A stretch of DNA of 64,000 nucleotides from assembly GCA_012271135.1 (NCBI GenBank), contig JAAXGZ010000118.1, positions 1 to 64,000 on the forward strand, given 5' to 3'. Position 1 is the stretch's first letter, and each line of letters begins with the position of its first letter. The notes beneath the pieces were generated by a model. It had not been told where the DNA came from and ran no database searches. It saw only the letters and a program-made list of their open reading frames with translations. A program made the position numbers and the translations under genes. Below are positions 1 to 64,000 of this stretch, in pieces. Source of the stretch: Caldilineales bacterium (GTDB lineage Bacteria > Chloroflexota > Anaerolineae > Caldilineales > Caldilineaceae).

Positions 1-1
1 A

Positions 2-259
2 ACACGGCGCAATCACCTCCGGGACACCGAGCAGAAGCACGAGGCCAAGGGCAACCATCGCAAGGCCGACACCATCCGGCAGAACAACCTCGGCAACCAG
101 AAGTGGGACCGGCGGCGGACCCTGCACCACAGGCAGGTGCGCGATCACCTCTGCCAGGCCGCCCACACCGTTGTGGACAAGGCCGGCACCCTCGCCTGCG
201 AGGACCTGTCCGCACACATGCAGTCCGCTCCGTACCGCCACAGGGACACCAACCGCCGT
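2..259 (+). pseudogene. TnpB (IS605/IS607 OrfB-type) internal fragment, truncated at window start and at ~259
   Basis: Frame 2 reads ...NLGNQKWDRRRTLHHRQVRDHLCQAAHTVVDKAGTLACEDLSAHMQSAPYRHRDTNRR, clearly homologous to NLGNQKWDRRQKQHNAQVRDHLCQAAHSIVDRAGTVAWEALTTPMKSAKVRHRDTQRR in the TnpB at 5465-6643. Confidence 0.85.
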
Positions 260-261
260 CC

Positions 262-501
262 CGGTTTCCGGACGAGAAGTTCGTCTTGGCCAAACCCGGC
301 CAGGCCGTCATGTTCAATGGCTGGCTGTACCATCGGGGTACGGCCAACCGGAGCGGGGCGTCACGTCGCACCTGCCTGATGTGTTACCAGAATGCCTGGA
401 TGAAGTCGCGTGAACCCTTTGACGGGCCGCGCGTGTCCAAACTTAGGGAGCACGGAACGTCGCTGCAGAAGCTTCTCCTGGGCGGTATCGGCAGCTGGTA
501 G
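262..501 (+). pseudogene. C-terminal fragment of phytanoyl-CoA dioxygenase (PhyH) family protein
   Basis: FPDEKFVLAKPGQAVMFNGWLYHRGTANRSGASRRTCLMCYQNAWMKSREPF... resembles the PhyH C-terminus (G(Q)AVMFNGWLYHRGTANRS); N-terminus missing at the TnpB junction. Confidence 0.7.
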
Positions 502-536
502 CCGCGTTTGCTCCTGGGTTGGTCGGCGTCCATCCC

Positions 537-1298
537 ATGTTCAGGGAAAACGTGGACGGCATTCCGGTGCTGTGGCACTCCCCGGATCCGAACACCGACC
601 GGGGATCCCTCGTCGTCTGGCTCGCCGGCTTTGGCGGAACCAAGGAGGATTGCGCACCTCAATTGCGGGCTTTGGCTGCCCAGGGTTTCACGGCCCTGAG
701 CTTCGATGCCTGGCAGCATGGTGAGCGCCGCATCGAGTCGGAGGAGGAACTGCGGGCGCGGGTCCGTAGCAATATCCGCCGTTGGTTCTGGCCCATTCTG
801 TACCGCACGGCTCAGGACATGGTCGGAGTCTTGGACTGGAGCGAGTACTGTCTTGGCTTGCGGAGGGCGGTGGGCATCGGTGGTGTTTCCATGGGCGGCG
901 ACATCGCCGTGACAGCGGCCGGCCTGGACCGGCGGATCGCGGCCGTGTCCGCGGTCATTGCCACTCCCGATTGGCTGCGTCCCGGTTCTTGCGAACCACC
1001 GGGCGCGCCGGATGCCAGGGCCTGGAGGGCCTACCGCGACGGCAACCCTCTGTCCCACCTGGATCGGTACGCCCATCGTCCGGCCCTGGCGTTCGAGTGT
1101 GGCGACGAGGATCGGCAGGTGCCGCCGGACGGCGCGGAACGGTTTTGCGCCGCCTTGGCCGCAACCTACCGCGACTATCCGGAATGCTTGCGCATTGCCC
1201 GGCACACAGGTGTTGGGCACCGGTTTGCGGATGCCATGTGGTCCGCCGCGATGGATTGGTTCAACCGCCATCTCAATGGCGCGGACGGGACCGCCTGA
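537..1298 (+). CDS. alpha/beta hydrolase family protein
   Basis: GGVSMGGDIAVTAAGLDRRIAAVSAVIATPDW nucleophile-elbow pattern; C-terminal HTGVGHRF; ATG at 537 (ORF track opens at 519). Confidence 0.75.
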   Translation: MFRENVDGIPVLWHSPDPNTDRGSLVVWLAGFGGTKEDCAPQLRALAAQGFTALSFDAWQHGERRIESEEELRARVRSNIRRWFWPILYRTAQDMVGVLDWSEYCLGLRRAVGIGGVSMGGDIAVTAAGLDRRIAAVSAVIATPDWLRPGSCEPPGAPDARAWRAYRDGNPLSHLDRYAHRPALAFECGDEDRQVPPDGAERFCAALAATYRDYPECLRIARHTGVGHRFADAMWSAAMDWFNRHLNGADGTA

Positions 1299-1391
1299 CT
1301 CGCCCACCACCACCAATCTTGGAAAGGGTTGGCTGGCCGGAAATCCAGCGGAATCGGTTGCTATAATGCCCTGTCGCCATCTCCTGTCATC

Positions 1392-2516
1392 ATGGGATCC
1401 ACAGTGTCCGAACTGCTGGCCCCGGAAGCCCCCGTTCTTCCTGCCGCCACATCCTGTCCCGAGAGCGACGGCGTATCCCTTGAGGTGCAGGTCTGGGGAC
1501 CCGACGCCGATCCGGACGGGTTTGACGCCTTGGCTGATGTCTGGGATCAACTCGTGGACCGCTCCGGTTCCCGGGCCTTCTTCATGCGACTGGCCTGGCA
1601 GAAGGTCTGGTGGCACAACCTGGGATTGGGCGAACGTTGGATTACCGCCTATCGCCGCCACGACACGGGGGAGCTGGTCGGCATTCTGCCCCTGTACAGG
1701 TTGACCGGGGACGATTCCCTGCACGGCGGCCGGGACCAACTCAGCATCGTGGGCTGCATCGAGGTCAGCGACTACCTGGATGTGATCGTGGCCTGCGGCT
1801 GGGAGGACTGCGTCTACCGGGCGTTCCTGGACTGGCTGGAGGGTCCCACTGCGCCCCTGTGGGAGGTGGTTGACCTCTGCAATCTGCCTTCATCCAGCAC
1901 CACCTGGCAGGTTCTGCCCGTGCTGGCCGAGGCCAGGGGGCTGTCGGTCAGGGTGTTCCAGGAGGATGTGGCACCGGCCATCGAGCTGCCGGACACCTAC
2001 GAGGACTATCTGGAACATCAGGTGGCGTCCAAGCAGCGGCACGAGATCCGTCGCAAGCAGCGGCGCATCGAAAGGGAGGCCGAGGTGGGGGTCTACATCG
2101 TGGGGCCCGAACACGATCTCCGCCGCGAGGTTGGGGACTTCATCGCCCTGCAGAAGGCCAGCCAGTCCTATAAGCGGGAGTTCATGACCCCCGACATGGA
2201 GCATTTCTTCCACGAAATGAGCCGGGACATGTTCGATGCCGGCAAGCTGTCGCTGATGTTCCTGACCCTGAACGGCGAAAAGGCCGCCGCCCTGCTCGCC
2301 TTCAGCCAGGACGGCCATTATCTGCTCTACAACAGCGGGTTCCGTCCGGACCTGCACTATCACCTCAGTCCCGGCTGGGTAATCCTCTCCTACGCCCTGC
2401 AGTACGCCATCGTGTCGGGCCACAAGGTGTTCGACTTCATGCAGGGCGACGAGGAATACAAGGGTCGGTTCGGTGCCGTCGACCACCCGGTGATGCGCGT
2501 CATTCTGGAGCACTGA
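1392..2516 (+). CDS. GNAT family protein (BioF2/CelD/FemAB-like acetyltransferase domain)
   Basis: ASKQRHEIRRKQRRIEREAEV...YNSGFRPDLHYHLSPGWVILSYALQYAIVSGHKVFDFMQGDEEYKGRFG typical of the CelD/BioF2 acetyltransferase fold. Confidence 0.8.
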   Translation: MGSTVSELLAPEAPVLPAATSCPESDGVSLEVQVWGPDADPDGFDALADVWDQLVDRSGSRAFFMRLAWQKVWWHNLGLGERWITAYRRHDTGELVGILPLYRLTGDDSLHGGRDQLSIVGCIEVSDYLDVIVACGWEDCVYRAFLDWLEGPTAPLWEVVDLCNLPSSSTTWQVLPVLAEARGLSVRVFQEDVAPAIELPDTYEDYLEHQVASKQRHEIRRKQRRIEREAEVGVYIVGPEHDLRREVGDFIALQKASQSYKREFMTPDMEHFFHEMSRDMFDAGKLSLMFLTLNGEKAAALLAFSQDGHYLLYNSGFRPDLHYHLSPGWVILSYALQYAIVSGHKVFDFMQGDEEYKGRFGAVDHPVMRVILEH

Positions 2517-4227
2517 CGCCGGGATCGCCGGCCTCCTGCCAATCCGGCTCGACCGCGTCCACCACCACGGTGCGGGCCTTGCCCTTGCGGATCGTCACCT
2601 GTCCCGGACGCGCGCGCGGGGGTTTCCGCACATGCCGCCGCTCGGCCACCATCACGCGCGCCCGGTTCTCGCCGCGCAGGCCCGAGTGGAAGGCCGCCAG
2701 TCGGGCCGCGCCTTCCAGTGTGTCATGCGGCACGTTGCGGCCGCCGTTTTGGATGACAACATGGGATCCCGGGTGGTCCCGTGCATGCAGCCACAGGTCC
2801 TTGGGCGATCCCTTGGCAAACGTGACTTGGTCGTTCTGGCGGGCGTTGCGGCCGACCAGGACGGTGAACTGGCCATGGCGAAAACGGCGGGGACCGCGGG
2901 CCGGACGCGGCACCTTGGGCCGGGACTTGCGCACCTGCGACGGGCCGGCCAGGCCGGTTTGCTCCAAATCCTCCCGCACGGCTTCCAGTTCCGGTCGGTC
3001 GGCGGCCTGTTCCAGGTCCAGCAGCAGTTGCGCCAGATAGTCCCGGTCGCGCTCCAGTTCCCGGATGCGGCGCGGCACCGCCTCGGCCGCCCGTTCCAGC
3101 TTGCGGGCACGGTTGAACATGGCCTCGGCCTGCTGCACCGGCGTCCTGCCCGGCACCAGTGCCACGGGCCCACTGCCGTCCGGCGGTTCCAGTTCGGTTT
3201 GGCCGGGCCGAATGGAATGCTGCAGGGCCAAGAGCCACTGGGCCTGGGTGCGCAACCGCTCGGCAGCACCCGGTTCGGGCAGGTCGCGGGCGGCCCCCTT
3301 GAGCCGCCTTTCCGTCCGGGTTTGGGCCTTGCCAATCCGGGTGCGCAGGATCCTGCGCACTTCGGTGTAGGGGTCCGGAGGCTGCAGGCGGGAGAGCAAG
3401 GGCGTTAGTTCAGATTCCGGCTCGGCTCCGGGCAGATGGCGGATGGGATAAGGTGCACAGGTGGTTACACCGCCGTTGTCCCCAATGCTGCTGGGCGACC
3501 ATTCCCCAGTGAGGACCGGCTGCCAAAGGTCTCGGATGGCCCCGGCCAAAGCCGGCACGTCCAGTTCCCCTGCCGCGACATCGGCCCGGCCGCTGGTTCG
3601 GAACACAATCTCCCGCGCTTGCATGGGGCCCATACCGGCCACGGTTGCCGTCAGGGCACGCCAACCCGGTGCACCGGCCTGAACCTGGAGCGCTGCCTCC
3701 AGCCTGGGTACGGGGCACTCCAGCGGGGAGCACATGTCCCTGGGTGGCAACGGCTGGTAGGGTTGCCTGGGCCGCAGGTCGCGGAGGGTACCCGGCGGAA
3801 CGCGTCGCAGGGAGCCGAGGATGCGGTTGCCGTCCCCCAACAGGAACAGGTTGCCGTTGCGTCCGGTCAATTCGCACAACAGAGTCTGATCGCCGTGTTC
3901 CCGATGCGCAAGGGCAAGACACACCACGCGTTCGTCCGGATCGGGCAGGTACAGGGCAGAAGCCGCGGCCCCGTCCGCGTACTTTCTCAGCAATTCCAGG
4001 AACGGTTGGTTGGGCCCCTCGCCCCGGCGTGGACGGATCTCCGTCAGGTACAAGCCACACTCCGGGCCCCAGCCTGTAATGCGCAGCCAATGGCGTTGCC
4101 CCCTACCGTACAGTTCAAGCACCAGCGAGCGCGGGTCCGGCATCACGATCTTCTGGATGCGGCCCGGCAACGCCCGAGCCGCCGTCTCCTGTACAAGGCA
4201 GTTGAGGGCAAGGGCATCAAACTGCAT
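2500..4227 (-). CDS. rqcH: RqcH/FbpA-like NFACT family protein
   Basis: N-terminal MQFDALALNCLVQETAARALPGRIQKIVMPDPRSLVLELYGRGQ...; C-terminal NFACT-R HGQFTVLVGRNARQNDQVTFAKGSPKDLWLHARDHPGSHVVIQ. ORF track extension to 4803 is antisense to the next gene. Confidence 0.85.
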   Translation of the reverse strand: MQFDALALNCLVQETAARALPGRIQKIVMPDPRSLVLELYGRGQRHWLRITGWGPECGLYLTEIRPRRGEGPNQPFLELLRKYADGAAASALYLPDPDERVVCLALAHREHGDQTLLCELTGRNGNLFLLGDGNRILGSLRRVPPGTLRDLRPRQPYQPLPPRDMCSPLECPVPRLEAALQVQAGAPGWRALTATVAGMGPMQAREIVFRTSGRADVAAGELDVPALAGAIRDLWQPVLTGEWSPSSIGDNGGVTTCAPYPIRHLPGAEPESELTPLLSRLQPPDPYTEVRRILRTRIGKAQTRTERRLKGAARDLPEPGAAERLRTQAQWLLALQHSIRPGQTELEPPDGSGPVALVPGRTPVQQAEAMFNRARKLERAAEAVPRRIRELERDRDYLAQLLLDLEQAADRPELEAVREDLEQTGLAGPSQVRKSRPKVPRPARGPRRFRHGQFTVLVGRNARQNDQVTFAKGSPKDLWLHARDHPGSHVVIQNGGRNVPHDTLEGAARLAAFHSGLRGENRARVMVAERRHVRKPPRARPGQVTIRKGKARTVVVDAVEPDWQEAGDPGVSAPE

Positions 4228-4259
4228 GGCAGAGCGTTCTCTTCGGTTCCGGCTCGCTC

Positions 4260-5405
4260 TCAGGAGGCGGCATACAGGGCCGCGTGCTGGTTGGCGATCC
4301 GTTCCCAGGAACGGTCCGCGGCGCTGGTCCGCGCGGCGGCGGCCGCCGCCGCGCGTTTCTCCGGGCTGGCGGCCAGGCATGCGATGCGGGATGCCAAGGC
4401 CAGGAAGTCCAGGGGCGGTACGGTCGGTACCCCTGGGGCCAGCCAGCCGTCGGACAGCGGTGTACTGGTGATGGTGGCGCAGCCGTGATCCAGGCATGCC
4501 ATCAGGGAGCCGTGACGCGTGCTGGCCCCTTCCGTGTAGGGTTGCACCATCAGGTCGCAGGCGGAGAGGGACCGGCTGACCTCCCGGTCGGACAGGGCTC
4601 CGGTCCAATGGACCCGATCCTCCAGGCCGGCCGTGCGGATGGCGCTTTGCAGGCTTTGCAGAAAGGCCGCGTTGCTCCGGTTGGAGGTTCCCGGGGTGCC
4701 GCCGATAATCACGATGCGCAGGTCGGTGCCCCTGGATTTCAGCAGGCGCGCCGCCTCGACCAGGGTCTGGAGGCCCTTGGTGCGACCGGCCAGGCCGAAA
4801 CATCCAATCACCGGCTCGCCGGGCCGGGCCTGCCAGGAGTCACGCAAATCGGCCCGTTCCCGTGGTTTCAGGGGCGCGATGGGAATGTTGCTGCCAACCG
4901 GACTGACCTCCGCCCGGATCCCGGCCTGGGCCAGCCGGTCGGCATCCTCCCGATTGGTCGAAACCACTATGCGGCTGGCCCGCCCCGGAGCCAGGGTCAC
5001 GCGCTGTCTCAGGGCATTGCCTGCAAGGGGAAAGAGATAGGGCGGCAGCAGATCATGGTAGGTCCAGGCTACGCGCAGCCCCCGTGCGGCCCAGGCTGCC
5101 GGGGACCGGTTTACCTCCGGGTTCATTCGGTAGGCCGCGGTTTGGTACTGCACATGGATCCAGCTGTCCCGCTCGGCTCGGGCCATCCTGGCAATCGCCA
5201 GTTTGTGGCCCCGGGCCCACCGTCTCGGCAAGGTTAGGACTTCCGGTTCGTCCGCCGCGCCGCGGCCGGCGGCCGGCGTGCCCGTGGCAGCTGCAATCCT
5301 CACCCGATGGCCCTCCCGGATCAACGCCCGGGCCAGCAGGCGCGTGTAGTCGCCCACCCCGCCCGTCATTGGGGGGTACTCTCCGGTCACCATGAGGATG
5401 TGCAT
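4260..5405 (-). CDS. glycosyltransferase family 4-like protein
   Basis: MHILMVTGEYPPMTGGVGDYTRLLARALIREGHRV...; PVIGCFGLAGRTKGLQTLVEAARLLKSRGTDLRIVIIGG...; ATG at 5405. Confidence 0.85.
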   Translation of the reverse strand: MHILMVTGEYPPMTGGVGDYTRLLARALIREGHRVRIAAATGTPAAGRGAADEPEVLTLPRRWARGHKLAIARMARAERDSWIHVQYQTAAYRMNPEVNRSPAAWAARGLRVAWTYHDLLPPYLFPLAGNALRQRVTLAPGRASRIVVSTNREDADRLAQAGIRAEVSPVGSNIPIAPLKPRERADLRDSWQARPGEPVIGCFGLAGRTKGLQTLVEAARLLKSRGTDLRIVIIGGTPGTSNRSNAAFLQSLQSAIRTAGLEDRVHWTGALSDREVSRSLSACDLMVQPYTEGASTRHGSLMACLDHGCATITSTPLSDGWLAPGVPTVPPLDFLALASRIACLAASPEKRAAAAAAARTSAADRSWERIANQHAALYAAS

Positions 5406-5464
5406 CAGTTCCCAAAATCTTGTCGGTTTGGGGATTTCCAATCAACAAGCAGGGTGATTCGCTC

Positions 5465-6643
5465 TCAGCCTGTCAGGACAGCCCCGGCTGTCCGGCAGTC
5501 GATTTGCGACGTGTAGGCGGGGTTCGCCAACACCAACGCCGAACCTCGGCGCCGGGATATCGAGGTTCGGGTCTCCGCCATCAGGCCCTTGACCCGGCCC
5601 GCCAAGCGGCGTTGGGTGTCGCGGTGCCTGACCTTGGCGGATTTCATGGGGGTCGTCAGGGCCTCCCAGGCGACGGTGCCTGCGCGGTCGACGATGCTGT
5701 GGGCGGCCTGGCACAAGTGATCCCGTACCTGGGCGTTGTGCTGCTTTTGGCGGCGGTCCCACTTCTGGTTGCCGAGGTTGTGGCGGCGGATGTTGTCGGC
5801 CTTCTTGATCCGTCCGGCCGCGCGGTGCTTCTGCTCGACCGCCCGAAGTTGGTTGCGCCGCCGGCCCTTGACCTTGCGGTCGTCGCTTTCCCGGGCCAGC
5901 AGGTCGCCCAAGCCTTCGCCGTGACGTTCGCCTTCGCTGTCGGCATAGGCTTCGGTATAGCCCTTGTCGACGCCCACGGTTTCCGACCCGCAGGGCTTCG
6001 TGCTGCAGGCCGTGTCTTCGTCCACGGCGTGGTGTATCTCCACCTGGCCGTCGTCCTGCAGGATGAGGCGCAGGGTGCCGGTCGGCAGAGCGGCTCCCCG
6101 CAGCGGAATGGCCAGGCGTTGCCCGCGCTCCAGGCACTGCGTGTAGATCCAGGCCCGCCCATGCCAGACCTTGGCGGTGTAGGCTCCGGGCTCAAGCACG
6201 ATTTGATGGGTGCAGTGCGAGTGGCCGCCCTTCCACTGCTTGCGCATCTGCCGGTGCAGGAACGGGTCCTCGCCCCACTGGTTGCGTTTCAACAGCGAGT
6301 ACAGGCGGTGGCGTTCGGCGCCGTCGCCGCGGGTCTTGTGCCAGATGGCCTTCTTGACCGGTAGTTTGGCGGCCTCGCGACAGGCGTTGATGTCGCCCAG
6401 TGCGTCCAGCAGGGGGGCTCTCCCCAGCATGGCCGGCAACCCGTGCCAGTCATAGCCTTCCGCCATCCAGGCGTTGCGGATCGCATAGGCGGATCGTGGC
6501 GCCGTGGACAAGCCGCTACAGCGTTGCCACGCGTCCGCACGCACGCGCCTGCGGAGGGTTGCCATCGCCTGCAACCGCTTGAACTTGTCCCGGTTCAAGC
6601 TCTGGCTGCGCAGGATGCGCGTCACCGGCTCCGGCTTAGCCAT
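5465..6643 (-). CDS. tnpB: TnpB, RNA-guided nuclease-type transposon protein, lacking the C-terminal RuvC-III/zinc-finger segment
   Basis: VGVDKGYTEAYADSEGERHGEGLGDLLARE and VRDHLCQAAHSIVDRAGTVAWEALTTPMKS; ends NPAYTSQIDCRTAGAVLTG* where TnpB normally continues with zinc ribbon and DADxNAA. Confidence 0.85.
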   Translation of the reverse strand: MAKPEPVTRILRSQSLNRDKFKRLQAMATLRRRVRADAWQRCSGLSTAPRSAYAIRNAWMAEGYDWHGLPAMLGRAPLLDALGDINACREAAKLPVKKAIWHKTRGDGAERHRLYSLLKRNQWGEDPFLHRQMRKQWKGGHSHCTHQIVLEPGAYTAKVWHGRAWIYTQCLERGQRLAIPLRGAALPTGTLRLILQDDGQVEIHHAVDEDTACSTKPCGSETVGVDKGYTEAYADSEGERHGEGLGDLLARESDDRKVKGRRRNQLRAVEQKHRAAGRIKKADNIRRHNLGNQKWDRRQKQHNAQVRDHLCQAAHSIVDRAGTVAWEALTTPMKSAKVRHRDTQRRLAGRVKGLMAETRTSISRRRGSALVLANPAYTSQIDCRTAGAVLTG

Positions 6644-7241
6644 CGCGGGCGGCTTCCCGAATCTGTTGGCGGTACGCACGCAACCCGGACAGGCGGCCGG
6701 AGAACGTCTGCACGATGGTCATTAGATCCTCTACCATCTCCTCTTGCGGCGACAGACTCTCCTGGTTGACCACCGAGAGTGTGCAACCGTGCTGCTGGGC
6801 GAAGTGCTCGAACCAGTCGAATCCGAACCGTGTCAACCGATCCTGGTGGGCAAGCAACAGGTGGGCAATCTCCCGGCCCTCAATCCGTTCCATCAGATTC
6901 AGGAACACCTTGCGCTTGAAATTCAGGCCGCCGCCAATCTCCGACAGCCATTCATCCACGGCCACGCCCGCACCCAGACAGTACGTCTCCATGGCCTGCA
7001 CCTGGCGTCGCAGGTCGGCCTTTTGCCCCTGACTGGACACACGACAATAGACGACGGTGAGGCCGCCCGCAGCCGCAGGGCCCTCGCCCAGGAAACGCCG
7101 GGCGTCGGCTTCCGTGTAGTACCGGCGACCGGTAGCCGTCCAACGGGCGGGGAAAACACCCCTGCGATCCATCTCGCGCAGTTGGCTGGGCGACCGCCCC
7201 ACACGCACACCGAACTTCCCAATGCTGTAGACTTTGCTCAT
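6636..7241 (-). CDS. tnpA: IS607 family serine recombinase TnpA (MerR-like HTH + resolvase domain)
   Basis: MSKVYSIGKFGVRVGRSPSQLREMDRRGVFPARWTATGRRYYTEAD...VVYCRVSSQGQKADLRRQVQAMETYC...LLLAHQDRLTRFGFDWFE. Confidence 0.93.
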   Translation of the reverse strand: MSKVYSIGKFGVRVGRSPSQLREMDRRGVFPARWTATGRRYYTEADARRFLGEGPAAAGGLTVVYCRVSSQGQKADLRRQVQAMETYCLGAGVAVDEWLSEIGGGLNFKRKVFLNLMERIEGREIAHLLLAHQDRLTRFGFDWFEHFAQQHGCTLSVVNQESLSPQEEMVEDLMTIVQTFSGRLSGLRAYRQQIREAARDG

Positions 7242-7258
7242 ACGGGCATACTAACACA

Positions 7259-7278
7259 CAAACCGACACAAACCGACA
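7259..7278. repeat. Tandem direct repeat of CAAACCGACA (2 copies) at the IS607-like element end
   Basis: Sequence ca aaccgacaca aaccgacaca at 7259-7280; inverse copy TGTCGGTTTG at 5421-5430. Confidence 0.85.
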
Positions 7279-7300
7279 CATTATTGAACGCTTATGCAGT

Positions 7301-7720
7301 TCACGATCCGTCCCGCGCCAATCGGTCCTCCAGTTGCTGCCACAACCCTTCCTGATCCCGCAGTCGGGGCAGCTCCAGCTGTTCGCGGTGGGATTCCCGA
7401 CGGCACTCCACCAGGATCGAGCGGGTCACGCGTCCAGTCCAGCGAATGTTGGTTACAGCCGACCAAGCCACGGCCTGCCGGGCCCGTCCGATCCGGTGCA
7501 GGACCAGTCCTCGGGCATTGGTTTCAACGCGGCTGCCCAACCACTGCAGGTGCCACAGGGCAAGGCCGAAGGCGAGCAGGGCCATCAGCATGTTGCCGGT
7601 GTCCGGCCGGCGTCCGTCCTGCAACACCAGCCAAATCGTCAAGATCCCCAGCAACGACGCCAACATGGCGTACTGGGGATGGGCGTGCCAGGTGCGAGCC
7701 TGTCCTTCGTCTTTGGCCAT
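7301..7720 (-). CDS. Small membrane protein, hypothetical (PH-like C-terminal segment)
   Basis: MAKDEGQARTWHAHPQYAMLASLLGILTIWLVLQDGRRPDTGNMLMALLAFGLALWHLQWLG then RVETNARGLVLHRIGRARQAVAWSAVTNIRW. Confidence 0.55.
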   Translation of the reverse strand: MAKDEGQARTWHAHPQYAMLASLLGILTIWLVLQDGRRPDTGNMLMALLAFGLALWHLQWLGSRVETNARGLVLHRIGRARQAVAWSAVTNIRWTGRVTRSILVECRRESHREQLELPRLRDQEGLWQQLEDRLARDGS

Positions 7721-7739
7721 CGGACTGCGGACATGCCGC

Positions 7740-8240
7740 TCAGCGGAGGCCCTCGAGGGTTGCGGCCAGCCGGCGCGTGTGCAAGGCCAAGGCTGCGGCG
7801 AAGTCCCTGACGCGGCCGGCCGTGCGTTCATCGGCGAGCTGGTCTCCGTCGAAATGACGATAGACGGAAGGCAGGCTGATCTGTTGTGGAATGACGTGGC
7901 CGTTGACCCCGCGTATGACGATACGGAGGTGGCCCAGGGCGTTGACGGCGCCCATGTCGCCTCCGGCAATGCCGATCAGCCCGAACATCTTGTCGCCCAG
8001 CTGCTCGCTGCTGAGCAGATCCAGCGCGTTCTTCAACGCACCGCTGTAACTGTTGTGATACTCCGGTGTCGCCAACACGAACCCCTGGGCCCGCGCGGCC
8101 CGCGCCACGAGGTCGCGTTTGCCGGGATGGTCGTCCGTGTCCGCGGCGCTCTTGCACATGGGCAGTTCGGTCTCGGCCAGGTCCAGGAAGTCGGTGCACA
8201 CACCGATCGCATCCAACTCGGCCATGACCAGGACCAGCAA
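7740..8240 (-). CDS. NADPH-dependent FMN reductase family protein (start uncertain, probably upstream of 8240)
   Basis: GFVLATPEYHNSYSGALKNALDLLSS..; reading frame continues upstream through VRILGLCGSLRGPDSFTRR, the typical flavodoxin-like N-terminus. Confidence 0.8.
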   Translation of the reverse strand: MLVLVMAELDAIGVCTDFLDLAETELPMCKSAADTDDHPGKRDLVARAARAQGFVLATPEYHNSYSGALKNALDLLSSEQLGDKMFGLIGIAGGDMGAVNALGHLRIVIRGVNGHVIPQQISLPSVYRHFDGDQLADERTAGRVRDFAAALALHTRRLAATLEGLR

Positions 8241-8678
8241 GCGTCGGGTAAAGCTGTCCGGTCCACGCAGACTGCCGCACAGGCCGAGGATGCGAACAGG
8301 TTCGGAGTAAACGTTGGACAGAAGGCATCGGGAACTGGTGGGACCGTGTTCCGGTCCGCGGCGGCGATTATAGCCAACCGTTATCCCGACCGGCCGGGGA
8401 GCCGGTCGGTCGACACAGTTTCAGTCTCGTTGATGCGGCTGCGGTATGGGCGCCTCCTCGCGTCCAGCCTCCCGGCACAGGCCGTGGTGCGTGCCATCAG
8501 CCGCACGCCGTCGAGGGCTCCCGCCTCCGTCCGGAAGCCCACGGCCCCGGCCGGGGAACCCACATTGGTATATTGGGAAATGTTTGCTGTATTTTTCTTC
8601 TATACTAATCGGGCGCCTTCGCCCCCCATGTCATCGTATGTCAGGCGCGTGAGCCGGAAATTTGGGTCAGGCAAGGTA

Positions 8679-9632
8679 ATGAGAGCGGTCGTTCAGTCAG
8701 GGCAGGCGGCGTCGAAGGTGTCCGAATCCATCCGGGTGATGGATTACGAAAACAGTGCCTACCGGACCGAGTTCTGGGAGAAGGTCGATCGCCGCTACGA
8801 GGACGTTGCGGAACGGGCGGCATTGCGCGCCCTGCTGCCTCCCCAGGGCTTCCGGCTGGTGGACATCGGCGGCGGCTTCGGGCGCCTCGGTGCGGAATAC
8901 GCCGGCTACCGGCAGGTGGTCTTCTTCGACTACAGCCGCACAATGCTGGCACAGGCTGTGGAACGCTGGGGCCACGATCCACGGTTCGTGTTTGTCAACG
9001 GCGACGTGTACCGGCCACCCTTCCGGCCCGGAGCCATGGACACGGTGGTCATGATTCGGGTCATTCACCACTTGGAGCGCGCCGAACTCGCCCTGGAGCG
9101 CATTGCCGGGATGCTGCGTCCCGGCGGTTCGACCATCCTGGAGTTTGCCAACAAGCGCAACTTGAAGGCCGTGGGACGCCACTTGTTGGGACGGCAGTCC
9201 TGGTCCCCCCATGCGCGGGAGCCCGTGGAGTTCGCGGAAATGAACTTCAACTTCCATCCGGAGTGGATTCGGGAGCGGATGCGGAGGTTGGATCTCGGCA
9301 TCGACCGTGCCATGGGCGTCTCCCACTTCCGGCTCCCGCTGCTTAAGCAACTGTTTCCCCCGCAGTGGCTGGCCGGGTTGGACTTGGTGGCGGGTTCGTT
9401 GACCGTGGGCCGCGAAGTGGCGCCCAGCGTCTTCGTGCACAGCCGTCGGCAGGGTAACCGGGCCGGAACGGGGGAATTCGGTGCTGCACCGGCCGATTGG
9501 CTCGCCTGCCCAGTCTGCAAAACCGCTTCGGCGGGTCTTGGGGTGCAGGGGGAGGATGCACTGGCGTGCCGAGCCTGCGCGGCCGAGTATCGATGCATTG
9601 ACGGCATTTGGGATTTCAAGACTGGCATTTGA
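8679..9632 (+). CDS. Class I SAM-dependent methyltransferase with C-terminal Trm112-like zinc ribbon
   Basis: [27 protein letters not shown]..., [22 protein letters not shown]-terminal CPVCKTAS...[19 protein letters not shown]. Confidence 0.8.
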
Positions 9633-9673
9633 TTCGGTTCGCAAGCAATCGCAATGGCGGAAGAGAGGTCAAC

Positions 9674-10882
<1,209 letters not shown>

Positions 10883-10967
10883 CGGCGGACGACAGGACAC
10901 TTGAGGAGAGTTGCCGGTCTCTCCGCAAAAAAACCGGCACCCTGTTCACAATCGAAGGAGGACGGCC

Positions 10968-12155
10968 GTGGCGCAAACCCCACACACCGAAGCCGTATCC
11001 GAGGCCTTTGCCCCGGGCATGAACAGCCAGTCGGTCAAGGACCACATCCTGGCCTTGGGTGCCAAGCAGGGGGTCGTGCAGTACGGCGATGTCCTCTCGG
11101 TCCTGCCCCGGGCCGAACTGGCCATGGACCTGCTGGAGGACCTGTTCGCCGCACTCATCGACAAGGGCATCGACATTGGCCAGGTCCGGGACGAGCGGCC
11201 CGAAGAAGAGGAGGAGGAACAGGATCAGGTGGCCCTCGGTCAGGACGGCGTCAACGACTCGACGACGCTCTACCTGCGCGAGATAGGACGGGTGGCGTTG
11301 CTGACCGCCAAGGAGGAGGTCCAGCTGGCCAAGCGTATGGAGAAGGCCGAGGAGGCCAAGGTGCGCCTGAACAACCCGGACGAACTTCTAAGCGAGGACG
11401 AAAAGGATGATTTGCGCTGGCTAATCCGCGACGGCGAGGATGCCCAGAACCACTTGATCACCGCCAACAGCCGCTTGGTGGTGAGCGTGGCCAAGAAGTA
11501 CACCGGCCGCGGCGTGCCCTTCCTGGATCTCATTCAGGAGGGCAACGTTGGCCTGATGCGGGCGGTGACGAAGTTCGACTACCACCGCGGCTTCAAGTTC
11601 TCGACCTATGCTACATGGTGGATCCGCCAAGCGGTCACCCGGGCCATTGCCGACCAGGGCCGCACGATCCGGGTGCCGGTTCACATGTACGAGCAGATCA
11701 ACCGCCTGACCCGGACCAACGGCTACCTGTCGCAAAAGCTGGGTCGCGAACCGACCATTGACGAATTGGCCGAAGAGTTGGAGGTGCCGCCGGGCAAGAT
11801 CGAGCACATCATGCGGGTGAGTCAGCGGCCGTTGAGCCTCGACAAGCCGGTGGGCGAGGAAGAGGACAGCGTGCTGGGGGACTTCATTCCCGACGAGGAT
11901 GCCGACAGCCCGCAGGATTCGGCCAACCAGACCCTGCTGGGCGAGAAGATTCAGGATGTCTTCACCAGCCTGACCCCCCGCGAGACCCGCATCTTGGAGC
12001 TGCGCTTTGGCCTGGTCGATGGGCACAGCTACACGCTGGAGGAAGTCGGCAAGAAGTTTGGGGTGACCCGGGAGCGGATCCGCCAGATTGAGGCGGGTGC
12101 CCTGAATCGCTTGCGGCATCCGAGCCGCAAGCGGAAATTGAAGGGATTTCTCTAG
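10968..12155 (+). CDS. RNA polymerase sigma-70 factor (primary/RpoD-type), copy 2
   Basis: [110 protein letters not shown] and GTG start at 10968. Confidence 0.95.
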
Positions 12156-12165
12156 TTGTGACGGA

Positions 12166-12184
12166 GGCCGATTCACGATCGGCC
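12166..12184. terminator. Hairpin between convergent sigma gene and gyrB
   Basis: GGCCGAT-TCACG-ATCGGCC, 7-bp stem; no clear T-run. Confidence 0.4.
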
Positions 12185-12237
12185 CCCATCGGTTGGCAGT
12201 GCATGCCGGGAGACGGCAGTCCCCCGGTGGCGGTTCG

Positions 12238-14600
<2,363 letters not shown>

Positions 14601-14620
14601 CACAAGGATCAACAGGCGGC

Positions 14621-15676
14621 TTATTCAAGCTCCATGGACTTGAACCAAGCCATGATGTTCACTCCGTCCAACATCAGGCAGCGGGAACGGTAGAAGACCA
14701 GAAAGGCCAGGGCCGTGCCGGTGCCGACGTAGGCAAAGGACATGGACGATAGAAGCAGTATGACCGGGTTAAAGCCGGTATTGATGGACATATTGATTGA
14801 ACCAAGCGCCTCCTCGATCCCGAACAGGATGAACCCGGACAGGAGCAGAAACGCGAGCGTACTGACCACATTGTTGCGAATTAGGGCGACGCTTTGCCGG
14901 GCTGCCGCGATCACCTTCAGCCTGTCCAACAGAATGCCGGGAATGATGTAGGTCTGGAGGAACAGGAAGACCGGCAGGGCCATGAGCAGGAACAGCATGT
15001 ACAGACCCATCAGGGGAAATACGGCTCCTGGCATAACCAGGGCGAGGGCCGCCATAAGCAGGCTGACCACAAAGGAGAGCACCGTCACCAGCACCACCAA
15101 CAGAACCAGATAGAGGCCTGTTTGACGGGCGCGAAACCAGAAGGCTTCCCAAGGGTCCGGTTCCACCGCCTCATCCGTGTTTGAGGCGTCCCGTTCCGTC
15201 CATGCGCGCAGGGCTGCGTTCACCGTGCGCGCCAGTTGCCACTGGTACAGTGTGCCCATGACCACTCCGGCGGCCGAAAAGGCGGCCAGTACCAACAGGA
15301 CGTCGGCCACCGAGGAAAGGTGGGGGCTCCAGTCGGTCAACAGCCGCTCCAGGGGCAGGGTCATCACCAGGCCGGGCACGCGCAGGAACGTGCGGTTGAC
15401 CAATAGTTGCCCCAGGGGGAGGGTGGAGGCGTTCAGGCTTTCGAGCAGCGCCTCGGGCGCAAAGGAGGACGGGGTATCGGCGGTCAGACCCGCGTCGGCG
15501 GCCTGCCCCAACGCCGCGTCCTGGGCCTCCGCAAAAATGGCTTGCAGATCGGCAAACAGCAAAGAGATGTCCGCCGGTGGCCAATACAGGGCCGCCAGAC
15601 TCAGGAACACAGGGATAATTAGGAGGTCCAGGCGAAGACCGAGGATTCTGAATCCAAGGGCCAGACTGTTGATCAA
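14621..15676 (-). CDS. Multi-pass membrane protein, hypothetical
   Basis: 351 aa with several hydrophobic segments (LLVVLVTVLSFVVSLLMAALALVMPGAVFPLMGLYMLFLLMALPVFLFLQTYI). Confidence 0.65.
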   Translation of the reverse strand: MINSLALGFRILGLRLDLLIIPVFLSLAALYWPPADISLLFADLQAIFAEAQDAALGQAADAGLTADTPSSFAPEALLESLNASTLPLGQLLVNRTFLRVPGLVMTLPLERLLTDWSPHLSSVADVLLVLAAFSAAGVVMGTLYQWQLARTVNAALRAWTERDASNTDEAVEPDPWEAFWFRARQTGLYLVLLVVLVTVLSFVVSLLMAALALVMPGAVFPLMGLYMLFLLMALPVFLFLQTYIIPGILLDRLKVIAAARQSVALIRNNVVSTLAFLLLSGFILFGIEEALGSINMSINTGFNPVILLLSSMSFAYVGTGTALAFLVFYRSRCLMLDGVNIMAWFKSMELE

Positions 15677-16163
15677 TGCCGTCTCCCAAATACCCGTCCA
15701 ACTGGAAGCCCATGCACGCGAGTTTGTTAACTTAATGCGCGCGCTCCTCTACACATCATAGCATAGGACTGGTCCGGTATCGGGTTTTTGACTGCGGGGC
15801 GCACGGCTCCTGAAAATAAAACGGAACTAACAGAGCAAGTTTGAAGATTGATTGGGACAATTCAGCAAGGTCTTCGCCAGTCCCGCGGGCCGACAATCGC
15901 GGCGGAAACCAGTCTGTGCTAAACGTGTATCCGAAATCATGTTCGTAAATAAATCTACTGTGGGGCTTGGAACATCCGGAAACCCCTCCAAATGCGGCCT
16001 GGCGACGCGCCGGGAGCTCGCGGCCGGGGTTTTCCGGGAGCTCCGGGCGGTCCGAGCGACGGGTCGGCGCGGGCTTGTGTGTCACAGGTATCGGTTTAAA
16101 ATTGCGCAAGTTGGATTTTGATCCACCCAGTTCGGTCAGCCGCATCCTGTGGAGGCGCGAACC

Positions 16164-17474
16164 ATGGCGCGACTGTTGATTGAGGGAGGCCATCCCATTG
16201 CCGGCACCGTGCGGCCGGCCGGGAACAAAAACGCGGCGATGCCGATGATCTGTGCCGCCCTGCTGACCGACCAGCCGGTCGTCCTTCACAATGTGCCGCG
16301 CATCGGGGATGTCGACAACCTGCTGCTGATCCTGCAGGGGCTGGGCGTCGATGTTGCCTGGCAGGGACCGAACACGCTGCACCTGCACGCCCGGACGCTG
16401 GCGTTTGCCGAGCCGGACCCCGCCCTGTTCCGCCAGTTGCGAGGATCACTGACCCTGATGGGGCCGATGCTGGGAAGGACCGGTGCCTTTCGGGTGGCCG
16501 GCAGCGCCGGCGGGGACGATATCGGACGCCGCCGCATCGACACGCATCTGCAGATCTTCAGTGCCCTGGGGGTGGAACTCCTTGGCGGGGGGGATACCTT
16601 CGCGCTTCAGATCGACGGCGATCTGCAAGGTGCCGATGTGCTTCTGGACGAAGCTTCGGTGACGGCCACCGAGAACGGCGTGATGGCGGCGGCCCTGGCG
16701 CAGGGCACCACGGTGTTTCACAACGCGGCCTGTGAACCGCATGTGTCCGACCTGTGCCGCCTGTTGGTCGCGATGGGCTGCACCATCGACGGTATCGGTA
16801 CCAACCGGCTGATCATCGAGGGCCAATCGGCCCTGAGCGGTGCGGAATTCACCGTGGGACCGGACTTCATGGAAATCGGAACCTGGATTGGGCTGGGTGC
16901 CGTGACCCGCGGCGAACTGCGCATCGAGGGCGTGGTGGCCGAGGATCTGCGCATGATGCAGATGGTCTTCCGCGAACGGCTCGGCGTGGAAATGGCGTTG
17001 TGGCCGGGTGGCGCGGGTGAACGGGATACCCTAGTCGTCGCGGCGGAACAGGCACTCGAGGTTGCACCTGAATTCGGAGGCGGAATTCCCCGCATTGCCA
17101 GTGCGCCCTGGCCCGGCTTTCCCACGGATGTGCTCAGCATTGCGCTGGTGGTGGCTACGCAGAGTGCGGGTACGATCCTGTTCCACGAGAAGATGTTCGA
17201 AAGCCGGCTCTACTTCGTCGATCGCCTGATCGCAATGGGTGCCCGGATCATCTTCTGCGATCCCCACCGCGTGGTGGTCTCGGGGCCGTCGCTGCTGTAC
17301 GGCCAACGGGTCAGCACGCCGGACATCCGGGCTGGCATGGCGTTGATCCTGGCGGCTCTGTGTGCCGACGGTGTGACGGAGATTGGCAACGTGACGGAGA
17401 TTGACAGGGGCTACAGCGACATTGGCAACCGCCTGGTCCGGCTGGGTGCCCGCCTGGAACGGATTCCCGACTGA
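16164..17474 (+). CDS. murA: UDP-N-acetylglucosamine 1-carboxyvinyltransferase-like (MurA family)
   Basis: [108 protein letters not shown]. Confidence 0.85.
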
Positions 17475-17546
17475 GTTCCGGTTGCCCGGATTCTCGGCGA
17501 CATTCTGCGCGATACTGTAGAAGGTAAAGACAGCAATCGACTTGCT

Positions 17547-18818
17547 ATGACCGACAGGGTTCAGCGGAATATGCGGGACGACCGGGAACGGGTCGTCGTG
17601 ACCGGCATCGGCATGGTGTCCGCACTGGGCCTGGATTCCGACACCAGTTGGCAGCGAATGGTGGCGGGATGTTCCGGCACCCGCCTCATTGAGGTGCGGG
17701 AAGTCAAGGGCCTTGAGCGCGCCAGCGCGGCCGTTGTGGATTGGCAGCCCGGAGACCACATGGATCGCCGGGACGCGCGCAAGACCTCCCGCGCAACCCA
17801 GTTTGCATGGAAGGCGGCCCAGGAAGCCCTGGGCCAGGCCGACCTGGATCCGGAGGACGTGGAGGCGGGTCGCCTGGGGATCGAAATCGGTGACGCCTTC
17901 GGCGGGTGGGATCTGATTGAGGATCAGACGCGCGTCCTCTACAGCAAGGGCTTTCGACGTATCAATCCGGTCCTGTCGCTGGCGGCCCTGATCAGCGGCA
18001 CGCCAACCTTTATCGGCATGCGGCTGGGCGTGACCGGTATCGCCAACAGTCCGGTGGCGGCCTGCGCCACCGGGGTCGGCGCCGTGGGCGAGGCTGCCCG
18101 ACGCATTCTGTACGGCGAAGCCGATGTCATGCTGGCCGGCGGCAGTGACGGCTATGTCACCCCGATGACCGTGAGCATGTTCGGTCGACTGGGTGCCATG
18201 TCGTTCGAGGTGGACAATCCGGCTGCTGCCTGCGCCCCCTTTGCCGGCAACCGCACCGGCATGGTCATCGGGGAGGGGGCCGGCGTTCTGGTGCTGGAGG
18301 GCTTCGCTCATGCCCGTGCCCGCGGGGCCCGCATCCTGGCCGAGTTCGGCGGCTACAGCCTGAGGCTGGATCCGAGCGATTTTGCCAACCCGGATCCCGA
18401 AGGCCGCGTGCCGGGCCGGGTCATGTCCGATGCCATTGCCGACAGCGGATTGCACCCGGCGAACATCGACTGGGTTGTGGCCCACGGCACGGCCACCAAG
18501 GCCAATGACGTGATGGAGACCCGCGCCATTCACTGCGCCCTGGGCGAACACGCCCGGAATTGCCCCGTCACCGGGCTCAAGGGCATGCTCGGCCACGCCA
18601 TGGGCGGAGCGGGGGCGCACGGCATCGTGGCCGCCGTGAAGGCCATGCACGACGGCCGCATCCCCCCTACCATCAACTATCGGGAACCCGACCCGAAGTG
18701 CGATCTGGACTACGTGCCCAACAAGGCGCGGCCCCATGCCGTGGATGCCGCCCTGGTCAACGGGTTCGGCATGGGAGGCCAATCGGCCTCGCTGGTCCTG
18801 CTCCGGCACGATGACTGA
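17547..18818 (+). CDS. fabF: beta-ketoacyl-ACP synthase II-like protein
   Basis: RVVVTGIGMVSALGLDSDTSWQ; catalytic PVAACATGVGAVGEAARRI; HGTATKANDVMETRAI; GMLGHAMGGAGAHG; NGFGMGGQSASLVL. Confidence 0.85.
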   Translation: MTDRVQRNMRDDRERVVVTGIGMVSALGLDSDTSWQRMVAGCSGTRLIEVREVKGLERASAAVVDWQPGDHMDRRDARKTSRATQFAWKAAQEALGQADLDPEDVEAGRLGIEIGDAFGGWDLIEDQTRVLYSKGFRRINPVLSLAALISGTPTFIGMRLGVTGIANSPVAACATGVGAVGEAARRILYGEADVMLAGGSDGYVTPMTVSMFGRLGAMSFEVDNPAAACAPFAGNRTGMVIGEGAGVLVLEGFAHARARGARILAEFGGYSLRLDPSDFANPDPEGRVPGRVMSDAIADSGLHPANIDWVVAHGTATKANDVMETRAIHCALGEHARNCPVTGLKGMLGHAMGGAGAHGIVAAVKAMHDGRIPPTINYREPDPKCDLDYVPNKARPHAVDAALVNGFGMGGQSASLVLLRHDD

Positions 18819-18842
18819 ACCAGGCAACTACGGAAGGCTGAC

Positions 18843-19475
18843 ATGAGGCTCGAGAACCCCTTTCGCCGCGTCCAGCGGCTGCGCCGGGTCACCAACGTCC
18901 CGGAGGAGCAGGCCAACGCGCGGACCCCGCCCGGCCAGTTCCTCACCAGCAAGTTTCCGGTCCTGACCTATGGCCCGACTCCCACGATCACGGACCTGGA
19001 CGGATTCAGGCTGAATGTGTTCGGCGAGGTTGCGGAACCCAGGGAGTTCACCTGGAGCGAACTGATGGCCCTGCCCGCCGACACTCAAACCGTGGATATC
19101 CACTGCGTGACCCGTTGGAGCAAGCTGGACACCACTTGGACGGGCATCCCCTGGCGGCGCTTCCTGGCGCAGATCGCGCCCGCGCCCGCGGCCACTCATG
19201 TCATGGCGCACTGCGTGGGCGGCTACACGACCAACATTAGCCTGGAGATCCTTGACGACGACGACACCATGCTGGCCTACCTCTACGACGGCAAGCCCCT
19301 GGAGCGTGAACACGGATACCCCATGCGCCTGCTCGTGCCGAAGTACTACTTCTGGAAGAGCGCCAAGTGGCTGACAGGCCTGGAGTTCATGAACGGGGAC
19401 CGTCCGGGCTTCTGGGAACAGCACGGGTACCACATGCGCGGCGAGCCGTTTGCCGAGGAACGCTTCGGCTACTAA
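18843..19475 (+). CDS. Sulfite oxidase-like / molybdopterin-dependent oxidoreductase
   Basis: [57 protein letters not shown]...[26 protein letters not shown]. Confidence 0.88.
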
Positions 19476-19511
19476 CACGCGCCCGAAGCCGGCCGGCACT
19501 CGGCAATCGAC

Positions 19512-20414
19512 ATGAAGGGAATCCTGATGGCGGGCGGGTACGGCACCCGTCTGCATCCCATCACGCTGGCGACCAGCAAACAGCTGCTGCCCGTCTACGA
19601 CAAGCCGTTGATCTACTACCCGCTGTCCATGCTGATGCTGGCAGGGCTGCGCGAGATCGCGGTGGTCTGCACGCCCCTCAGCCAACCGCAGTTCGAGGCG
19701 GTTCTGGGCGATGGCCGCAAGTGGGGTCTCGAAATCGTTTACGTGGCCCAGGCGGAGCCGAGGGGTGTGGCGGAGGCCTTCCTGCTGTGCGCCGATTACA
19801 TCGCCGGCGACAGTGTGTGCCTCATTTTGGGCGACAACTTCTTCTACGGCCACGGCCTGCCGGAAGTCCTGCAGGAGGCTGCATCCCTGAAAGAGGGCGC
19901 CCAGGTCTTTGCCTACCCCGTGGCCAATCCCAGCGAGTTCGGCGTGGTCGAGTTCGATGGCACGGGACGGGTCTTGTCGCTGGAGGAAAAGCCATCACGG
20001 CCCCGTTCCCACCACGCCGTGACCGGCATCTACTTCTACGACGGCCAGGTGTGCGCCATCGCCCGGGAGCTGAAGCCGTCCGGCCGCGGCGAATTGGAGA
20101 TCACGGATGTCAACCGAACCTATCTTGAACGGGACGAACTGAGGGTCACGGAGTTGGGGCGCGGCGTTGCTTGGCTGGATACGGGCACCCACGACTCCCT
20201 GCTGGAGGCGTCCCGCCTCGTGCAGATGCTGCAGCAACGGCAGGGGCTCATGGTGTCGGCACCGGAGGAAATCGCATGGCGGCGCGGTTTCATCTCGCTC
20301 GCGCAGATGAAGGATCTGGGACAGCGGATGGCCGGCAACGCCTATGGGCAGTACCTTGTGACACTGGCGGAACAGGTTGCCCGCAACCAGCCGTCCGCGC
20401 CGGCGGATGCCTGA
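19512..20414 (+). CDS. rfbA: Glucose-1-phosphate thymidylyltransferase
   Basis: MKGILMAGGYGTRLHPITLATSKQLLPVYDKPLIYYPLSMLMLAGLREI; LILGDNFFYGHGL; VAWLDTGTHDSLLEAS. Confidence 0.92.
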   Translation: MKGILMAGGYGTRLHPITLATSKQLLPVYDKPLIYYPLSMLMLAGLREIAVVCTPLSQPQFEAVLGDGRKWGLEIVYVAQAEPRGVAEAFLLCADYIAGDSVCLILGDNFFYGHGLPEVLQEAASLKEGAQVFAYPVANPSEFGVVEFDGTGRVLSLEEKPSRPRSHHAVTGIYFYDGQVCAIARELKPSGRGELEITDVNRTYLERDELRVTELGRGVAWLDTGTHDSLLEASRLVQMLQQRQGLMVSAPEEIAWRRGFISLAQMKDLGQRMAGNAYGQYLVTLAEQVARNQPSAPADA

Positions 20415-20500
20415 AAAAAGAGGCTCGAATCCGGGTATAATCTTCGGCCTGCCCTTGGTTGGGCATGACCCGAAAACACCCATTCGAGAGACTTGAACCC

Positions 20501-22216
20501 ATGGACACAGATATCGCAGAGTTGGCAGCCCCGTACGGGGGAACGCTGGTTGACCTGCTCGTGCCGCCGGAGGAGACGCAGGAACTGAAAGACTACGCCA
20601 ACCGGCTCCCATCCTTCCAGTTGCACGAACGGGCCGTCTGCGATTTGGAACTGCTGGCCACGGGCGGTTTCTCGCCGCTGACCTCCTTCATGGGCGAGGC
20701 CGACTACCGGAGTGTACTGTCGGACATGCGGCTTGCGAACGGCATCTTCTGGCCGATTCCCGTCACGCTGCCCCTGAACCCGGTCCCGGAACTGCGTCTG
20801 GGACAGGACATCACGCTGCGGGATGCCATGAACAATATCCTGGCTGTGCTTTCCGTGCGGGAAATCTTTGCCTGGAACGCGGAGGAAGAAGCGTCCTGCG
20901 TGATTGGCTCCACCAATCCGCGCCATCCGCTGATATCCGAGATGGACCGCTGGGGCTCGGTCAACGTCGCGGGGCATCTGCGTGTGCTGGCCCTGCCCGC
21001 GCACTTCGACTTCGCGCATCTGCGCCTGACCCCGGCCGCCACCCGGGCCCGGCTGGCCGTTTCCGGCCACGGCAACGTGGTCGCATTCCAGACCCGCAAT
21101 CCGTTGCATCGGGTCCACGAAGAACTGACCAAGCGCGCCATGGCGCACATCGACGGCTCCTTCCTCCTGCATCCCGTGGTCGGCATGACGCGTCCCGGCG
21201 ATGTGGACCATTTCACTCGCGTTCGCACCTACCAGGCCCTGATCGACAACCATTATCCGCGGGAGCGCGTGCACCTGGCCCTGTTACCGCTGGCCATGCG
21301 CATGGCCGGCCCACGCGAGGCCTGTTGGCACATGCTGATTCGGCGCAACTTCGGCGCCAACCACATGATCGTCGGCCGCGACCACGCCGGCCCCGGCAAC
21401 GACTCGGAGGGCAAGCCCTTCTACGGTCCATTCGATGCCCAGGAGCTGGCCGAGCGGCACAGTGCCGAAATCGGTGTCAAGGTGGTTCCGTTCGACAACA
21501 TGGTCTATCTGGAGAACGAGCAGCGGTATGCACCGGAGAGCGAGGTCGCACCCGGTACCAAGACCCTGAACATCTCCGGCACACAGGCGCGGGAAGAATA
21601 TCTGGGCCAAGGTCGCCTGCTGCCATCCTGGTACACCCGGCCGGAGGTGGCGGAGATCCTGAAGGAAAGCTACCCGGCGCTGGACCGTCAGGGAATCTGC
21701 ATCTGGTTTACCGGCCTGAGCGGTTCCGGCAAGTCCACCACCGCCAGCATCCTCATTCCGCTGCTGATGCAGGAGGGCCGCAAGGTTACCCTGCTGGATG
21801 GCGACGTGGTGCGCACCCACCTCTCGCGCGGCCTCGGGTTCTCCAAGGAGGATCGGGACCTTAACGTTCGCCGCATCGGATTCGTGGCGGCGGAGATCGC
21901 CGGCCACGGCGGTTGCGTGGTGGCCTCGGCGGTCAGCCCCTTCCGCACGACGCGTAACGACGTAAGGAACATGGTGGGGCCGGACAACTACATCGAAGTG
22001 TTCGTGGATACGCCGTTGGAGGTCTGCGAGGCGCGTGATACGAAGGGGATGTACAAGGCGGCCCGGCGCGGCGAAATCAAGAACTTCACGGGCATCGATG
22101 ATCCCTACGAGGCGCCCGAGCATTCGGAAATCGTGCTGGATACCGTGAACCATGAGCCGCTGGAGAACGCCCGGACCATCATGGACTACCTGCGCGGGCG
22201 CGGATTCATACGCTAG
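20501..22216 (+). CDS. Bifunctional sulfate adenylyltransferase / adenylylsulfate kinase
   Basis: QTRNPLHRVHEELTKRA, GRDHAGPG, NISGTQAREEYLGQG (ATP sulfurylase); ICIWFTGLSGSGKSTTASIL, VRRIGFVAAEIAGHGGCVVASAVSPF (APS kinase). Confidence 0.93.
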   Translation: MDTDIAELAAPYGGTLVDLLVPPEETQELKDYANRLPSFQLHERAVCDLELLATGGFSPLTSFMGEADYRSVLSDMRLANGIFWPIPVTLPLNPVPELRLGQDITLRDAMNNILAVLSVREIFAWNAEEEASCVIGSTNPRHPLISEMDRWGSVNVAGHLRVLALPAHFDFAHLRLTPAATRARLAVSGHGNVVAFQTRNPLHRVHEELTKRAMAHIDGSFLLHPVVGMTRPGDVDHFTRVRTYQALIDNHYPRERVHLALLPLAMRMAGPREACWHMLIRRNFGANHMIVGRDHAGPGNDSEGKPFYGPFDAQELAERHSAEIGVKVVPFDNMVYLENEQRYAPESEVAPGTKTLNISGTQAREEYLGQGRLLPSWYTRPEVAEILKESYPALDRQGICIWFTGLSGSGKSTTASILIPLLMQEGRKVTLLDGDVVRTHLSRGLGFSKEDRDLNVRRIGFVAAEIAGHGGCVVASAVSPFRTTRNDVRNMVGPDNYIEVFVDTPLEVCEARDTKGMYKAARRGEIKNFTGIDDPYEAPEHSEIVLDTVNHEPLENARTIMDYLRGRGFIR

Positions 22217-22242
22217 GGACTTGGTTCGGCCCCAGAGCCACC

Positions 22243-22839
22243 ATGCACAAGGAACCACCGGCAACCACCGTGCAAGACGCGGACCTCGCACAGGGAGACA
22301 CGGCCGCGGAGGATCTGTCTCCGTTCGCGCTGATTTGGTCGGTGGCCAAGGAACTGCTGTTGGTTTTGGTCCCCGCGCTGGTGCTGGCCCTGCTGGTCAA
22401 CCGGCTGGTGGCCGAGACCACCGTGGTCTTCGGCTCGAGCATGGAGCCGCTGCTGAGCCCGTATCAGCGTCTGGTGGTGGAGAAGGTTTCGTACCGCTTT
22501 GCCCCGCCGGCCGTGGGCGATGTCGTGGTCCTGGACATACCGAACCAGCGGGAAAACCTGATCAAGCGGGTGATCGCCGCGCCCGGGGACACCCTGGAGA
22601 TCGTGGAGGGCGAGGTCTGGGTCAACGGCATCCGGCAGCCGGAGGCCTACGTCCAGAGCAGAATGGAGGAATCGCTCCGGCCGCGGCAACTGGACGACGG
22701 CGAATATTTTGTGATGGGCGACAACCGGCCCAACAGCCACGACAGCCGAAATTTCGGCCCGGTTGTCAGTGATCAGATCGTGGGCCGCGCCTGGCTGCGC
22801 TACTGGCCTCTGCCCGACATAACGCTCTTTCCATCCTGA
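22243..22839 (+). CDS. lepB: Signal peptidase I
   Basis: GSSMEPLLSPYQRLVVEKVSYRF; LIKRVIAAPGDTLEI; YFVMGDNRPNSHDSRNFGPV. Confidence 0.92.
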   Translation: MHKEPPATTVQDADLAQGDTAAEDLSPFALIWSVAKELLLVLVPALVLALLVNRLVAETTVVFGSSMEPLLSPYQRLVVEKVSYRFAPPAVGDVVVLDIPNQRENLIKRVIAAPGDTLEIVEGEVWVNGIRQPEAYVQSRMEESLRPRQLDDGEYFVMGDNRPNSHDSRNFGPVVSDQIVGRAWLRYWPLPDITLFPS

Positions 22840-24654
22840 GTGTCCATGCTCACCGGGACCCACTGGCCACCGGCGGTCAAGATCACAGTTGGTTCCATCC
22901 TGGGCCTACTGGCGATTGGGCTGCTGATCGTCTTTCGGGCGATGATTGCCCCCACGGTGGTGGCGTGCCTGGTGGTGTTCATCCTCAATATCCCGGTGGA
23001 GGGGCTGGAGCGCCGCGATCTGCCGCGCAGCATTGCGGCGGTCATCGTCTATGCACTGCTCATTGGGCTGGTGGCCCTGCTGTGGCTTGTCCTGGGCCCG
23101 TGGATCCAGAGGTTTTTGGTGCAGTTGCAGTCCGATCTGGAGGCGCTGCTGCGCAGCATCAATACCTCCACCGTGCCCTGGATGGAGTCGATCAGCCTGC
23201 CCCTGGTCGGCGAGGTCGAGTTTCTCAGCGGTGATCTGATCACCCAGTTCAACCAGGAGATACAGACCATCATCGTGAACGGCCTGGGCAGTCTGACCAC
23301 CTATCTGGGCAACCTGACCTCCGGTCTGCTGAGCATCATCTATGTGATTGTCCTCAGTTTCTGGATGCTCAAGGACTGGAACCGGCTCAAGGCGGTCTTT
23401 GCCCGCGCCATTCCCGATCCCTGGCGGTCCGAGGCGGTTGAACTGGCCAGCGAGCTGGATCGCATTTGGATGGCATTCCTGCGGGGACAGGTGCTGCTGG
23501 GCCTGGTCGTGGGCTGCACGGTCTTCATGGCCCTGTTCATCGTCGGGGTGCCGAATGCCCGGGCCCTGGCCGTCATCGCCGGCGTGCTTGAGTTCCTGCC
23601 GATTGTGGGACCCATTGCCAGCGGTGTGGTTGGGGTCACGGTGGCGCTCATCTCCGGTTCCAACTGGCTGGACATGCCCCACCTGTGGTTTGCAGCCCTG
23701 GTTGCTGGCCTGTACATCGTAATTGGACAGGTCGAGAGCATCTACTTCATTCCGCGTTTCATTGGCCGGCGGGTCCACCTGCACCCGGCCGTAACCTTCA
23801 CGGTCATCATCTTCGGTGCGCTCCAGTTTGGGGTGATCGGCGTGCTGCTGGCGGCGCCGACGTTTGCCAGTTCCGTCCTGATCGTGCGCTACATCTGGAA
23901 CAAGCTGTGGGACCGTCCCGGGGTACCGCGCATTACCGAGGATTCGGCGGATCCGGCCTTGGAGTGGGAGGCGCTGCGAGCCAACGACATCAAGGCGGTG
24001 CTGTTTACACTGGACGGGACGCTGACGCGGTTCAGCACCCGTCTGGCAGATCGGTTTCTGACCCCCTTGGGCTGGATACTGGGAAGCGAACGCTGGCCCG
24101 TCTGGCGCCGCCGCGAAGTCCTGCTGCACATGCAGGGCGATCTGGCGGGATTTGTGGCGCGCCTGTACAACCTGCTGATTCGCCTGCGCGTGAATGATCG
24201 CCGTCTGCAGAGAATCCTGCATCCCACCCTGGGCCTGACCGCGGCCACGAATCTGCAGTTGCACGAGGATGTGCTGCCGGCACTGAACCGGCTGCAGGAG
24301 GCAGGTCTGCGTCTGGGCCTGATCACCATCCGGCCCCGGTCCGCACTCGAAACACAGTTGCGGGAGGCGGGTCTGCCGCTGGATGTCTTCGATGTGGTGG
24401 TGACCCGGGAGCAGATGTCCAAGCTGCCTCCGCAGCGGGATGGTGTGCGCCATGCTCTGCTCGGCCTGGGGCTGGACCCGGAGCGCATTGTGCTGGTCAG
24501 CTGCCTGGACGTGTTTCTGGCTCCGGCCCGTACCCTGGGACTGTCCACGGTGGGGGTGCAGCGCGAAATCAGTTCGGTGCGCAATCTCCGTCAGGAACTT
24601 CGGCTGCTGCGGACCATGACCGAACTGCCAATCCGATTACTGGGAAGAGAATGA
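22840..24654 (+). CDS. AI-2E family transporter fused to a C-terminal degenerate HAD-like domain
   Basis: AI-2E/PerM-type hydrophobic domain (VLEFLPIVGPIASGVVGVTVALISG...; GRRVHLHPAVTFTVIIFGALQFGVIGVLLAAP) followed by IKAVLFTLDGTLTRFSTRLADRFL...LPALNRLQEAGLRLGLITIRPRSALETQLREAGL. Confidence 0.85.
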   Translation: MSMLTGTHWPPAVKITVGSILGLLAIGLLIVFRAMIAPTVVACLVVFILNIPVEGLERRDLPRSIAAVIVYALLIGLVALLWLVLGPWIQRFLVQLQSDLEALLRSINTSTVPWMESISLPLVGEVEFLSGDLITQFNQEIQTIIVNGLGSLTTYLGNLTSGLLSIIYVIVLSFWMLKDWNRLKAVFARAIPDPWRSEAVELASELDRIWMAFLRGQVLLGLVVGCTVFMALFIVGVPNARALAVIAGVLEFLPIVGPIASGVVGVTVALISGSNWLDMPHLWFAALVAGLYIVIGQVESIYFIPRFIGRRVHLHPAVTFTVIIFGALQFGVIGVLLAAPTFASSVLIVRYIWNKLWDRPGVPRITEDSADPALEWEALRANDIKAVLFTLDGTLTRFSTRLADRFLTPLGWILGSERWPVWRRREVLLHMQGDLAGFVARLYNLLIRLRVNDRRLQRILHPTLGLTAATNLQLHEDVLPALNRLQEAGLRLGLITIRPRSALETQLREAGLPLDVFDVVVTREQMSKLPPQRDGVRHALLGLGLDPERIVLVSCLDVFLAPARTLGLSTVGVQREISSVRNLRQELRLLRTMTELPIRLLGRE

Positions 24655-24657
24655 GCC

Positions 24658-25995
24658 ATGTTTGACTTCCGGTCGCCCGCCGGTCGCCGGCTTTTGCAGT
24701 TCACGCTAATTCACGTGGGCACCGCCCTGACCGTGGTGCCGGTCACCAGTGTCCTGAACCGCGTGATGATCGCCGAGATGGGCTTGTCGAGCACACTGGT
24801 GGCGTTTCTCGTGACGCTGCCCTATCTGCTGTCGCCGCTGCAGATTTGGTTTGGCGCGGTTATGGATCGGCAGGTTGCCGCCGGCGGCCGGTTTGTGCCG
24901 TGGACGCGGCTGGGTGGTCTGTTGGCAACGGTCGGTGCCTCGCTGATGGCCTTCACCGTGTTCCTGATCCCGGAAGGTCCAGTCCTTGGGCTCGCCGCTA
25001 CGGCGGTGGTGTTCCTGTTATGGGGCGTGGGCATCAACCTGTCGTCGGTGGCCTATCTGGCCCTGCTGTCGGCACAGGCGGATGCGCAGGAACGGAGCCG
25101 CACGGTTGGGGTCATGTTTACCGCCATGATTGCGGCGAGCATCGGTACCGGCCTTTTTCTGTCGTCGCAGTTGGAAACCTACTCCCAGACCCGCCTAACC
25201 GTGGTGCTGATTGCGGTTCCGGTGATCGCCCTGGTGCTCGTGCTGCTGGGCGGCCTGGGTCTGGAAGGGCCGCCCGCCTCAACGGAAGGCAAGGTACAGG
25301 AACGGACCTCGCCTGGCCTGCTGCTGCAGTCGCTCAAGGACAATCCTGTGGCACGGCGCTTCTTCGGCTATCTGATGCTTGTGCTGATCTGCATCCACAC
25401 TCAGGATGTCCTGCTGGAACCCTTCGGAGCGGAAGTGTTGGGCATGCCCGTCGCGGCCACGTCGCGGCTGGTCTCGATTTGGGGGGCCGGGTTCCTGGTC
25501 ACCATGCTGGGCGGCATTCTGCTCGTGCGCAGGTACGGCGAGCGAGCCGTGTCCCGGGCAGGGTCCTGCATGGCCGCTGCCGCCTTTCTCCTCATTTCCG
25601 GGTCCGGCCTGCTGGGGCAACCTTACCTGTTCATGGGATCCGTGTTTCTGCTGGGCCTGGGTGGCGGTTTGATGACACAAAGCAACCTGACGTTCATGCT
25701 GCGCATGACCGTGCCCCGGGCCAGGGCGCTGTATATCGGTACCTGGAGCGTCGCGAACTTTCTGGGCCAGGCGATGATCTTCGTTCCCGTAAGTCTGGGC
25801 GAGTCCCTCCGTATTCTCAGCGGTAGCGCCTGGCTGGGCTATGCCGCGGTCTTTGTGTTGGAGGGCGCGGGTATCATCGGAGCCATATTCCTGTTGCGTT
25901 CCATTAGGGTGGAGGCCTTCCAGCGAAAGGCGAACGAGCAGCTGCCCGATCCGCCGGCCAAGCAGGCCGAACCGGTTGGAGTGCCACTCGGCTGA
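24658..25995 (+). CDS. MFS transporter, BCD (PucC-like) family
   Basis: LPYLLSPLQIWFGAVMDR; QDVLLEPFGAEVLGMPVAATSRLVSIWGAGFLVTMLGGILLVRRYG, the hallmark EPFGAEVLGM segment of BCD/PucC proteins. Confidence 0.78.
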   Translation: MFDFRSPAGRRLLQFTLIHVGTALTVVPVTSVLNRVMIAEMGLSSTLVAFLVTLPYLLSPLQIWFGAVMDRQVAAGGRFVPWTRLGGLLATVGASLMAFTVFLIPEGPVLGLAATAVVFLLWGVGINLSSVAYLALLSAQADAQERSRTVGVMFTAMIAASIGTGLFLSSQLETYSQTRLTVVLIAVPVIALVLVLLGGLGLEGPPASTEGKVQERTSPGLLLQSLKDNPVARRFFGYLMLVLICIHTQDVLLEPFGAEVLGMPVAATSRLVSIWGAGFLVTMLGGILLVRRYGERAVSRAGSCMAAAAFLLISGSGLLGQPYLFMGSVFLLGLGGGLMTQSNLTFMLRMTVPRARALYIGTWSVANFLGQAMIFVPVSLGESLRILSGSAWLGYAAVFVLEGAGIIGAIFLLRSIRVEAFQRKANEQLPDPPAKQAEPVGVPLG

Positions 25996-26005
25996 CGGCC
26001 CTGAC

Positions 26006-26029
26006 CATCGGCGGCTTTGCCCGCCGATG
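26006..26029. terminator. Intergenic stem-loop downstream of the MFS gene
   Basis: CATCGGCGG-CTTTGC-CCGCCGATG, 9-bp perfect stem; no T-run. Confidence 0.45.
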
Positions 26030-26054
26030 TCCGCATAACGAAGGTTTGGACTCC

Positions 26055-26354
26055 ATGATGCTGTACAAACTCATCATTACGTTCGATGCTCGCGATGGGG
26101 AGGCCGGTGCCGGGCAACGCTTCTTCGCTCAGAACATTGCGCCATTGGTGCAAGGGCACGGACGAGTCTATGTCGGCGAGATCTGGTGGACCATGTGGGG
26201 CGAGATACCCCAGTTCCTGGGCGGCATTGTCGCGGAGGGTTCGGCGGATGCCCTGCGGGAACTGGTGCGGACCGACCGTTGGCAGAAGCTGTGGGAGGAG
26301 TTCAAGTCACTGGTCGACAATCTATCCCTGAAGCTGGTACAGGAAGAGGTTTGA
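26055..26354 (+). CDS. Hypothetical protein, ~99 aa
   Basis: MMLYKLIITFDARDGEAGAGQRFFAQNIAPLVQGHGRVYVGEIWWTMWGEIPQFLGGIV...; compact ORF in the co-directional block. Confidence 0.6.
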   Translation: MMLYKLIITFDARDGEAGAGQRFFAQNIAPLVQGHGRVYVGEIWWTMWGEIPQFLGGIVAEGSADALRELVRTDRWQKLWEEFKSLVDNLSLKLVQEEV

Positions 26355-26391
26355 CCGCCGCCTATGCGGGCGGTGCCAAGGATCCCGCAGC

Positions 26392-27087
26392 ATGGAGAAT
26401 TCCGTACCGACGCGCCGCAGCTTGGTGGTGTTCCTGGAAAACGGTGGTGCGTTTGGACACCTGAATCTGCCGCTGGCCCTGAGCCGTGCACTGGACTACT
26501 GGAGCGAACGCGGCGCCCGCACGATGCTGTCCATGCTGGGTGCGGACCGGTACTGGCAGGAGATTCGGGTTCTGGAGGACCAGAGAGCACGTCCCGATGA
26601 GCTGCTTTCGACCCTCGTGGGGATCAGCCAGCGGGCCGTGGCCGACCTGCTGGTGCTCACCCACGGATCGCCCGAGGGGGCGGTTGGCTGGCAGGGCGCC
26701 TGCCTGGATCAGGGGTTTCTGGACGAACTGCAGGCGGTGCGGGTTGGGCACGGGTTGCCCATGCATCTCGGATGTGTCTACACGATTGCCTGCCATTCCG
26801 CCCACCAAGCCGATGCCTGGCTGGTGGCGGGAGCCCAGACGGTGAATGGCGTACTTGGCGAAAACTGGCTGCCGGTACCGACCCTGCCGCTGTTTCTGGC
26901 TCGATGGCAGAGGGGGGCCACATTCGGGGAGGCTGCGTTGACGGCCCACCTGCGGGTGCTGCACTGGGCGCGCGGCCTGGCAGGCCGCGACGAAACGTGG
27001 CAGGGTCGAATTGAGGCGAGCCGCCAGATGGTGGCCGGCCGGCGGGATGTCCGGTTGGCGGAGGGACTGTCGCAGGTCCGGGTCTAG
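26392..27087 (+). CDS. Hypothetical protein with possible caspase/CHAT-like (clan CD) His-Cys dyad
   Basis: DLLVLTHGSPEGAVGW ... HLGCVYTIACHSAHQADAWLVAGAQTVNGVLGENWLPVPTLPLFLARWQRGATFGEAALTAHLR. Confidence 0.6.
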   Translation: MENSVPTRRSLVVFLENGGAFGHLNLPLALSRALDYWSERGARTMLSMLGADRYWQEIRVLEDQRARPDELLSTLVGISQRAVADLLVLTHGSPEGAVGWQGACLDQGFLDELQAVRVGHGLPMHLGCVYTIACHSAHQADAWLVAGAQTVNGVLGENWLPVPTLPLFLARWQRGATFGEAALTAHLRVLHWARGLAGRDETWQGRIEASRQMVAGRRDVRLAEGLSQVRV

Positions 27088-29171
27088 AACAGGCCGGGAA
27101 CCAGATCCTGAATGAGGCTGAAGGCGGCCCATCCGACCAGATAGACGACGAGTACCGCCGTGAGGATTGCCCTGATTTTGCCGGCGATGCTCATACCACC
27201 AAAACCCTGATCGTCCCGCGTGCTGGATTTGCTGCTGGCCAGGAACGGATCCTGTTCCACCACCGGGGTTGGCCCCGGTGCGGAAAGGGGCGGGGTTTCC
27301 GCCGATGGCGGCCCGAACGGGTTGACGGGTTCGGACGGTCGCGAGGTGATCTGGGGACTGTGGGCCGGTGGCAGGCCGGAAGGCGGCTCTGCCAGACTGG
27401 GCCCGGTGGCAGGTCCCGAGGGAATGGTTGGTGAAGGCTGAACAGGTGGCGGTGCGGCCGCGCCCGGCCAGGTTGGGGGCGGTGTCGCGGGTTGCTGTTG
27501 CACAACGGGTACCGGGGGGGCACTGGTTTCCTGTTGGGCCAGGCTGCGGAGGTTTTCGTCAAATCGGGGTATTTCAGTGGCGAGCTGCCACACCCTTTCC
27601 CGCGGGATGAGGACGACCCGGATTTCCGTGGAAGCGAAGGCGTGTTCGGTTACGGGTGCCTGGGACAGGAGACTGCCCAGACCAACGGCACTGGTCGGTT
27701 CCAGGTACCGTATTTGCCCATCCTCCGCCTCCAGCAGGACTTTGCCTTCCTGGAGCAGGTACAGGGCGGTGACGGTGTCGCCCCGCGTGAACAGCTGCTC
27801 CTGGGGATAGAAGACGACCGGTTGCAATTCCGTCTGAATGCGTGCCAATTCCTGGCCGGTCAGGCCCCAGAAGACACTGAAGCCGTGCAGGTCGCCCAAG
27901 TCACTCTCGGCGCGCAGACCGGTCGGCGGGGTTGGTGGCTCCTCCGCGGGCTCCGACGGGTGGGGAGCTGTGTCGGGAGCCAGAAGCGTGTTGATTTCGG
28001 GGAACTGTTCGGCCAGGCGCAACAGGTAGATGCGGGGCAGGACCAGCAGTTCCGTGTCCACGGTGGCCGTTGCCTGCTTGGTGCGGGGTGTCTGCGCCTG
28101 AAGGCTGTCAAGGCCAAAGACATCCTGCACCGCGGCCCGGCTCAGTTCCTGGTTGACCCCGATGTCCGACGGGGTCGACAGTTCGATTTCGCCCGAGTGG
28201 ACCACATAGAACTCGGCACTCGGTTCCCCGGGTTGGTAGACGACCTGCCCGGCCGATACGGCGCGGGTGGCAACCACCTGGGACACGGCCTTCAGGACAT
28301 GGTCCGGCAACACAGCCAGTTCGCGGACGTTGGCCAGCGAGAAGTCGCCAGCTGCCGGTGCAGGGGGGGCGACCATGTCCGGCCGCGCGGGTATGGCCGG
28401 TCGGTTGAGGGCCCGTTGCAGGACCGGATGCACCTGGTTGATGCGATGGAAGTCGTTGCGCGACAGTTCCCAGCAAAGGGTGGGTTCCTCCGCAAGGACC
28501 GTGTGGTTGTAGGGTATGTCGCTGGCCAGGTTTTCACCTCCCAGCAGCACACTATCCTCGATCAGCATTGGGGGCTGGCCGTCCGTCATGCGGGACAGGC
28601 TGCCTTCCATCGCCAGATACAGGCCGCTGGGCTGTTCGCCCGACCTGTACAAGGTGTCGCCCAGTTGCAGTTCCATGGGGGACAGGGCCGCCGCCACCAT
28701 GGCCAAAACGTCTGCTCCCAGGCCCGAGAAGGCCGGCAACCGATGCAGCTGCCGACGCAGATGCTCGGTCAGGCGGGTCGAGGAATCGTTGCTGCCAAGG
28801 CTGTGCGCGAGATGGACTCCCAGCCGGGGCTGGGTCTCCAGCAGGTCCGCAAACGTTTCGGCCGTCAATTCCCAGAACGTCACCGGCGGACTTTCGGCCC
28901 GGGCTGTCATCTGCGCCGGCGAGTTAGTGAAGAAGTCCCTGGCGCCCAGCACATTGCCGGCGGTCAGGGTGACCATGGTGCGACCGTCACTGTCCAGGAG
29001 ACCGACCCGGCCCGATTTGATGACGGCGAAGGATTCGCTGTCCTCGCCCCGCCGGCAGAGCGATTGGTACTGTTCGACCGTGCGCTCCTGCATGCCCGAC
29101 GCCAACAGGTGCAATTCCTCCGGGGTCAGATCGGCAAATTCGCTTTGCAGGTATTCAACCAGGGTGTCCAT
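27084..29171 (-). CDS. Protein with several tandem cyclic-nucleotide-binding-like domains, Pro-rich linker and C-terminal TM segment
   Basis: Repeated CNB-like blocks (CRRGEDSESFAVIKSGRVGLL; YRSGEQPSGLYLAMEGSLSRM; YQPGEPSAEFYVVHSGEIEL; FTRGDTVTALYLLQEGKVLLEAEDG); C-term IRAILTAVLVVYLVGWAAFSLIQDLV. Confidence 0.82.
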   Translation of the reverse strand: MDTLVEYLQSEFADLTPEELHLLASGMQERTVEQYQSLCRRGEDSESFAVIKSGRVGLLDSDGRTMVTLTAGNVLGARDFFTNSPAQMTARAESPPVTFWELTAETFADLLETQPRLGVHLAHSLGSNDSSTRLTEHLRRQLHRLPAFSGLGADVLAMVAAALSPMELQLGDTLYRSGEQPSGLYLAMEGSLSRMTDGQPPMLIEDSVLLGGENLASDIPYNHTVLAEEPTLCWELSRNDFHRINQVHPVLQRALNRPAIPARPDMVAPPAPAAGDFSLANVRELAVLPDHVLKAVSQVVATRAVSAGQVVYQPGEPSAEFYVVHSGEIELSTPSDIGVNQELSRAAVQDVFGLDSLQAQTPRTKQATATVDTELLVLPRIYLLRLAEQFPEINTLLAPDTAPHPSEPAEEPPTPPTGLRAESDLGDLHGFSVFWGLTGQELARIQTELQPVVFYPQEQLFTRGDTVTALYLLQEGKVLLEAEDGQIRYLEPTSAVGLGSLLSQAPVTEHAFASTEIRVVLIPRERVWQLATEIPRFDENLRSLAQQETSAPPVPVVQQQPATPPPTWPGAAAPPPVQPSPTIPSGPATGPSLAEPPSGLPPAHSPQITSRPSEPVNPFGPPSAETPPLSAPGPTPVVEQDPFLASSKSSTRDDQGFGGMSIAGKIRAILTAVLVVYLVGWAAFSLIQDLVPGLF

Positions 29172-29563
29172 GGAGCAGTCGGGTGGCGGTGGGGGCAACG
29201 GCGCAGGGCGCGCGCCGGGATTCGGGCTATTCTATAACGACGAGTGCCCGCCGTGGTTCTTTGGCAACCAGGCCATCCCCATGCAAGAGCAACGATGCTT
29301 GTCAATCGATCTGATGGCTTGGGGCGAGTCGGCTCAGGATCTGGCCCTGTCAAGGCTGAACACTGTGAAGTACGTGTCCTGTCCTTCGTGCAACTTCCTT
29401 CCCGATGCTCCGGCTCCTTGCAGGACGAACAGGCCGGCCCCGGAAGCCGTTGTCGGACTCAGACCGTACACCCAACGTCATACATGTTATCCAACATCGG
29501 TGTTACAATCCTCAGTCTGTCCAACCCGTATCTCTGCCAAGAAAGGAGAATTACAAGGATGGA

Positions 29564-29839
29564 CTGACGGTCGTTGAAGTAGCAAAGAAGATTGTCCCCG
29601 AATACTTTTCCGATGAAGGGATTCGTCGCTTGGGGCTAGAAGAATTGAAATATGATGAAAATAAACAACTTTGGCATGTTACGATCGGGTTCGAAAGAAG
29701 TTGGAATGAAGAGGATCTTTTCGACTGCGCCGAGCGGGAGTACAAGAGCTTAGTAATTGGTGAAGGCGACGGTGATTTGAAAAGTATCACAAACACGCGT
29801 GGTGGAATATGGGACAACAGAAATGATGTTGTGTTCTAA
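29564..29839 (+). pseudogene. Small hypothetical protein, probable partner of the PIN-like ORF downstream; probably frameshifted at its start
   Basis: LTVVEVAKKIVPEYFSDEGIRRLGLEELKYDENKQLWHVTIGFERSWNEEDLFDCAEREYKSLVI...; AAAGGAG is followed by ATG GAC TGA, with the ORF resuming one frame away. Confidence 0.5.
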
Positions 29840-29856
29840 AAAATTTGGAAGGTTGA

Positions 29857-30282
29857 ATTGCGCGTTGGCAGCAGATTCTGTTGGATGCGAATGTCTTAGT
29901 GTTGTACATTGTAGGCCGCATCGATAAGGGGCTGATCGGATCACACAGGTGACTCAGGGAATACGTGAAAATCGACTTTGATATGCTGTTATTGGTTCTT
30001 GAAAGGGGCAATAAAATTGCAACCACAGCCAATGTTCTGACCGAAATGTCAAATTTGCTTGAAGCCGGAAAGGAAGAATGTCCCAATAGGTTTCTTCAGG
30101 AGTTGCACAATGTGGTATTGGAAACAGAAGAAATCGTCGTGAAAAGTGCTGACGCTTGTCAAGTTGACGGGTTCACTCAGACCGGATTGAGCGATGCAGC
30201 CCTGCTATCGCTGAAGCCCAATTCAGCTTTCAAATTTTGGCATCTTAGAGGGCGATTTTTGGCAAAGAGAAAGAAATTGTAA
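29857..30282 (+). pseudogene. PIN-like domain protein interrupted by in-frame TGA (29950-29952)
   Basis: ...QQILLDANVLVLYIVGRIDKGLIGSHR*LREYVKIDFDMLLLVLERGNKIATTANVLTEMSNLLEAG...TQTGLSDAALLSL; LLDANVLV, LTEMSNLL and LSDAALL are PIN-type signatures. Confidence 0.6.
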
Positions 30283-30646
30283 ATAGACAAAATTCCACAT
30301 GTGGATATCGTGATAGAGATTTAAAACCTTTAAAACCAAGCTGTTATGGGTTCTGATCAGTCCTGTCGTCGGTTGAAACTGGACATCTGCATATTTTGGT
30401 TTATCTCCGCACCTGGCCCATTCGGCTGCGCTACCACCGGCAACACAGGCCGGGGATAGGAACCCTCCCGCGATGCACAAGTCTGACTTCTGAGGGCTAG
30501 GTCTGATCTGCTGAACCTCGGCAACCCTGCCAGGGGCCGCCACCTGCACATTCTGAACTGGCACAGGCCTTTGGTTGTATCTTGCACCACCCCAACCGGT
30601 TCAAGACCTATAATTCCTTGCTGCTATCCAGCTCCTTCATTCTGCG

Positions 30647-31060
30647 ATGTCCACCGAATCCAGCCCAGCCACATGGGAACGCGTGCTCAAGTACGCGTCC
30701 ATGCTGATCGTGTTCCTGACCATGTTGGTGATGGGTGCCCTGCCCAAGCTGCTGCCCGGGGCCATGCCCGGAGACATGGATTCCGCGGCCATGTTTGCCG
30801 GGTTCGGCTATCCGGAGTGGTTCATGTATGTAACCGGCGGCCTGGAGCTGTTGGCGGTTCTGATGGTTCTGCTGCCCATTACCCGCTGGTACAGCGGCCT
30901 GCTGACGGCGGCCATCATGGCCGGGGCACTGTTCACTCTGCTGCGTGTCGGCATGCTTTCCGAAACCGCGGTCGTCAATGTTGTCATCATGGCGGCCGCC
31001 CTGTATCTGGCTTGGTACGAGTGGAAGCATGCCCCCAACATCCTTTTGCTGCGCGCCTGA
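30647..31060 (+). CDS. DoxX-like family membrane protein
   Basis: MSTESSPATWERVLKYASMLIVFLTMLVMGALPKLLPG...FAGFGYPEWFMYVTGGLELLAVLMVLLPITRWYSGLLTAAIMAGALFTLL. Confidence 0.75.
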   Translation: MSTESSPATWERVLKYASMLIVFLTMLVMGALPKLLPGAMPGDMDSAAMFAGFGYPEWFMYVTGGLELLAVLMVLLPITRWYSGLLTAAIMAGALFTLLRVGMLSETAVVNVVIMAAALYLAWYEWKHAPNILLLRA

Positions 31061-31224
31061 CGGTCCGGGTGCCCGGAGGGGAGCGGGTTCGGGATGCCGG
31101 GCAAGGGGGAGCCCTTGGAGTTGTCCGGTCGCAGTCGATGCGTGGGATCAATGGTGGGTTCCGTCCCACTTACAATGGTCCACCGGCTCCGCATCCGGAT
31201 CCTGTCAAGCCTGCCATTCCGCAC

Positions 31225-32313
31225 ATGAAAATCACCCGCATCGTTACCGAAAGCTTCCGGTGGCCCCGCCACAAGCCCATCACCAACGGCCTCCACACGT
31301 ACACGCATTCGGGGCTGGGCGTGGTTCGGGTCGAGACGGACGGCGACCTGACCGGCATTGGCATCGGCAGCCTCGATTCGGTCGTGAAGGCCGCTGTGGA
31401 ACGCTTTGCCGCCGATCTGATCGGCAAGGATCCCCTCGACATCGAACGCCACTGGCACGACATGTGGGTACCCAAGCTGGTGGGACGCCGCGGGCTGACC
31501 ACGCGGGCCATCGCGGCCATCGACATCGCGCTTTGGGACTTGAAGGCCAAGGCGGCCGGCATGCCGCTGTACAAGCTTCTGGGCGGCTACCGAAACCGCG
31601 TTCCGACCTATGTGGCCGGCGGCTACTACGAGGACGGCAAGGGGCTGGACGAACTGGCCCGGGAAATGCTGGACAGCGTGGCCATGGGGGCCCGCGCCGT
31701 GAAGATGAAGGTGGGGGCGGTCTCCCAGCGCGAGGATCTTGCACGCGTACGGACCGTGCGGGAGGCGGTGGGGCCGGATGTGGCGATCATGGTGGACGCC
31801 AACTGCGCCTACCGCGCCCACGAGGCCATTCAGTTTGCCCGTTTGATCGAACCCCTGGACATCTTCTGGTTTGAGGAACCGGTTCAGCCGGACGACATGG
31901 CCGGCCACCGGCGCCTGGCTCAATCGACATCCATACCTGTGGCCACCGGTGAGAACGAATACACCCGTTACGGCTTTCGCGACCTGATTCGGGAGGAGGC
32001 AGCCGCCATCTTCAACGCCGACGCCCTCGTGCTGGGCGGTGTCAGCGAATTCATGAAGGTGGCCTATCTGGCCCAGGCGCATGATCTCTCAATTGCCCCG
32101 CACGGGCCGCAGCAGCTCCACATTCATCTGCTGGCGGCGATTGCCAACGGCCTGATCCTGGAGTTCTACCGGGAATCCACGGATCCCATGCACGGACAGA
32201 TCTATGTCCATGACGTGGTCATCAACGAGGACGGCACCGTCAGTCCGCCCGAGGTGCCCGGAGCGGGGCTGGAACCCAATTATCCGGCCCTTGAGCGGTT
32301 CCGTGTGTTCTGA
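31225..32313 (+). CDS. Mandelate racemase/muconate lactonizing enzyme (enolase superfamily) protein
   Basis: MKITRIVTESFRWPRHKPITNGLHTYTHSGLGVVRVETDGDLTGIG; AIAAIDIALWDLKAKAAGMPLYKLLGG; VKMKVG; MVDANCAY; WFEEPVQPDD; GENEYTRYGFRDLI. Confidence 0.9.
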   Translation: MKITRIVTESFRWPRHKPITNGLHTYTHSGLGVVRVETDGDLTGIGIGSLDSVVKAAVERFAADLIGKDPLDIERHWHDMWVPKLVGRRGLTTRAIAAIDIALWDLKAKAAGMPLYKLLGGYRNRVPTYVAGGYYEDGKGLDELAREMLDSVAMGARAVKMKVGAVSQREDLARVRTVREAVGPDVAIMVDANCAYRAHEAIQFARLIEPLDIFWFEEPVQPDDMAGHRRLAQSTSIPVATGENEYTRYGFRDLIREEAAAIFNADALVLGGVSEFMKVAYLAQAHDLSIAPHGPQQLHIHLLAAIANGLILEFYRESTDPMHGQIYVHDVVINEDGTVSPPEVPGAGLEPNYPALERFRVF

Positions 32314-32386
32314 CGGATCCCCGGCCTGGTTTCTTCCAGCCCGTCTCCTTTAGTCATCCAAGTTCTTGCAGCGAGTCGAACGAACC

Positions 32387-33778
32387 ATGACCAATTCCGG
32401 GAATTCGCCCCTCAACGTCGTGCTGGTGGTGGTGGACACACTGCGCACCCAGTACCTGGAGCCCTACGGCAACGACTGGATCCACACGCCCAGCATCGCC
32501 CGTTTTGCCGCGGAAAGCCTGCGTTTCACACGGGCCTATCCGGAGTGCCTCCCCACCATTCCGACGCGGCGCACCCTGCATACCGGCCGCAGGGCCTTTC
32601 CGTTTCGCACCTACGATCCGGTGCCCTGGGACAACGTGTACCTGCCCGGGTGGCAACCGATGTATCGGGACGAGGCCACCGTAGCGGAGGCTCTCTCCCA
32701 GGGCGGCTACCACACCGGCTTCTATTCCGATGTGCCGCACTACATGGTTCCGGGCATGAACTTCACGCGCGGCTTCCAGCAGTGGGAGTACATTCGCGGG
32801 CAGGCCGAGGATCGCTTCCTGGCGGGTCAATTCGCCGACGAGGCCCTGCTGCAGCGGTACCGCGGCAACCCCGACCGCATTCGCAACCACCTGGTCAACG
32901 TGCGGCCGGACCTGCCGGAGGAAGAGTGGCACACCGCCCGCACGTTCCGCAGCGCCACGCGCTTTCTCGAACAGAACCGGAGCTCGGAGCAGCCGTTCTA
33001 CCTCTATGTGGACAGCTTCTCGCCTCACGAGACCTGGGAGGCCCCGCTGCACTACTACGACCTGTACGCCAGTCGCGACGTGCGGGAACCCATTTGGCTG
33101 ACGGTGCCCTACGGGCCGCTGCTGGACCAGAATCCCGAGTTGGAAACAAGCCTCGAAAGCCTGAAGGCAAACTACGCCGGGTTGGTGACACTCGTGGACA
33201 CCTGGTTTGGGCGGCTCATGCAGACCCTGGACAACCTGAAGCTGCGCGACCGCACGCTGGTGATTCTGATTGCAGACCACGGGACCAACTTCGCGGACAA
33301 CGTGGAGAAGGTGGTCGGCAAGCCAGCCGGCTACATGTACCCCGGTACGATGCACATCCCCTTGATGGTGCGCCACCCGGACGGCATCGGGGCTGGCCAA
33401 ACCTCGGACGAACTGGTCTATACCCTGGATGTTCCAGCCACTGTCATGGCCGCGACCGGCGTTGCGCCGCAAGGCGGCATCGAGGGCCGCAACCTGCTGG
33501 CGGATTCAGACGGCAGCCGGGAGTGGCTGACCTGTCGCTACGGAGACCACGTGTGGTACCGGGACCAGCGGACTTGGTTCTTCAGTTCGTTGGAGTTTGA
33601 GGAGCCGCGGGTTTTCGACTTGGAGGCGGATCCGGACTGCACCGCCAACATTGCAGCGAAGGCCGGGGATCGCATCGACCTGGCCCGCACGCGCATTCTG
33701 GCCGATGCCGGCGGCGAACTGTTGCGTCACTCCAACCCGCGTTGGACGGACGCCATTGGGCGGCGCCCCGGTCCGTAG
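32387..33778 (+). CDS. Sulfatase-like (alkaline phosphatase superfamily) hydrolase
   Basis: NVVLVVVDTLRTQYLEPYGNDWIHTPSIARFAAESLRFTRAYPECLPTIPTRRTLHTGRR; VILIADHGTNFAD. Confidence 0.85.
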   Translation: MTNSGNSPLNVVLVVVDTLRTQYLEPYGNDWIHTPSIARFAAESLRFTRAYPECLPTIPTRRTLHTGRRAFPFRTYDPVPWDNVYLPGWQPMYRDEATVAEALSQGGYHTGFYSDVPHYMVPGMNFTRGFQQWEYIRGQAEDRFLAGQFADEALLQRYRGNPDRIRNHLVNVRPDLPEEEWHTARTFRSATRFLEQNRSSEQPFYLYVDSFSPHETWEAPLHYYDLYASRDVREPIWLTVPYGPLLDQNPELETSLESLKANYAGLVTLVDTWFGRLMQTLDNLKLRDRTLVILIADHGTNFADNVEKVVGKPAGYMYPGTMHIPLMVRHPDGIGAGQTSDELVYTLDVPATVMAATGVAPQGGIEGRNLLADSDGSREWLTCRYGDHVWYRDQRTWFFSSLEFEEPRVFDLEADPDCTANIAAKAGDRIDLARTRILADAGGELLRHSNPRWTDAIGRRPGP

Positions 33779-33804
33779 AGTCGGGTAGGGGCATGCCGGA
33801 AGTT

Positions 33805-33891
33805 TGGTGCCGGGGGTGGGACTCGAACCCACACGAGTTTTACCTCACACGATTTTGAGTCGTACGCGTCTACCGATTTCGCCACCCCGGC
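33805..33891 (-). tRNA. tRNA-Leu (anticodon CAA), CCA encoded
   Basis: Reverse complement GCCGGGGTGGCGAAATCGGTAGACGCGTACGACTCAAAATCGTGTGAGGTAAAACTCGTGTGGGTTCGAGTCCCACCCCCGGCACCA: 7-bp acceptor stem, CTCAAAA anticodon loop, long variable arm, GGTTCGAGTCC T-arm. Confidence 0.95.
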
Positions 33892-34007
33892 CGGCGGGCA
33901 GGACAGTATAAAGACAATGGCAACCGAGAGCAAAGCAAGCTCGGATTGTTTGGATGCCCAGCGATGGCATGGAGCCTCGACCGGTAACAGAGTTTGGAAC
34001 TGCAGAG

Positions 34008-34829
34008 ATGCCTGAACTGCCGGAAGTAGAGACCCACATTGTGGAATTGCGCCCCCTGCTCAAAGGCCGGTGCGTCGAAGGTGCATCGGTCTTCTGGCCG
34101 CGCACCATTGCGGAACCCGATCCGGACCGTTTCTGCGACCTGGTCCGAGGACGGCGGTTCGGGGAACTGCAACGACGGGCCAAGTACATGTTGCTGGGCC
34201 TGGATGCCGGCTGGACTTTGGTGGTGCACCTCCGCATGACCGGTACCCTGCGCGTGGTGCCCTCAGACCGGGAGATGGATCGACACACGCAGGTGGTGCT
34301 GGGCCTGGAGGGCGGGGAGGAGTTGCGCTATCTGGACCTCCGCAAGTTTGGACGGTTCTGGTTGGTACGCGATGCGGACCGGGTGCTGCCGCCCCTGGGG
34401 CCGGAGCCCCTGTCCCGTCACTTTACCGGCCGCTGGCTCCACGAGGTTCTGGCCCGCCGACAGGCGGCCATCAAGGCCGTGTTGCTGGACCAACGCGTCG
34501 GGGCTGGGGTGGGCAACATTTATGCCGACGAAGCCCTGTTTCGGGCGCGCATCCATCCGGAACGGCCCGCGGCGACCCTGACCCTGAAGGAGTGCCAGAC
34601 GCTGTGCCGGACAGTCCGTCATGTGCTGAGAACCGGCATCGCCTGGCGGGGCAGTTTCATCTCCAGCTATGCGCCGCCCAGCGGTGTGCCCGGCCGCTTT
34701 CAGGCGCGGCACCAGGTGTTCCGCCGGACCGGAGAGCCCTGTCCGCGCTGCCGCACGGTGATTGAGCGCATTCGGGTCGGGCAGCGCAGTACCCACTACT
34801 GTCCGTTCTGTCAGCGGGTTGCGGCCTGA
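34008..34829 (+). CDS. mutM: Formamidopyrimidine-DNA glycosylase
   Basis: MPELPEVETHIVELRPLLKG; LLDQRVGAGVGNIYADEALFRARIHPER; C-terminal zinc finger CPRCRTVIERIRVGQRSTHYCPFCQ. Confidence 0.95.
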   Translation: MPELPEVETHIVELRPLLKGRCVEGASVFWPRTIAEPDPDRFCDLVRGRRFGELQRRAKYMLLGLDAGWTLVVHLRMTGTLRVVPSDREMDRHTQVVLGLEGGEELRYLDLRKFGRFWLVRDADRVLPPLGPEPLSRHFTGRWLHEVLARRQAAIKAVLLDQRVGAGVGNIYADEALFRARIHPERPAATLTLKECQTLCRTVRHVLRTGIAWRGSFISSYAPPSGVPGRFQARHQVFRRTGEPCPRCRTVIERIRVGQRSTHYCPFCQRVAA

Positions 34830-35458
34830 CGCGTCCTGTCCTCCTTCAGGCTTGGCCGCGCGGCGCGCACCACCGCGGCGTAGGCTGAGTTCGTGGCCAA
34901 CTGTCCGGCCCGCGGATCGCCTTCGAGGTACAGGTCGGTCAGGTCCCGGACTTCGGCAGTCCGGATTTCAAGGCCGGGCAGATGGCGCACGATGCGCTCA
35001 ACGGAGAACAGATCCAGGTCGGACCAGCCCCAGGTCTCCTGCATGGAAATGTCCCATTCCGCCACTATCAGTTCGCCGCCCGGCTTGACGAGTGCCGCGG
35101 CCTGCCGCAGCGTTGCATCGCCGGCGGTTCCTTCCGGCAAGGCGAAGGTGCAAATGACCAAGTCAAACCGGCGATTGGTGGTCCAGCCCGGCAACTCGCC
35201 AACCTCGAAGATGGCGTCGAGCCTGCGGTGGGCTGCTTCACGGTGCGCCAGCGCCACCGCTTGCGGCGAGATGTCCACTCCCAGGACGGACCATCCCCGT
35301 GCAGCCAAGGCCAAGGCATTGGTGCCGCGTCCGCAGCCAAGGTCCAGCAGTGTGCCCGGTGCCAGATGGGCCACTTCCGCGGCCAGGATCTGGTCCGGCA
35401 CTTCCACGCCGTCCGGGTCCCTGTGCCAAAGTTCGTCCCAGAAGCCGGGTCCGCTCAC
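34811..35458 (-). CDS. Class I SAM-dependent methyltransferase
   Basis: LAPGTLLDLGCGRGTNALALAARGWSVLGVDISPQAVALAHREA; FDLVICTFALPEG. Confidence 0.85.
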   Translation of the reverse strand: MSGPGFWDELWHRDPDGVEVPDQILAAEVAHLAPGTLLDLGCGRGTNALALAARGWSVLGVDISPQAVALAHREAAHRRLDAIFEVGELPGWTTNRRFDLVICTFALPEGTAGDATLRQAAALVKPGGELIVAEWDISMQETWGWSDLDLFSVERIVRHLPGLEIRTAEVRDLTDLYLEGDPRAGQLATNSAYAAVVRAARPSLKEDRTRQAATR

Positions 35459-35485
35459 ACTCGGCTACCGTCCGTCGGCACCGGT

Positions 35486-36031
35486 TCAGGTCAGGGCACG
35501 CAGCGAGGCGTTGATGCGGTCCAGATAGAACTCGTCCCGGTCGAAGTCCTCCCCGAACTCGTCCAGGATGTCATAGTGGTCCGGGTGTTCCGGGTCCTCG
35601 AACGCGCGCAGGAATTCGACATACCCCTCGATTCCGCCCACATCGCGCGGCGGGCAGGCTCCCTCCCCGGCCACGCACATGGTATCCACATCCTGTTTGC
35701 TGGAATCAAAGTGGTCGTTGGACAGGGTCAGCCGATGCTTCCAGGTGTCCTCAAACTGGCAGATGTACTGAAAGATCATGCCGCGGCGCCCCACCAGGCT
35801 GCACAGGGCCACCTTGGCCATGTCGCTGCCCTCGGACGTCAGTTCGGCGTCCGGATAGCACTTGCGCCGGATGACGAAGTGCCAGCTGCGGGGTCCGTGC
35901 CAGCCCATCACGGCCTGCACGACCCTGTGCAGTTCCGGCAGCGTGATGGCAGGAGGGACAAAGAAACGGCGCCAGATCTTGGGACTGGCGCCCTGCAGGT
36001 CGACGCGCAACAGGAAGGATGTGGAAGGCAT
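35486..36031 (-). CDS. Plasmid pRiA4b ORF-3 family protein
   Basis: FLLRVDLQGASPKIWRRFFVPPAITLPELHRVVQAVMGWHGPRSWHFVIRRKCY...ACPPRDVGGIEGYVEFLRAFEDPEH. Confidence 0.85.
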   Translation of the reverse strand: MPSTSFLLRVDLQGASPKIWRRFFVPPAITLPELHRVVQAVMGWHGPRSWHFVIRRKCYPDAELTSEGSDMAKVALCSLVGRRGMIFQYICQFEDTWKHRLTLSNDHFDSSKQDVDTMCVAGEGACPPRDVGGIEGYVEFLRAFEDPEHPDHYDILDEFGEDFDRDEFYLDRINASLRALT

Positions 36032-36160
36032 TGCGTGCGGGTCTGTGAATCGGCCGAAAGGCCTGACGGGCAGGCCGAATTATAGTTAACAGAGGCCAAA
36101 GTGTCATGCCGTCCTTCAGGCATGCAGGCTTCCCAGCCGCACATTTCCCGAGTACCTTCC

Positions 36161-37267
36161 ATGCAAATCACCGGTCTATCCGTCCATCAGGTGGACCTGC
36201 CCCTCCATGAAGGCAGCTACAACTGGTCCGAAGGCAAGTCGGTGGCAGTCTTCGACAGCACCGTGGTCGGCGTGCACACGGACGCCGGCCTGACCGGCTG
36301 GGGCGAGATCTGCCCCCTGGGTCCCTTCTATCTGCCGGCCTATGCCAATGGGGCGCGGGCCGGCTTGCGCGAGCTGGGGCCGTCGCTGCTGGGTCTCGAC
36401 CCGCGCGACCTGGACGTGCTCAACCGGCGCATGGACCGGACGCTGAAGGGCCATCCGTATGTGAAGTCCGCGGTGGACATGGCCTGCTGGGACCTGTTGG
36501 GGAAGGATGCCGGACAGTCCGCGGCCAGGCTCCTGGGCGGGGCCGAGGGCGAGGACTTCGTGCTCTACCGGGCAATTTCCCAAGAGGCGCCGGATGCCAT
36601 GGCGGCGCGCGTGGCCGGCTATCGCAGCGAGGGCTACCGCCGTTTCCAGTTGAAGGTGGGCGGCTCGGTGGAGGAGGACATCGAACGCATCCGGACAGTG
36701 CGGGCGGTGCTGTCGGAGGACGAAATCCTGATAGCCGACGCCAATACGGGTTGGCTGATGCACGAGGCGCGCCGCGTGGTGCGCGCGGTGCGGGACGTGG
36801 ATGTCTACATTGAACAGCCCTGTGCCGGCTACGAGGAGTGTCTGTCCGTGAGGCGTGCCACGGACCATCCGTTCATCCTGGACGAGGTGATCGACAGCAT
36901 TCCGGCACTGCTGCGGGCGGCGGCGGACGGGGCCATGGACGTGGTGAACCTGAAGATTGGCAAGCTTGGGGGCCTGACCAAGGCCCGCCGGGCCCGGGAT
37001 CTCTGCGCCGCGTTGGGGGTGGCGATGACCATCGAGGACAGCTGGGGCGGCGACATCGTGACCGCCGCGATTGCCGCGCTGGCCCACAGCACGTCGCCGG
37101 CGCTGCTGTTCACGGCCACGGACTTCAACAGCTACGTCACCACCAGCATTGCCGAAGGTGCCCCCCAACGACGGCAGGGACGCATGACCGCCTCGGATGC
37201 GCCGGGCCTGGGCATTGAGCCGCGCCCCGATGTGCTGGGCGCGCCCGAATTCAGGATCGGGGACTGA
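36161..37267 (+). CDS. Enolase superfamily protein, possible cis-3-hydroxy-L-proline dehydratase-like
   Basis: [97 protein letters not shown]. Confidence 0.83.
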
Positions 37268-37336
37268 GAGAACCCGCGGACTGCCCGGCAGGGGTATCGG
37301 CGCTGCTTTTATAATCTGGCCGAGCCGCCACGCGGC

Positions 37337-37362
37337 CGCGTCCTGTCGCAGGACAGGACGCG
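37337..37362. promoter_or_regulatory. Perfect 11-bp stem-loop in the leader of the isomerase gene
   Basis: CGCGTCCTGTC-GCAG-GACAGGACGCG, ~57 bp upstream of the GTG start at 37419. Confidence 0.5.
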
Positions 37363-37418
37363 CGGTCGGTGCACCGCCTCGGAAATCATCGGAAATCCAA
37401 CCTGAAGGGGGTCCTGCC

Positions 37419-38330
37419 GTGGAGTTGGGATTCGTTACCGCCATCCTGCCCGAACTGTCCTTGGCCGAAAACCTGCGCTTCGCGGCGGCCGAGGGCTTTG
37501 ACTGCATCGAGGTCATGTGCTGGCCCAAGGGCAAGGCCGAGCGGCGCTATGCCGGCGTGACCCACATCGACGTCGGCGACTTCTCGCCCGGAGACGCGGC
37601 AGAGGTACAGCATCTGGTGGACGAGACCGGTGTGCGCATTTCCGGTCTGGGCTACTACCCCAATCCCCTGACTCCGGACGAGGATGCCCGGTCCATGCAC
37701 TTCGCCCACATCCGCAGGCTGATCGCGGTCTCGGCGGAACTGGGAATCGGTGTGGCGAATTCCTTCATCGGACGCGATCAGAGCCGGAATCTTGAGGAGA
37801 ACCTGGCGCTGTTCGGGGAACTGTGGCCTCCCGTCATCGAGTATGCCGACTCGCTGGGGGTGAAGGTGGGAATCGAGAACTGCCCGATGCTCTTCACCAA
37901 TGACGAGTGGCCGGGAGGGCAGAACCTCGCCATATCGCCCGCGGTCTGGGACCGTATGTTCGAGATCATCCCCAGCTCCAACTTCGGCCTGAACTTCGAT
38001 CCTTCCCACTTCGTCTGGCAGCAGATGGACTATCTGGCGGCCATCCGCAACTACGCGGACCGGTTCGTGCACGTCCACGCCAAGGACGCGCGGCTGGATC
38101 GGGAGCATTTGAACCGGGTCGGCATCATGGCCACGCCGCTCGAGTACCACACCCCCAAGCTGCCGGGATTGGGCGAGGTCGACTGGGGCAAGTTCTATTC
38201 GGAACTGGGGGATGCCGGCTACGATGGGCCCGTCTGCATTGAAGTGGAAGACCGGATCTACGAGTCCTCGCTGGAGCGGCGCAAGCAGGCCGTGTCCCAA
38301 TCCGGACGCTACCTCCGGCAGTTCATGTAG
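37419..38330 (+). CDS. Sugar phosphate isomerase/epimerase (xylose isomerase-like TIM barrel)
   Basis: [90 protein letters not shown]. Confidence 0.88.
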
Positions 38331-38351
38331 GCGGACGGCGGGAGGCTTCCC

Positions 38352-39134
38352 CTGCGCGGTCTGTTCGTCTGCCTGCTGGTTCCGTTGATGCTGTCCGGTT
38401 GTGTGGTTCCGCCCCGAGAGGGGCCATCCTTGGAGGACGGTGCGACGACCGGGACCGAGGCCGATCCCTGCCAACCCGGTTTTGCGCATGCCAAGGAGCC
38501 GCTCAGAAGCGACGAGGAACATGCCATGGCTTCGGAATTGTCGCTGCCGTCCCCGGTGGCCTACGAAGTGACCGTGCATGTGTTCTGGAATGCCGCGGAC
38601 CACCCCGCCGACTTCCCTCCCAACCCGCACTTCTCGCCGTTGGCCGGCGGTCCGCACAGCGAAGGCTTCCGTCTCTGGCAGCCGGGCGAACCGGCCTCTC
38701 CGGCCATCGAAATGCAGGCCGAAACCGGCGATCCGGGGCCGTTGAAGAAGACCTATCGGCAAGGCGGATCACGGGTATTGCCGGACCAGTTTGTGGTCGG
38801 GGACCTGGTTGATTCACCGGGCCGCACCACCGTTGCCTTCCGGACGGACAACGAGCACACCTTCCTGTCCGTTACCAGCAGGCTGGCCCCGAGCCCCGAC
38901 TGGTTCGTGGGTGTTGCGGCCCTACCCCTGACCAGCGGCGGAGCCTGGATCGAAGAGGCTGTCATTCCCCTATGCGTATGGGATGCCGGAACCGACGACG
39001 GACGCTCCTATGTCTCAGCCAGCGAGCAGCCGGAGAAACCACAGCCCATCCATCTTCTGAGGGGCCAGCCTTTGTCCACAGGTCCGGAACAGGCCGCGCA
39101 GGTGGGCGAACTAATCCTCCGCAGGACGGAGTGA
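38352..39134 (+). CDS. Lipoprotein with spondin-like domain (start uncertain; CTG/TTG/ATG candidates)
   Basis: Lipobox LVPLMLSGC; YEVTVHVFWNAADHPADFPPNPHFSPLAGGPHSEGFRLWQPGEPASPAIEMQAETG... SPDWFVGVAALPL...WIEEAVIPLCVWDAGTDDGRSYVSAS matches the spondin-type pattern. Confidence 0.75.
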   Translation: MRGLFVCLLVPLMLSGCVVPPREGPSLEDGATTGTEADPCQPGFAHAKEPLRSDEEHAMASELSLPSPVAYEVTVHVFWNAADHPADFPPNPHFSPLAGGPHSEGFRLWQPGEPASPAIEMQAETGDPGPLKKTYRQGGSRVLPDQFVVGDLVDSPGRTTVAFRTDNEHTFLSVTSRLAPSPDWFVGVAALPLTSGGAWIEEAVIPLCVWDAGTDDGRSYVSASEQPEKPQPIHLLRGQPLSTGPEQAAQVGELILRRTE

Positions 39135-39196
39135 GCAGCGGAACCCGGTCATGGACATGATTCGACGGACACTGCTTAACCGGGCCTAAATTGCGG

Positions 39197-40816
39197 ATGA
39201 GTACCATGCTGACCTATCGGGACTTGGTGTCCCGGCTGTCCGATTTGGAACGTCTGGCCGTGCCGCCCCTGGCCGGAGAGCGGTGCGGCAGCCAAACCAG
39301 CTATGACCGCCGCTCCGTGTACAACGCGGAGACCAGCCTGTACGAAAACTGGAATGCCAACCGCGACGGTGATGGCTACATCCGCATGGAGGACGGTCTT
39401 CAGGTCGTGTTCGAGGCGGAGGGCCCAGGCTGCATCTGGCGTATTTGGTCCGCCTGGCCCGGCATGGGCCATGTCAAAATCTTCCTGGACGGCGCCCTCG
39501 AACCGGTCATGGATCTGCCGTTCCTGCATCTGTTCGGCGGGGTGGGGCTGCTGGACTACAACCTGCCCTGCTTGTCCATGAAACTGTCCCGGGGTCACAA
39601 CCGGTACATCCCAATCCCCTACAACCGTTCCTGCCGCATCCTGATGGAGCCGGACTGGGGACGCTTCTACCACATCACCTACAGCACGTTCCCCGAAGGC
39701 ACCGTGTTGCCTGCCTTCGAGGGCGAACGCGAGGATGACAACCGCATTGCCCTGGCTGAAAAGGATCGGGAACTGGCCTTCCGGGGCCGGTGTCTGCCGA
39801 CCTCGGACGACACGGAGATCACGGATGTGCAGGTGACCGTGCCCGCCGGTGGCAGCCTGGAACTGGCAACGCTGCCCGGCAACCGGGCCATCACGGGCCT
39901 GCACTGCCTGCCCGACCAAGGGGTCAGGGCCGAGGCCGAAACCACCCTGCGAGAACTCGCCCTGTCCATCCACTGGGACGGCGAGATGGAACCCAGCGTC
40001 TGGTCTCCCCTCGGGGACTTCTTTGGAGCGGCACCGGGAATCCAGTCCTACCGGGCCCTGCCCGCGGGCATGACCGACGAGTTCCTGTACAGCCACTGGT
40101 TCATGCCGTTTGCCCGCGGTGCGGAACTGCGGTTGCAGAACGACGGCGATGTGGAACACAGCCTCGCCTTCCGGATTGCTTCCCGGCCGCTGGCGCAGGA
40201 CGCCGACGAACTGCTGCGCTTCCATGCCAAGTGGCACCGGGACGCCTTTGTCGAGAAGTCCATGGGGAACGGGCGCGACATCGACTGGCCCATCCTGAAT
40301 GTGGAGGGACGGGGTCGTTTCTGTGGAGTCGCCCTGCATGTCTGGAACCGCTGGGAGATTCCGGCAGAGTCGCCTTCCAGTTGGTGGTACGGCCGCGGCG
40401 GAGACAAGACCATCGACTGGTGGTGGGGCGAAGGCGACGAGAAGTTCTTTGTGGACGGGGAGAAGTTCCCATCCACCTTCGGCACGGGTTCCGAGGACTA
40501 CATCGGCTACGCCTGGGCGGCGGAGCCGCCGTTCCCGATCTTCGACAGCCCGTTTGCCTGCCAACCCTTCACGCCGATCGACGGCAACGGCCACACGTCG
40601 GTCAATCGGTTCCACATTGCCGACGACATCCCCTTTCAGCGGGGTTTTGAGGGCTGCATCGAAAAGTACAAGGGCAATCGCTGGGGGGAGCGGGGCGAAA
40701 ACCACTGTTTGTACGACGCCATCGCATACTTCTACCTGACGCCCGGCCAAGTGGATTCCTACGGACCAGTTCCCTTGGCGGACCGCGTCGGATACTGCCG
40801 GGAACCGGGTGGTTGA
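39197..40816 (+). CDS. DUF2961 / GH172-type glycoside hydrolase-like protein
   Basis: VFEAEGPGCIWRIWSAWPGMGHVKIFLDG; PYNRSCRILME...FYHITYSTFPEGT; WWWGEGDEKFFVDGEKFPSTFGTGSEDYIGYAW; YRFHI-like VNRFHIADDIPF. Confidence 0.88.
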   Translation: MSTMLTYRDLVSRLSDLERLAVPPLAGERCGSQTSYDRRSVYNAETSLYENWNANRDGDGYIRMEDGLQVVFEAEGPGCIWRIWSAWPGMGHVKIFLDGALEPVMDLPFLHLFGGVGLLDYNLPCLSMKLSRGHNRYIPIPYNRSCRILMEPDWGRFYHITYSTFPEGTVLPAFEGEREDDNRIALAEKDRELAFRGRCLPTSDDTEITDVQVTVPAGGSLELATLPGNRAITGLHCLPDQGVRAEAETTLRELALSIHWDGEMEPSVWSPLGDFFGAAPGIQSYRALPAGMTDEFLYSHWFMPFARGAELRLQNDGDVEHSLAFRIASRPLAQDADELLRFHAKWHRDAFVEKSMGNGRDIDWPILNVEGRGRFCGVALHVWNRWEIPAESPSSWWYGRGGDKTIDWWWGEGDEKFFVDGEKFPSTFGTGSEDYIGYAWAAEPPFPIFDSPFACQPFTPIDGNGHTSVNRFHIADDIPFQRGFEGCIEKYKGNRWGERGENHCLYDAIAYFYLTPGQVDSYGPVPLADRVGYCREPGG

Positions 40817-40830
40817 GTGGAGGTGCGGCT

Positions 40831-40926
40831 ATGCATTGGGTTCTGTACGCAGTACTGGGCGGGGGAGCCGTGATCACGGTCGTGGCGCTGTTCCTGCTGG
40901 CATTTGGATTAGTTACGGGCCAGTGA
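40831..40926 (+). CDS. 31-aa single-TM small protein
   Basis: ATG at 40831: MHWVLYAVLGGGAVITVVALFLLAFGLVTGQ*; GGAGG-like stretch upstream; fits between the DUF2961 and dehydrogenase genes. Confidence 0.45.
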   Translation: MHWVLYAVLGGGAVITVVALFLLAFGLVTGQ

Positions 40927-40966
40927 CGGCTTTCGGCACTGGCCAACAAACTTGAGGAGATGGGAC

Positions 40967-42010
40967 ATGGCTGAAATGGCAAGAGCGGTGGTGGTCATGG
41001 GCCAGGAGTTTGAGGTTCGGGAGTATCCGATCCCGGACCCGGACCCGGGGGCCATTGTGTTGAAGCAGGAACTGGGCGGCATCTGCGGCACGGATCTGCA
41101 CTACTGGCAACACGGCTTCACCGAGGAGAAGGGCCTGGGCCACGAGAACGTGGGCATCGTGGCCGCTCTGGGCGAGGGGGTGACCCATGATTCCATCGGC
41201 CGGCCCGTTAAGGAAGGGGACCGGGTCGTGCTGCAGCCAGGCATCCCGGCCGGATTCGGCTACGGATTTCAGGAACCGTCCAAGCTGTGCGGCGGTTTCG
41301 CCGAGTACATGCATCTGAACCTGCCCGGAACCGAATGGTGGCGGACGGACATGCCGGCGGAAGTGGGGGTTCTGACGGAACCCTTCACAATTGGCGTGCA
41401 CGCCGTGGATCGGTCCCGTATACGCATCGGTGATACGGTGGTGGTGCAGGGGTCCGGGGCGATCGGCATGGTCACCCTGATAGCGGCCCGCCTGTCAGGT
41501 GCCGGCAAGCTGATCATGGTCGGGGGCCCGCCGGAACGGCTGGCGATCGGACGCAAGTTCGGGGCCGATGTCACGATTGACATCGGTGAGGTGCCCTCGG
41601 TCGAGGAACGTACGGAACTGGTGATGCAGGAGACGCCGCGCGGCGAAGGTGCCGACATCGTGTTCGAGTGCGCCGGCTTCCTGTCCGCGACACCAGAGGG
41701 GTTGGGCTACTGTCGTCACAGCGGCACCTTTGTCGAGGTCGGACACTTCGTGGATATGGGCTCCATCGACTTCAACATCAACCGGCTGTTGATGCGCAAG
41801 AACTTGTCCCTGGAGGCCGTCTGGGCGTCACAAACCAGCCACTTCGTTCAGGCCCTGCCCATTCTGGAGCGGGGCGACATTCCGTTCGGCGACATGGTCA
41901 GCCATGTCATTCCCCTGGACCGGGTGGCCGAGGGGTTCGCCGCTCTGAACGGCACCTACCACCTAGGCGACGAGACGGTCTGCAAAATAGCCGTGTCCGG
42001 CTCCGCCTGA
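40967..42010 (+). CDS. Zinc-dependent alcohol dehydrogenase-type (MDR) oxidoreductase
   Basis: GGICGTDLHYWQHG; GHENVGIVAALGEGV; VVVQGSGAIGMVTLIAARLSGAGKLIMVGGPPERL. Confidence 0.88.
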   Translation: MAEMARAVVVMGQEFEVREYPIPDPDPGAIVLKQELGGICGTDLHYWQHGFTEEKGLGHENVGIVAALGEGVTHDSIGRPVKEGDRVVLQPGIPAGFGYGFQEPSKLCGGFAEYMHLNLPGTEWWRTDMPAEVGVLTEPFTIGVHAVDRSRIRIGDTVVVQGSGAIGMVTLIAARLSGAGKLIMVGGPPERLAIGRKFGADVTIDIGEVPSVEERTELVMQETPRGEGADIVFECAGFLSATPEGLGYCRHSGTFVEVGHFVDMGSIDFNINRLLMRKNLSLEAVWASQTSHFVQALPILERGDIPFGDMVSHVIPLDRVAEGFAALNGTYHLGDETVCKIAVSGSA

Positions 42011-42115
42011 CTCGGCCGGGCACCGGATCCTGGTGGTTGTACTCGGAGCTGTGTTGGACATGGTCAAGGTTTGCTGAGCGCCAAATTCAGCGGTCTCTTG
42101 CCGGGACATGAAACG

Positions 42116-42149
42116 AACAGCCGATTTCATCCATGAGGAGTCGGCTGTT
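42116..42149. terminator. Stem-loop downstream of the dehydrogenase gene
   Basis: AACAGCCGA-N16-TCGGCTGTT followed by TGTGTTG; 9-bp stem. Confidence 0.35.
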
Positions 42150-42518
42150 TGTGTTGACTTTCAATAGAGGGTCCCGCCAAGACCCGAATCGTTGAGGACT
42201 TTCCAGTTTTACAGAGCCACTGGCTGAGGCGTGGGCCGCACTGCCCGGTGGGCCGCTGCCAGATCGACGGTCACTGCGACCGCCGCGCCCCAACGCGCCT
42301 GACGCACACAACTTTGGATGACGAGGTGGTCGACCTATGCCGCGGCGTCCTCCACAGCAAGGCTTGGCAGCGCTGGCTGCAGGTGGTCTACATCCTGCCC
42401 CGCGGCGCCGACTGCAGACGACCTGGAAGTGCAATCGGAAAGTCCCCCTGCCAGGGCCGTTACATTGGAATCCATGCTGTACGCGGGGTGCCACAGTCAA
42501 GACATCGGAGCGGATTCC

Positions 42519-44084
42519 ATGCTGGGCAAACGTTCAGACCAGAGAGGTCTATTTGAGGCGGATCAGCTGTTTCTGGAGCTGGTGGGACAAGAGCAGTTTC
42601 TACGGTCAACTGGCCGCCTTGCGGGGTCAATTGCTCCCCGATGAAGACTTCGCCGACTTCTATTGTGAGAACAACGGCCGTACCAGCAAAGCCACCCAGC
42701 CTGATGGCGACCGCGCCGATGCTGCAGGTGCATGACAAGGTGAGTGATGCGGAAGCACAGCGGCGGGCCACGGTGGACCTGAGCTGGAAGGTGGCGTTGG
42801 GTGTGGATGCCTACAGCCGACTTTTTGCACAGAACACTTTGCAATGTTTCCGGGCGCAGCTGATCCTGCATGAGAAGATGCAAGAGGTGTTTGTACGCAG
42901 TCTCGATCCGGCGCGGGAGCGGGGCCTGTTGCAGGGGCGGGCCCTGCAAGCGGTACTGGATACAACCCCCATCCTGAGTCGGGGTGCGGCCAAGGACACC
43001 TACAACCTGCTGGCGGACGTCATCCGCCAGCTGATGCACAGGAGAGGGAGGTGGCTGCTTGGGCCGGGCAGGAGGGCTATGCCCGGTACCTGGAGCCCGG
43101 TATCAAAGGGTGAGGTGCAGATCGACTGGGCTGATGAGGGTGCGCGGACGGGGTTGCCGGCGCAGGTGCGGGCAGCACAGGGTGACTGTGCGCCGGACGC
43201 CCCGTGCGGGGCCAGATCGCGGACGCGGTCCAGCTCCTGGGTTAACTGCTGCTGCAGGATGTGGAACGTGCGGATGAGGGGGTACGTCTCAAGCAAGGAG
43301 TGGAACAAGATCGCATCGTGTCGGTGCATGACCCCGAGATGCGCCATGGTCGCAAGAGCCGCAACCAGCGCTTTGATGGTCACAAGGCCTCCGTCGCAGT
43401 GGAGCCGGAAAGCCAGCTGATCACGGCCGTGGCGGTGCTGCCCGGCAATGCCACGGATGCGCGCGGTGCTCTGGCGCTGGTCGCGCAGAGTGAGGAGAAC
43501 ACGGGCCTGCCGGTATCCGAAGTGCTGGCGGATTGTGCCTACGGGGATGGTCGCGCACGCGCCAGGCCTTTGCGGAGCGCGACCTTCCGCTGCGGGCCAA
43601 CGTGCCCAAACGATCGAACCGGAGTTGCTTCCCCAAGCAAGACTTCGAGATTGACCTGGAAACATTCTCCTGTACCTGTTCCGCCGGCCACGTGACGACC
43701 GACCTGCACACCCAGGGCCATGGTCCCCGTGGTGACCTCCGTCAGTCCTTCCGCTTTGCGGCCGCGGTCTGCGACCTCTGTCCGCTGCGCAGCCAATGTG
43801 TCTCGGCCAGCCGGGGCCGGGGCCGGATGGTGACCCTGCATCCCCAGGCAGGATTGCTGCAGGCCGCGCGTGCCTTCCAGTCCAGTGAGGCCGCAGTACC
43901 CTGCCGCCAGTTGCGGCAGACGGCGGAACATCGGATTGCCCGTCTGGTGCAGTTGGGGTTGCGGCAAGCGCGCTGCGTGGGCCGCCAGAAAACTGCCCTT
44001 CAGCTCCATATGACTGCCACCGTGGCCAATTTTCCCCGCATCCTGGCCGCGAGACCTGACCCCACCATCTCGGGATGGCTATGA
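42519..44084 (+). pseudogene. IS1182-type transposase, multiply frameshifted
   Basis: Homology moves between frames: LFEADQLFLELVGQEQFLRSTGRLAG / LPDEDFADFYCENNGRTSK / AKPPSLMATAPMLQVHDKVSDAEAQRRATVDLSWKVALGVD...AAKDTYNLLADVIRQLM / VSVHDPEMRHGRKSRNQRFDGHKASVAV / GHGPRGDLRQSFRFAAAVCDLCPLRSQCV. Confidence 0.85.
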
Positions 44085-44329
44085 TTCCCGGCTTCCGGAC
44101 GATTCCAGCCCTGATCCAAATCCTGACCTGCAAACGGCATAAACGGGCTGTTTGGGAGCACAGACCGGAACGCCGCTCCCTGTCTATTCCGAAAGGTGGC
44201 TTTGTCCGGCCTCCGGAACCTCCACGGTCTCCCACTTTCGAACCCTACAAAACTGGGTTTGTGGTTGCACTCCTAGGCGTGCGCCTGAGTTTGCTAGCAT
44301 GTCCGAAACACAGACTACAGGTGACTGCC

Positions 44330-45877
44330 ATGGGCAAGAAGACGAGGGTTGTAATCGTTGGCGGGGGGCACAACGGCCTAGTCGCTGCAGGTTACCTGGG
44401 AAGGGCTGGGCTAAACGTCCAGGTATTGGAGCGTAGGGACATCGTTGGTGGTGCCGTGGTGACGGAGGAGTGGTTTCCGGGCTACAAGATCTCCACCTGT
44501 TCCTATATCTGCCACATTCTCCAAAAGAAGGTGATCGACGACTTGGAGATGCGCAAGTACGGCTTTCACATCTATCCTATTGACCCGTCGCGCGTCCACC
44601 CCTTCCCAAACGGAAAAGTACTGACTCTCTGGCACGACGACGCAAGAACCGCCGAGGAACTCCGGAAGCTGTCGCCGGAGGACGCCGATGCCTGGCCCGA
44701 ATGGGCCGACTTTTGGCACCGTGCCGTTCGGATACTCAGCGACTACTACCTCGGCCCTCCTCCTTCGCTCGCCCAGCTTACCGAGAGGTTCCGTCAGGAG
44801 GGTGAGGAAGAGCTCCTGGAGACGCTACTGACCGTCCCGCTAAGGGACCTGATAGACCGCTACTTCATGTCGGACGAAGTCAGGACCGCGGTAAGCACCG
44901 GGTCGGTCGACATGGGAGACATAAGCGCCCCCGGCAGCGCTTACATCACCGCCCTCTATCGTTTCAGCGCCTTCCGGCCAGACACTGAGAATTACGGCAT
45001 CGTACGCGGCGGCATGGGTTCCATCACCCAGTCGCTGGCCCGTTCCGCAGAGGCGTCGGGCGTGTCCATCAGGACGGGCGCGGCAGTGAGGCGCGTCCTG
45101 ACGAACGGCGGCAGGGCTACAGGCGTCGCACTCGAAGACGGTGAGGTAATGGAGGCCGACGTTGTCCTGTCGAACGCCGACCCGAAGCGGACCTTCCTCA
45201 AGCTCCTGAGCGAGACTGACTTTGATGAGGAGTTCGTCAATGAGGTGAGAGCGCTTAAGACGCGGGCGGCTTCCGCCAAGTTTCTGTGCGCCCTGAAGGA
45301 ACTGCCCGACCTTTCCGGCTACCTTGGCTCCGGGTACAACCCGGAGCACTTGGCGATGATTACTCTTTGCCCCACGGTTGACCAGTGTGAGAGCAGCTGG
45401 CACGATGCCAAGAACGGTCGGGTGCCCGACACGCCCATCATCCACCTCCAAATCCCTACTGTGTACGACAAGACGGTCGCCCCGGAGGGCTGCCACGTGC
45501 TGTCTCTGTGGGTCTACTTCGTGCCGTCCCACGTGCGGGATGGCTCGTGGCAGGAGATGCGCCAGCAGTTCGGGGAGCGCCTCATCGACGAGGTGTGCAG
45601 GTATGCCCCGAATTTCAGGGACGCCATCATCGACTGGGTCCTGCTGACTCCGGAGGACATTGAGGAGCGCATCGGCCTTACAGACGGGAACATAAGGCAT
45701 CTTGACATGATCCCGCAGCAGATGATGTCACGACGTCCGCTGCCGGGGTGGTCCGACTACCGGACACCGGTCGAAGGCTTATACCTGTGCGGAGCCGGGA
45801 CGCATCCCGGCGGCGAGGTTACGGGTGCGCCAGGGCACAACGCAGCTCATGTCGTACTGGGGGATCTGGACCGCTGA
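44330..45877 (+). CDS. FAD-dependent oxidoreductase, phytoene desaturase/PYROXD2-like
   Basis: TRVVIVGGGHNGLVAAGYLGRAGLNVQVLERRDIVGGAVVTEEWFPGYKISTCSYICHIL; YGIVRGGMGSITQSLARSAEASGVSIRTGAAVRRVL; GLYLCGAGTHPGGEVTGAPGHNAAHVVL. Confidence 0.9.
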   Translation: MGKKTRVVIVGGGHNGLVAAGYLGRAGLNVQVLERRDIVGGAVVTEEWFPGYKISTCSYICHILQKKVIDDLEMRKYGFHIYPIDPSRVHPFPNGKVLTLWHDDARTAEELRKLSPEDADAWPEWADFWHRAVRILSDYYLGPPPSLAQLTERFRQEGEEELLETLLTVPLRDLIDRYFMSDEVRTAVSTGSVDMGDISAPGSAYITALYRFSAFRPDTENYGIVRGGMGSITQSLARSAEASGVSIRTGAAVRRVLTNGGRATGVALEDGEVMEADVVLSNADPKRTFLKLLSETDFDEEFVNEVRALKTRAASAKFLCALKELPDLSGYLGSGYNPEHLAMITLCPTVDQCESSWHDAKNGRVPDTPIIHLQIPTVYDKTVAPEGCHVLSLWVYFVPSHVRDGSWQEMRQQFGERLIDEVCRYAPNFRDAIIDWVLLTPEDIEERIGLTDGNIRHLDMIPQQMMSRRPLPGWSDYRTPVEGLYLCGAGTHPGGEVTGAPGHNAAHVVLGDLDR

Positions 45878-45949
45878 ACATACGCAGCGTCTGGGGGTCT
45901 GACAGGGAAGAGGTCGTCGTCGAGCACGGCGCCGTCATACCCTGCCGCC

Positions 45950-46378
45950 TTGCATATTGTGGCTGGCAACCCCGCTCTGGCGGGTCATCCGGTGGTGGCT
46001 GGGTTGGTGGCAGTGGTGGACGAGCAGGCCACGGAATTGGCCGCCCTGCGGGAGGAGATTGTGGAGTTGCGGCAGCAACTGGCCCAGCACAATGGCCACA
46101 GCGGCGCCGTGCGGGTGGCCAGCGGGGTCACGCGGGGACGGCCCGGGTCTCGGTGGCGCCGGCGCAGGTCAATGTCGGCATCGATCACTGGTCGGATCGC
46201 CGCGGCCCTGCACCGGCCGCGGGTGTCCTTCACCCACAACCGGGCCGAACCGGCCCGGCGCATGGTCAAGCTGCAGATGAAGATCTCAGGCAGCTTCCGC
46301 ACCGTGGCCGTGGCCGAGCGCTTCGCACACGTGCGGGACCTCCTGGCGGCCCTGCAGCCGGACCCCGTCTCGCCCTAA
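45950..46378 (+). pseudogene. IS66-type transposase remnant with internal deletion
   Basis: N-terminal coiled-coil ELAALREEIVELRQQLAQHNGHSG joined to C-terminal FTHNRAEPARRMVKLQMKISGSFRTVAVAERFAHVRDLL (IS66 TnpC-like ends). Confidence 0.75.
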
Positions 46379-46449
46379 CCCCACACTGCAGCCAGCGGCC
46401 TGGCGCACTCTGGTTTGGGTAACTGAACAATCACAGTGCTGCCGTTGCA

Positions 46450-47649
46450 TCAGCCGGGGGCAGCTGAATTCCCCGATCCCTGGCAGAACCCGACGGCGGC
46501 CGCGGCATACAACAGGGCGATTCGCTCCAGTTCGGAGATGGGCACCTCCTCGTTCACCGTGTGGGCTCCCAGAGCGTCCGGGCCGTGGGTGACGGCCGGA
46601 ATACCCACCTCCGCAGTGTAGATGTTGCCGTCGTCGATGAACAGCTTCGGGCCATTGGGCAGCGGACGGCCAACGAGTTCGGTGTGGACCACCTGCACCA
46701 CCTGCACGAGTGGGTGATCTGCCGGCAAATGGAAAGTGTCCCCCTGCTGCTCCCATTCCAGGGTGGTGGCGGTTCCGTACCGGGCATCGAGGCCGGCCAG
46801 GACTCCCTCAATTTGGCGGCGCGCATCCGCACCGGCTCCGGGCTGGAGCCAACGGCGCGTGCCCTCGACGATGCAAGTTTGGGGGGACTGGTTGTAAATC
46901 TCCCCTGTCAGCACCTTGCCGATGAACAGGGATTCACGTCCGGCGGAGGATTCCTCCGGACTGTCCGGCAGGGGCAAGTTTCTGAGTTGACCGACCAGAT
47001 CCAGGCCGGCCCCAATCACGTCTGGCGTCTCGGGATCCGTGTGGATTTCATGGCTGGGCGGTTGTGCGCGGCTGATTTCAATGCGGAAGATGGCCATGCC
47101 GCGCCCAGCCGTAGGCAACCAGGCTGCCTGGTATTCGGGCAGCAGGACCGCGTCCCCGTGGATGCCGGCACGGCACAGGGCCACAACCTGGCGTTTGTCT
47201 CCCCACGGTCCTTCATGGTGGTCGTGTCCGGTCAAAAGCACCGAGCCGCGGGCCGGCAGGCCCAGTTCCCGAAGCATGCGCAGGGCCTCGACCGCGGCCG
47301 CGGTGCCACCTTTCATATCCGAGGCGCCTGTTCCGACCAGCGTGTCATTCTCGATGCGCGGCGGCTTGAAGGGCAGGTGTACGGTGTCCAGGTGGCAGTC
47401 GAACTGAAGCACCGGTCCCGGTTTGCCCGAGTGCAGCCAGGCCACGACGGCCGGAGCGGACGGCCAGTCCGCTTCCTCCCTGGACACGTCAAGGCCGGCC
47501 TCGGTCAGGATGTCCGCCAACACGGTCAGTGCCGCACCGGCATCCCGGGTGGGGCTGTGGACTTCCATTAGGCGAACGGCGGTCTCCAGTAGGCGTTCAC
47601 GGTGGAGATGGGGGCGGAGAAGCGACAGGATTGGAGCTGAACCGTGCAT
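46450..47649 (-). CDS. M20 family metallopeptidase
   Basis: VLQFDCHLDTVHLPFKPPRIENDTLVGTGASDMKGGTAAAVEALRML; LTGHDHHEGPWG; FIDDGNIYTAEVGIPAVTHGPDALGAHTVNEEVPI. Confidence 0.88.
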   Translation of the reverse strand: MHGSAPILSLLRPHLHRERLLETAVRLMEVHSPTRDAGAALTVLADILTEAGLDVSREEADWPSAPAVVAWLHSGKPGPVLQFDCHLDTVHLPFKPPRIENDTLVGTGASDMKGGTAAAVEALRMLRELGLPARGSVLLTGHDHHEGPWGDKRQVVALCRAGIHGDAVLLPEYQAAWLPTAGRGMAIFRIEISRAQPPSHEIHTDPETPDVIGAGLDLVGQLRNLPLPDSPEESSAGRESLFIGKVLTGEIYNQSPQTCIVEGTRRWLQPGAGADARRQIEGVLAGLDARYGTATTLEWEQQGDTFHLPADHPLVQVVQVVHTELVGRPLPNGPKLFIDDGNIYTAEVGIPAVTHGPDALGAHTVNEEVPISELERIALLYAAAAVGFCQGSGNSAAPG

Positions 47650-47812
47650 GGATCCTCTGACGATTGTCTTCTGTGGAAGGTGGAGTTGGAATGGTGGTAT
47701 GGTGATCTGAACAACAGCTTGAATTCTAGATTCGGTTCGCAACTGCCGTACGGCATTACGGATTCCCGTGTGCCATCAACAGTCGGCTGTACCTCTTCAA
47801 GGAATTAATTTC

Positions 47813-48796
47813 ATGGCCAACTTGCCACAAGGCGAACTCTGCAGCGTCTACTCCTTTGCCCAAGGGGAGGATCCAATCGGATCCGCCACTCCGTTCAAGC
47901 GATGCCTGCTGGTGGAACTGCCCACGCCCTGGGATCGCGATGTCTGGTCGACGTCCGACACGACCAAGGCCATCAAGAAGATAGCCGGGATGGCCAGTCG
48001 GCCCGGCGATGCAGTGCGGCTGCTTGCCTTCCAGCCGGACCCAAACCCGGATCCGGTCCGGGAAGGGTTGTCGCGTGTGTTTGTCTACCGGAGACCGGAA
48101 TCGACCAACGGTTTTTCCACCTATGCCAAGCGGGAGTACCTGGTTCCCTCCGGGGATCTGCTTACCGTGCTGCCCGAACTGCTGCAAGAACCCGCGCCCG
48201 ATTTCCTGCCGGCCGGCGTGCAGGAACTCCATGGACAAACCCGGGACATTTTCCTCTGCACCCATGCCGACCGGGATGTCTGCTGCGGCCGGTTCGGCAG
48301 AGAATTGTTTGAGTCCCTTCAAACCTCGGATCAGGTTCGGAACCAGCCCGATCTGAGGCTGTGGCGCGTGTCCCATCTGGGAGGGCACCGCTTGGCACCG
48401 ACCCTGATGGACATGCCCAACGGCATGGCCTTCGGCCATCTGACCGCGGACACGGCGTTGTCCCTGCTGGAGCGGAACGGGAATCTGGAGGCAGTGCTCC
48501 GCTGTTACCGCGGCTGGAGCGGCATGGAGCCGATGGCTCAGATCGCGGAACGGGCCGTGTGGCGCGAGACCGGCTGGCAGTGGACCGAATACCATCGCCA
48601 GGCTTCCGTACTGGATCGCAATGAGGACAAGTCGGGCACCGTACGCATCGACTGGACCGCGCCGGATGGAGGATCCGGCGGCAGCTGGGAAGTGTCGATC
48701 GAGCATCGGGACCAGGTGCAAACCCTCAACAACTCCTTCACGGAGAAGTACTTCTACATCGATCGTTTCGAGGTAACGAGAACAGTTTCCGTTTAG
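47813..48796 (+). CDS. Sucrase/ferredoxin-like family protein
   Basis: CSVYSFAQGEDPIGSATPFKRCLLVELPTPWDRDVW; DIFLCTHADRDVCCGRFGRELFESL; RLWRVSHLGGHRLAPTLMDMPNGMAFGHL. Confidence 0.82.
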   Translation: MANLPQGELCSVYSFAQGEDPIGSATPFKRCLLVELPTPWDRDVWSTSDTTKAIKKIAGMASRPGDAVRLLAFQPDPNPDPVREGLSRVFVYRRPESTNGFSTYAKREYLVPSGDLLTVLPELLQEPAPDFLPAGVQELHGQTRDIFLCTHADRDVCCGRFGRELFESLQTSDQVRNQPDLRLWRVSHLGGHRLAPTLMDMPNGMAFGHLTADTALSLLERNGNLEAVLRCYRGWSGMEPMAQIAERAVWRETGWQWTEYHRQASVLDRNEDKSGTVRIDWTAPDGGSGGSWEVSIEHRDQVQTLNNSFTEKYFYIDRFEVTRTVSV

Positions 48797-49116
48797 TCGT
48801 CGTACGGAGCCTGACCGGCCCGGGCCACCTGTGGAGCCGGGATGTGGTTGAAGCTCGCATTGACCTGCTGAGCGACCTGGTCGGCCATGGCCTTATGACC
48901 GACGTCCCGTAACCAGGGAACGTACAAGTTCGGATGCATCACCAAGCATCAGTCAACCACCTGTTCCCAGAGAACTTGAACGCGAGTGGCCCGCTGTAGG
49001 TTGATTCGACAAAACCCGACTTCATCCGACGCGGCCGCGGTACCCAGTTCCGGCCCGAAAGAGCAAGCTTGCCAATCTGGCGGTGGAGCAAAGGCTCAAG
49101 TAAAGGAACAGATCGG

Positions 49117-51129
49117 ATGACTTTTCTGTACAAGGTGTTGGCAGTCCTTGCCATGGCCGCGCTGATCCCGGTTGGGCTGTTGCCGGCAGTGCCTGTGTTG
49201 GCTGCCGAGCCACTCAATGCATGTGCCAACCGGGAAGACTTCAGATTTGTGGTGACCATCACCAACGTTTCGGATCAAAGCGACACGCCCACGCCTTTCG
49301 CTCCCGGTGTCTGGGCCCTGTCCGACAAGCCCGGTCCGCTCTTCGTACCCGGTGCCCATCCCGGCATCCTGTTTTGGGATTTCGATCCCATCAAGACCCC
49401 CGGCCTTGAAGACTTGGCGGAAGACGGCCATCCCGGCGTGGTGGCTGCCACGCTGGCGGAACACGGCGTCAAGCATGGTGTGTTCAACAGGCCCGTCGGT
49501 GCCGAGGGGCCCGGGCCCTTGTTGCCGGGTGCCAGCTATGCCTTCATCGTGGATGCCGGTGCCGCCCCCAGGAATCTGACATTCGCCTTGATGTTCGTGC
49601 AGTCCAACGACTGGTTCATCGGTACGGACGAAGTTGGCATTTCCCTCGAAAGTCCGTTGGGCGGCGCGATCATGGGGGGTGACATCACCGATCAAATCAA
49701 TCTGTGGGATGCCGGCACCGAGGAGGACGAGCCCGTGGGCGAGGGTCCCAACCAGGCTCCGCGTCAATCCGGTGCAAACACCGGCCCCGAGGATGACGAC
49801 AACACCGTGCGCCTGGTGTCGGGTCCAGACGCGCCGGCCGTGTCCGATCTGGTCAGCGTTTCGATTCGCCGGGCCTTCGACACGGTATTCGACGTTACGG
49901 TCGAGAATACGTCCGGATCGGCCATGGACACAACGCCGTTTGCGCCCGGAGTCTTTGTCGTGCACACGGATCCGGCCACCACCTACATGGAAGGGCATCC
50001 CCAGCTCTTCAAGGAAGGGCAGCCGAACCTTTATAACGGCCTGGAGGCCTTGGCCGAGGACGGCAATCCCGGTCCCTTGTACGAGTTCATTTCCACGGGT
50101 GGCTTTATGAGTGACGAGCCGGTGGCTGGCTCCTACGGCGTGTTCAACACTCCGGTGGGTGCCGATGTCCCCGGGCCGCTGCTGCCAGGCGAGTCCTACC
50201 ACTTCACGGTCCGGGCCAGCCCTCTCGCCCCCCACCTGTCGCTGGCGTTCATGTTCGTGCAGTCCAATGACTGGTTCGTCGCGACCGCGGACGACGGCAT
50301 GGTCCTGTTTGACATCGACGGGAACCCCGTGTCGGGCAGCGTGCCGGTGTATTTGTGGGATGCCGGCACCGAGGAGGACGAGCCTGTGGGCGAGGGTCCC
50401 AACCAGGCTCCGCGCCAATCCGGTGCGAACACCGGCCCCGAGGATGACGACAACACCGTGCGCTTGGTTGACGACATGGATGCGGACGAACTGGTTGCCG
50501 TGACCATCACGCCGCGACAGGCCCGGCATTTCCAGGTGTCGATCACCAACGTTTCGGCTGATCGGCCGATTGCGCCTGGCGTGGTCATCCCGCACTGCGT
50601 CTGCGATCCGCTCTTCACGGAGGACCTGCCGGATCGGGGCCACGGTCTGGAGAGCCTGGCCGAAGACGGTGATCCTTCGGGACTGGCGGAAGTACTGGCA
50701 ATGCAGGCCTTGCCGGTCCAGGTATTGAATACCCCTGTAGGAGCGAATGGACCCGGTCCCCTGTTGCCCGGCCAGACCTACCAAACCACCGTCTTCCTGG
50801 AACCCGCGGAGCCAAACCTTTCGTTGGCGTTCATGTACGTGTTGTCCAACGATCTATTCCTCGGTTCCCCTGCGGGGGGCATCACGCTGTGGGACGAGAT
50901 GGGAAACCCGGTCTCCGGCGATGTGACCTCCAGCGTCTACTTGTGGGACGCGGGCACGGAACACAACCAGCCGCCCGGCGAGGGCGACAGCCAGCCCTTG
51001 ATGCAGGGCGCGCCCGACACGGGTGATGCCGATATGGACAACACCGTGCACCTAGCGAACGACGGGTATGACCATCCGGCCGTGGCCGATCTGATCGCGG
51101 TGGTCGTCACGCCCATCGATCCCGAATAG
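49117..51129 (+). CDS. Secreted protein with three spondin-like repeats
   Basis: N-terminal signal peptide MTFLYKVLAVLAMAALIPVGLLPAVPVLA; three units each with FVVTITNVS/FDVTVENTS/FQVSITNVS, NTPVGA.GPGPLLPG, LALMFVQSNDWF, YLWDAGTEEDEPVGEGPNQAPRQSGANTG. Confidence 0.75.
   Translation: MTFLYKVLAVLAMAALIPVGLLPAVPVLAAEPLNACANREDFRFVVTITNVSDQSDTPTPFAPGVWALSDKPGPLFVPGAHPGILFWDFDPIKTPGLEDLAEDGHPGVVAATLAEHGVKHGVFNRPVGAEGPGPLLPGASYAFIVDAGAAPRNLTFALMFVQSNDWFIGTDEVGISLESPLGGAIMGGDITDQINLWDAGTEEDEPVGEGPNQAPRQSGANTGPEDDDNTVRLVSGPDAPAVSDLVSVSIRRAFDTVFDVTVENTSGSAMDTTPFAPGVFVVHTDPATTYMEGHPQLFKEGQPNLYNGLEALAEDGNPGPLYEFISTGGFMSDEPVAGSYGVFNTPVGADVPGPLLPGESYHFTVRASPLAPHLSLAFMFVQSNDWFVATADDGMVLFDIDGNPVSGSVPVYLWDAGTEEDEPVGEGPNQAPRQSGANTGPEDDDNTVRLVDDMDADELVAVTITPRQARHFQVSITNVSADRPIAPGVVIPHCVCDPLFTEDLPDRGHGLESLAEDGDPSGLAEVLAMQALPVQVLNTPVGANGPGPLLPGQTYQTTVFLEPAEPNLSLAFMYVLSNDLFLGSPAGGITLWDEMGNPVSGDVTSSVYLWDAGTEHNQPPGEGDSQPLMQGAPDTGDADMDNTVHLANDGYDHPAVADLIAVVVTPIDPE
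49703..49812 (+). repeat. 110-bp direct repeat, copy 1 (copy 2 at 50354-50463)
   Basis: tgtgggatgccggcaccgaggaggacgagc..aacaccgtgcgc, 3 mismatches between copies, 651-bp in-frame offset. Confidence 0.9.
50354..50463 (+). repeat. 110-bp direct repeat, copy 2
   Basis: See copy 1 at 49703-49812. Confidence 0.9.
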
Positions 51130-51155
51130 TTCGACTGAATGTTCAGGATAGTTGG

Positions 51156-51179
51156 AGAGCCCCGCCGAAGCGGGGCTCT
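51156..51179 (+). terminator. Rho-independent-like terminator of the spondin-repeat gene
   Basis: AGAGCCCCGC-CGAA-GCGGGGCTCT, 10-bp perfect stem with tetraloop followed by TTGCTTCCTT, 27 bp after the stop. Confidence 0.75.
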
Positions 51180-51891
51180 TGCTTCCTTGGCGCGGTCTTG
51201 GCCTGTAGAAGTCAAACGGGCCGTCTTGGCCCGCAAGCGGAAGTCAGTGTCGAGAAAAGCAGTCTGTGCTTAGTCTGGGACCGGACCTGCTTCGAAGATT
51301 GGTTTCCACTGCACTTCCGCCACGCTGGCAAGAGTGCCAACTGCCAGATGGGCTTCCCGGCTTCCGTCGGGTTCCTGTGGGGCCGTACTACCGGACTGGC
51401 GAGCCGGCGCGGCTGTGGGAGATAGGTCGGCCGCCCGACACACCCTTCTGCTGGAGCCGCGTCAGTTCATCAAGGCGGTGGGGGATCGCGATCCCGTGGC
51501 TACATGGGTTGGGGTGGGTCCGTTCGTGAACTGGATGAATCAACCACTGGACTCGGAGGCGAAGGAAAGGGGCACGACACGGGAACCCACTTGTCGAGTC
51601 CTTCGGTGTAGCACTTCGACTGGTCTCCCCTTGAGGGAATGTTCGACCGGTTGCGCCTCCGACGATCCCGACCACGGATCCATCGGCGCAGAGAAGGCAG
51701 TGAGCGTACCGGGACCGGATTTCCGTGTTCTTCTTCGACTTTCGCGGACAATCTCGAACTGCTCTGTCTGGATATTCATGGACGTGAAGTCCTGCATCAC
51801 CCATCCACAGGCTTCCGGTTACCGATCGATCTCCGTGCGGGCTCGCCGTGCAGGGGGTAGTGACACGCGGACATGCTTTAGTACGAGAGCA

Positions 51892-52179
51892 TCATGCCGC
51901 TACAAACCGCTCCACCGCAATCTTCTCGGCACGGTCGCGGGCCTTCCAGAGATCGTAGGCCATCTGCATGCCCAGCCAGGTCTCCGGCGTCGATCCGAAG
52001 GCCTTCGACAACCGGATCGCCATCTCCACTGAAACCCCTGTGCGCCCGTTTACCAACTCTGATAGGGCCTGTCGAGTGACACCCAATCCCTCGGCGGCCT
52101 GAGTCACGGTCAAACCGAGGGGTTCGAGGCACTGCCGCTTCACGATTCCACCCGGGTGAGGCGGATTCTGCATTGCCAT
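51892..52179 (-). CDS. higA: HigA-type XRE antitoxin
   Basis: MAMQNPPHPGGIVKRQCLEPLGLTVTQAAEGLGVTRQALSELVNGRTGVSVEMAIRLSKAFGSTPETWLGMQMAYDLWKA. Confidence 0.93.
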   Translation of the reverse strand: MAMQNPPHPGGIVKRQCLEPLGLTVTQAAEGLGVTRQALSELVNGRTGVSVEMAIRLSKAFGSTPETWLGMQMAYDLWKARDRAEKIAVERFVAA

Positions 52180-52192
52180 GACCAGCTTCTCC

Positions 52193-52474
52193 TCAGTGAC
52201 AGTCCATGTAGTCGACATCGACCGCCGCGTTGTCCTCGAACCGGAATGTCACGCGCCAGTTGCCGGATACCGATACCGCGTAATGCCCTTTCAGTGGGGC
52301 CTTGAGCGCATGTAGCCGGAAGCCCGGCAAATTCATTCCCTCCGGCCCCCGGCTGTGATCGAGTGCTGCCAAGATGTCCTGCAATTTGGCTACGTGCTCC
52401 GGTGCCACTCGTCGTGTCGTCCTGCCCTCGCAGAGCGCCTTCAAGCCACGGTGGCGGAACGATGCGATCATCAA
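52193..52474 (-). CDS. higB: HigB-type RelE superfamily toxin
   Basis: MIASFRHRGLKALCEG...HVAKLQDILAALDHSRGPEGMNLPGFRLHALKAPLKGHYAVSVSGNWRVTFRFEDNAAVDVDYMDCH; directly upstream of higA. Confidence 0.93.
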   Translation of the reverse strand: MMIASFRHRGLKALCEGRTTRRVAPEHVAKLQDILAALDHSRGPEGMNLPGFRLHALKAPLKGHYAVSVSGNWRVTFRFEDNAAVDVDYMDCH

Positions 52475-52681
52475 CCCATTCTAGATTGTCGCCTGTCAAT
52501 TGACAAATTGCACCTGGAGGTTTTTGGGCACTCGCCGGTTGGGATATTCCGTTCCCGGCCCTTGAGGAAGGTATTTCAAGGAACCTTCCAGTGACCGCTC
52601 CGGGGCTGGAGAACCGGGACGGCAGGTCTTCGCTGGTCGGCGGAGCTGGGGAGATAACGGGGCCGAGGTTTCAGCGGACGC

Positions 52682-53539
52682 TCACCCCTTGACACCGGTG
52701 AAGCTGATGCCCTCGATGAAGGTTCGCTGGGCGAAGAAGAAAACGACGATCATCGGCAAGGTGAACATGGTTGCGGCCGCCATCAGCAGAGCCCACTCCG
52801 CACCGTACTGGGAAAAGAAGAGCCGGAGGCCCACCGACAGGGTGAACTTGTCCGGGTCGCGCAGGAAAACCAGCGGATTGATGTAGTCGTGCCAGCCCCA
52901 CATGAAGTCGAAGATGGCAATCGTGATGATGGCCGGCTTCGACAGGGGAGCCACGATGCGCCAGAAAATCATCAGTTCGTTGGCGCCGTCCACCCGCGCG
53001 GCATCGTCCAGGTCGCGAGGGAAGGTCAGCATGAACTGCCGGACCAGGAAGACGAAGAAGGCGTTGCCGAAAAAGGCCGGCACGATCAGCGGGGCGAAGG
53101 TCTCCAGCCATCCCCACTTGCTGTAGGTGATGAAGAGTGGGATGAAGCGCACCTGTGCGGGCAGCATCATGGTCGCGATCACGATGATGAACACGATGTC
53201 CCGGCCCGGCCAGTCGATGCGCGCGAACCCGTAGCCGATAAAGACGTTGGAGAGCACAGCGCCGGTCATCAGGCCCACGGCATAGATGAAGGTATTGGCC
53301 AGGTAGCGCAGGAAGCGGATCGATTCGATGGCGTCCGGATAGTTGGTAAAGGCAAACGTCTTCGGGATCAGGCGCACCGGGATCTCGAAGATTTCGGCAC
53401 TGGGCTTGAGCGACGAGCTGACCATCCAGAGGAAAGGCAGCATGAAGATGATCCCGAAGAAGATCAGGGACAGGTGTGCTCCCAGCCGCTGACTGACGAG
53501 CGACCAGTCAGTGCTGCGACGGGCCACGGCGGCGGTCAT
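52682..53539 (-). CDS. Carbohydrate ABC transporter permease (MalG-like)
   Basis: FGIIFMLPFLWMVSSSLKPSAEIFEIPVRLIPKTFAFTNY; MMLPAQVRFIPLFITYSKWGWLETFAPLIVPAFF; DLDDAARVDGANELMIFWRIVAPLSKPA (EAA loop). Confidence 0.92.
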   Translation of the reverse strand: MTAAVARRSTDWSLVSQRLGAHLSLIFFGIIFMLPFLWMVSSSLKPSAEIFEIPVRLIPKTFAFTNYPDAIESIRFLRYLANTFIYAVGLMTGAVLSNVFIGYGFARIDWPGRDIVFIIVIATMMLPAQVRFIPLFITYSKWGWLETFAPLIVPAFFGNAFFVFLVRQFMLTFPRDLDDAARVDGANELMIFWRIVAPLSKPAIITIAIFDFMWGWHDYINPLVFLRDPDKFTLSVGLRLFFSQYGAEWALLMAAATMFTLPMIVVFFFAQRTFIEGISFTGVKG

Positions 53540-53542
53540 GGG

Positions 53543-54487
53543 TCAGCGCTCGTAGTGGACAAAGTTCCGGGAGCCGTAGAACATGAAGATGGTCAGCACC
53601 AGGATGACTACGAACAGGATCCAGGCCATGGCGGAGGCAAAGCCCATCTTGAGCCGTTCGAAGGCCACGCGGTAGAGCTGGTAGCCGAATAGCAGGGTCG
53701 CCTTGTTGGGGCCGCCCCCGGTCATGATCTCCGGCGCCGCGATGGACTGGAAGGAGAAGATGGTCATGGTGATCACGTTGAAGAGCATCTGCGGGGTGAG
53801 CAGAGGGAGCGTGATCGCCCACATCTTGCGCCAGGGATTGGCTCCGTCGATGGAGGCCGCCTCGTACAGGTGCTGTGGGATTTCCTTCAGGCCCGCCAGG
53901 TAGATCAACACGGCACGGCCACTGCCCCAGACCGAGACAATGACCAGCGAAAACAGCGCAGTCTTCTCCGAGGCCAGCCAGTTCGGCCCATCGATGCCGA
54001 TCCGCGCCAGAATGCCGTTGACCAGACCGTGGCTGGGATTCAGGATCCAGACCCAGGTCAGGCTGGCGGCCACGACAGGCACCATGACGGGCAGGTAGAA
54101 CACCGTGCGGTAGAGCGAAAGGCCGCGCACGTTCATGTTGAGCAGCATCGCGATGAACACGTCGAAGACTGTGGCCAGGCCGACCAGCATCGCGACGTAG
54201 CGGAAGGTCACCCGCATCGACTTCCACGAGTCTTCGCGGCCCTGAAACAGATCCGCGTAGTTGGACCAACCTACCAGATTGGGCGAGCGGTTGATGATGT
54301 TGAAGTCGGTGAAGCTGTAGTAGAGGGACGCGATCACCGGGTAGGCCGTGAAGGCCACGAAGCCGATGAGCCAAGGCGAAATGAAGAGGATGCCCCAAAG
54401 CAGGCGCCTGCGGGTGACCGGACTCATATGGCGCAGCCCCGGTCCGCGCCGGGGCTGCGTCGCCTGCAGTTGCGGAATGGCGGACAC
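53543..54487 (-). CDS. Sugar ABC transporter permease (MalF-like)
   Basis: GILFISPWLIGFVAFTAYPVIASLYYSFTDFNI; HLYEAASIDGANPWRKMWAITLPLLTPQMLFN. Confidence 0.92.
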   Translation of the reverse strand: MSAIPQLQATQPRRGPGLRHMSPVTRRRLLWGILFISPWLIGFVAFTAYPVIASLYYSFTDFNIINRSPNLVGWSNYADLFQGREDSWKSMRVTFRYVAMLVGLATVFDVFIAMLLNMNVRGLSLYRTVFYLPVMVPVVAASLTWVWILNPSHGLVNGILARIGIDGPNWLASEKTALFSLVIVSVWGSGRAVLIYLAGLKEIPQHLYEAASIDGANPWRKMWAITLPLLTPQMLFNVITMTIFSFQSIAAPEIMTGGGPNKATLLFGYQLYRVAFERLKMGFASAMAWILFVVILVLTIFMFYGSRNFVHYER

Positions 54488-54583
54488 GTCGGAGGAATTC
54501 CCTGTGGGAAGTTCAAAGGCGCGGCCAGACGGGGCGCGGGTTCAGTTCCCGTGCCCCGTCCGGATCCGAACGTTGCAGTTAAG

Positions 54584-55969
54584 TCAGGCGGCCGAGGCCA
54601 GCTTGTCGTTGACCTCCTGCTGGACCCGTTCCTGGATTCCGGCCAGAGCGTCTGCCGGGCTCACGCCCTCGTAGCCCATAGCATCTACCGCCTCGTGAAA
54701 CTGTCCGGCCATGTAGCCCACGCCTGGCATGGAGGGCACGGCCCAGGCATACGGCAGGATCTCGTCGCGGGCATAGGGCAGCCAATCGGCTGCCGCCGCC
54801 TCGATCTCTGGATCCGTGGCATTGGAAATGCGCGAAGGGGTCACAGAGTCGGGCACGGCTTTGTTGAGGGCCACCCACTTGGACGAGCTCATGAATGAGC
54901 AGAAGGCATAGCCTCCCTCCACATTGGCGGCCCCGGACGGGACGAAGTAGAGGTTGGCTTGCAGTTTCCCGGGCTTGCCGTTGGTGGCGGTCGAGGGGCT
55001 CGGCACTTTGGTCACGTCGAAGTTCAGGTCTGGTCCGTACTCGCCTACATCGTTGTAGAGCCAGGAACCGATCTGCCAGGTGGCAATCTGTCCGGTGTAG
55101 TACAGGCCGTCGGGAGAGTTGCGGCCGAAGCCGTTGCCACCGTAGGTAGTCCTGAACGCAGCGATGTTCTCGATGCCGTATTCATTGGCGTAGCCGTTGT
55201 ACCACTCCAGCAGGGCCAAAGCTTCCGGCGACTCCAGCGTGACCTCGCCCGTATCCTCGTTCCACACCGAGGCGCCGAAGGCGCCCAGCCAGTTGTGGGG
55301 ATCCGCACTGGGGATATGAGGAATGAAGCCGATGCGGGTCAGAGTACCGTCCGCGTCGGTCTCGTTCATGGTCCGGCCGATCTCCTCCCAGCCCTCCAGG
55401 GAGTCCGGGACGTTCTCGGGATCAAAGCCCGCCTCGGCGATCCGGTCCTTGTTGTAGAAGAAGAGCTGCACAATCGTGGAGATGCTCATGGCGTAGAACC
55501 GGCCCTGGAACTGCATCTGCTTCCAGGTGGCAGGCCAGTAGTCGTCCTCGGGCACCCCCTCGGCGTGGACATAGTCCGTGATGTCCGTGAGGGCGCCAAT
55601 GGGAGCATCCTCGGCCACGATCCAGGCCCAGCCACGGTACGAGTCCGGGGGCGTGCCGGCCGCGGTGTTCGTGATCACGTTGTTGTGCAGTTCGCCCCAC
55701 GGGACAATCACGTGTTCCGTCGTATATTGGGGGTTCTCTTCTGCGAACCGGTCGACGGCGCCCTGCATGGCATCCGCCATGCGGCCTTGGCCGAAGCCGG
55801 TCCAGATCAACACGCTGGAGGGTTCCATGGCACCGGCATCATCGGTGTCCATCGTCCCATCGCTCGCGGCCGGGGCGGCACATGCCGCCAGAGCCGCCGA
55901 TACGGCTGCCAATCCCGAGGCCTGCAGGAAGCGACGGCGCGATAAGAAATTCGAGCCTCTGTCCGTCAT
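54584..55969 (-). CDS. Extracellular sugar-binding protein, Tat/lipoprotein signal
   Basis: MTDRGSNFLSRRRFLQASGLAAVSAALAACAAPAAS (RRxFL + lipobox); ESP1-type binding-protein body. Confidence 0.9.
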   Translation of the reverse strand: MTDRGSNFLSRRRFLQASGLAAVSAALAACAAPAASDGTMDTDDAGAMEPSSVLIWTGFGQGRMADAMQGAVDRFAEENPQYTTEHVIVPWGELHNNVITNTAAGTPPDSYRGWAWIVAEDAPIGALTDITDYVHAEGVPEDDYWPATWKQMQFQGRFYAMSISTIVQLFFYNKDRIAEAGFDPENVPDSLEGWEEIGRTMNETDADGTLTRIGFIPHIPSADPHNWLGAFGASVWNEDTGEVTLESPEALALLEWYNGYANEYGIENIAAFRTTYGGNGFGRNSPDGLYYTGQIATWQIGSWLYNDVGEYGPDLNFDVTKVPSPSTATNGKPGKLQANLYFVPSGAANVEGGYAFCSFMSSSKWVALNKAVPDSVTPSRISNATDPEIEAAAADWLPYARDEILPYAWAVPSMPGVGYMAGQFHEAVDAMGYEGVSPADALAGIQERVQQEVNDKLASAA

Positions 55970-56011
55970 GGTTGGTTCTCCTGAAAGGATGCGCGCGGCT
56001 TCCGTTTTCGT

Positions 56012-56039
56012 AGTACTCAGCCACCGGTGGCTGAGTACT
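56012..56039. promoter_or_regulatory. 28-bp perfect palindrome upstream of the sugar ABC operon (candidate operator)
   Basis: AGTACTCAGCCACCGGTGGCTGAGTACT, perfect with no spacer, 43 bp upstream of the binding-protein start codon. Confidence 0.6.
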
Positions 56040-56206
56040 TTGGTCAGTGGGAAACAGGAAGCAGGGTCCGATTGTACAATGACGCCCAAAGGGGCGTATC
56101 GGGTCGGGATGGTGAGGGGACCGCATGCGGTCCACCTGCCTGCGCGAACCGGCCGGCAGCGGCTTGCCGCGGTTGTTGGGGACGATCACCGACGGGAGAA
56201 CATGCG

Positions 56207-57019
56207 ATGGCGACAGCGGTCACCCGCGCACAGCGGGAGCAGTACGAGGAAGACGGCTACTACATTGAGCGCGGGTTGCTTGAGCCGGACCAGGTGGCGC
56301 TGCTGGCACGGGAGGTCAAGGACGCCATTGCCAGCGGCACGGACGGCATCAACTTCGACAACACGCGCATGGACGGCAAGACGCTGAAGGGATCCGGCAT
56401 GTACCGCAAGCTGGCCTTGCTGGGACGGCGCAATCCGCTGGTCTGGGACACCTACTATGCTCATCCCGGAGTGATCGCCATCAATCGGGCTTTTCTGGGC
56501 GACGAAGTCATGCTGTGGTTCGATTCAATCTTCACCAAGCCCGCGCGGGTGGGCGAAGCCACGCCCTGGCACCAGGACATTGGTCTGTGGACCCAGACCC
56601 CGCCGCAGAAGAAGCACAAGCCCCACTATCGGGATGCGCTGACCATCTGGATGGCCATCGACCGGGCCGACCGCAGCAACGGCTGCCTGCAGGTTGTGCC
56701 CGGCAGCCACAAGGGGCCCGTGGTGGAACATGTGCGGTATTCGGACAGCATCCATGTCGAGTTGCCCCGGGATCAAGTGGCGGACATCCGGATGGATCAC
56801 ATTGAGCTGGAGGCGGGGGACGCCATCGTCTGGCATGCCCATCTCTGGCACTACAGTCCCGTCAACCTCAGTGACCGGAATCGGCTGGGCATCGCCCAGG
56901 TGACCCTGAGTGCCGAGGATGCCGCCGCGACCGGCAAGCACAACCTGCCGGTACTGGTGCGTGGCGGCGCCGGCCAGCCGGCGCCGGCCCTGGAAGCGGA
57001 GCGTTCCGCCCCCGGCTAA
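56207..57019 (+). CDS. Phytanoyl-CoA dioxygenase (PhyH) family protein
   Basis: EQYEEDGYYIERGLLEPDQVALLAREV; TPWHQDIGLW; NGCLQVVPGSHKGPVVEH; AGDAIVWHAHLWHYSPVNLSDRNRLGIAQVTL. Confidence 0.92.
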   Translation: MATAVTRAQREQYEEDGYYIERGLLEPDQVALLAREVKDAIASGTDGINFDNTRMDGKTLKGSGMYRKLALLGRRNPLVWDTYYAHPGVIAINRAFLGDEVMLWFDSIFTKPARVGEATPWHQDIGLWTQTPPQKKHKPHYRDALTIWMAIDRADRSNGCLQVVPGSHKGPVVEHVRYSDSIHVELPRDQVADIRMDHIELEAGDAIVWHAHLWHYSPVNLSDRNRLGIAQVTLSAEDAAATGKHNLPVLVRGGAGQPAPALEAERSAPG

Positions 57020-57247
57020 CGCCGCCCGGTCCGGCCGCCGGGCTTGCGGGAGATGTCCACCCTGGAGGAGTCGACATACGCGGCCGCCGGACGGCATCCT
57101 CTAGGATTAGGGCACTGACTAGGATTGGTTGCTGCATGAAACCGCTTTTCAGTCTTGTCAAATTCCGATGAACAACTGCCGTCTGCACCGGTGGCAGGAT
57201 TCCCGTTGTCATCCATGCATGGGCGGCCAGATAGGTGAGAGTTCCAG

Positions 57248-59182
57248 GTGTCCATCGTCAGACACGAGTTGTCGCTACACACCTCGTTTTTCAAGTCCCT
57301 GCGCAAGCTGGGCCGCAACGAACAGGATGAGATCCCGGACTTCCTGAACAGGGTCCGGTTCGATCGGCACGGCGGCAAGCTCAATCTCAAGAAGCTGCGG
57401 CACAACGAGTTCCACACGGCGCGGGTGACCAAGTCCGTGCGTTGTGTTCTGCATTGGCCGCCGGATGGCGGTCATCTGTCCCTCTTCTACGTGGGACAGC
57501 ACGATCATGCCGAACGCTGGTTCAACCGGCACCGTTTGGGCACGTCCCTGCGCACCGGGGTGGCGGGCAGGGTCGCGCCGGATCGCCGGATTGCGGCGAT
57601 GAGCGATCTGGAGAGCCTGCTGGACCGGGAGGATCGCCAGCACTTCTGGCATGTGGACGACGAAGACCTCCTGCACCGGATGCTTGAGACCCCGGACCAG
57701 TTGTGGCGCGTCTATCTGGATCCGCGTCAGCGGGAACTGGTGGAAACCGACGCGGACGGTCCCATGCGGGTGTTGGGCGGCGCCGGCACCGGCAAGACGG
57801 TGGTGGTCATGCACCGGGCCGTGTGGCTGGCCCGGAACATGGCGGCGAACCCCGGGGACCGCATTCTGTTCCTGACCAACAATAGCAATTTGGCGGCCGA
57901 AATCAGTCGGGATCTGCGGACCTTGGTTTCCGACGCGGAGGTGCTTGAGCGGATCGAGGTCACCAATCTCGACCAGTGGGTCGAGCGGTTCCTCAAGGCC
58001 CGGCGCTGCGACTTGCAGATTCTGAACGGCCGCACCCAGCAGAAGGACCAGCTCTGGCGGAAGGCCTGCGACAAGGTGGAAGTCGACCGGTTCTGGTCGC
58101 AGGAACTGCTGAAGAAGGAGTTCGAGCAGGTGGTCCTGGTCCAGGGCATCCATACCCTGGAGGAATACTTGGAGGCGGACCGCAGCGGCCGCGGCATCGC
58201 CCTCACGGAGGCACACCGGGTGGAACTCTGGCCCGCCTTCGAGTTCTACCGGGAGAGTCTGCGCAATCGCCGGCTGGTGGAACGGGAGGATGCCTATCGC
58301 GAGGCCCGGTTGCGCGTCGAAGCGGACTGGACCGGGTTGCCCTATGTGGCGGTTGTGGTCGACGAGGCGCAGAACTTCGGGTTTGACGCCTTCAAGCTGT
58401 TTCGCGCCCTTTCCTTGGCCGGTACCGCGGACTCCGACCGGAAGCGGGAGTGCAATCGGCTTTTCATCACCGGCGATGCCCATCAGCGCATCCACCGGGT
58501 CAAGGTGAACCTGGGGCGCTGCGGCATCGACGTCAAAGGCCGTAGTCACCGGCTCGAGCTGATATACCGCACCACCAACTCCATCTACACCGTGGCGGCC
58601 CATGTGCTGGGGGATGGGCACTATGACGATCTCAACGGTCAGGTCGACACGCTGCAGGGATACCGCAGCCTCTATGACGGTCCCTTTCCCTATTGGGAGA
58701 CCTACGCGGATGTCGAGGAAGAGGGGGCCGGCATCATCGTGGACTGGATCAAGCACCTTCAGCACAAGGACGACTTGGGGCGGGACGACTTCTGCCTGCT
58801 GGCCCGGACGGTGTCCCGCGTGAAGGCCTGGGAACGGGCACTGAAGCAGAAGGGGCTCGACGTGTACTGCCTGCGTTCGGGCGGGGCCGACACGGGCCAC
58901 GGCAGTTCCGTGCGTCTGGCCACCGCCAACAAGCTCGAAGGCTTGGAGTATCCTGCGATCGCCGTCCTGGATGCGGACAGTGCCAGCTACCCCCTGCATC
59001 AGGAGATGCAGTCGGTGACGTCGGAGGCGGAACGGGTGGAGCAGTACAAGCAGGAGCGTTCGCTGCTGCATGTGGTATGCACCCGTGCCCGCAATCATTT
59101 GCTAATCTGCACCCGGGGCCCGATTTCGCCGTTTCTGGAAGGCGTGTTCGAGCCGGGCCGGAACGGGTTTGCCCGGCACTGA
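57248..59182 (+). CDS. RelE/ParE-like domain fused to UvrD/Rep-like SF1 helicase (intact Walker motifs)
   Basis: N-term LSLHTSFFKSLRKLGRNEQDEIPDFLNRVR...LNLKKLRHNEFHTARVTKSVRCVLHWPPDGGHLSLFYVGQHDHAERWFNRH; Walker A VLGGAGTGKTVVVMHRA; Walker B VAVVVDEAQNFG; ITGDAHQRIH; YRTTNSIY; LLHVVCTRARNHLLICT. Confidence 0.85.
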   Translation: MSIVRHELSLHTSFFKSLRKLGRNEQDEIPDFLNRVRFDRHGGKLNLKKLRHNEFHTARVTKSVRCVLHWPPDGGHLSLFYVGQHDHAERWFNRHRLGTSLRTGVAGRVAPDRRIAAMSDLESLLDREDRQHFWHVDDEDLLHRMLETPDQLWRVYLDPRQRELVETDADGPMRVLGGAGTGKTVVVMHRAVWLARNMAANPGDRILFLTNNSNLAAEISRDLRTLVSDAEVLERIEVTNLDQWVERFLKARRCDLQILNGRTQQKDQLWRKACDKVEVDRFWSQELLKKEFEQVVLVQGIHTLEEYLEADRSGRGIALTEAHRVELWPAFEFYRESLRNRRLVEREDAYREARLRVEADWTGLPYVAVVVDEAQNFGFDAFKLFRALSLAGTADSDRKRECNRLFITGDAHQRIHRVKVNLGRCGIDVKGRSHRLELIYRTTNSIYTVAAHVLGDGHYDDLNGQVDTLQGYRSLYDGPFPYWETYADVEEEGAGIIVDWIKHLQHKDDLGRDDFCLLARTVSRVKAWERALKQKGLDVYCLRSGGADTGHGSSVRLATANKLEGLEYPAIAVLDADSASYPLHQEMQSVTSEAERVEQYKQERSLLHVVCTRARNHLLICTRGPISPFLEGVFEPGRNGFARH

Positions 59183-59311
59183 CGAATCCCTGCGTCCAGC
59201 TCACGCCCGGCCGCGGTCTGCGGACGGGCAATCCTCCGCTGATTCGCCAACAGGCGCAGTGACATCCCGTCGCGGTCTCCCACTCTACTCCATTCCGTCG
59301 ATGGCGTTGCA

Positions 59312-61171
59312 ATGCAAAGAAACTCACGAAAGATCAGCCTTCACAAGGACTTGTGGACCAAGGCCAACTTGACACCGAAGGAGGTCTCGAGAATCGAGGC
59401 TACGCTGTGCCAACTGCACGGCAACGATACCGCCACGCCGGGCTTGAATCTGAAGCGGATCCAAGGTGCCGAGCCGCTGCGTTCGGTCCGTGTCACCGAC
59501 GATATCCGGATGGTTCTGCATCTGGCAGGAAACGAGATCATCGTCCTGCATGTGGACCGTCATGACAACGCCTACGAGTGGGCTCGAAACAACAATGGCC
59601 AAGACAGGCTGAAGAGCCTGACAAACCCCCAGAACCTCAGGCCGTACCCGTCGGGTAAGATTGCCTCCGGCCCTCAGCCAACCATGGCCGGGGATTCAAG
59701 GCCCTCCGGTTCATTCGCCAACCTGTCCGGGATCGGCATGTCCAAACCGGATTCCGAATCGAACGTCTCCGGTCGGGGACGGTGGATCAGGAATGATCGA
59801 TCTGCGGATTCCTCCGCCATGGTTGGCAAGCTCCTGGATGCGGCTTTGGAAGCCTGGCAGGAACCGGTGGCTGACCCCTCGACGGTCAAGCAACTGTACA
59901 GGGCCTACAGCGGCCCTGTGCTGGTATTGGGCGCGGCCGGAACCGACCAACTGCTCACCGCAGTAATCCGCAGTGTGTACTTGGCGGAACAATTTGCAGG
60001 GCTTGGTGAGCAGGTTCTCCTACTGACGGACTCCGTGTGCGCGTTTGAAAAGGCCGAACGGTTCCTGAAACTGTTGAGGGAGCGAGCCGAGGGCGAGCCA
60101 GACCCGAGATCGGCTGTGGAGGCCGTTGAAGTGTCCCTGTTCGATGGCTGGCTGGAATGTCAGGTTCAGGACATCGATGTCGAAGCTGCGAAGTCCGGGC
60201 GCGAGGCGCCGCCTACACAAGGGGGGGCGACCCGGGATGCTGCCTGTCGCCTGGTGCACCTGGGGCTGGAGGATGGCACCCTGTCCCCTACGACCGCGGC
60301 GGTGGTAGTGCTTGATTGCCAGAACCTTGGCCGACAGGCTGTGCGCCTGTGCCGGAAACTGGCCCTGACGACTGTTCCGAAGGCCGAGCGGTGGAACAAG
60401 AGCGAACTGGAACGGCTGTGCCTGATTGCGGATCCGTTCCAGCGTACAGGCGGCCCGCACCTGAATATTCAGGATTGTCAAGTCAGGCCGGCCAAGACCA
60501 TTCGGTTGCGACAGAGTGGCATTGTTGCGCAAGCGGTCATCGACACGGCGGTATCGGCGTTGACAGGACAGGAATTCGACGATCTGACGGGCGGGATTGC
60601 CACGCTGGACGGTTATCGCAGCATTGAGTCCGGCAGACAGCCGTCATTCCGCCGTTGCGCCAACACCAAGGAGGGAGCGCAACTGGTGGCGGACTGGCTG
60701 CACGAAGTGCAAGAAGCCGACGAGGAACTGAAACCCGGCCGGGTTTGCCTGGTGGCCCGGACCAACAACCGCATCAAGGATTGGCGCAAGGCCCTCCGTA
60801 AACTGGATGTGGAGACCCGACGCCTCAGGCACGACAGCGATGTCGCAAGTTCCACGGGCAAGGTTTGGGTGGCCAAACCCGAAGAGCTGGATCCCGAGTT
60901 GTACTTCCAGGGAGTTGCCTTTCTGGACGCGGACCGCAAGTCGTGGCCCCGCCGCAAAACCCTTCGCCAGGCCGTGGACGAAACCGACAGGGATGCGGCA
61001 GCGCGTCGCGAGCGCTCCCTGTTCTATCTGGCCTGCACCCGCGCCCGGAGATACTTGCTGTTCTGCAGCCAGGGACCGTTGGCACCTTGGCTGGAGACGT
61101 TGGCTCCGCCCGTGCCCGAATCCGAATCCGAGATCAAATCCTCCGCTTCACCTCCCGCGAGGTCCCAAGCC
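59312..61171 (+). CDS. RelE/ParE-like domain fused to degenerate UvrD-like helicase (Walker A and B lost); reads through in frame into the downstream dehydrogenase
   Basis: N-term LNLKRIQGAEPLRSVRVTDDIRMVLHLAGNEIIVLHVDRHDNAYEWARNN aligns with the preceding gene; VLGAAGTDQLLTAVIRS replaces GGAGTGKT; AVVVLDCQNLG replaces VVVDEAQNF; LFYLACTRARRYLLFCSQGPLAPWLE retained. Confidence 0.75.
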
Positions 61172-62122
61172 ATGAAGTACCCGGTACTGATCGATCAGGA
61201 AATCACCGACGCGATGCTGCAGGTCCTGCACGACCAGGGATGCGACACCTATATGTGGAATCCCGGCGGGGAGACGCCGCGCATGGAGGAGACCGTGGGC
61301 TTCTTTGTCTACGGCCATGCCCTGATCGACGGCCCCATCATGGACCGCATGCCCAAGCTGAAGGTCATCAGCAATATGGGCGTGGGGGTGGACCACATCC
61401 GGGTTCCGGATGCGGCCGAACGCGGCATTGCGGTCGGCAACACGCCCGGCTTTGTGGACGGCGCCACGGCGGACATGGCCTTCCTGCTCATGATGGCCAT
61501 TGCCCGCAACCTGAAGAAGGGCATTGACTATGCCCGCGGACCGGAGTTCCGGCACTTCGACCCGTCGCTGTGGCACGGCAAGGAAATCAACGGCGCCACG
61601 CTGGGCATCTTCGGCATGGGTGCCATTGGCAGCACAGTGGCGCGGCGCGCCTCCGGCTTCAACATGCACGTCATCTATCACAACCGCAACCGCCTGTCGG
61701 ATACACGCGAGGCCGAACTCAACGCCTACTGGGTGCCGCGCTCCAGTTTGCTCGCCCGGTCGGACTTCCTGCTGTTGTCGCTGCCGCTCAACGAGGAGAC
61801 GGAGAGCTGCATGGGGCTGGCGGAGTTCCGGCAGATGCAGGAACACGCGTACCTGATCAACATTGGCCGCGGCGGCCTGGTCCGCACCGACGAGCTGGCA
61901 ACCGCCCTTGAGGAAGGCCAGCTGGCCGGCGCCGCCCTGGACGTGACGGAACCGGAACCGTTGCCGCGGGATCATCCGCTTGTTGAGCATCCCGATGTGA
62001 TCATCACCCCACATCTGGGCTCCGCCACGGTGGAGTCACGGGAAGGCATGTTCATTCGTACCGTCGAAAACCTGATGGCAGGCATGCAGGACAAGCCCTT
62101 GCTGAGCCAGGTTTTTCAGTAG
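61172..62122 (+). CDS. D-isomer-specific 2-hydroxyacid dehydrogenase (in frame with the upstream ORF, no stop between)
   Basis: MKYPVLIDQEITDAMLQVLHDQG...LKVISNMGVGVDHIRVPDAAERGIAVGNTPGFVDGATADMAFLLMMAIARN; GATLGIFGMGAIGSTVARRASGFNMHVIYHNR; INIGRGGLVRTDELATALEEGQLAGAALDVTEPEPLP. Confidence 0.9.
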   Translation: MKYPVLIDQEITDAMLQVLHDQGCDTYMWNPGGETPRMEETVGFFVYGHALIDGPIMDRMPKLKVISNMGVGVDHIRVPDAAERGIAVGNTPGFVDGATADMAFLLMMAIARNLKKGIDYARGPEFRHFDPSLWHGKEINGATLGIFGMGAIGSTVARRASGFNMHVIYHNRNRLSDTREAELNAYWVPRSSLLARSDFLLLSLPLNEETESCMGLAEFRQMQEHAYLINIGRGGLVRTDELATALEEGQLAGAALDVTEPEPLPRDHPLVEHPDVIITPHLGSATVESREGMFIRTVENLMAGMQDKPLLSQVFQ

Positions 62123-62157
62123 ACCGGCGGACGGCGCGTTTTCCGGCCCGATGCGCC

Positions 62158-62913
62158 ATGGCAGGTTCCCAGCCACCTCAGGCGGAGGCTGAACGCCCGG
62201 CTGTGCAGGTGTCCTCAAGGACGGTGTTTTCCGGCGAGCGGACCCTGACGGCACCCGAACCCGATCTGGGGCCGGGGCTTGTACCCGACACGCGCCTCAA
62301 AATGGACGGGTTGGCATTCCTGACCAGCCTCCCTGTGGCCTCCATGGCCGCCGCCTTTTTGGATCCACAGTACCGGGGCGTACTGGATAAGATGGCGTAC
62401 GGCAACGAAGGCAAGTCCCGCGAACGGGCGCGCGTTGCCCTTCCCCAGATGGCCGAGGACCAGATTACGCGCTTCGTGGCGGGTATCGACCGGTGTCTGA
62501 TACCCAGCGGCCACCTGTTTCTCTGGATTGACAAATTCCACCTGTGCACGGGCATCGGACCTTGGCTGGAGGGTACGTCGCTGGAAACAGTGGATCTGCT
62601 GACATGGGACAAGCAGCGCATGGGCATGGGCTATCGGACCCGCCGGCAGGCCGAGTACTTGGCGGTTCTCCAGAAGTCTCCTAAACGGGCCAAGGGGGTG
62701 TGGTCCGTTCACAACATTCCCGATGTCTGGAGCGAGAAGGTGCCGCGCAGCGGCCACGCCCATCGCAAGCCGGTCGGGCTCCAGGCGGAACTGATCGCCG
62801 CGGTGACCAGCAAGGGAGACATCGTGATCGATCCGGCGGCCGGCAGCTTCTCCGTGATGGATGCCTGTCGGCGCACGGGGCGTCGTTTCCTGGGGTGCGA
62901 CATCAACGGTTGA
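62158..62913 (+). CDS. Site-specific DNA methyltransferase-like (N6_N4_Mtase type)
   Basis: MAAAFLDPQYRGVLDKMAYGNEGKSRERARVALPQM; LIPSGHLFLWIDKFHLC; VDLLTWDKQRMGMGYRTRRQAEYLAVLQK; GDIVIDPAAGSFSVMDACRRTGRRFLGCDI. Confidence 0.82.
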   Translation: MAGSQPPQAEAERPAVQVSSRTVFSGERTLTAPEPDLGPGLVPDTRLKMDGLAFLTSLPVASMAAAFLDPQYRGVLDKMAYGNEGKSRERARVALPQMAEDQITRFVAGIDRCLIPSGHLFLWIDKFHLCTGIGPWLEGTSLETVDLLTWDKQRMGMGYRTRRQAEYLAVLQKSPKRAKGVWSVHNIPDVWSEKVPRSGHAHRKPVGLQAELIAAVTSKGDIVIDPAAGSFSVMDACRRTGRRFLGCDING

Positions 62914-63036
62914 CCACCAAATCCGCGGCACCGGACTCCGGCTTGGCCGGTCTGTGCCGCCGTCCCAAGTAGAATTGGTCATCCTGATGCAGCCAGCATC
63001 GCCACTACTCGCCTGCGCAGGCGAGTCGCCCGCCCC

Positions 63037-63621
63037 ATGTCCCGGAACCCCGCGTTAGCCGCTCCCCCGCCCCTAACCCCGCCGGAACGGCTTGCGGGCA
63101 GGCGGATCGTGCTGCGGCGCTCCAGTCTGGTGGATGCCGAGGACATCTTCCGGAACTACGCAACCGACGAAACGGTCACGTACTTCCTGCCTTGGCATCC
63201 GCACCCCGATGTCAATGCCACACGCCTGTTCCTGCAGAAAGCCAACGAGGACTGGCGCAACGGAACGGACTTCGCCTACTCCATCATCCACAACGATTCG
63301 GACCAGGTGATCGGCATGATTTCGATGCGGCCGCACGGCCACATCGTGGAGATGGGCTATGTCTTGTCCCGCCATTTCTGGGGCCAGGGCATCATGACGG
63401 AGGCTCTGACGACCCTCGCCGACTGGTGTCTGGGCCAGCCCGAAATCTGGCGCGTGGAAGCCTACTGCGACGTGGAGAACAAGGCCTCGGCCCGCGTCAT
63501 GGTCAAGGCCGGCATGCGGGAAGAAGGCGTGCTGGCGCGTTACCTGCTGAACCCCGGCCTGGATGCCAGACCCCGCAACGCGTATCTGTACGCACGGACC
63601 AAGGACCGTATCCAAGCCTGA
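63037..63621 (+). CDS. GNAT family N-acetyltransferase (RimJ/RimL-like)
   Basis: LAGRRIVLRRSSLVDAEDIFRNYATDETVTYFLPWHPH; VIGMISMRPHGHIVEMGYVLSRHFWGQGIMTEALTTLADWC; ENKASARVMVKAGMREEGVL. Confidence 0.9.
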   Translation: MSRNPALAAPPPLTPPERLAGRRIVLRRSSLVDAEDIFRNYATDETVTYFLPWHPHPDVNATRLFLQKANEDWRNGTDFAYSIIHNDSDQVIGMISMRPHGHIVEMGYVLSRHFWGQGIMTEALTTLADWCLGQPEIWRVEAYCDVENKASARVMVKAGMREEGVLARYLLNPGLDARPRNAYLYARTKDRIQA

Positions 63622-63843
63622 GGCTGGCGGCCCGCCGCGCGGCTTTCATTCAGGGCGGCTACGGGCCATGATGCGCTCCCGGGCCGGCCCTCCAACCGGA
63701 CAGACGCAGTGACAGGCAAGGTGGGCGCGCGCGAGGCGGCATTGCTGCCGGAAGAAACGAATGGGCCCAGTGCCAGTGGGCAGATTGCAATGCTTCGGGC
63801 GGCTTGTTAAACTGTGAATCACGGCAACTGTGAGACTGTGGCC

Positions 63844-64000
63844 ATGAAGAACATCACAGTGTCCGTAGACTAGGCAACCCACCGGCAGGCCCGCATTCGC
63901 GCGGCGGAGTTGGACACTTCGGTCTCGGCGCTGGTGCGCGACATTCTCAGGAGTTTGGTGGAAGGCACCGGCCGCAATAGGGAAGTTAAGATGTCCGGTG
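63844..64000 (+). pseudogene. Ribbon-helix-helix antitoxin-like ORF with in-frame TAG (63871-63873); runs off the window
   Basis: MKNITVSVD*ATHRQARIRAAELDTSVSALVRDILRSLVEGTGRNREVKMSG..., typical RHH antitoxin except for the stop at codon 10. Confidence 0.65.

Follow-up and report, generated by a model that had tools for sequence, protein, structure and literature searches.

An orphan tandem pair of RelE-UvrD proteins related to ArmD, one with an active-looking and one with a degenerate helicase, in a Caldilineales bacterium

The two genes described here are located within a window of 64,000 nucleotides, the whole stretch of DNA that was analysed, from a Caldilineales bacterium (contig JAAXGZ010000118.1). 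ORF1 and ORF2 are both related to RelE-UvrD fusion proteins and are separated by a gap of 129 bases (Table 1). Upstream of ORF1 is a PhyH oxygenase gene, and the PhyH-ORF1 interval contains no + strand ORF of at least 100 aa. The order PhyH, ORF1, ORF2/dehydrogenase, methyltransferase, GNAT is maintained in the genus within the locus stretches compared, and the pair is adjacent, at one syntenic locus, in 4/4 genus genomes, all of which are drafts. The locus is thus fixed and syntenic, between the PhyH oxygenase gene and the dehydrogenase, and metabolic in character; the defence-island setting suggested in an earlier note on this DNA, made from the letters alone, is not supported. The solitary methyltransferase downstream matches a PADLOC Type II model (E 7e-83) and is 91-92% conserved beside the pair in the four genus genomes; no restriction gene adjoining it was seen.

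Table 1. Features of the RelE-UvrD pair and its downstream neighbourhood, in window coordinates.
Feature	Position	Strand	Remarks
ORF1: RelE-like domain + SF1/UvrD-type helicase	57248..59182	+	644 aa, GTG start; orphan ArmD homologue
ORF1 RelE/YoeB-fold domain, residues 1-100	57248..57547	+	Arg59, Arg65, His85 retained; general-base Glu replaced by Lys48
ORF1 Walker A GAGTGKT (Lys183)	57779..57799	+	motif alignment
ORF1 Walker B VVVDEAQ	58352..58372	+	motif alignment
ORF2 open frame: RelE-like + dead SF1 helicase + D-2-hydroxyacid dehydrogenase	59312..62122	+	936 aa, 0 internal stops
ORF2 RelE-like domain, residues 1-96	59312..59599	+	alignment; dN/dS 0.10-0.38
ORF2 dead SF1 helicase-like region	59903..61111	+	motifs I, Ia, II, III, IV, V lost, VI present; predicted fold retained
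ORF2 degenerate Walker A GAAGTDQ	59930..59950	+	motif alignment
ORF2 degenerate Walker B VVVLDCQ	60302..60322	+	motif alignment
D-2-hydroxyacid dehydrogenase, 316 aa	61172..62122	+	in frame with ORF2; own ATG a possible start
GAGG, possible ribosome-binding site within ORF2 (putative)	61159..61162	+	9 nt 5' of dehydrogenase ATG
Solitary N6/N4 DNA methyltransferase	62158..62913	+	syntenic neighbour, 4/4 genus genomes; candidate module member

Both ORFs lie where the earlier note had placed them, except for the end of ORF2. It had been read as a 620-aa protein ending at 61171, but that position is the last base before the dehydrogenase ATG, and the frame runs on through a dehydrogenase fusion that the earlier account overlooked. 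The last 316 codons encode a D-2-hydroxyacid dehydrogenase domain (PF02826, E 1.2e-55), which follows a linker rich in P/E/S, and the ORF2-dehydrogenase frame is open, with no stop, in all four genus genomes. The GAGG 5' of the dehydrogenase ATG is likewise invariant in 4/4 genomes, and free-standing dehydrogenase homologues (50-56%) align starting at the residue of this ATG. Judged by these signals, the fusion, a separate dehydrogenase, or both may be made.

The N-termini of ORF1 and ORF2 had been proposed to be alignable RelE-like domains. They match each other and the N-termini of many RelE-UvrD proteins, and the fold is borne out by both profile and structure searches; taken together, the tests put the observation beyond what chance would give. 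A 25-sequence profile of the RelE domain, searched against the PDB, found YoeB first (E 5.5e-6), with other RelE-family toxins next. The AlphaFold2 model of the domain (mean pLDDT 80) has the order b-a-a-b-b-b-a, which is the RelE strand order, and its top PDB matches by Foldseek were YafQ, RelE and YoeB. A Pfam scan of the isolated ORF1 N-terminus returned no matches, the fold being established through profile and structure, and the N-terminus of a paralogue passed the Pfam ParE_like cut-off (27.4 vs 24.4 bits).

A domain search confirmed the proposed SF1/UvrD-type helicase match (UvrD, E 7.5e-13), and the motif letters are as reported earlier (Table 1). The combination of Walker A lysine and Walker B motif is found in ORF1 and not in ORF2. 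At motifs I, II, III, IV and VI, ORF1 is like its relatives. Where these have xHxxKGLEF as motif V, ORF1 reads ANKLEGLEYP, so that the His and Lys are absent; because this motif is off consensus, the ORF1 motor may be weak. In ORF2, the view of a pseudo-enzyme holds in that the motor is dead, but the loss is wider than Walker A and B, extending to motifs Ia, III, IV and V, and only motif VI looks intact. The predicted structure of ORF2 nevertheless contains a helicase core, over which pLDDT is mostly 80-95; the stretch 115-167 is disordered, and the best PDB matches of the model were PcrA and UvrD. The pairing of an active-looking with a degenerate copy is therefore borne out, and ORF2 is kin of ArmD, the helicase discussed below, but not a working ArmD motor.

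Conservation differs between the two proteins. ORF1 is 93-97% identical in three genus mates, and ORF2 is 65% identical to its orthologues. Across the 46 family genomes searched, ORF2 orthologues were confined to the genus, and none of the genomes examined beyond it showed a tandem active/dead pair. Among 50,697 phage records there were no matches, and a phage origin of the pair was rejected. The dN/dS values were 0.12-0.20 for ORF1 and 0.04-0.09 for the dehydrogenase; within ORF2 they were 0.10-0.38 for the RelE part, 0.23-0.37 for the helicase part (bootstrap upper limits of at most 0.53) and 0.39-0.67 for the inner linker. When the observed ORF2 substitutions were scattered randomly in a neutral simulation, 5.8-10.6 stops were expected and none is seen; the frame stayed open in at most 0.25% of trials (P(no stop) <=0.0025). 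The dN/dS values and the stop simulation together demonstrate that ORF2 is a protein under purifying selection, weaker than on its neighbours. These data reject a recent pseudogene and leave slow decay a small probability. The earlier note was exposed to two objections, namely that the N-termini might have no RelE-fold match and that the second copy might be a lineage-specific pseudogene with no conserved pairing; neither applies, since the fold match is present, the pairing is conserved in 4/4 genomes and ORF2 is under selection. We also observed that synonymous divergence between the window's genome and its mates is ~0.54-0.59 in the ORF2 helicase part and 0.14-0.22 in ORF1, and this higher value suggests that the ORF2 allele was replaced through recombination. 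The synonymous rates obtained for PhyH are unreliable, since at some loci that gene is truncated or incomplete.

Slow decay is the alternative that survives best, although we consider it unlikely. It holds that ORF2 is a dying copy whose frame is open merely through read-through into the dehydrogenase, its own sequence being idle. The lost motifs, a tree branch of length 2.16 and separate deletions in different genomes fit such a copy: a stretch of ~75 aa of the helicase region is kept in one genus mate (G001) and wholly or partly lost (50-75 aa) in the other three of the four genomes. So do the dN/dS of 0.4-0.7 in the inner linker and the fact that in every genome ORF2 reaches the dehydrogenase with no stop. 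If stops alone were selected against, however, the RelE and helicase parts should have dN/dS close to 1; we found 0.10-0.38, and the dehydrogenase need not rely on read-through because it has the conserved GAGG and its own ATG.

The nearest kin of the pair is ArmD of ARMADA Type II, a four-gene phage defence system with demonstrated anti-phage activity (Bell et al. 2025 preprint, PMC12458937). In ArmD, a GajB-like UvrD helicase carries a RelE-like domain at its N-terminus; mutations were made at Lys266 and Asp454, and K266 is required for defence (PMC12458937). The E. coli plasmid ArmD used here has Lys266 and Asp454 at precisely those positions. Over the helicase, ORF1 has 37% identity to this protein, and it shares with ArmD the domain architecture and the Walker lysine. 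Both ORF1 and ORF2 lack the ~95 aa found in ArmD between the RelE and helicase domains; the pair further differs from ArmD in that no ArmA, ArmB or ArmC lies alongside, the RelE glutamate is gone, a dead copy stands in tandem and ORF2 continues into a dehydrogenase. Gabija offers a more distant likeness: GajB is also a UvrD-type SF1 phage-defence helicase, and PADLOC GajB models match ORF1 (E 4e-12), but GajB has no RelE domain and ArmD is far closer to ORF1. The neighbours of the pair are the PhyH, dehydrogenase, methyltransferase and GNAT genes, and a GajA OLD-family nuclease gene is absent beside ORF1.

In a kinship tree of 35 proteins, ORF1 and ORF2 are sisters (support 100/98), are joined with the genus's own ArmD (100/98) and fall within the ArmD clade together with the ARMADA ArmDs (96/92). 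Trees that group either ORF with the genus ArmD alone were rejected (p-AU 0.011 and 0.015), a result to be read with caution given the long ORF2 branch. The sisterhood agrees with two common traits, the missing interdomain stretch and the loss of the RelE glutamate. Taken by its position in the tree, the pair is predicted to be a duplicated, orphaned ArmD. The anti-phage link that had been proposed earlier is supported in this sense, by descent. RelE-helicase fusions, which the earlier note believed to exist in databases, are a class with a described context in ARMADA Type II, whereas the literature searched yielded no instance of the paired arrangement.

The genus also carries ARMADA itself. 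Two genus mates (G001 and G002) have a separate gene, 45% identical to ORF1, directly behind ArmC, and G002 in addition has ArmA and ArmB upstream; this ArmC-adjoining gene is the genus's true ArmD. In the loci flanking the pair, no homologues of ArmA, ArmB or ArmC were found, and the fixed ArmA-ArmB-ArmC-ArmD order is absent. Neither the window's genome (G000) nor the remaining mate (G003) has an ArmC match, an absence that is provisional in draft genomes. Elsewhere in the window's genome (contig C12, L106:8781-9209) we noticed a 137-aa ArmD relic behind a stop, 85% identical to the G002 ArmD. ARMADA has apparently been lost from this genome while the pair persisted. The descent from ArmD and the presence of both ARMADA and the pair in G001 and G002 could be taken to mean that the pair serves as an ARMADA accessory in trans, for example as a spare or modulating ArmD. 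We regard this as improbable, for the pair occurs without an ArmC match in G000 and G003, and G000 retains just the ArmD relic, with the reservation that these are drafts.

In the comparison of catalytic residues, residues 17-82 of the YoeB row match the PDB alignment, which on its own fixes the columns of Glu46, Arg59 and Arg65. YoeB uses Glu46 as general base and His83 as general acid; Arg59 and Arg65 are also required, and a Glu46 mutant is compromised but not dead (PMC3814384). The set Glu46/Arg59/Arg65/His83 is complete in the ArmDs of E. coli, Pseudanabaena, Microvirga and this genus, and incomplete in both proteins of the pair. The Glu46 equivalent is Lys (K48) in ORF1, which has all the others, and Lys or His in the ORF2 copies of the genus; in the ORF2 of G001 the Arg59 equivalent is also gone (Ser). 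The description of ORF1 as intact must accordingly be narrowed: the ATPase motifs are present, but the RelE glutamate is lost and motif V is off consensus. Since the Glu46 equivalent is replaced in both proteins, the RNase activity of both RelE domains is doubtful. The pair shares with YoeB/RelE mRNA interferases the fold and the Arg59, Arg65 and His83 equivalents, and departs from them in the helicase fusion and the missing general base; nor was an antitoxin gene seen.

These residues bear on a toxin-effector module, in which sensing of foreign DNA by the helicase would trigger mRNA cleavage by the RelE domains, and ORF2 would restrain ORF1 in the manner of an antitoxin. The RelE fold and the three catalytic residues retained in ORF1 are compatible with it. 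The toxin-like output that the earlier note had envisaged is nevertheless not supported: the general-base glutamate is absent from both domains, even if the YoeB mutant warns that its loss need not be fatal, Arg59 is Ser in one ORF2, and ARMADA acts without abortive infection (PMC12458937). We judge such a module to be very unlikely. Least probable of all is that the fused helicase-like/dehydrogenase enzyme is itself the meaningful product, the RelE-helicase part serving to regulate or localise a metabolic enzyme, as the in-frame fusion with its P/E/S-rich linker in 4/4 genomes and the low dehydrogenase dN/dS could suggest, given a possible internal ribosome-binding site and start and free-standing homologues that need no RelE-helicase arm.

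The explanation we prefer, with roughly even confidence, is that the pair is a tandem ArmD duplicate outside ARMADA, fixed in a metabolic locus and composed of an active motor and a non-motor partner. ORF1 would be an ATP-driven single-strand DNA translocase. ORF2 would retain the helicase fold as a non-motor partner and regulator of ORF1, binding either nucleic acid or ORF1 itself, and the RelE domains would bind nucleic acid (RNA) or the ribosome instead of cleaving mRNA. The role might still be DNA surveillance, in mobile-DNA defence or repair, with ArmA, ArmB and ArmC no longer needed; surveillance is favoured because of the descent from a defence helicase, and the metabolic locus means that repair or another cellular role is also possible. 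Counting against this explanation are the off-consensus motif V of ORF1, the fast evolution of ORF2 and the deletions in its helicase region, as a decaying gene might show, the metabolic locus, and a sample of four draft genomes.

By analogy, an association of ORF1 and ORF2 as an active motor with a regulatory partner seems most likely. RecB-RecC is a known case of an active SF1 motor joined to an inactivated partner. In AddA-AddB, the inactivated SF1 helicase domain of AddB recognises Chi, with AddA as its partner (PMC4824097). The likeness is one of logic, the kinship of the pair with these complexes being limited to SF1, and the domain search found no nuclease domain in ORF1 or ORF2, unlike in AddAB/RecBCD-type complexes. 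A stronger version, to which we give only a minor share of belief, would have the pair as an obligate heteromeric SF1 machine, a duplicated phage-defence helicase domesticated for a cellular role, in which the dead copy is a nucleic-acid-recognition or signalling subunit physically tied to the dehydrogenase.

The wider RelE-UvrD family includes a second clade, whose members are encoded behind a Type III methyltransferase gene (PADLOC MTase_III, E 0). We observed this arrangement at loci L109-L112, L114-L116, L119, L155 and L156, most of which also have a ResIII restriction gene. It is a recurring operon, found in Chloroflexota and on plasmids of Pseudomonas avellanae and Gemmobacter, and no description of it was found in the literature searched. 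In the same family as the window's genome, an ArmD-clade RelE-UvrD gene lies behind UvrD-PDDEXK and PDDEXK genes that resemble AddA and AddB (L113:7399-15945). On a Tsukamurella plasmid (L091:4338-8257), two tandem UvrD-type genes lie behind an ArmC-like gene; the second of the two matches only weakly. Because RelE-UvrD genes also occur beside Type III restriction-modification genes and in an AddAB-like operon, the RelE arm appears to be a general accessory of DNA-targeting systems.

ArmD had been described only as one of the four genes of ARMADA. The descendant reported here stands outside that system, doubled, with one motor lost and still under selection, and the retention of such a pair suggests a new two-part machine more than it does gene decay. 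The orphan pair makes it testable how a defence helicase turns into a two-subunit machine.
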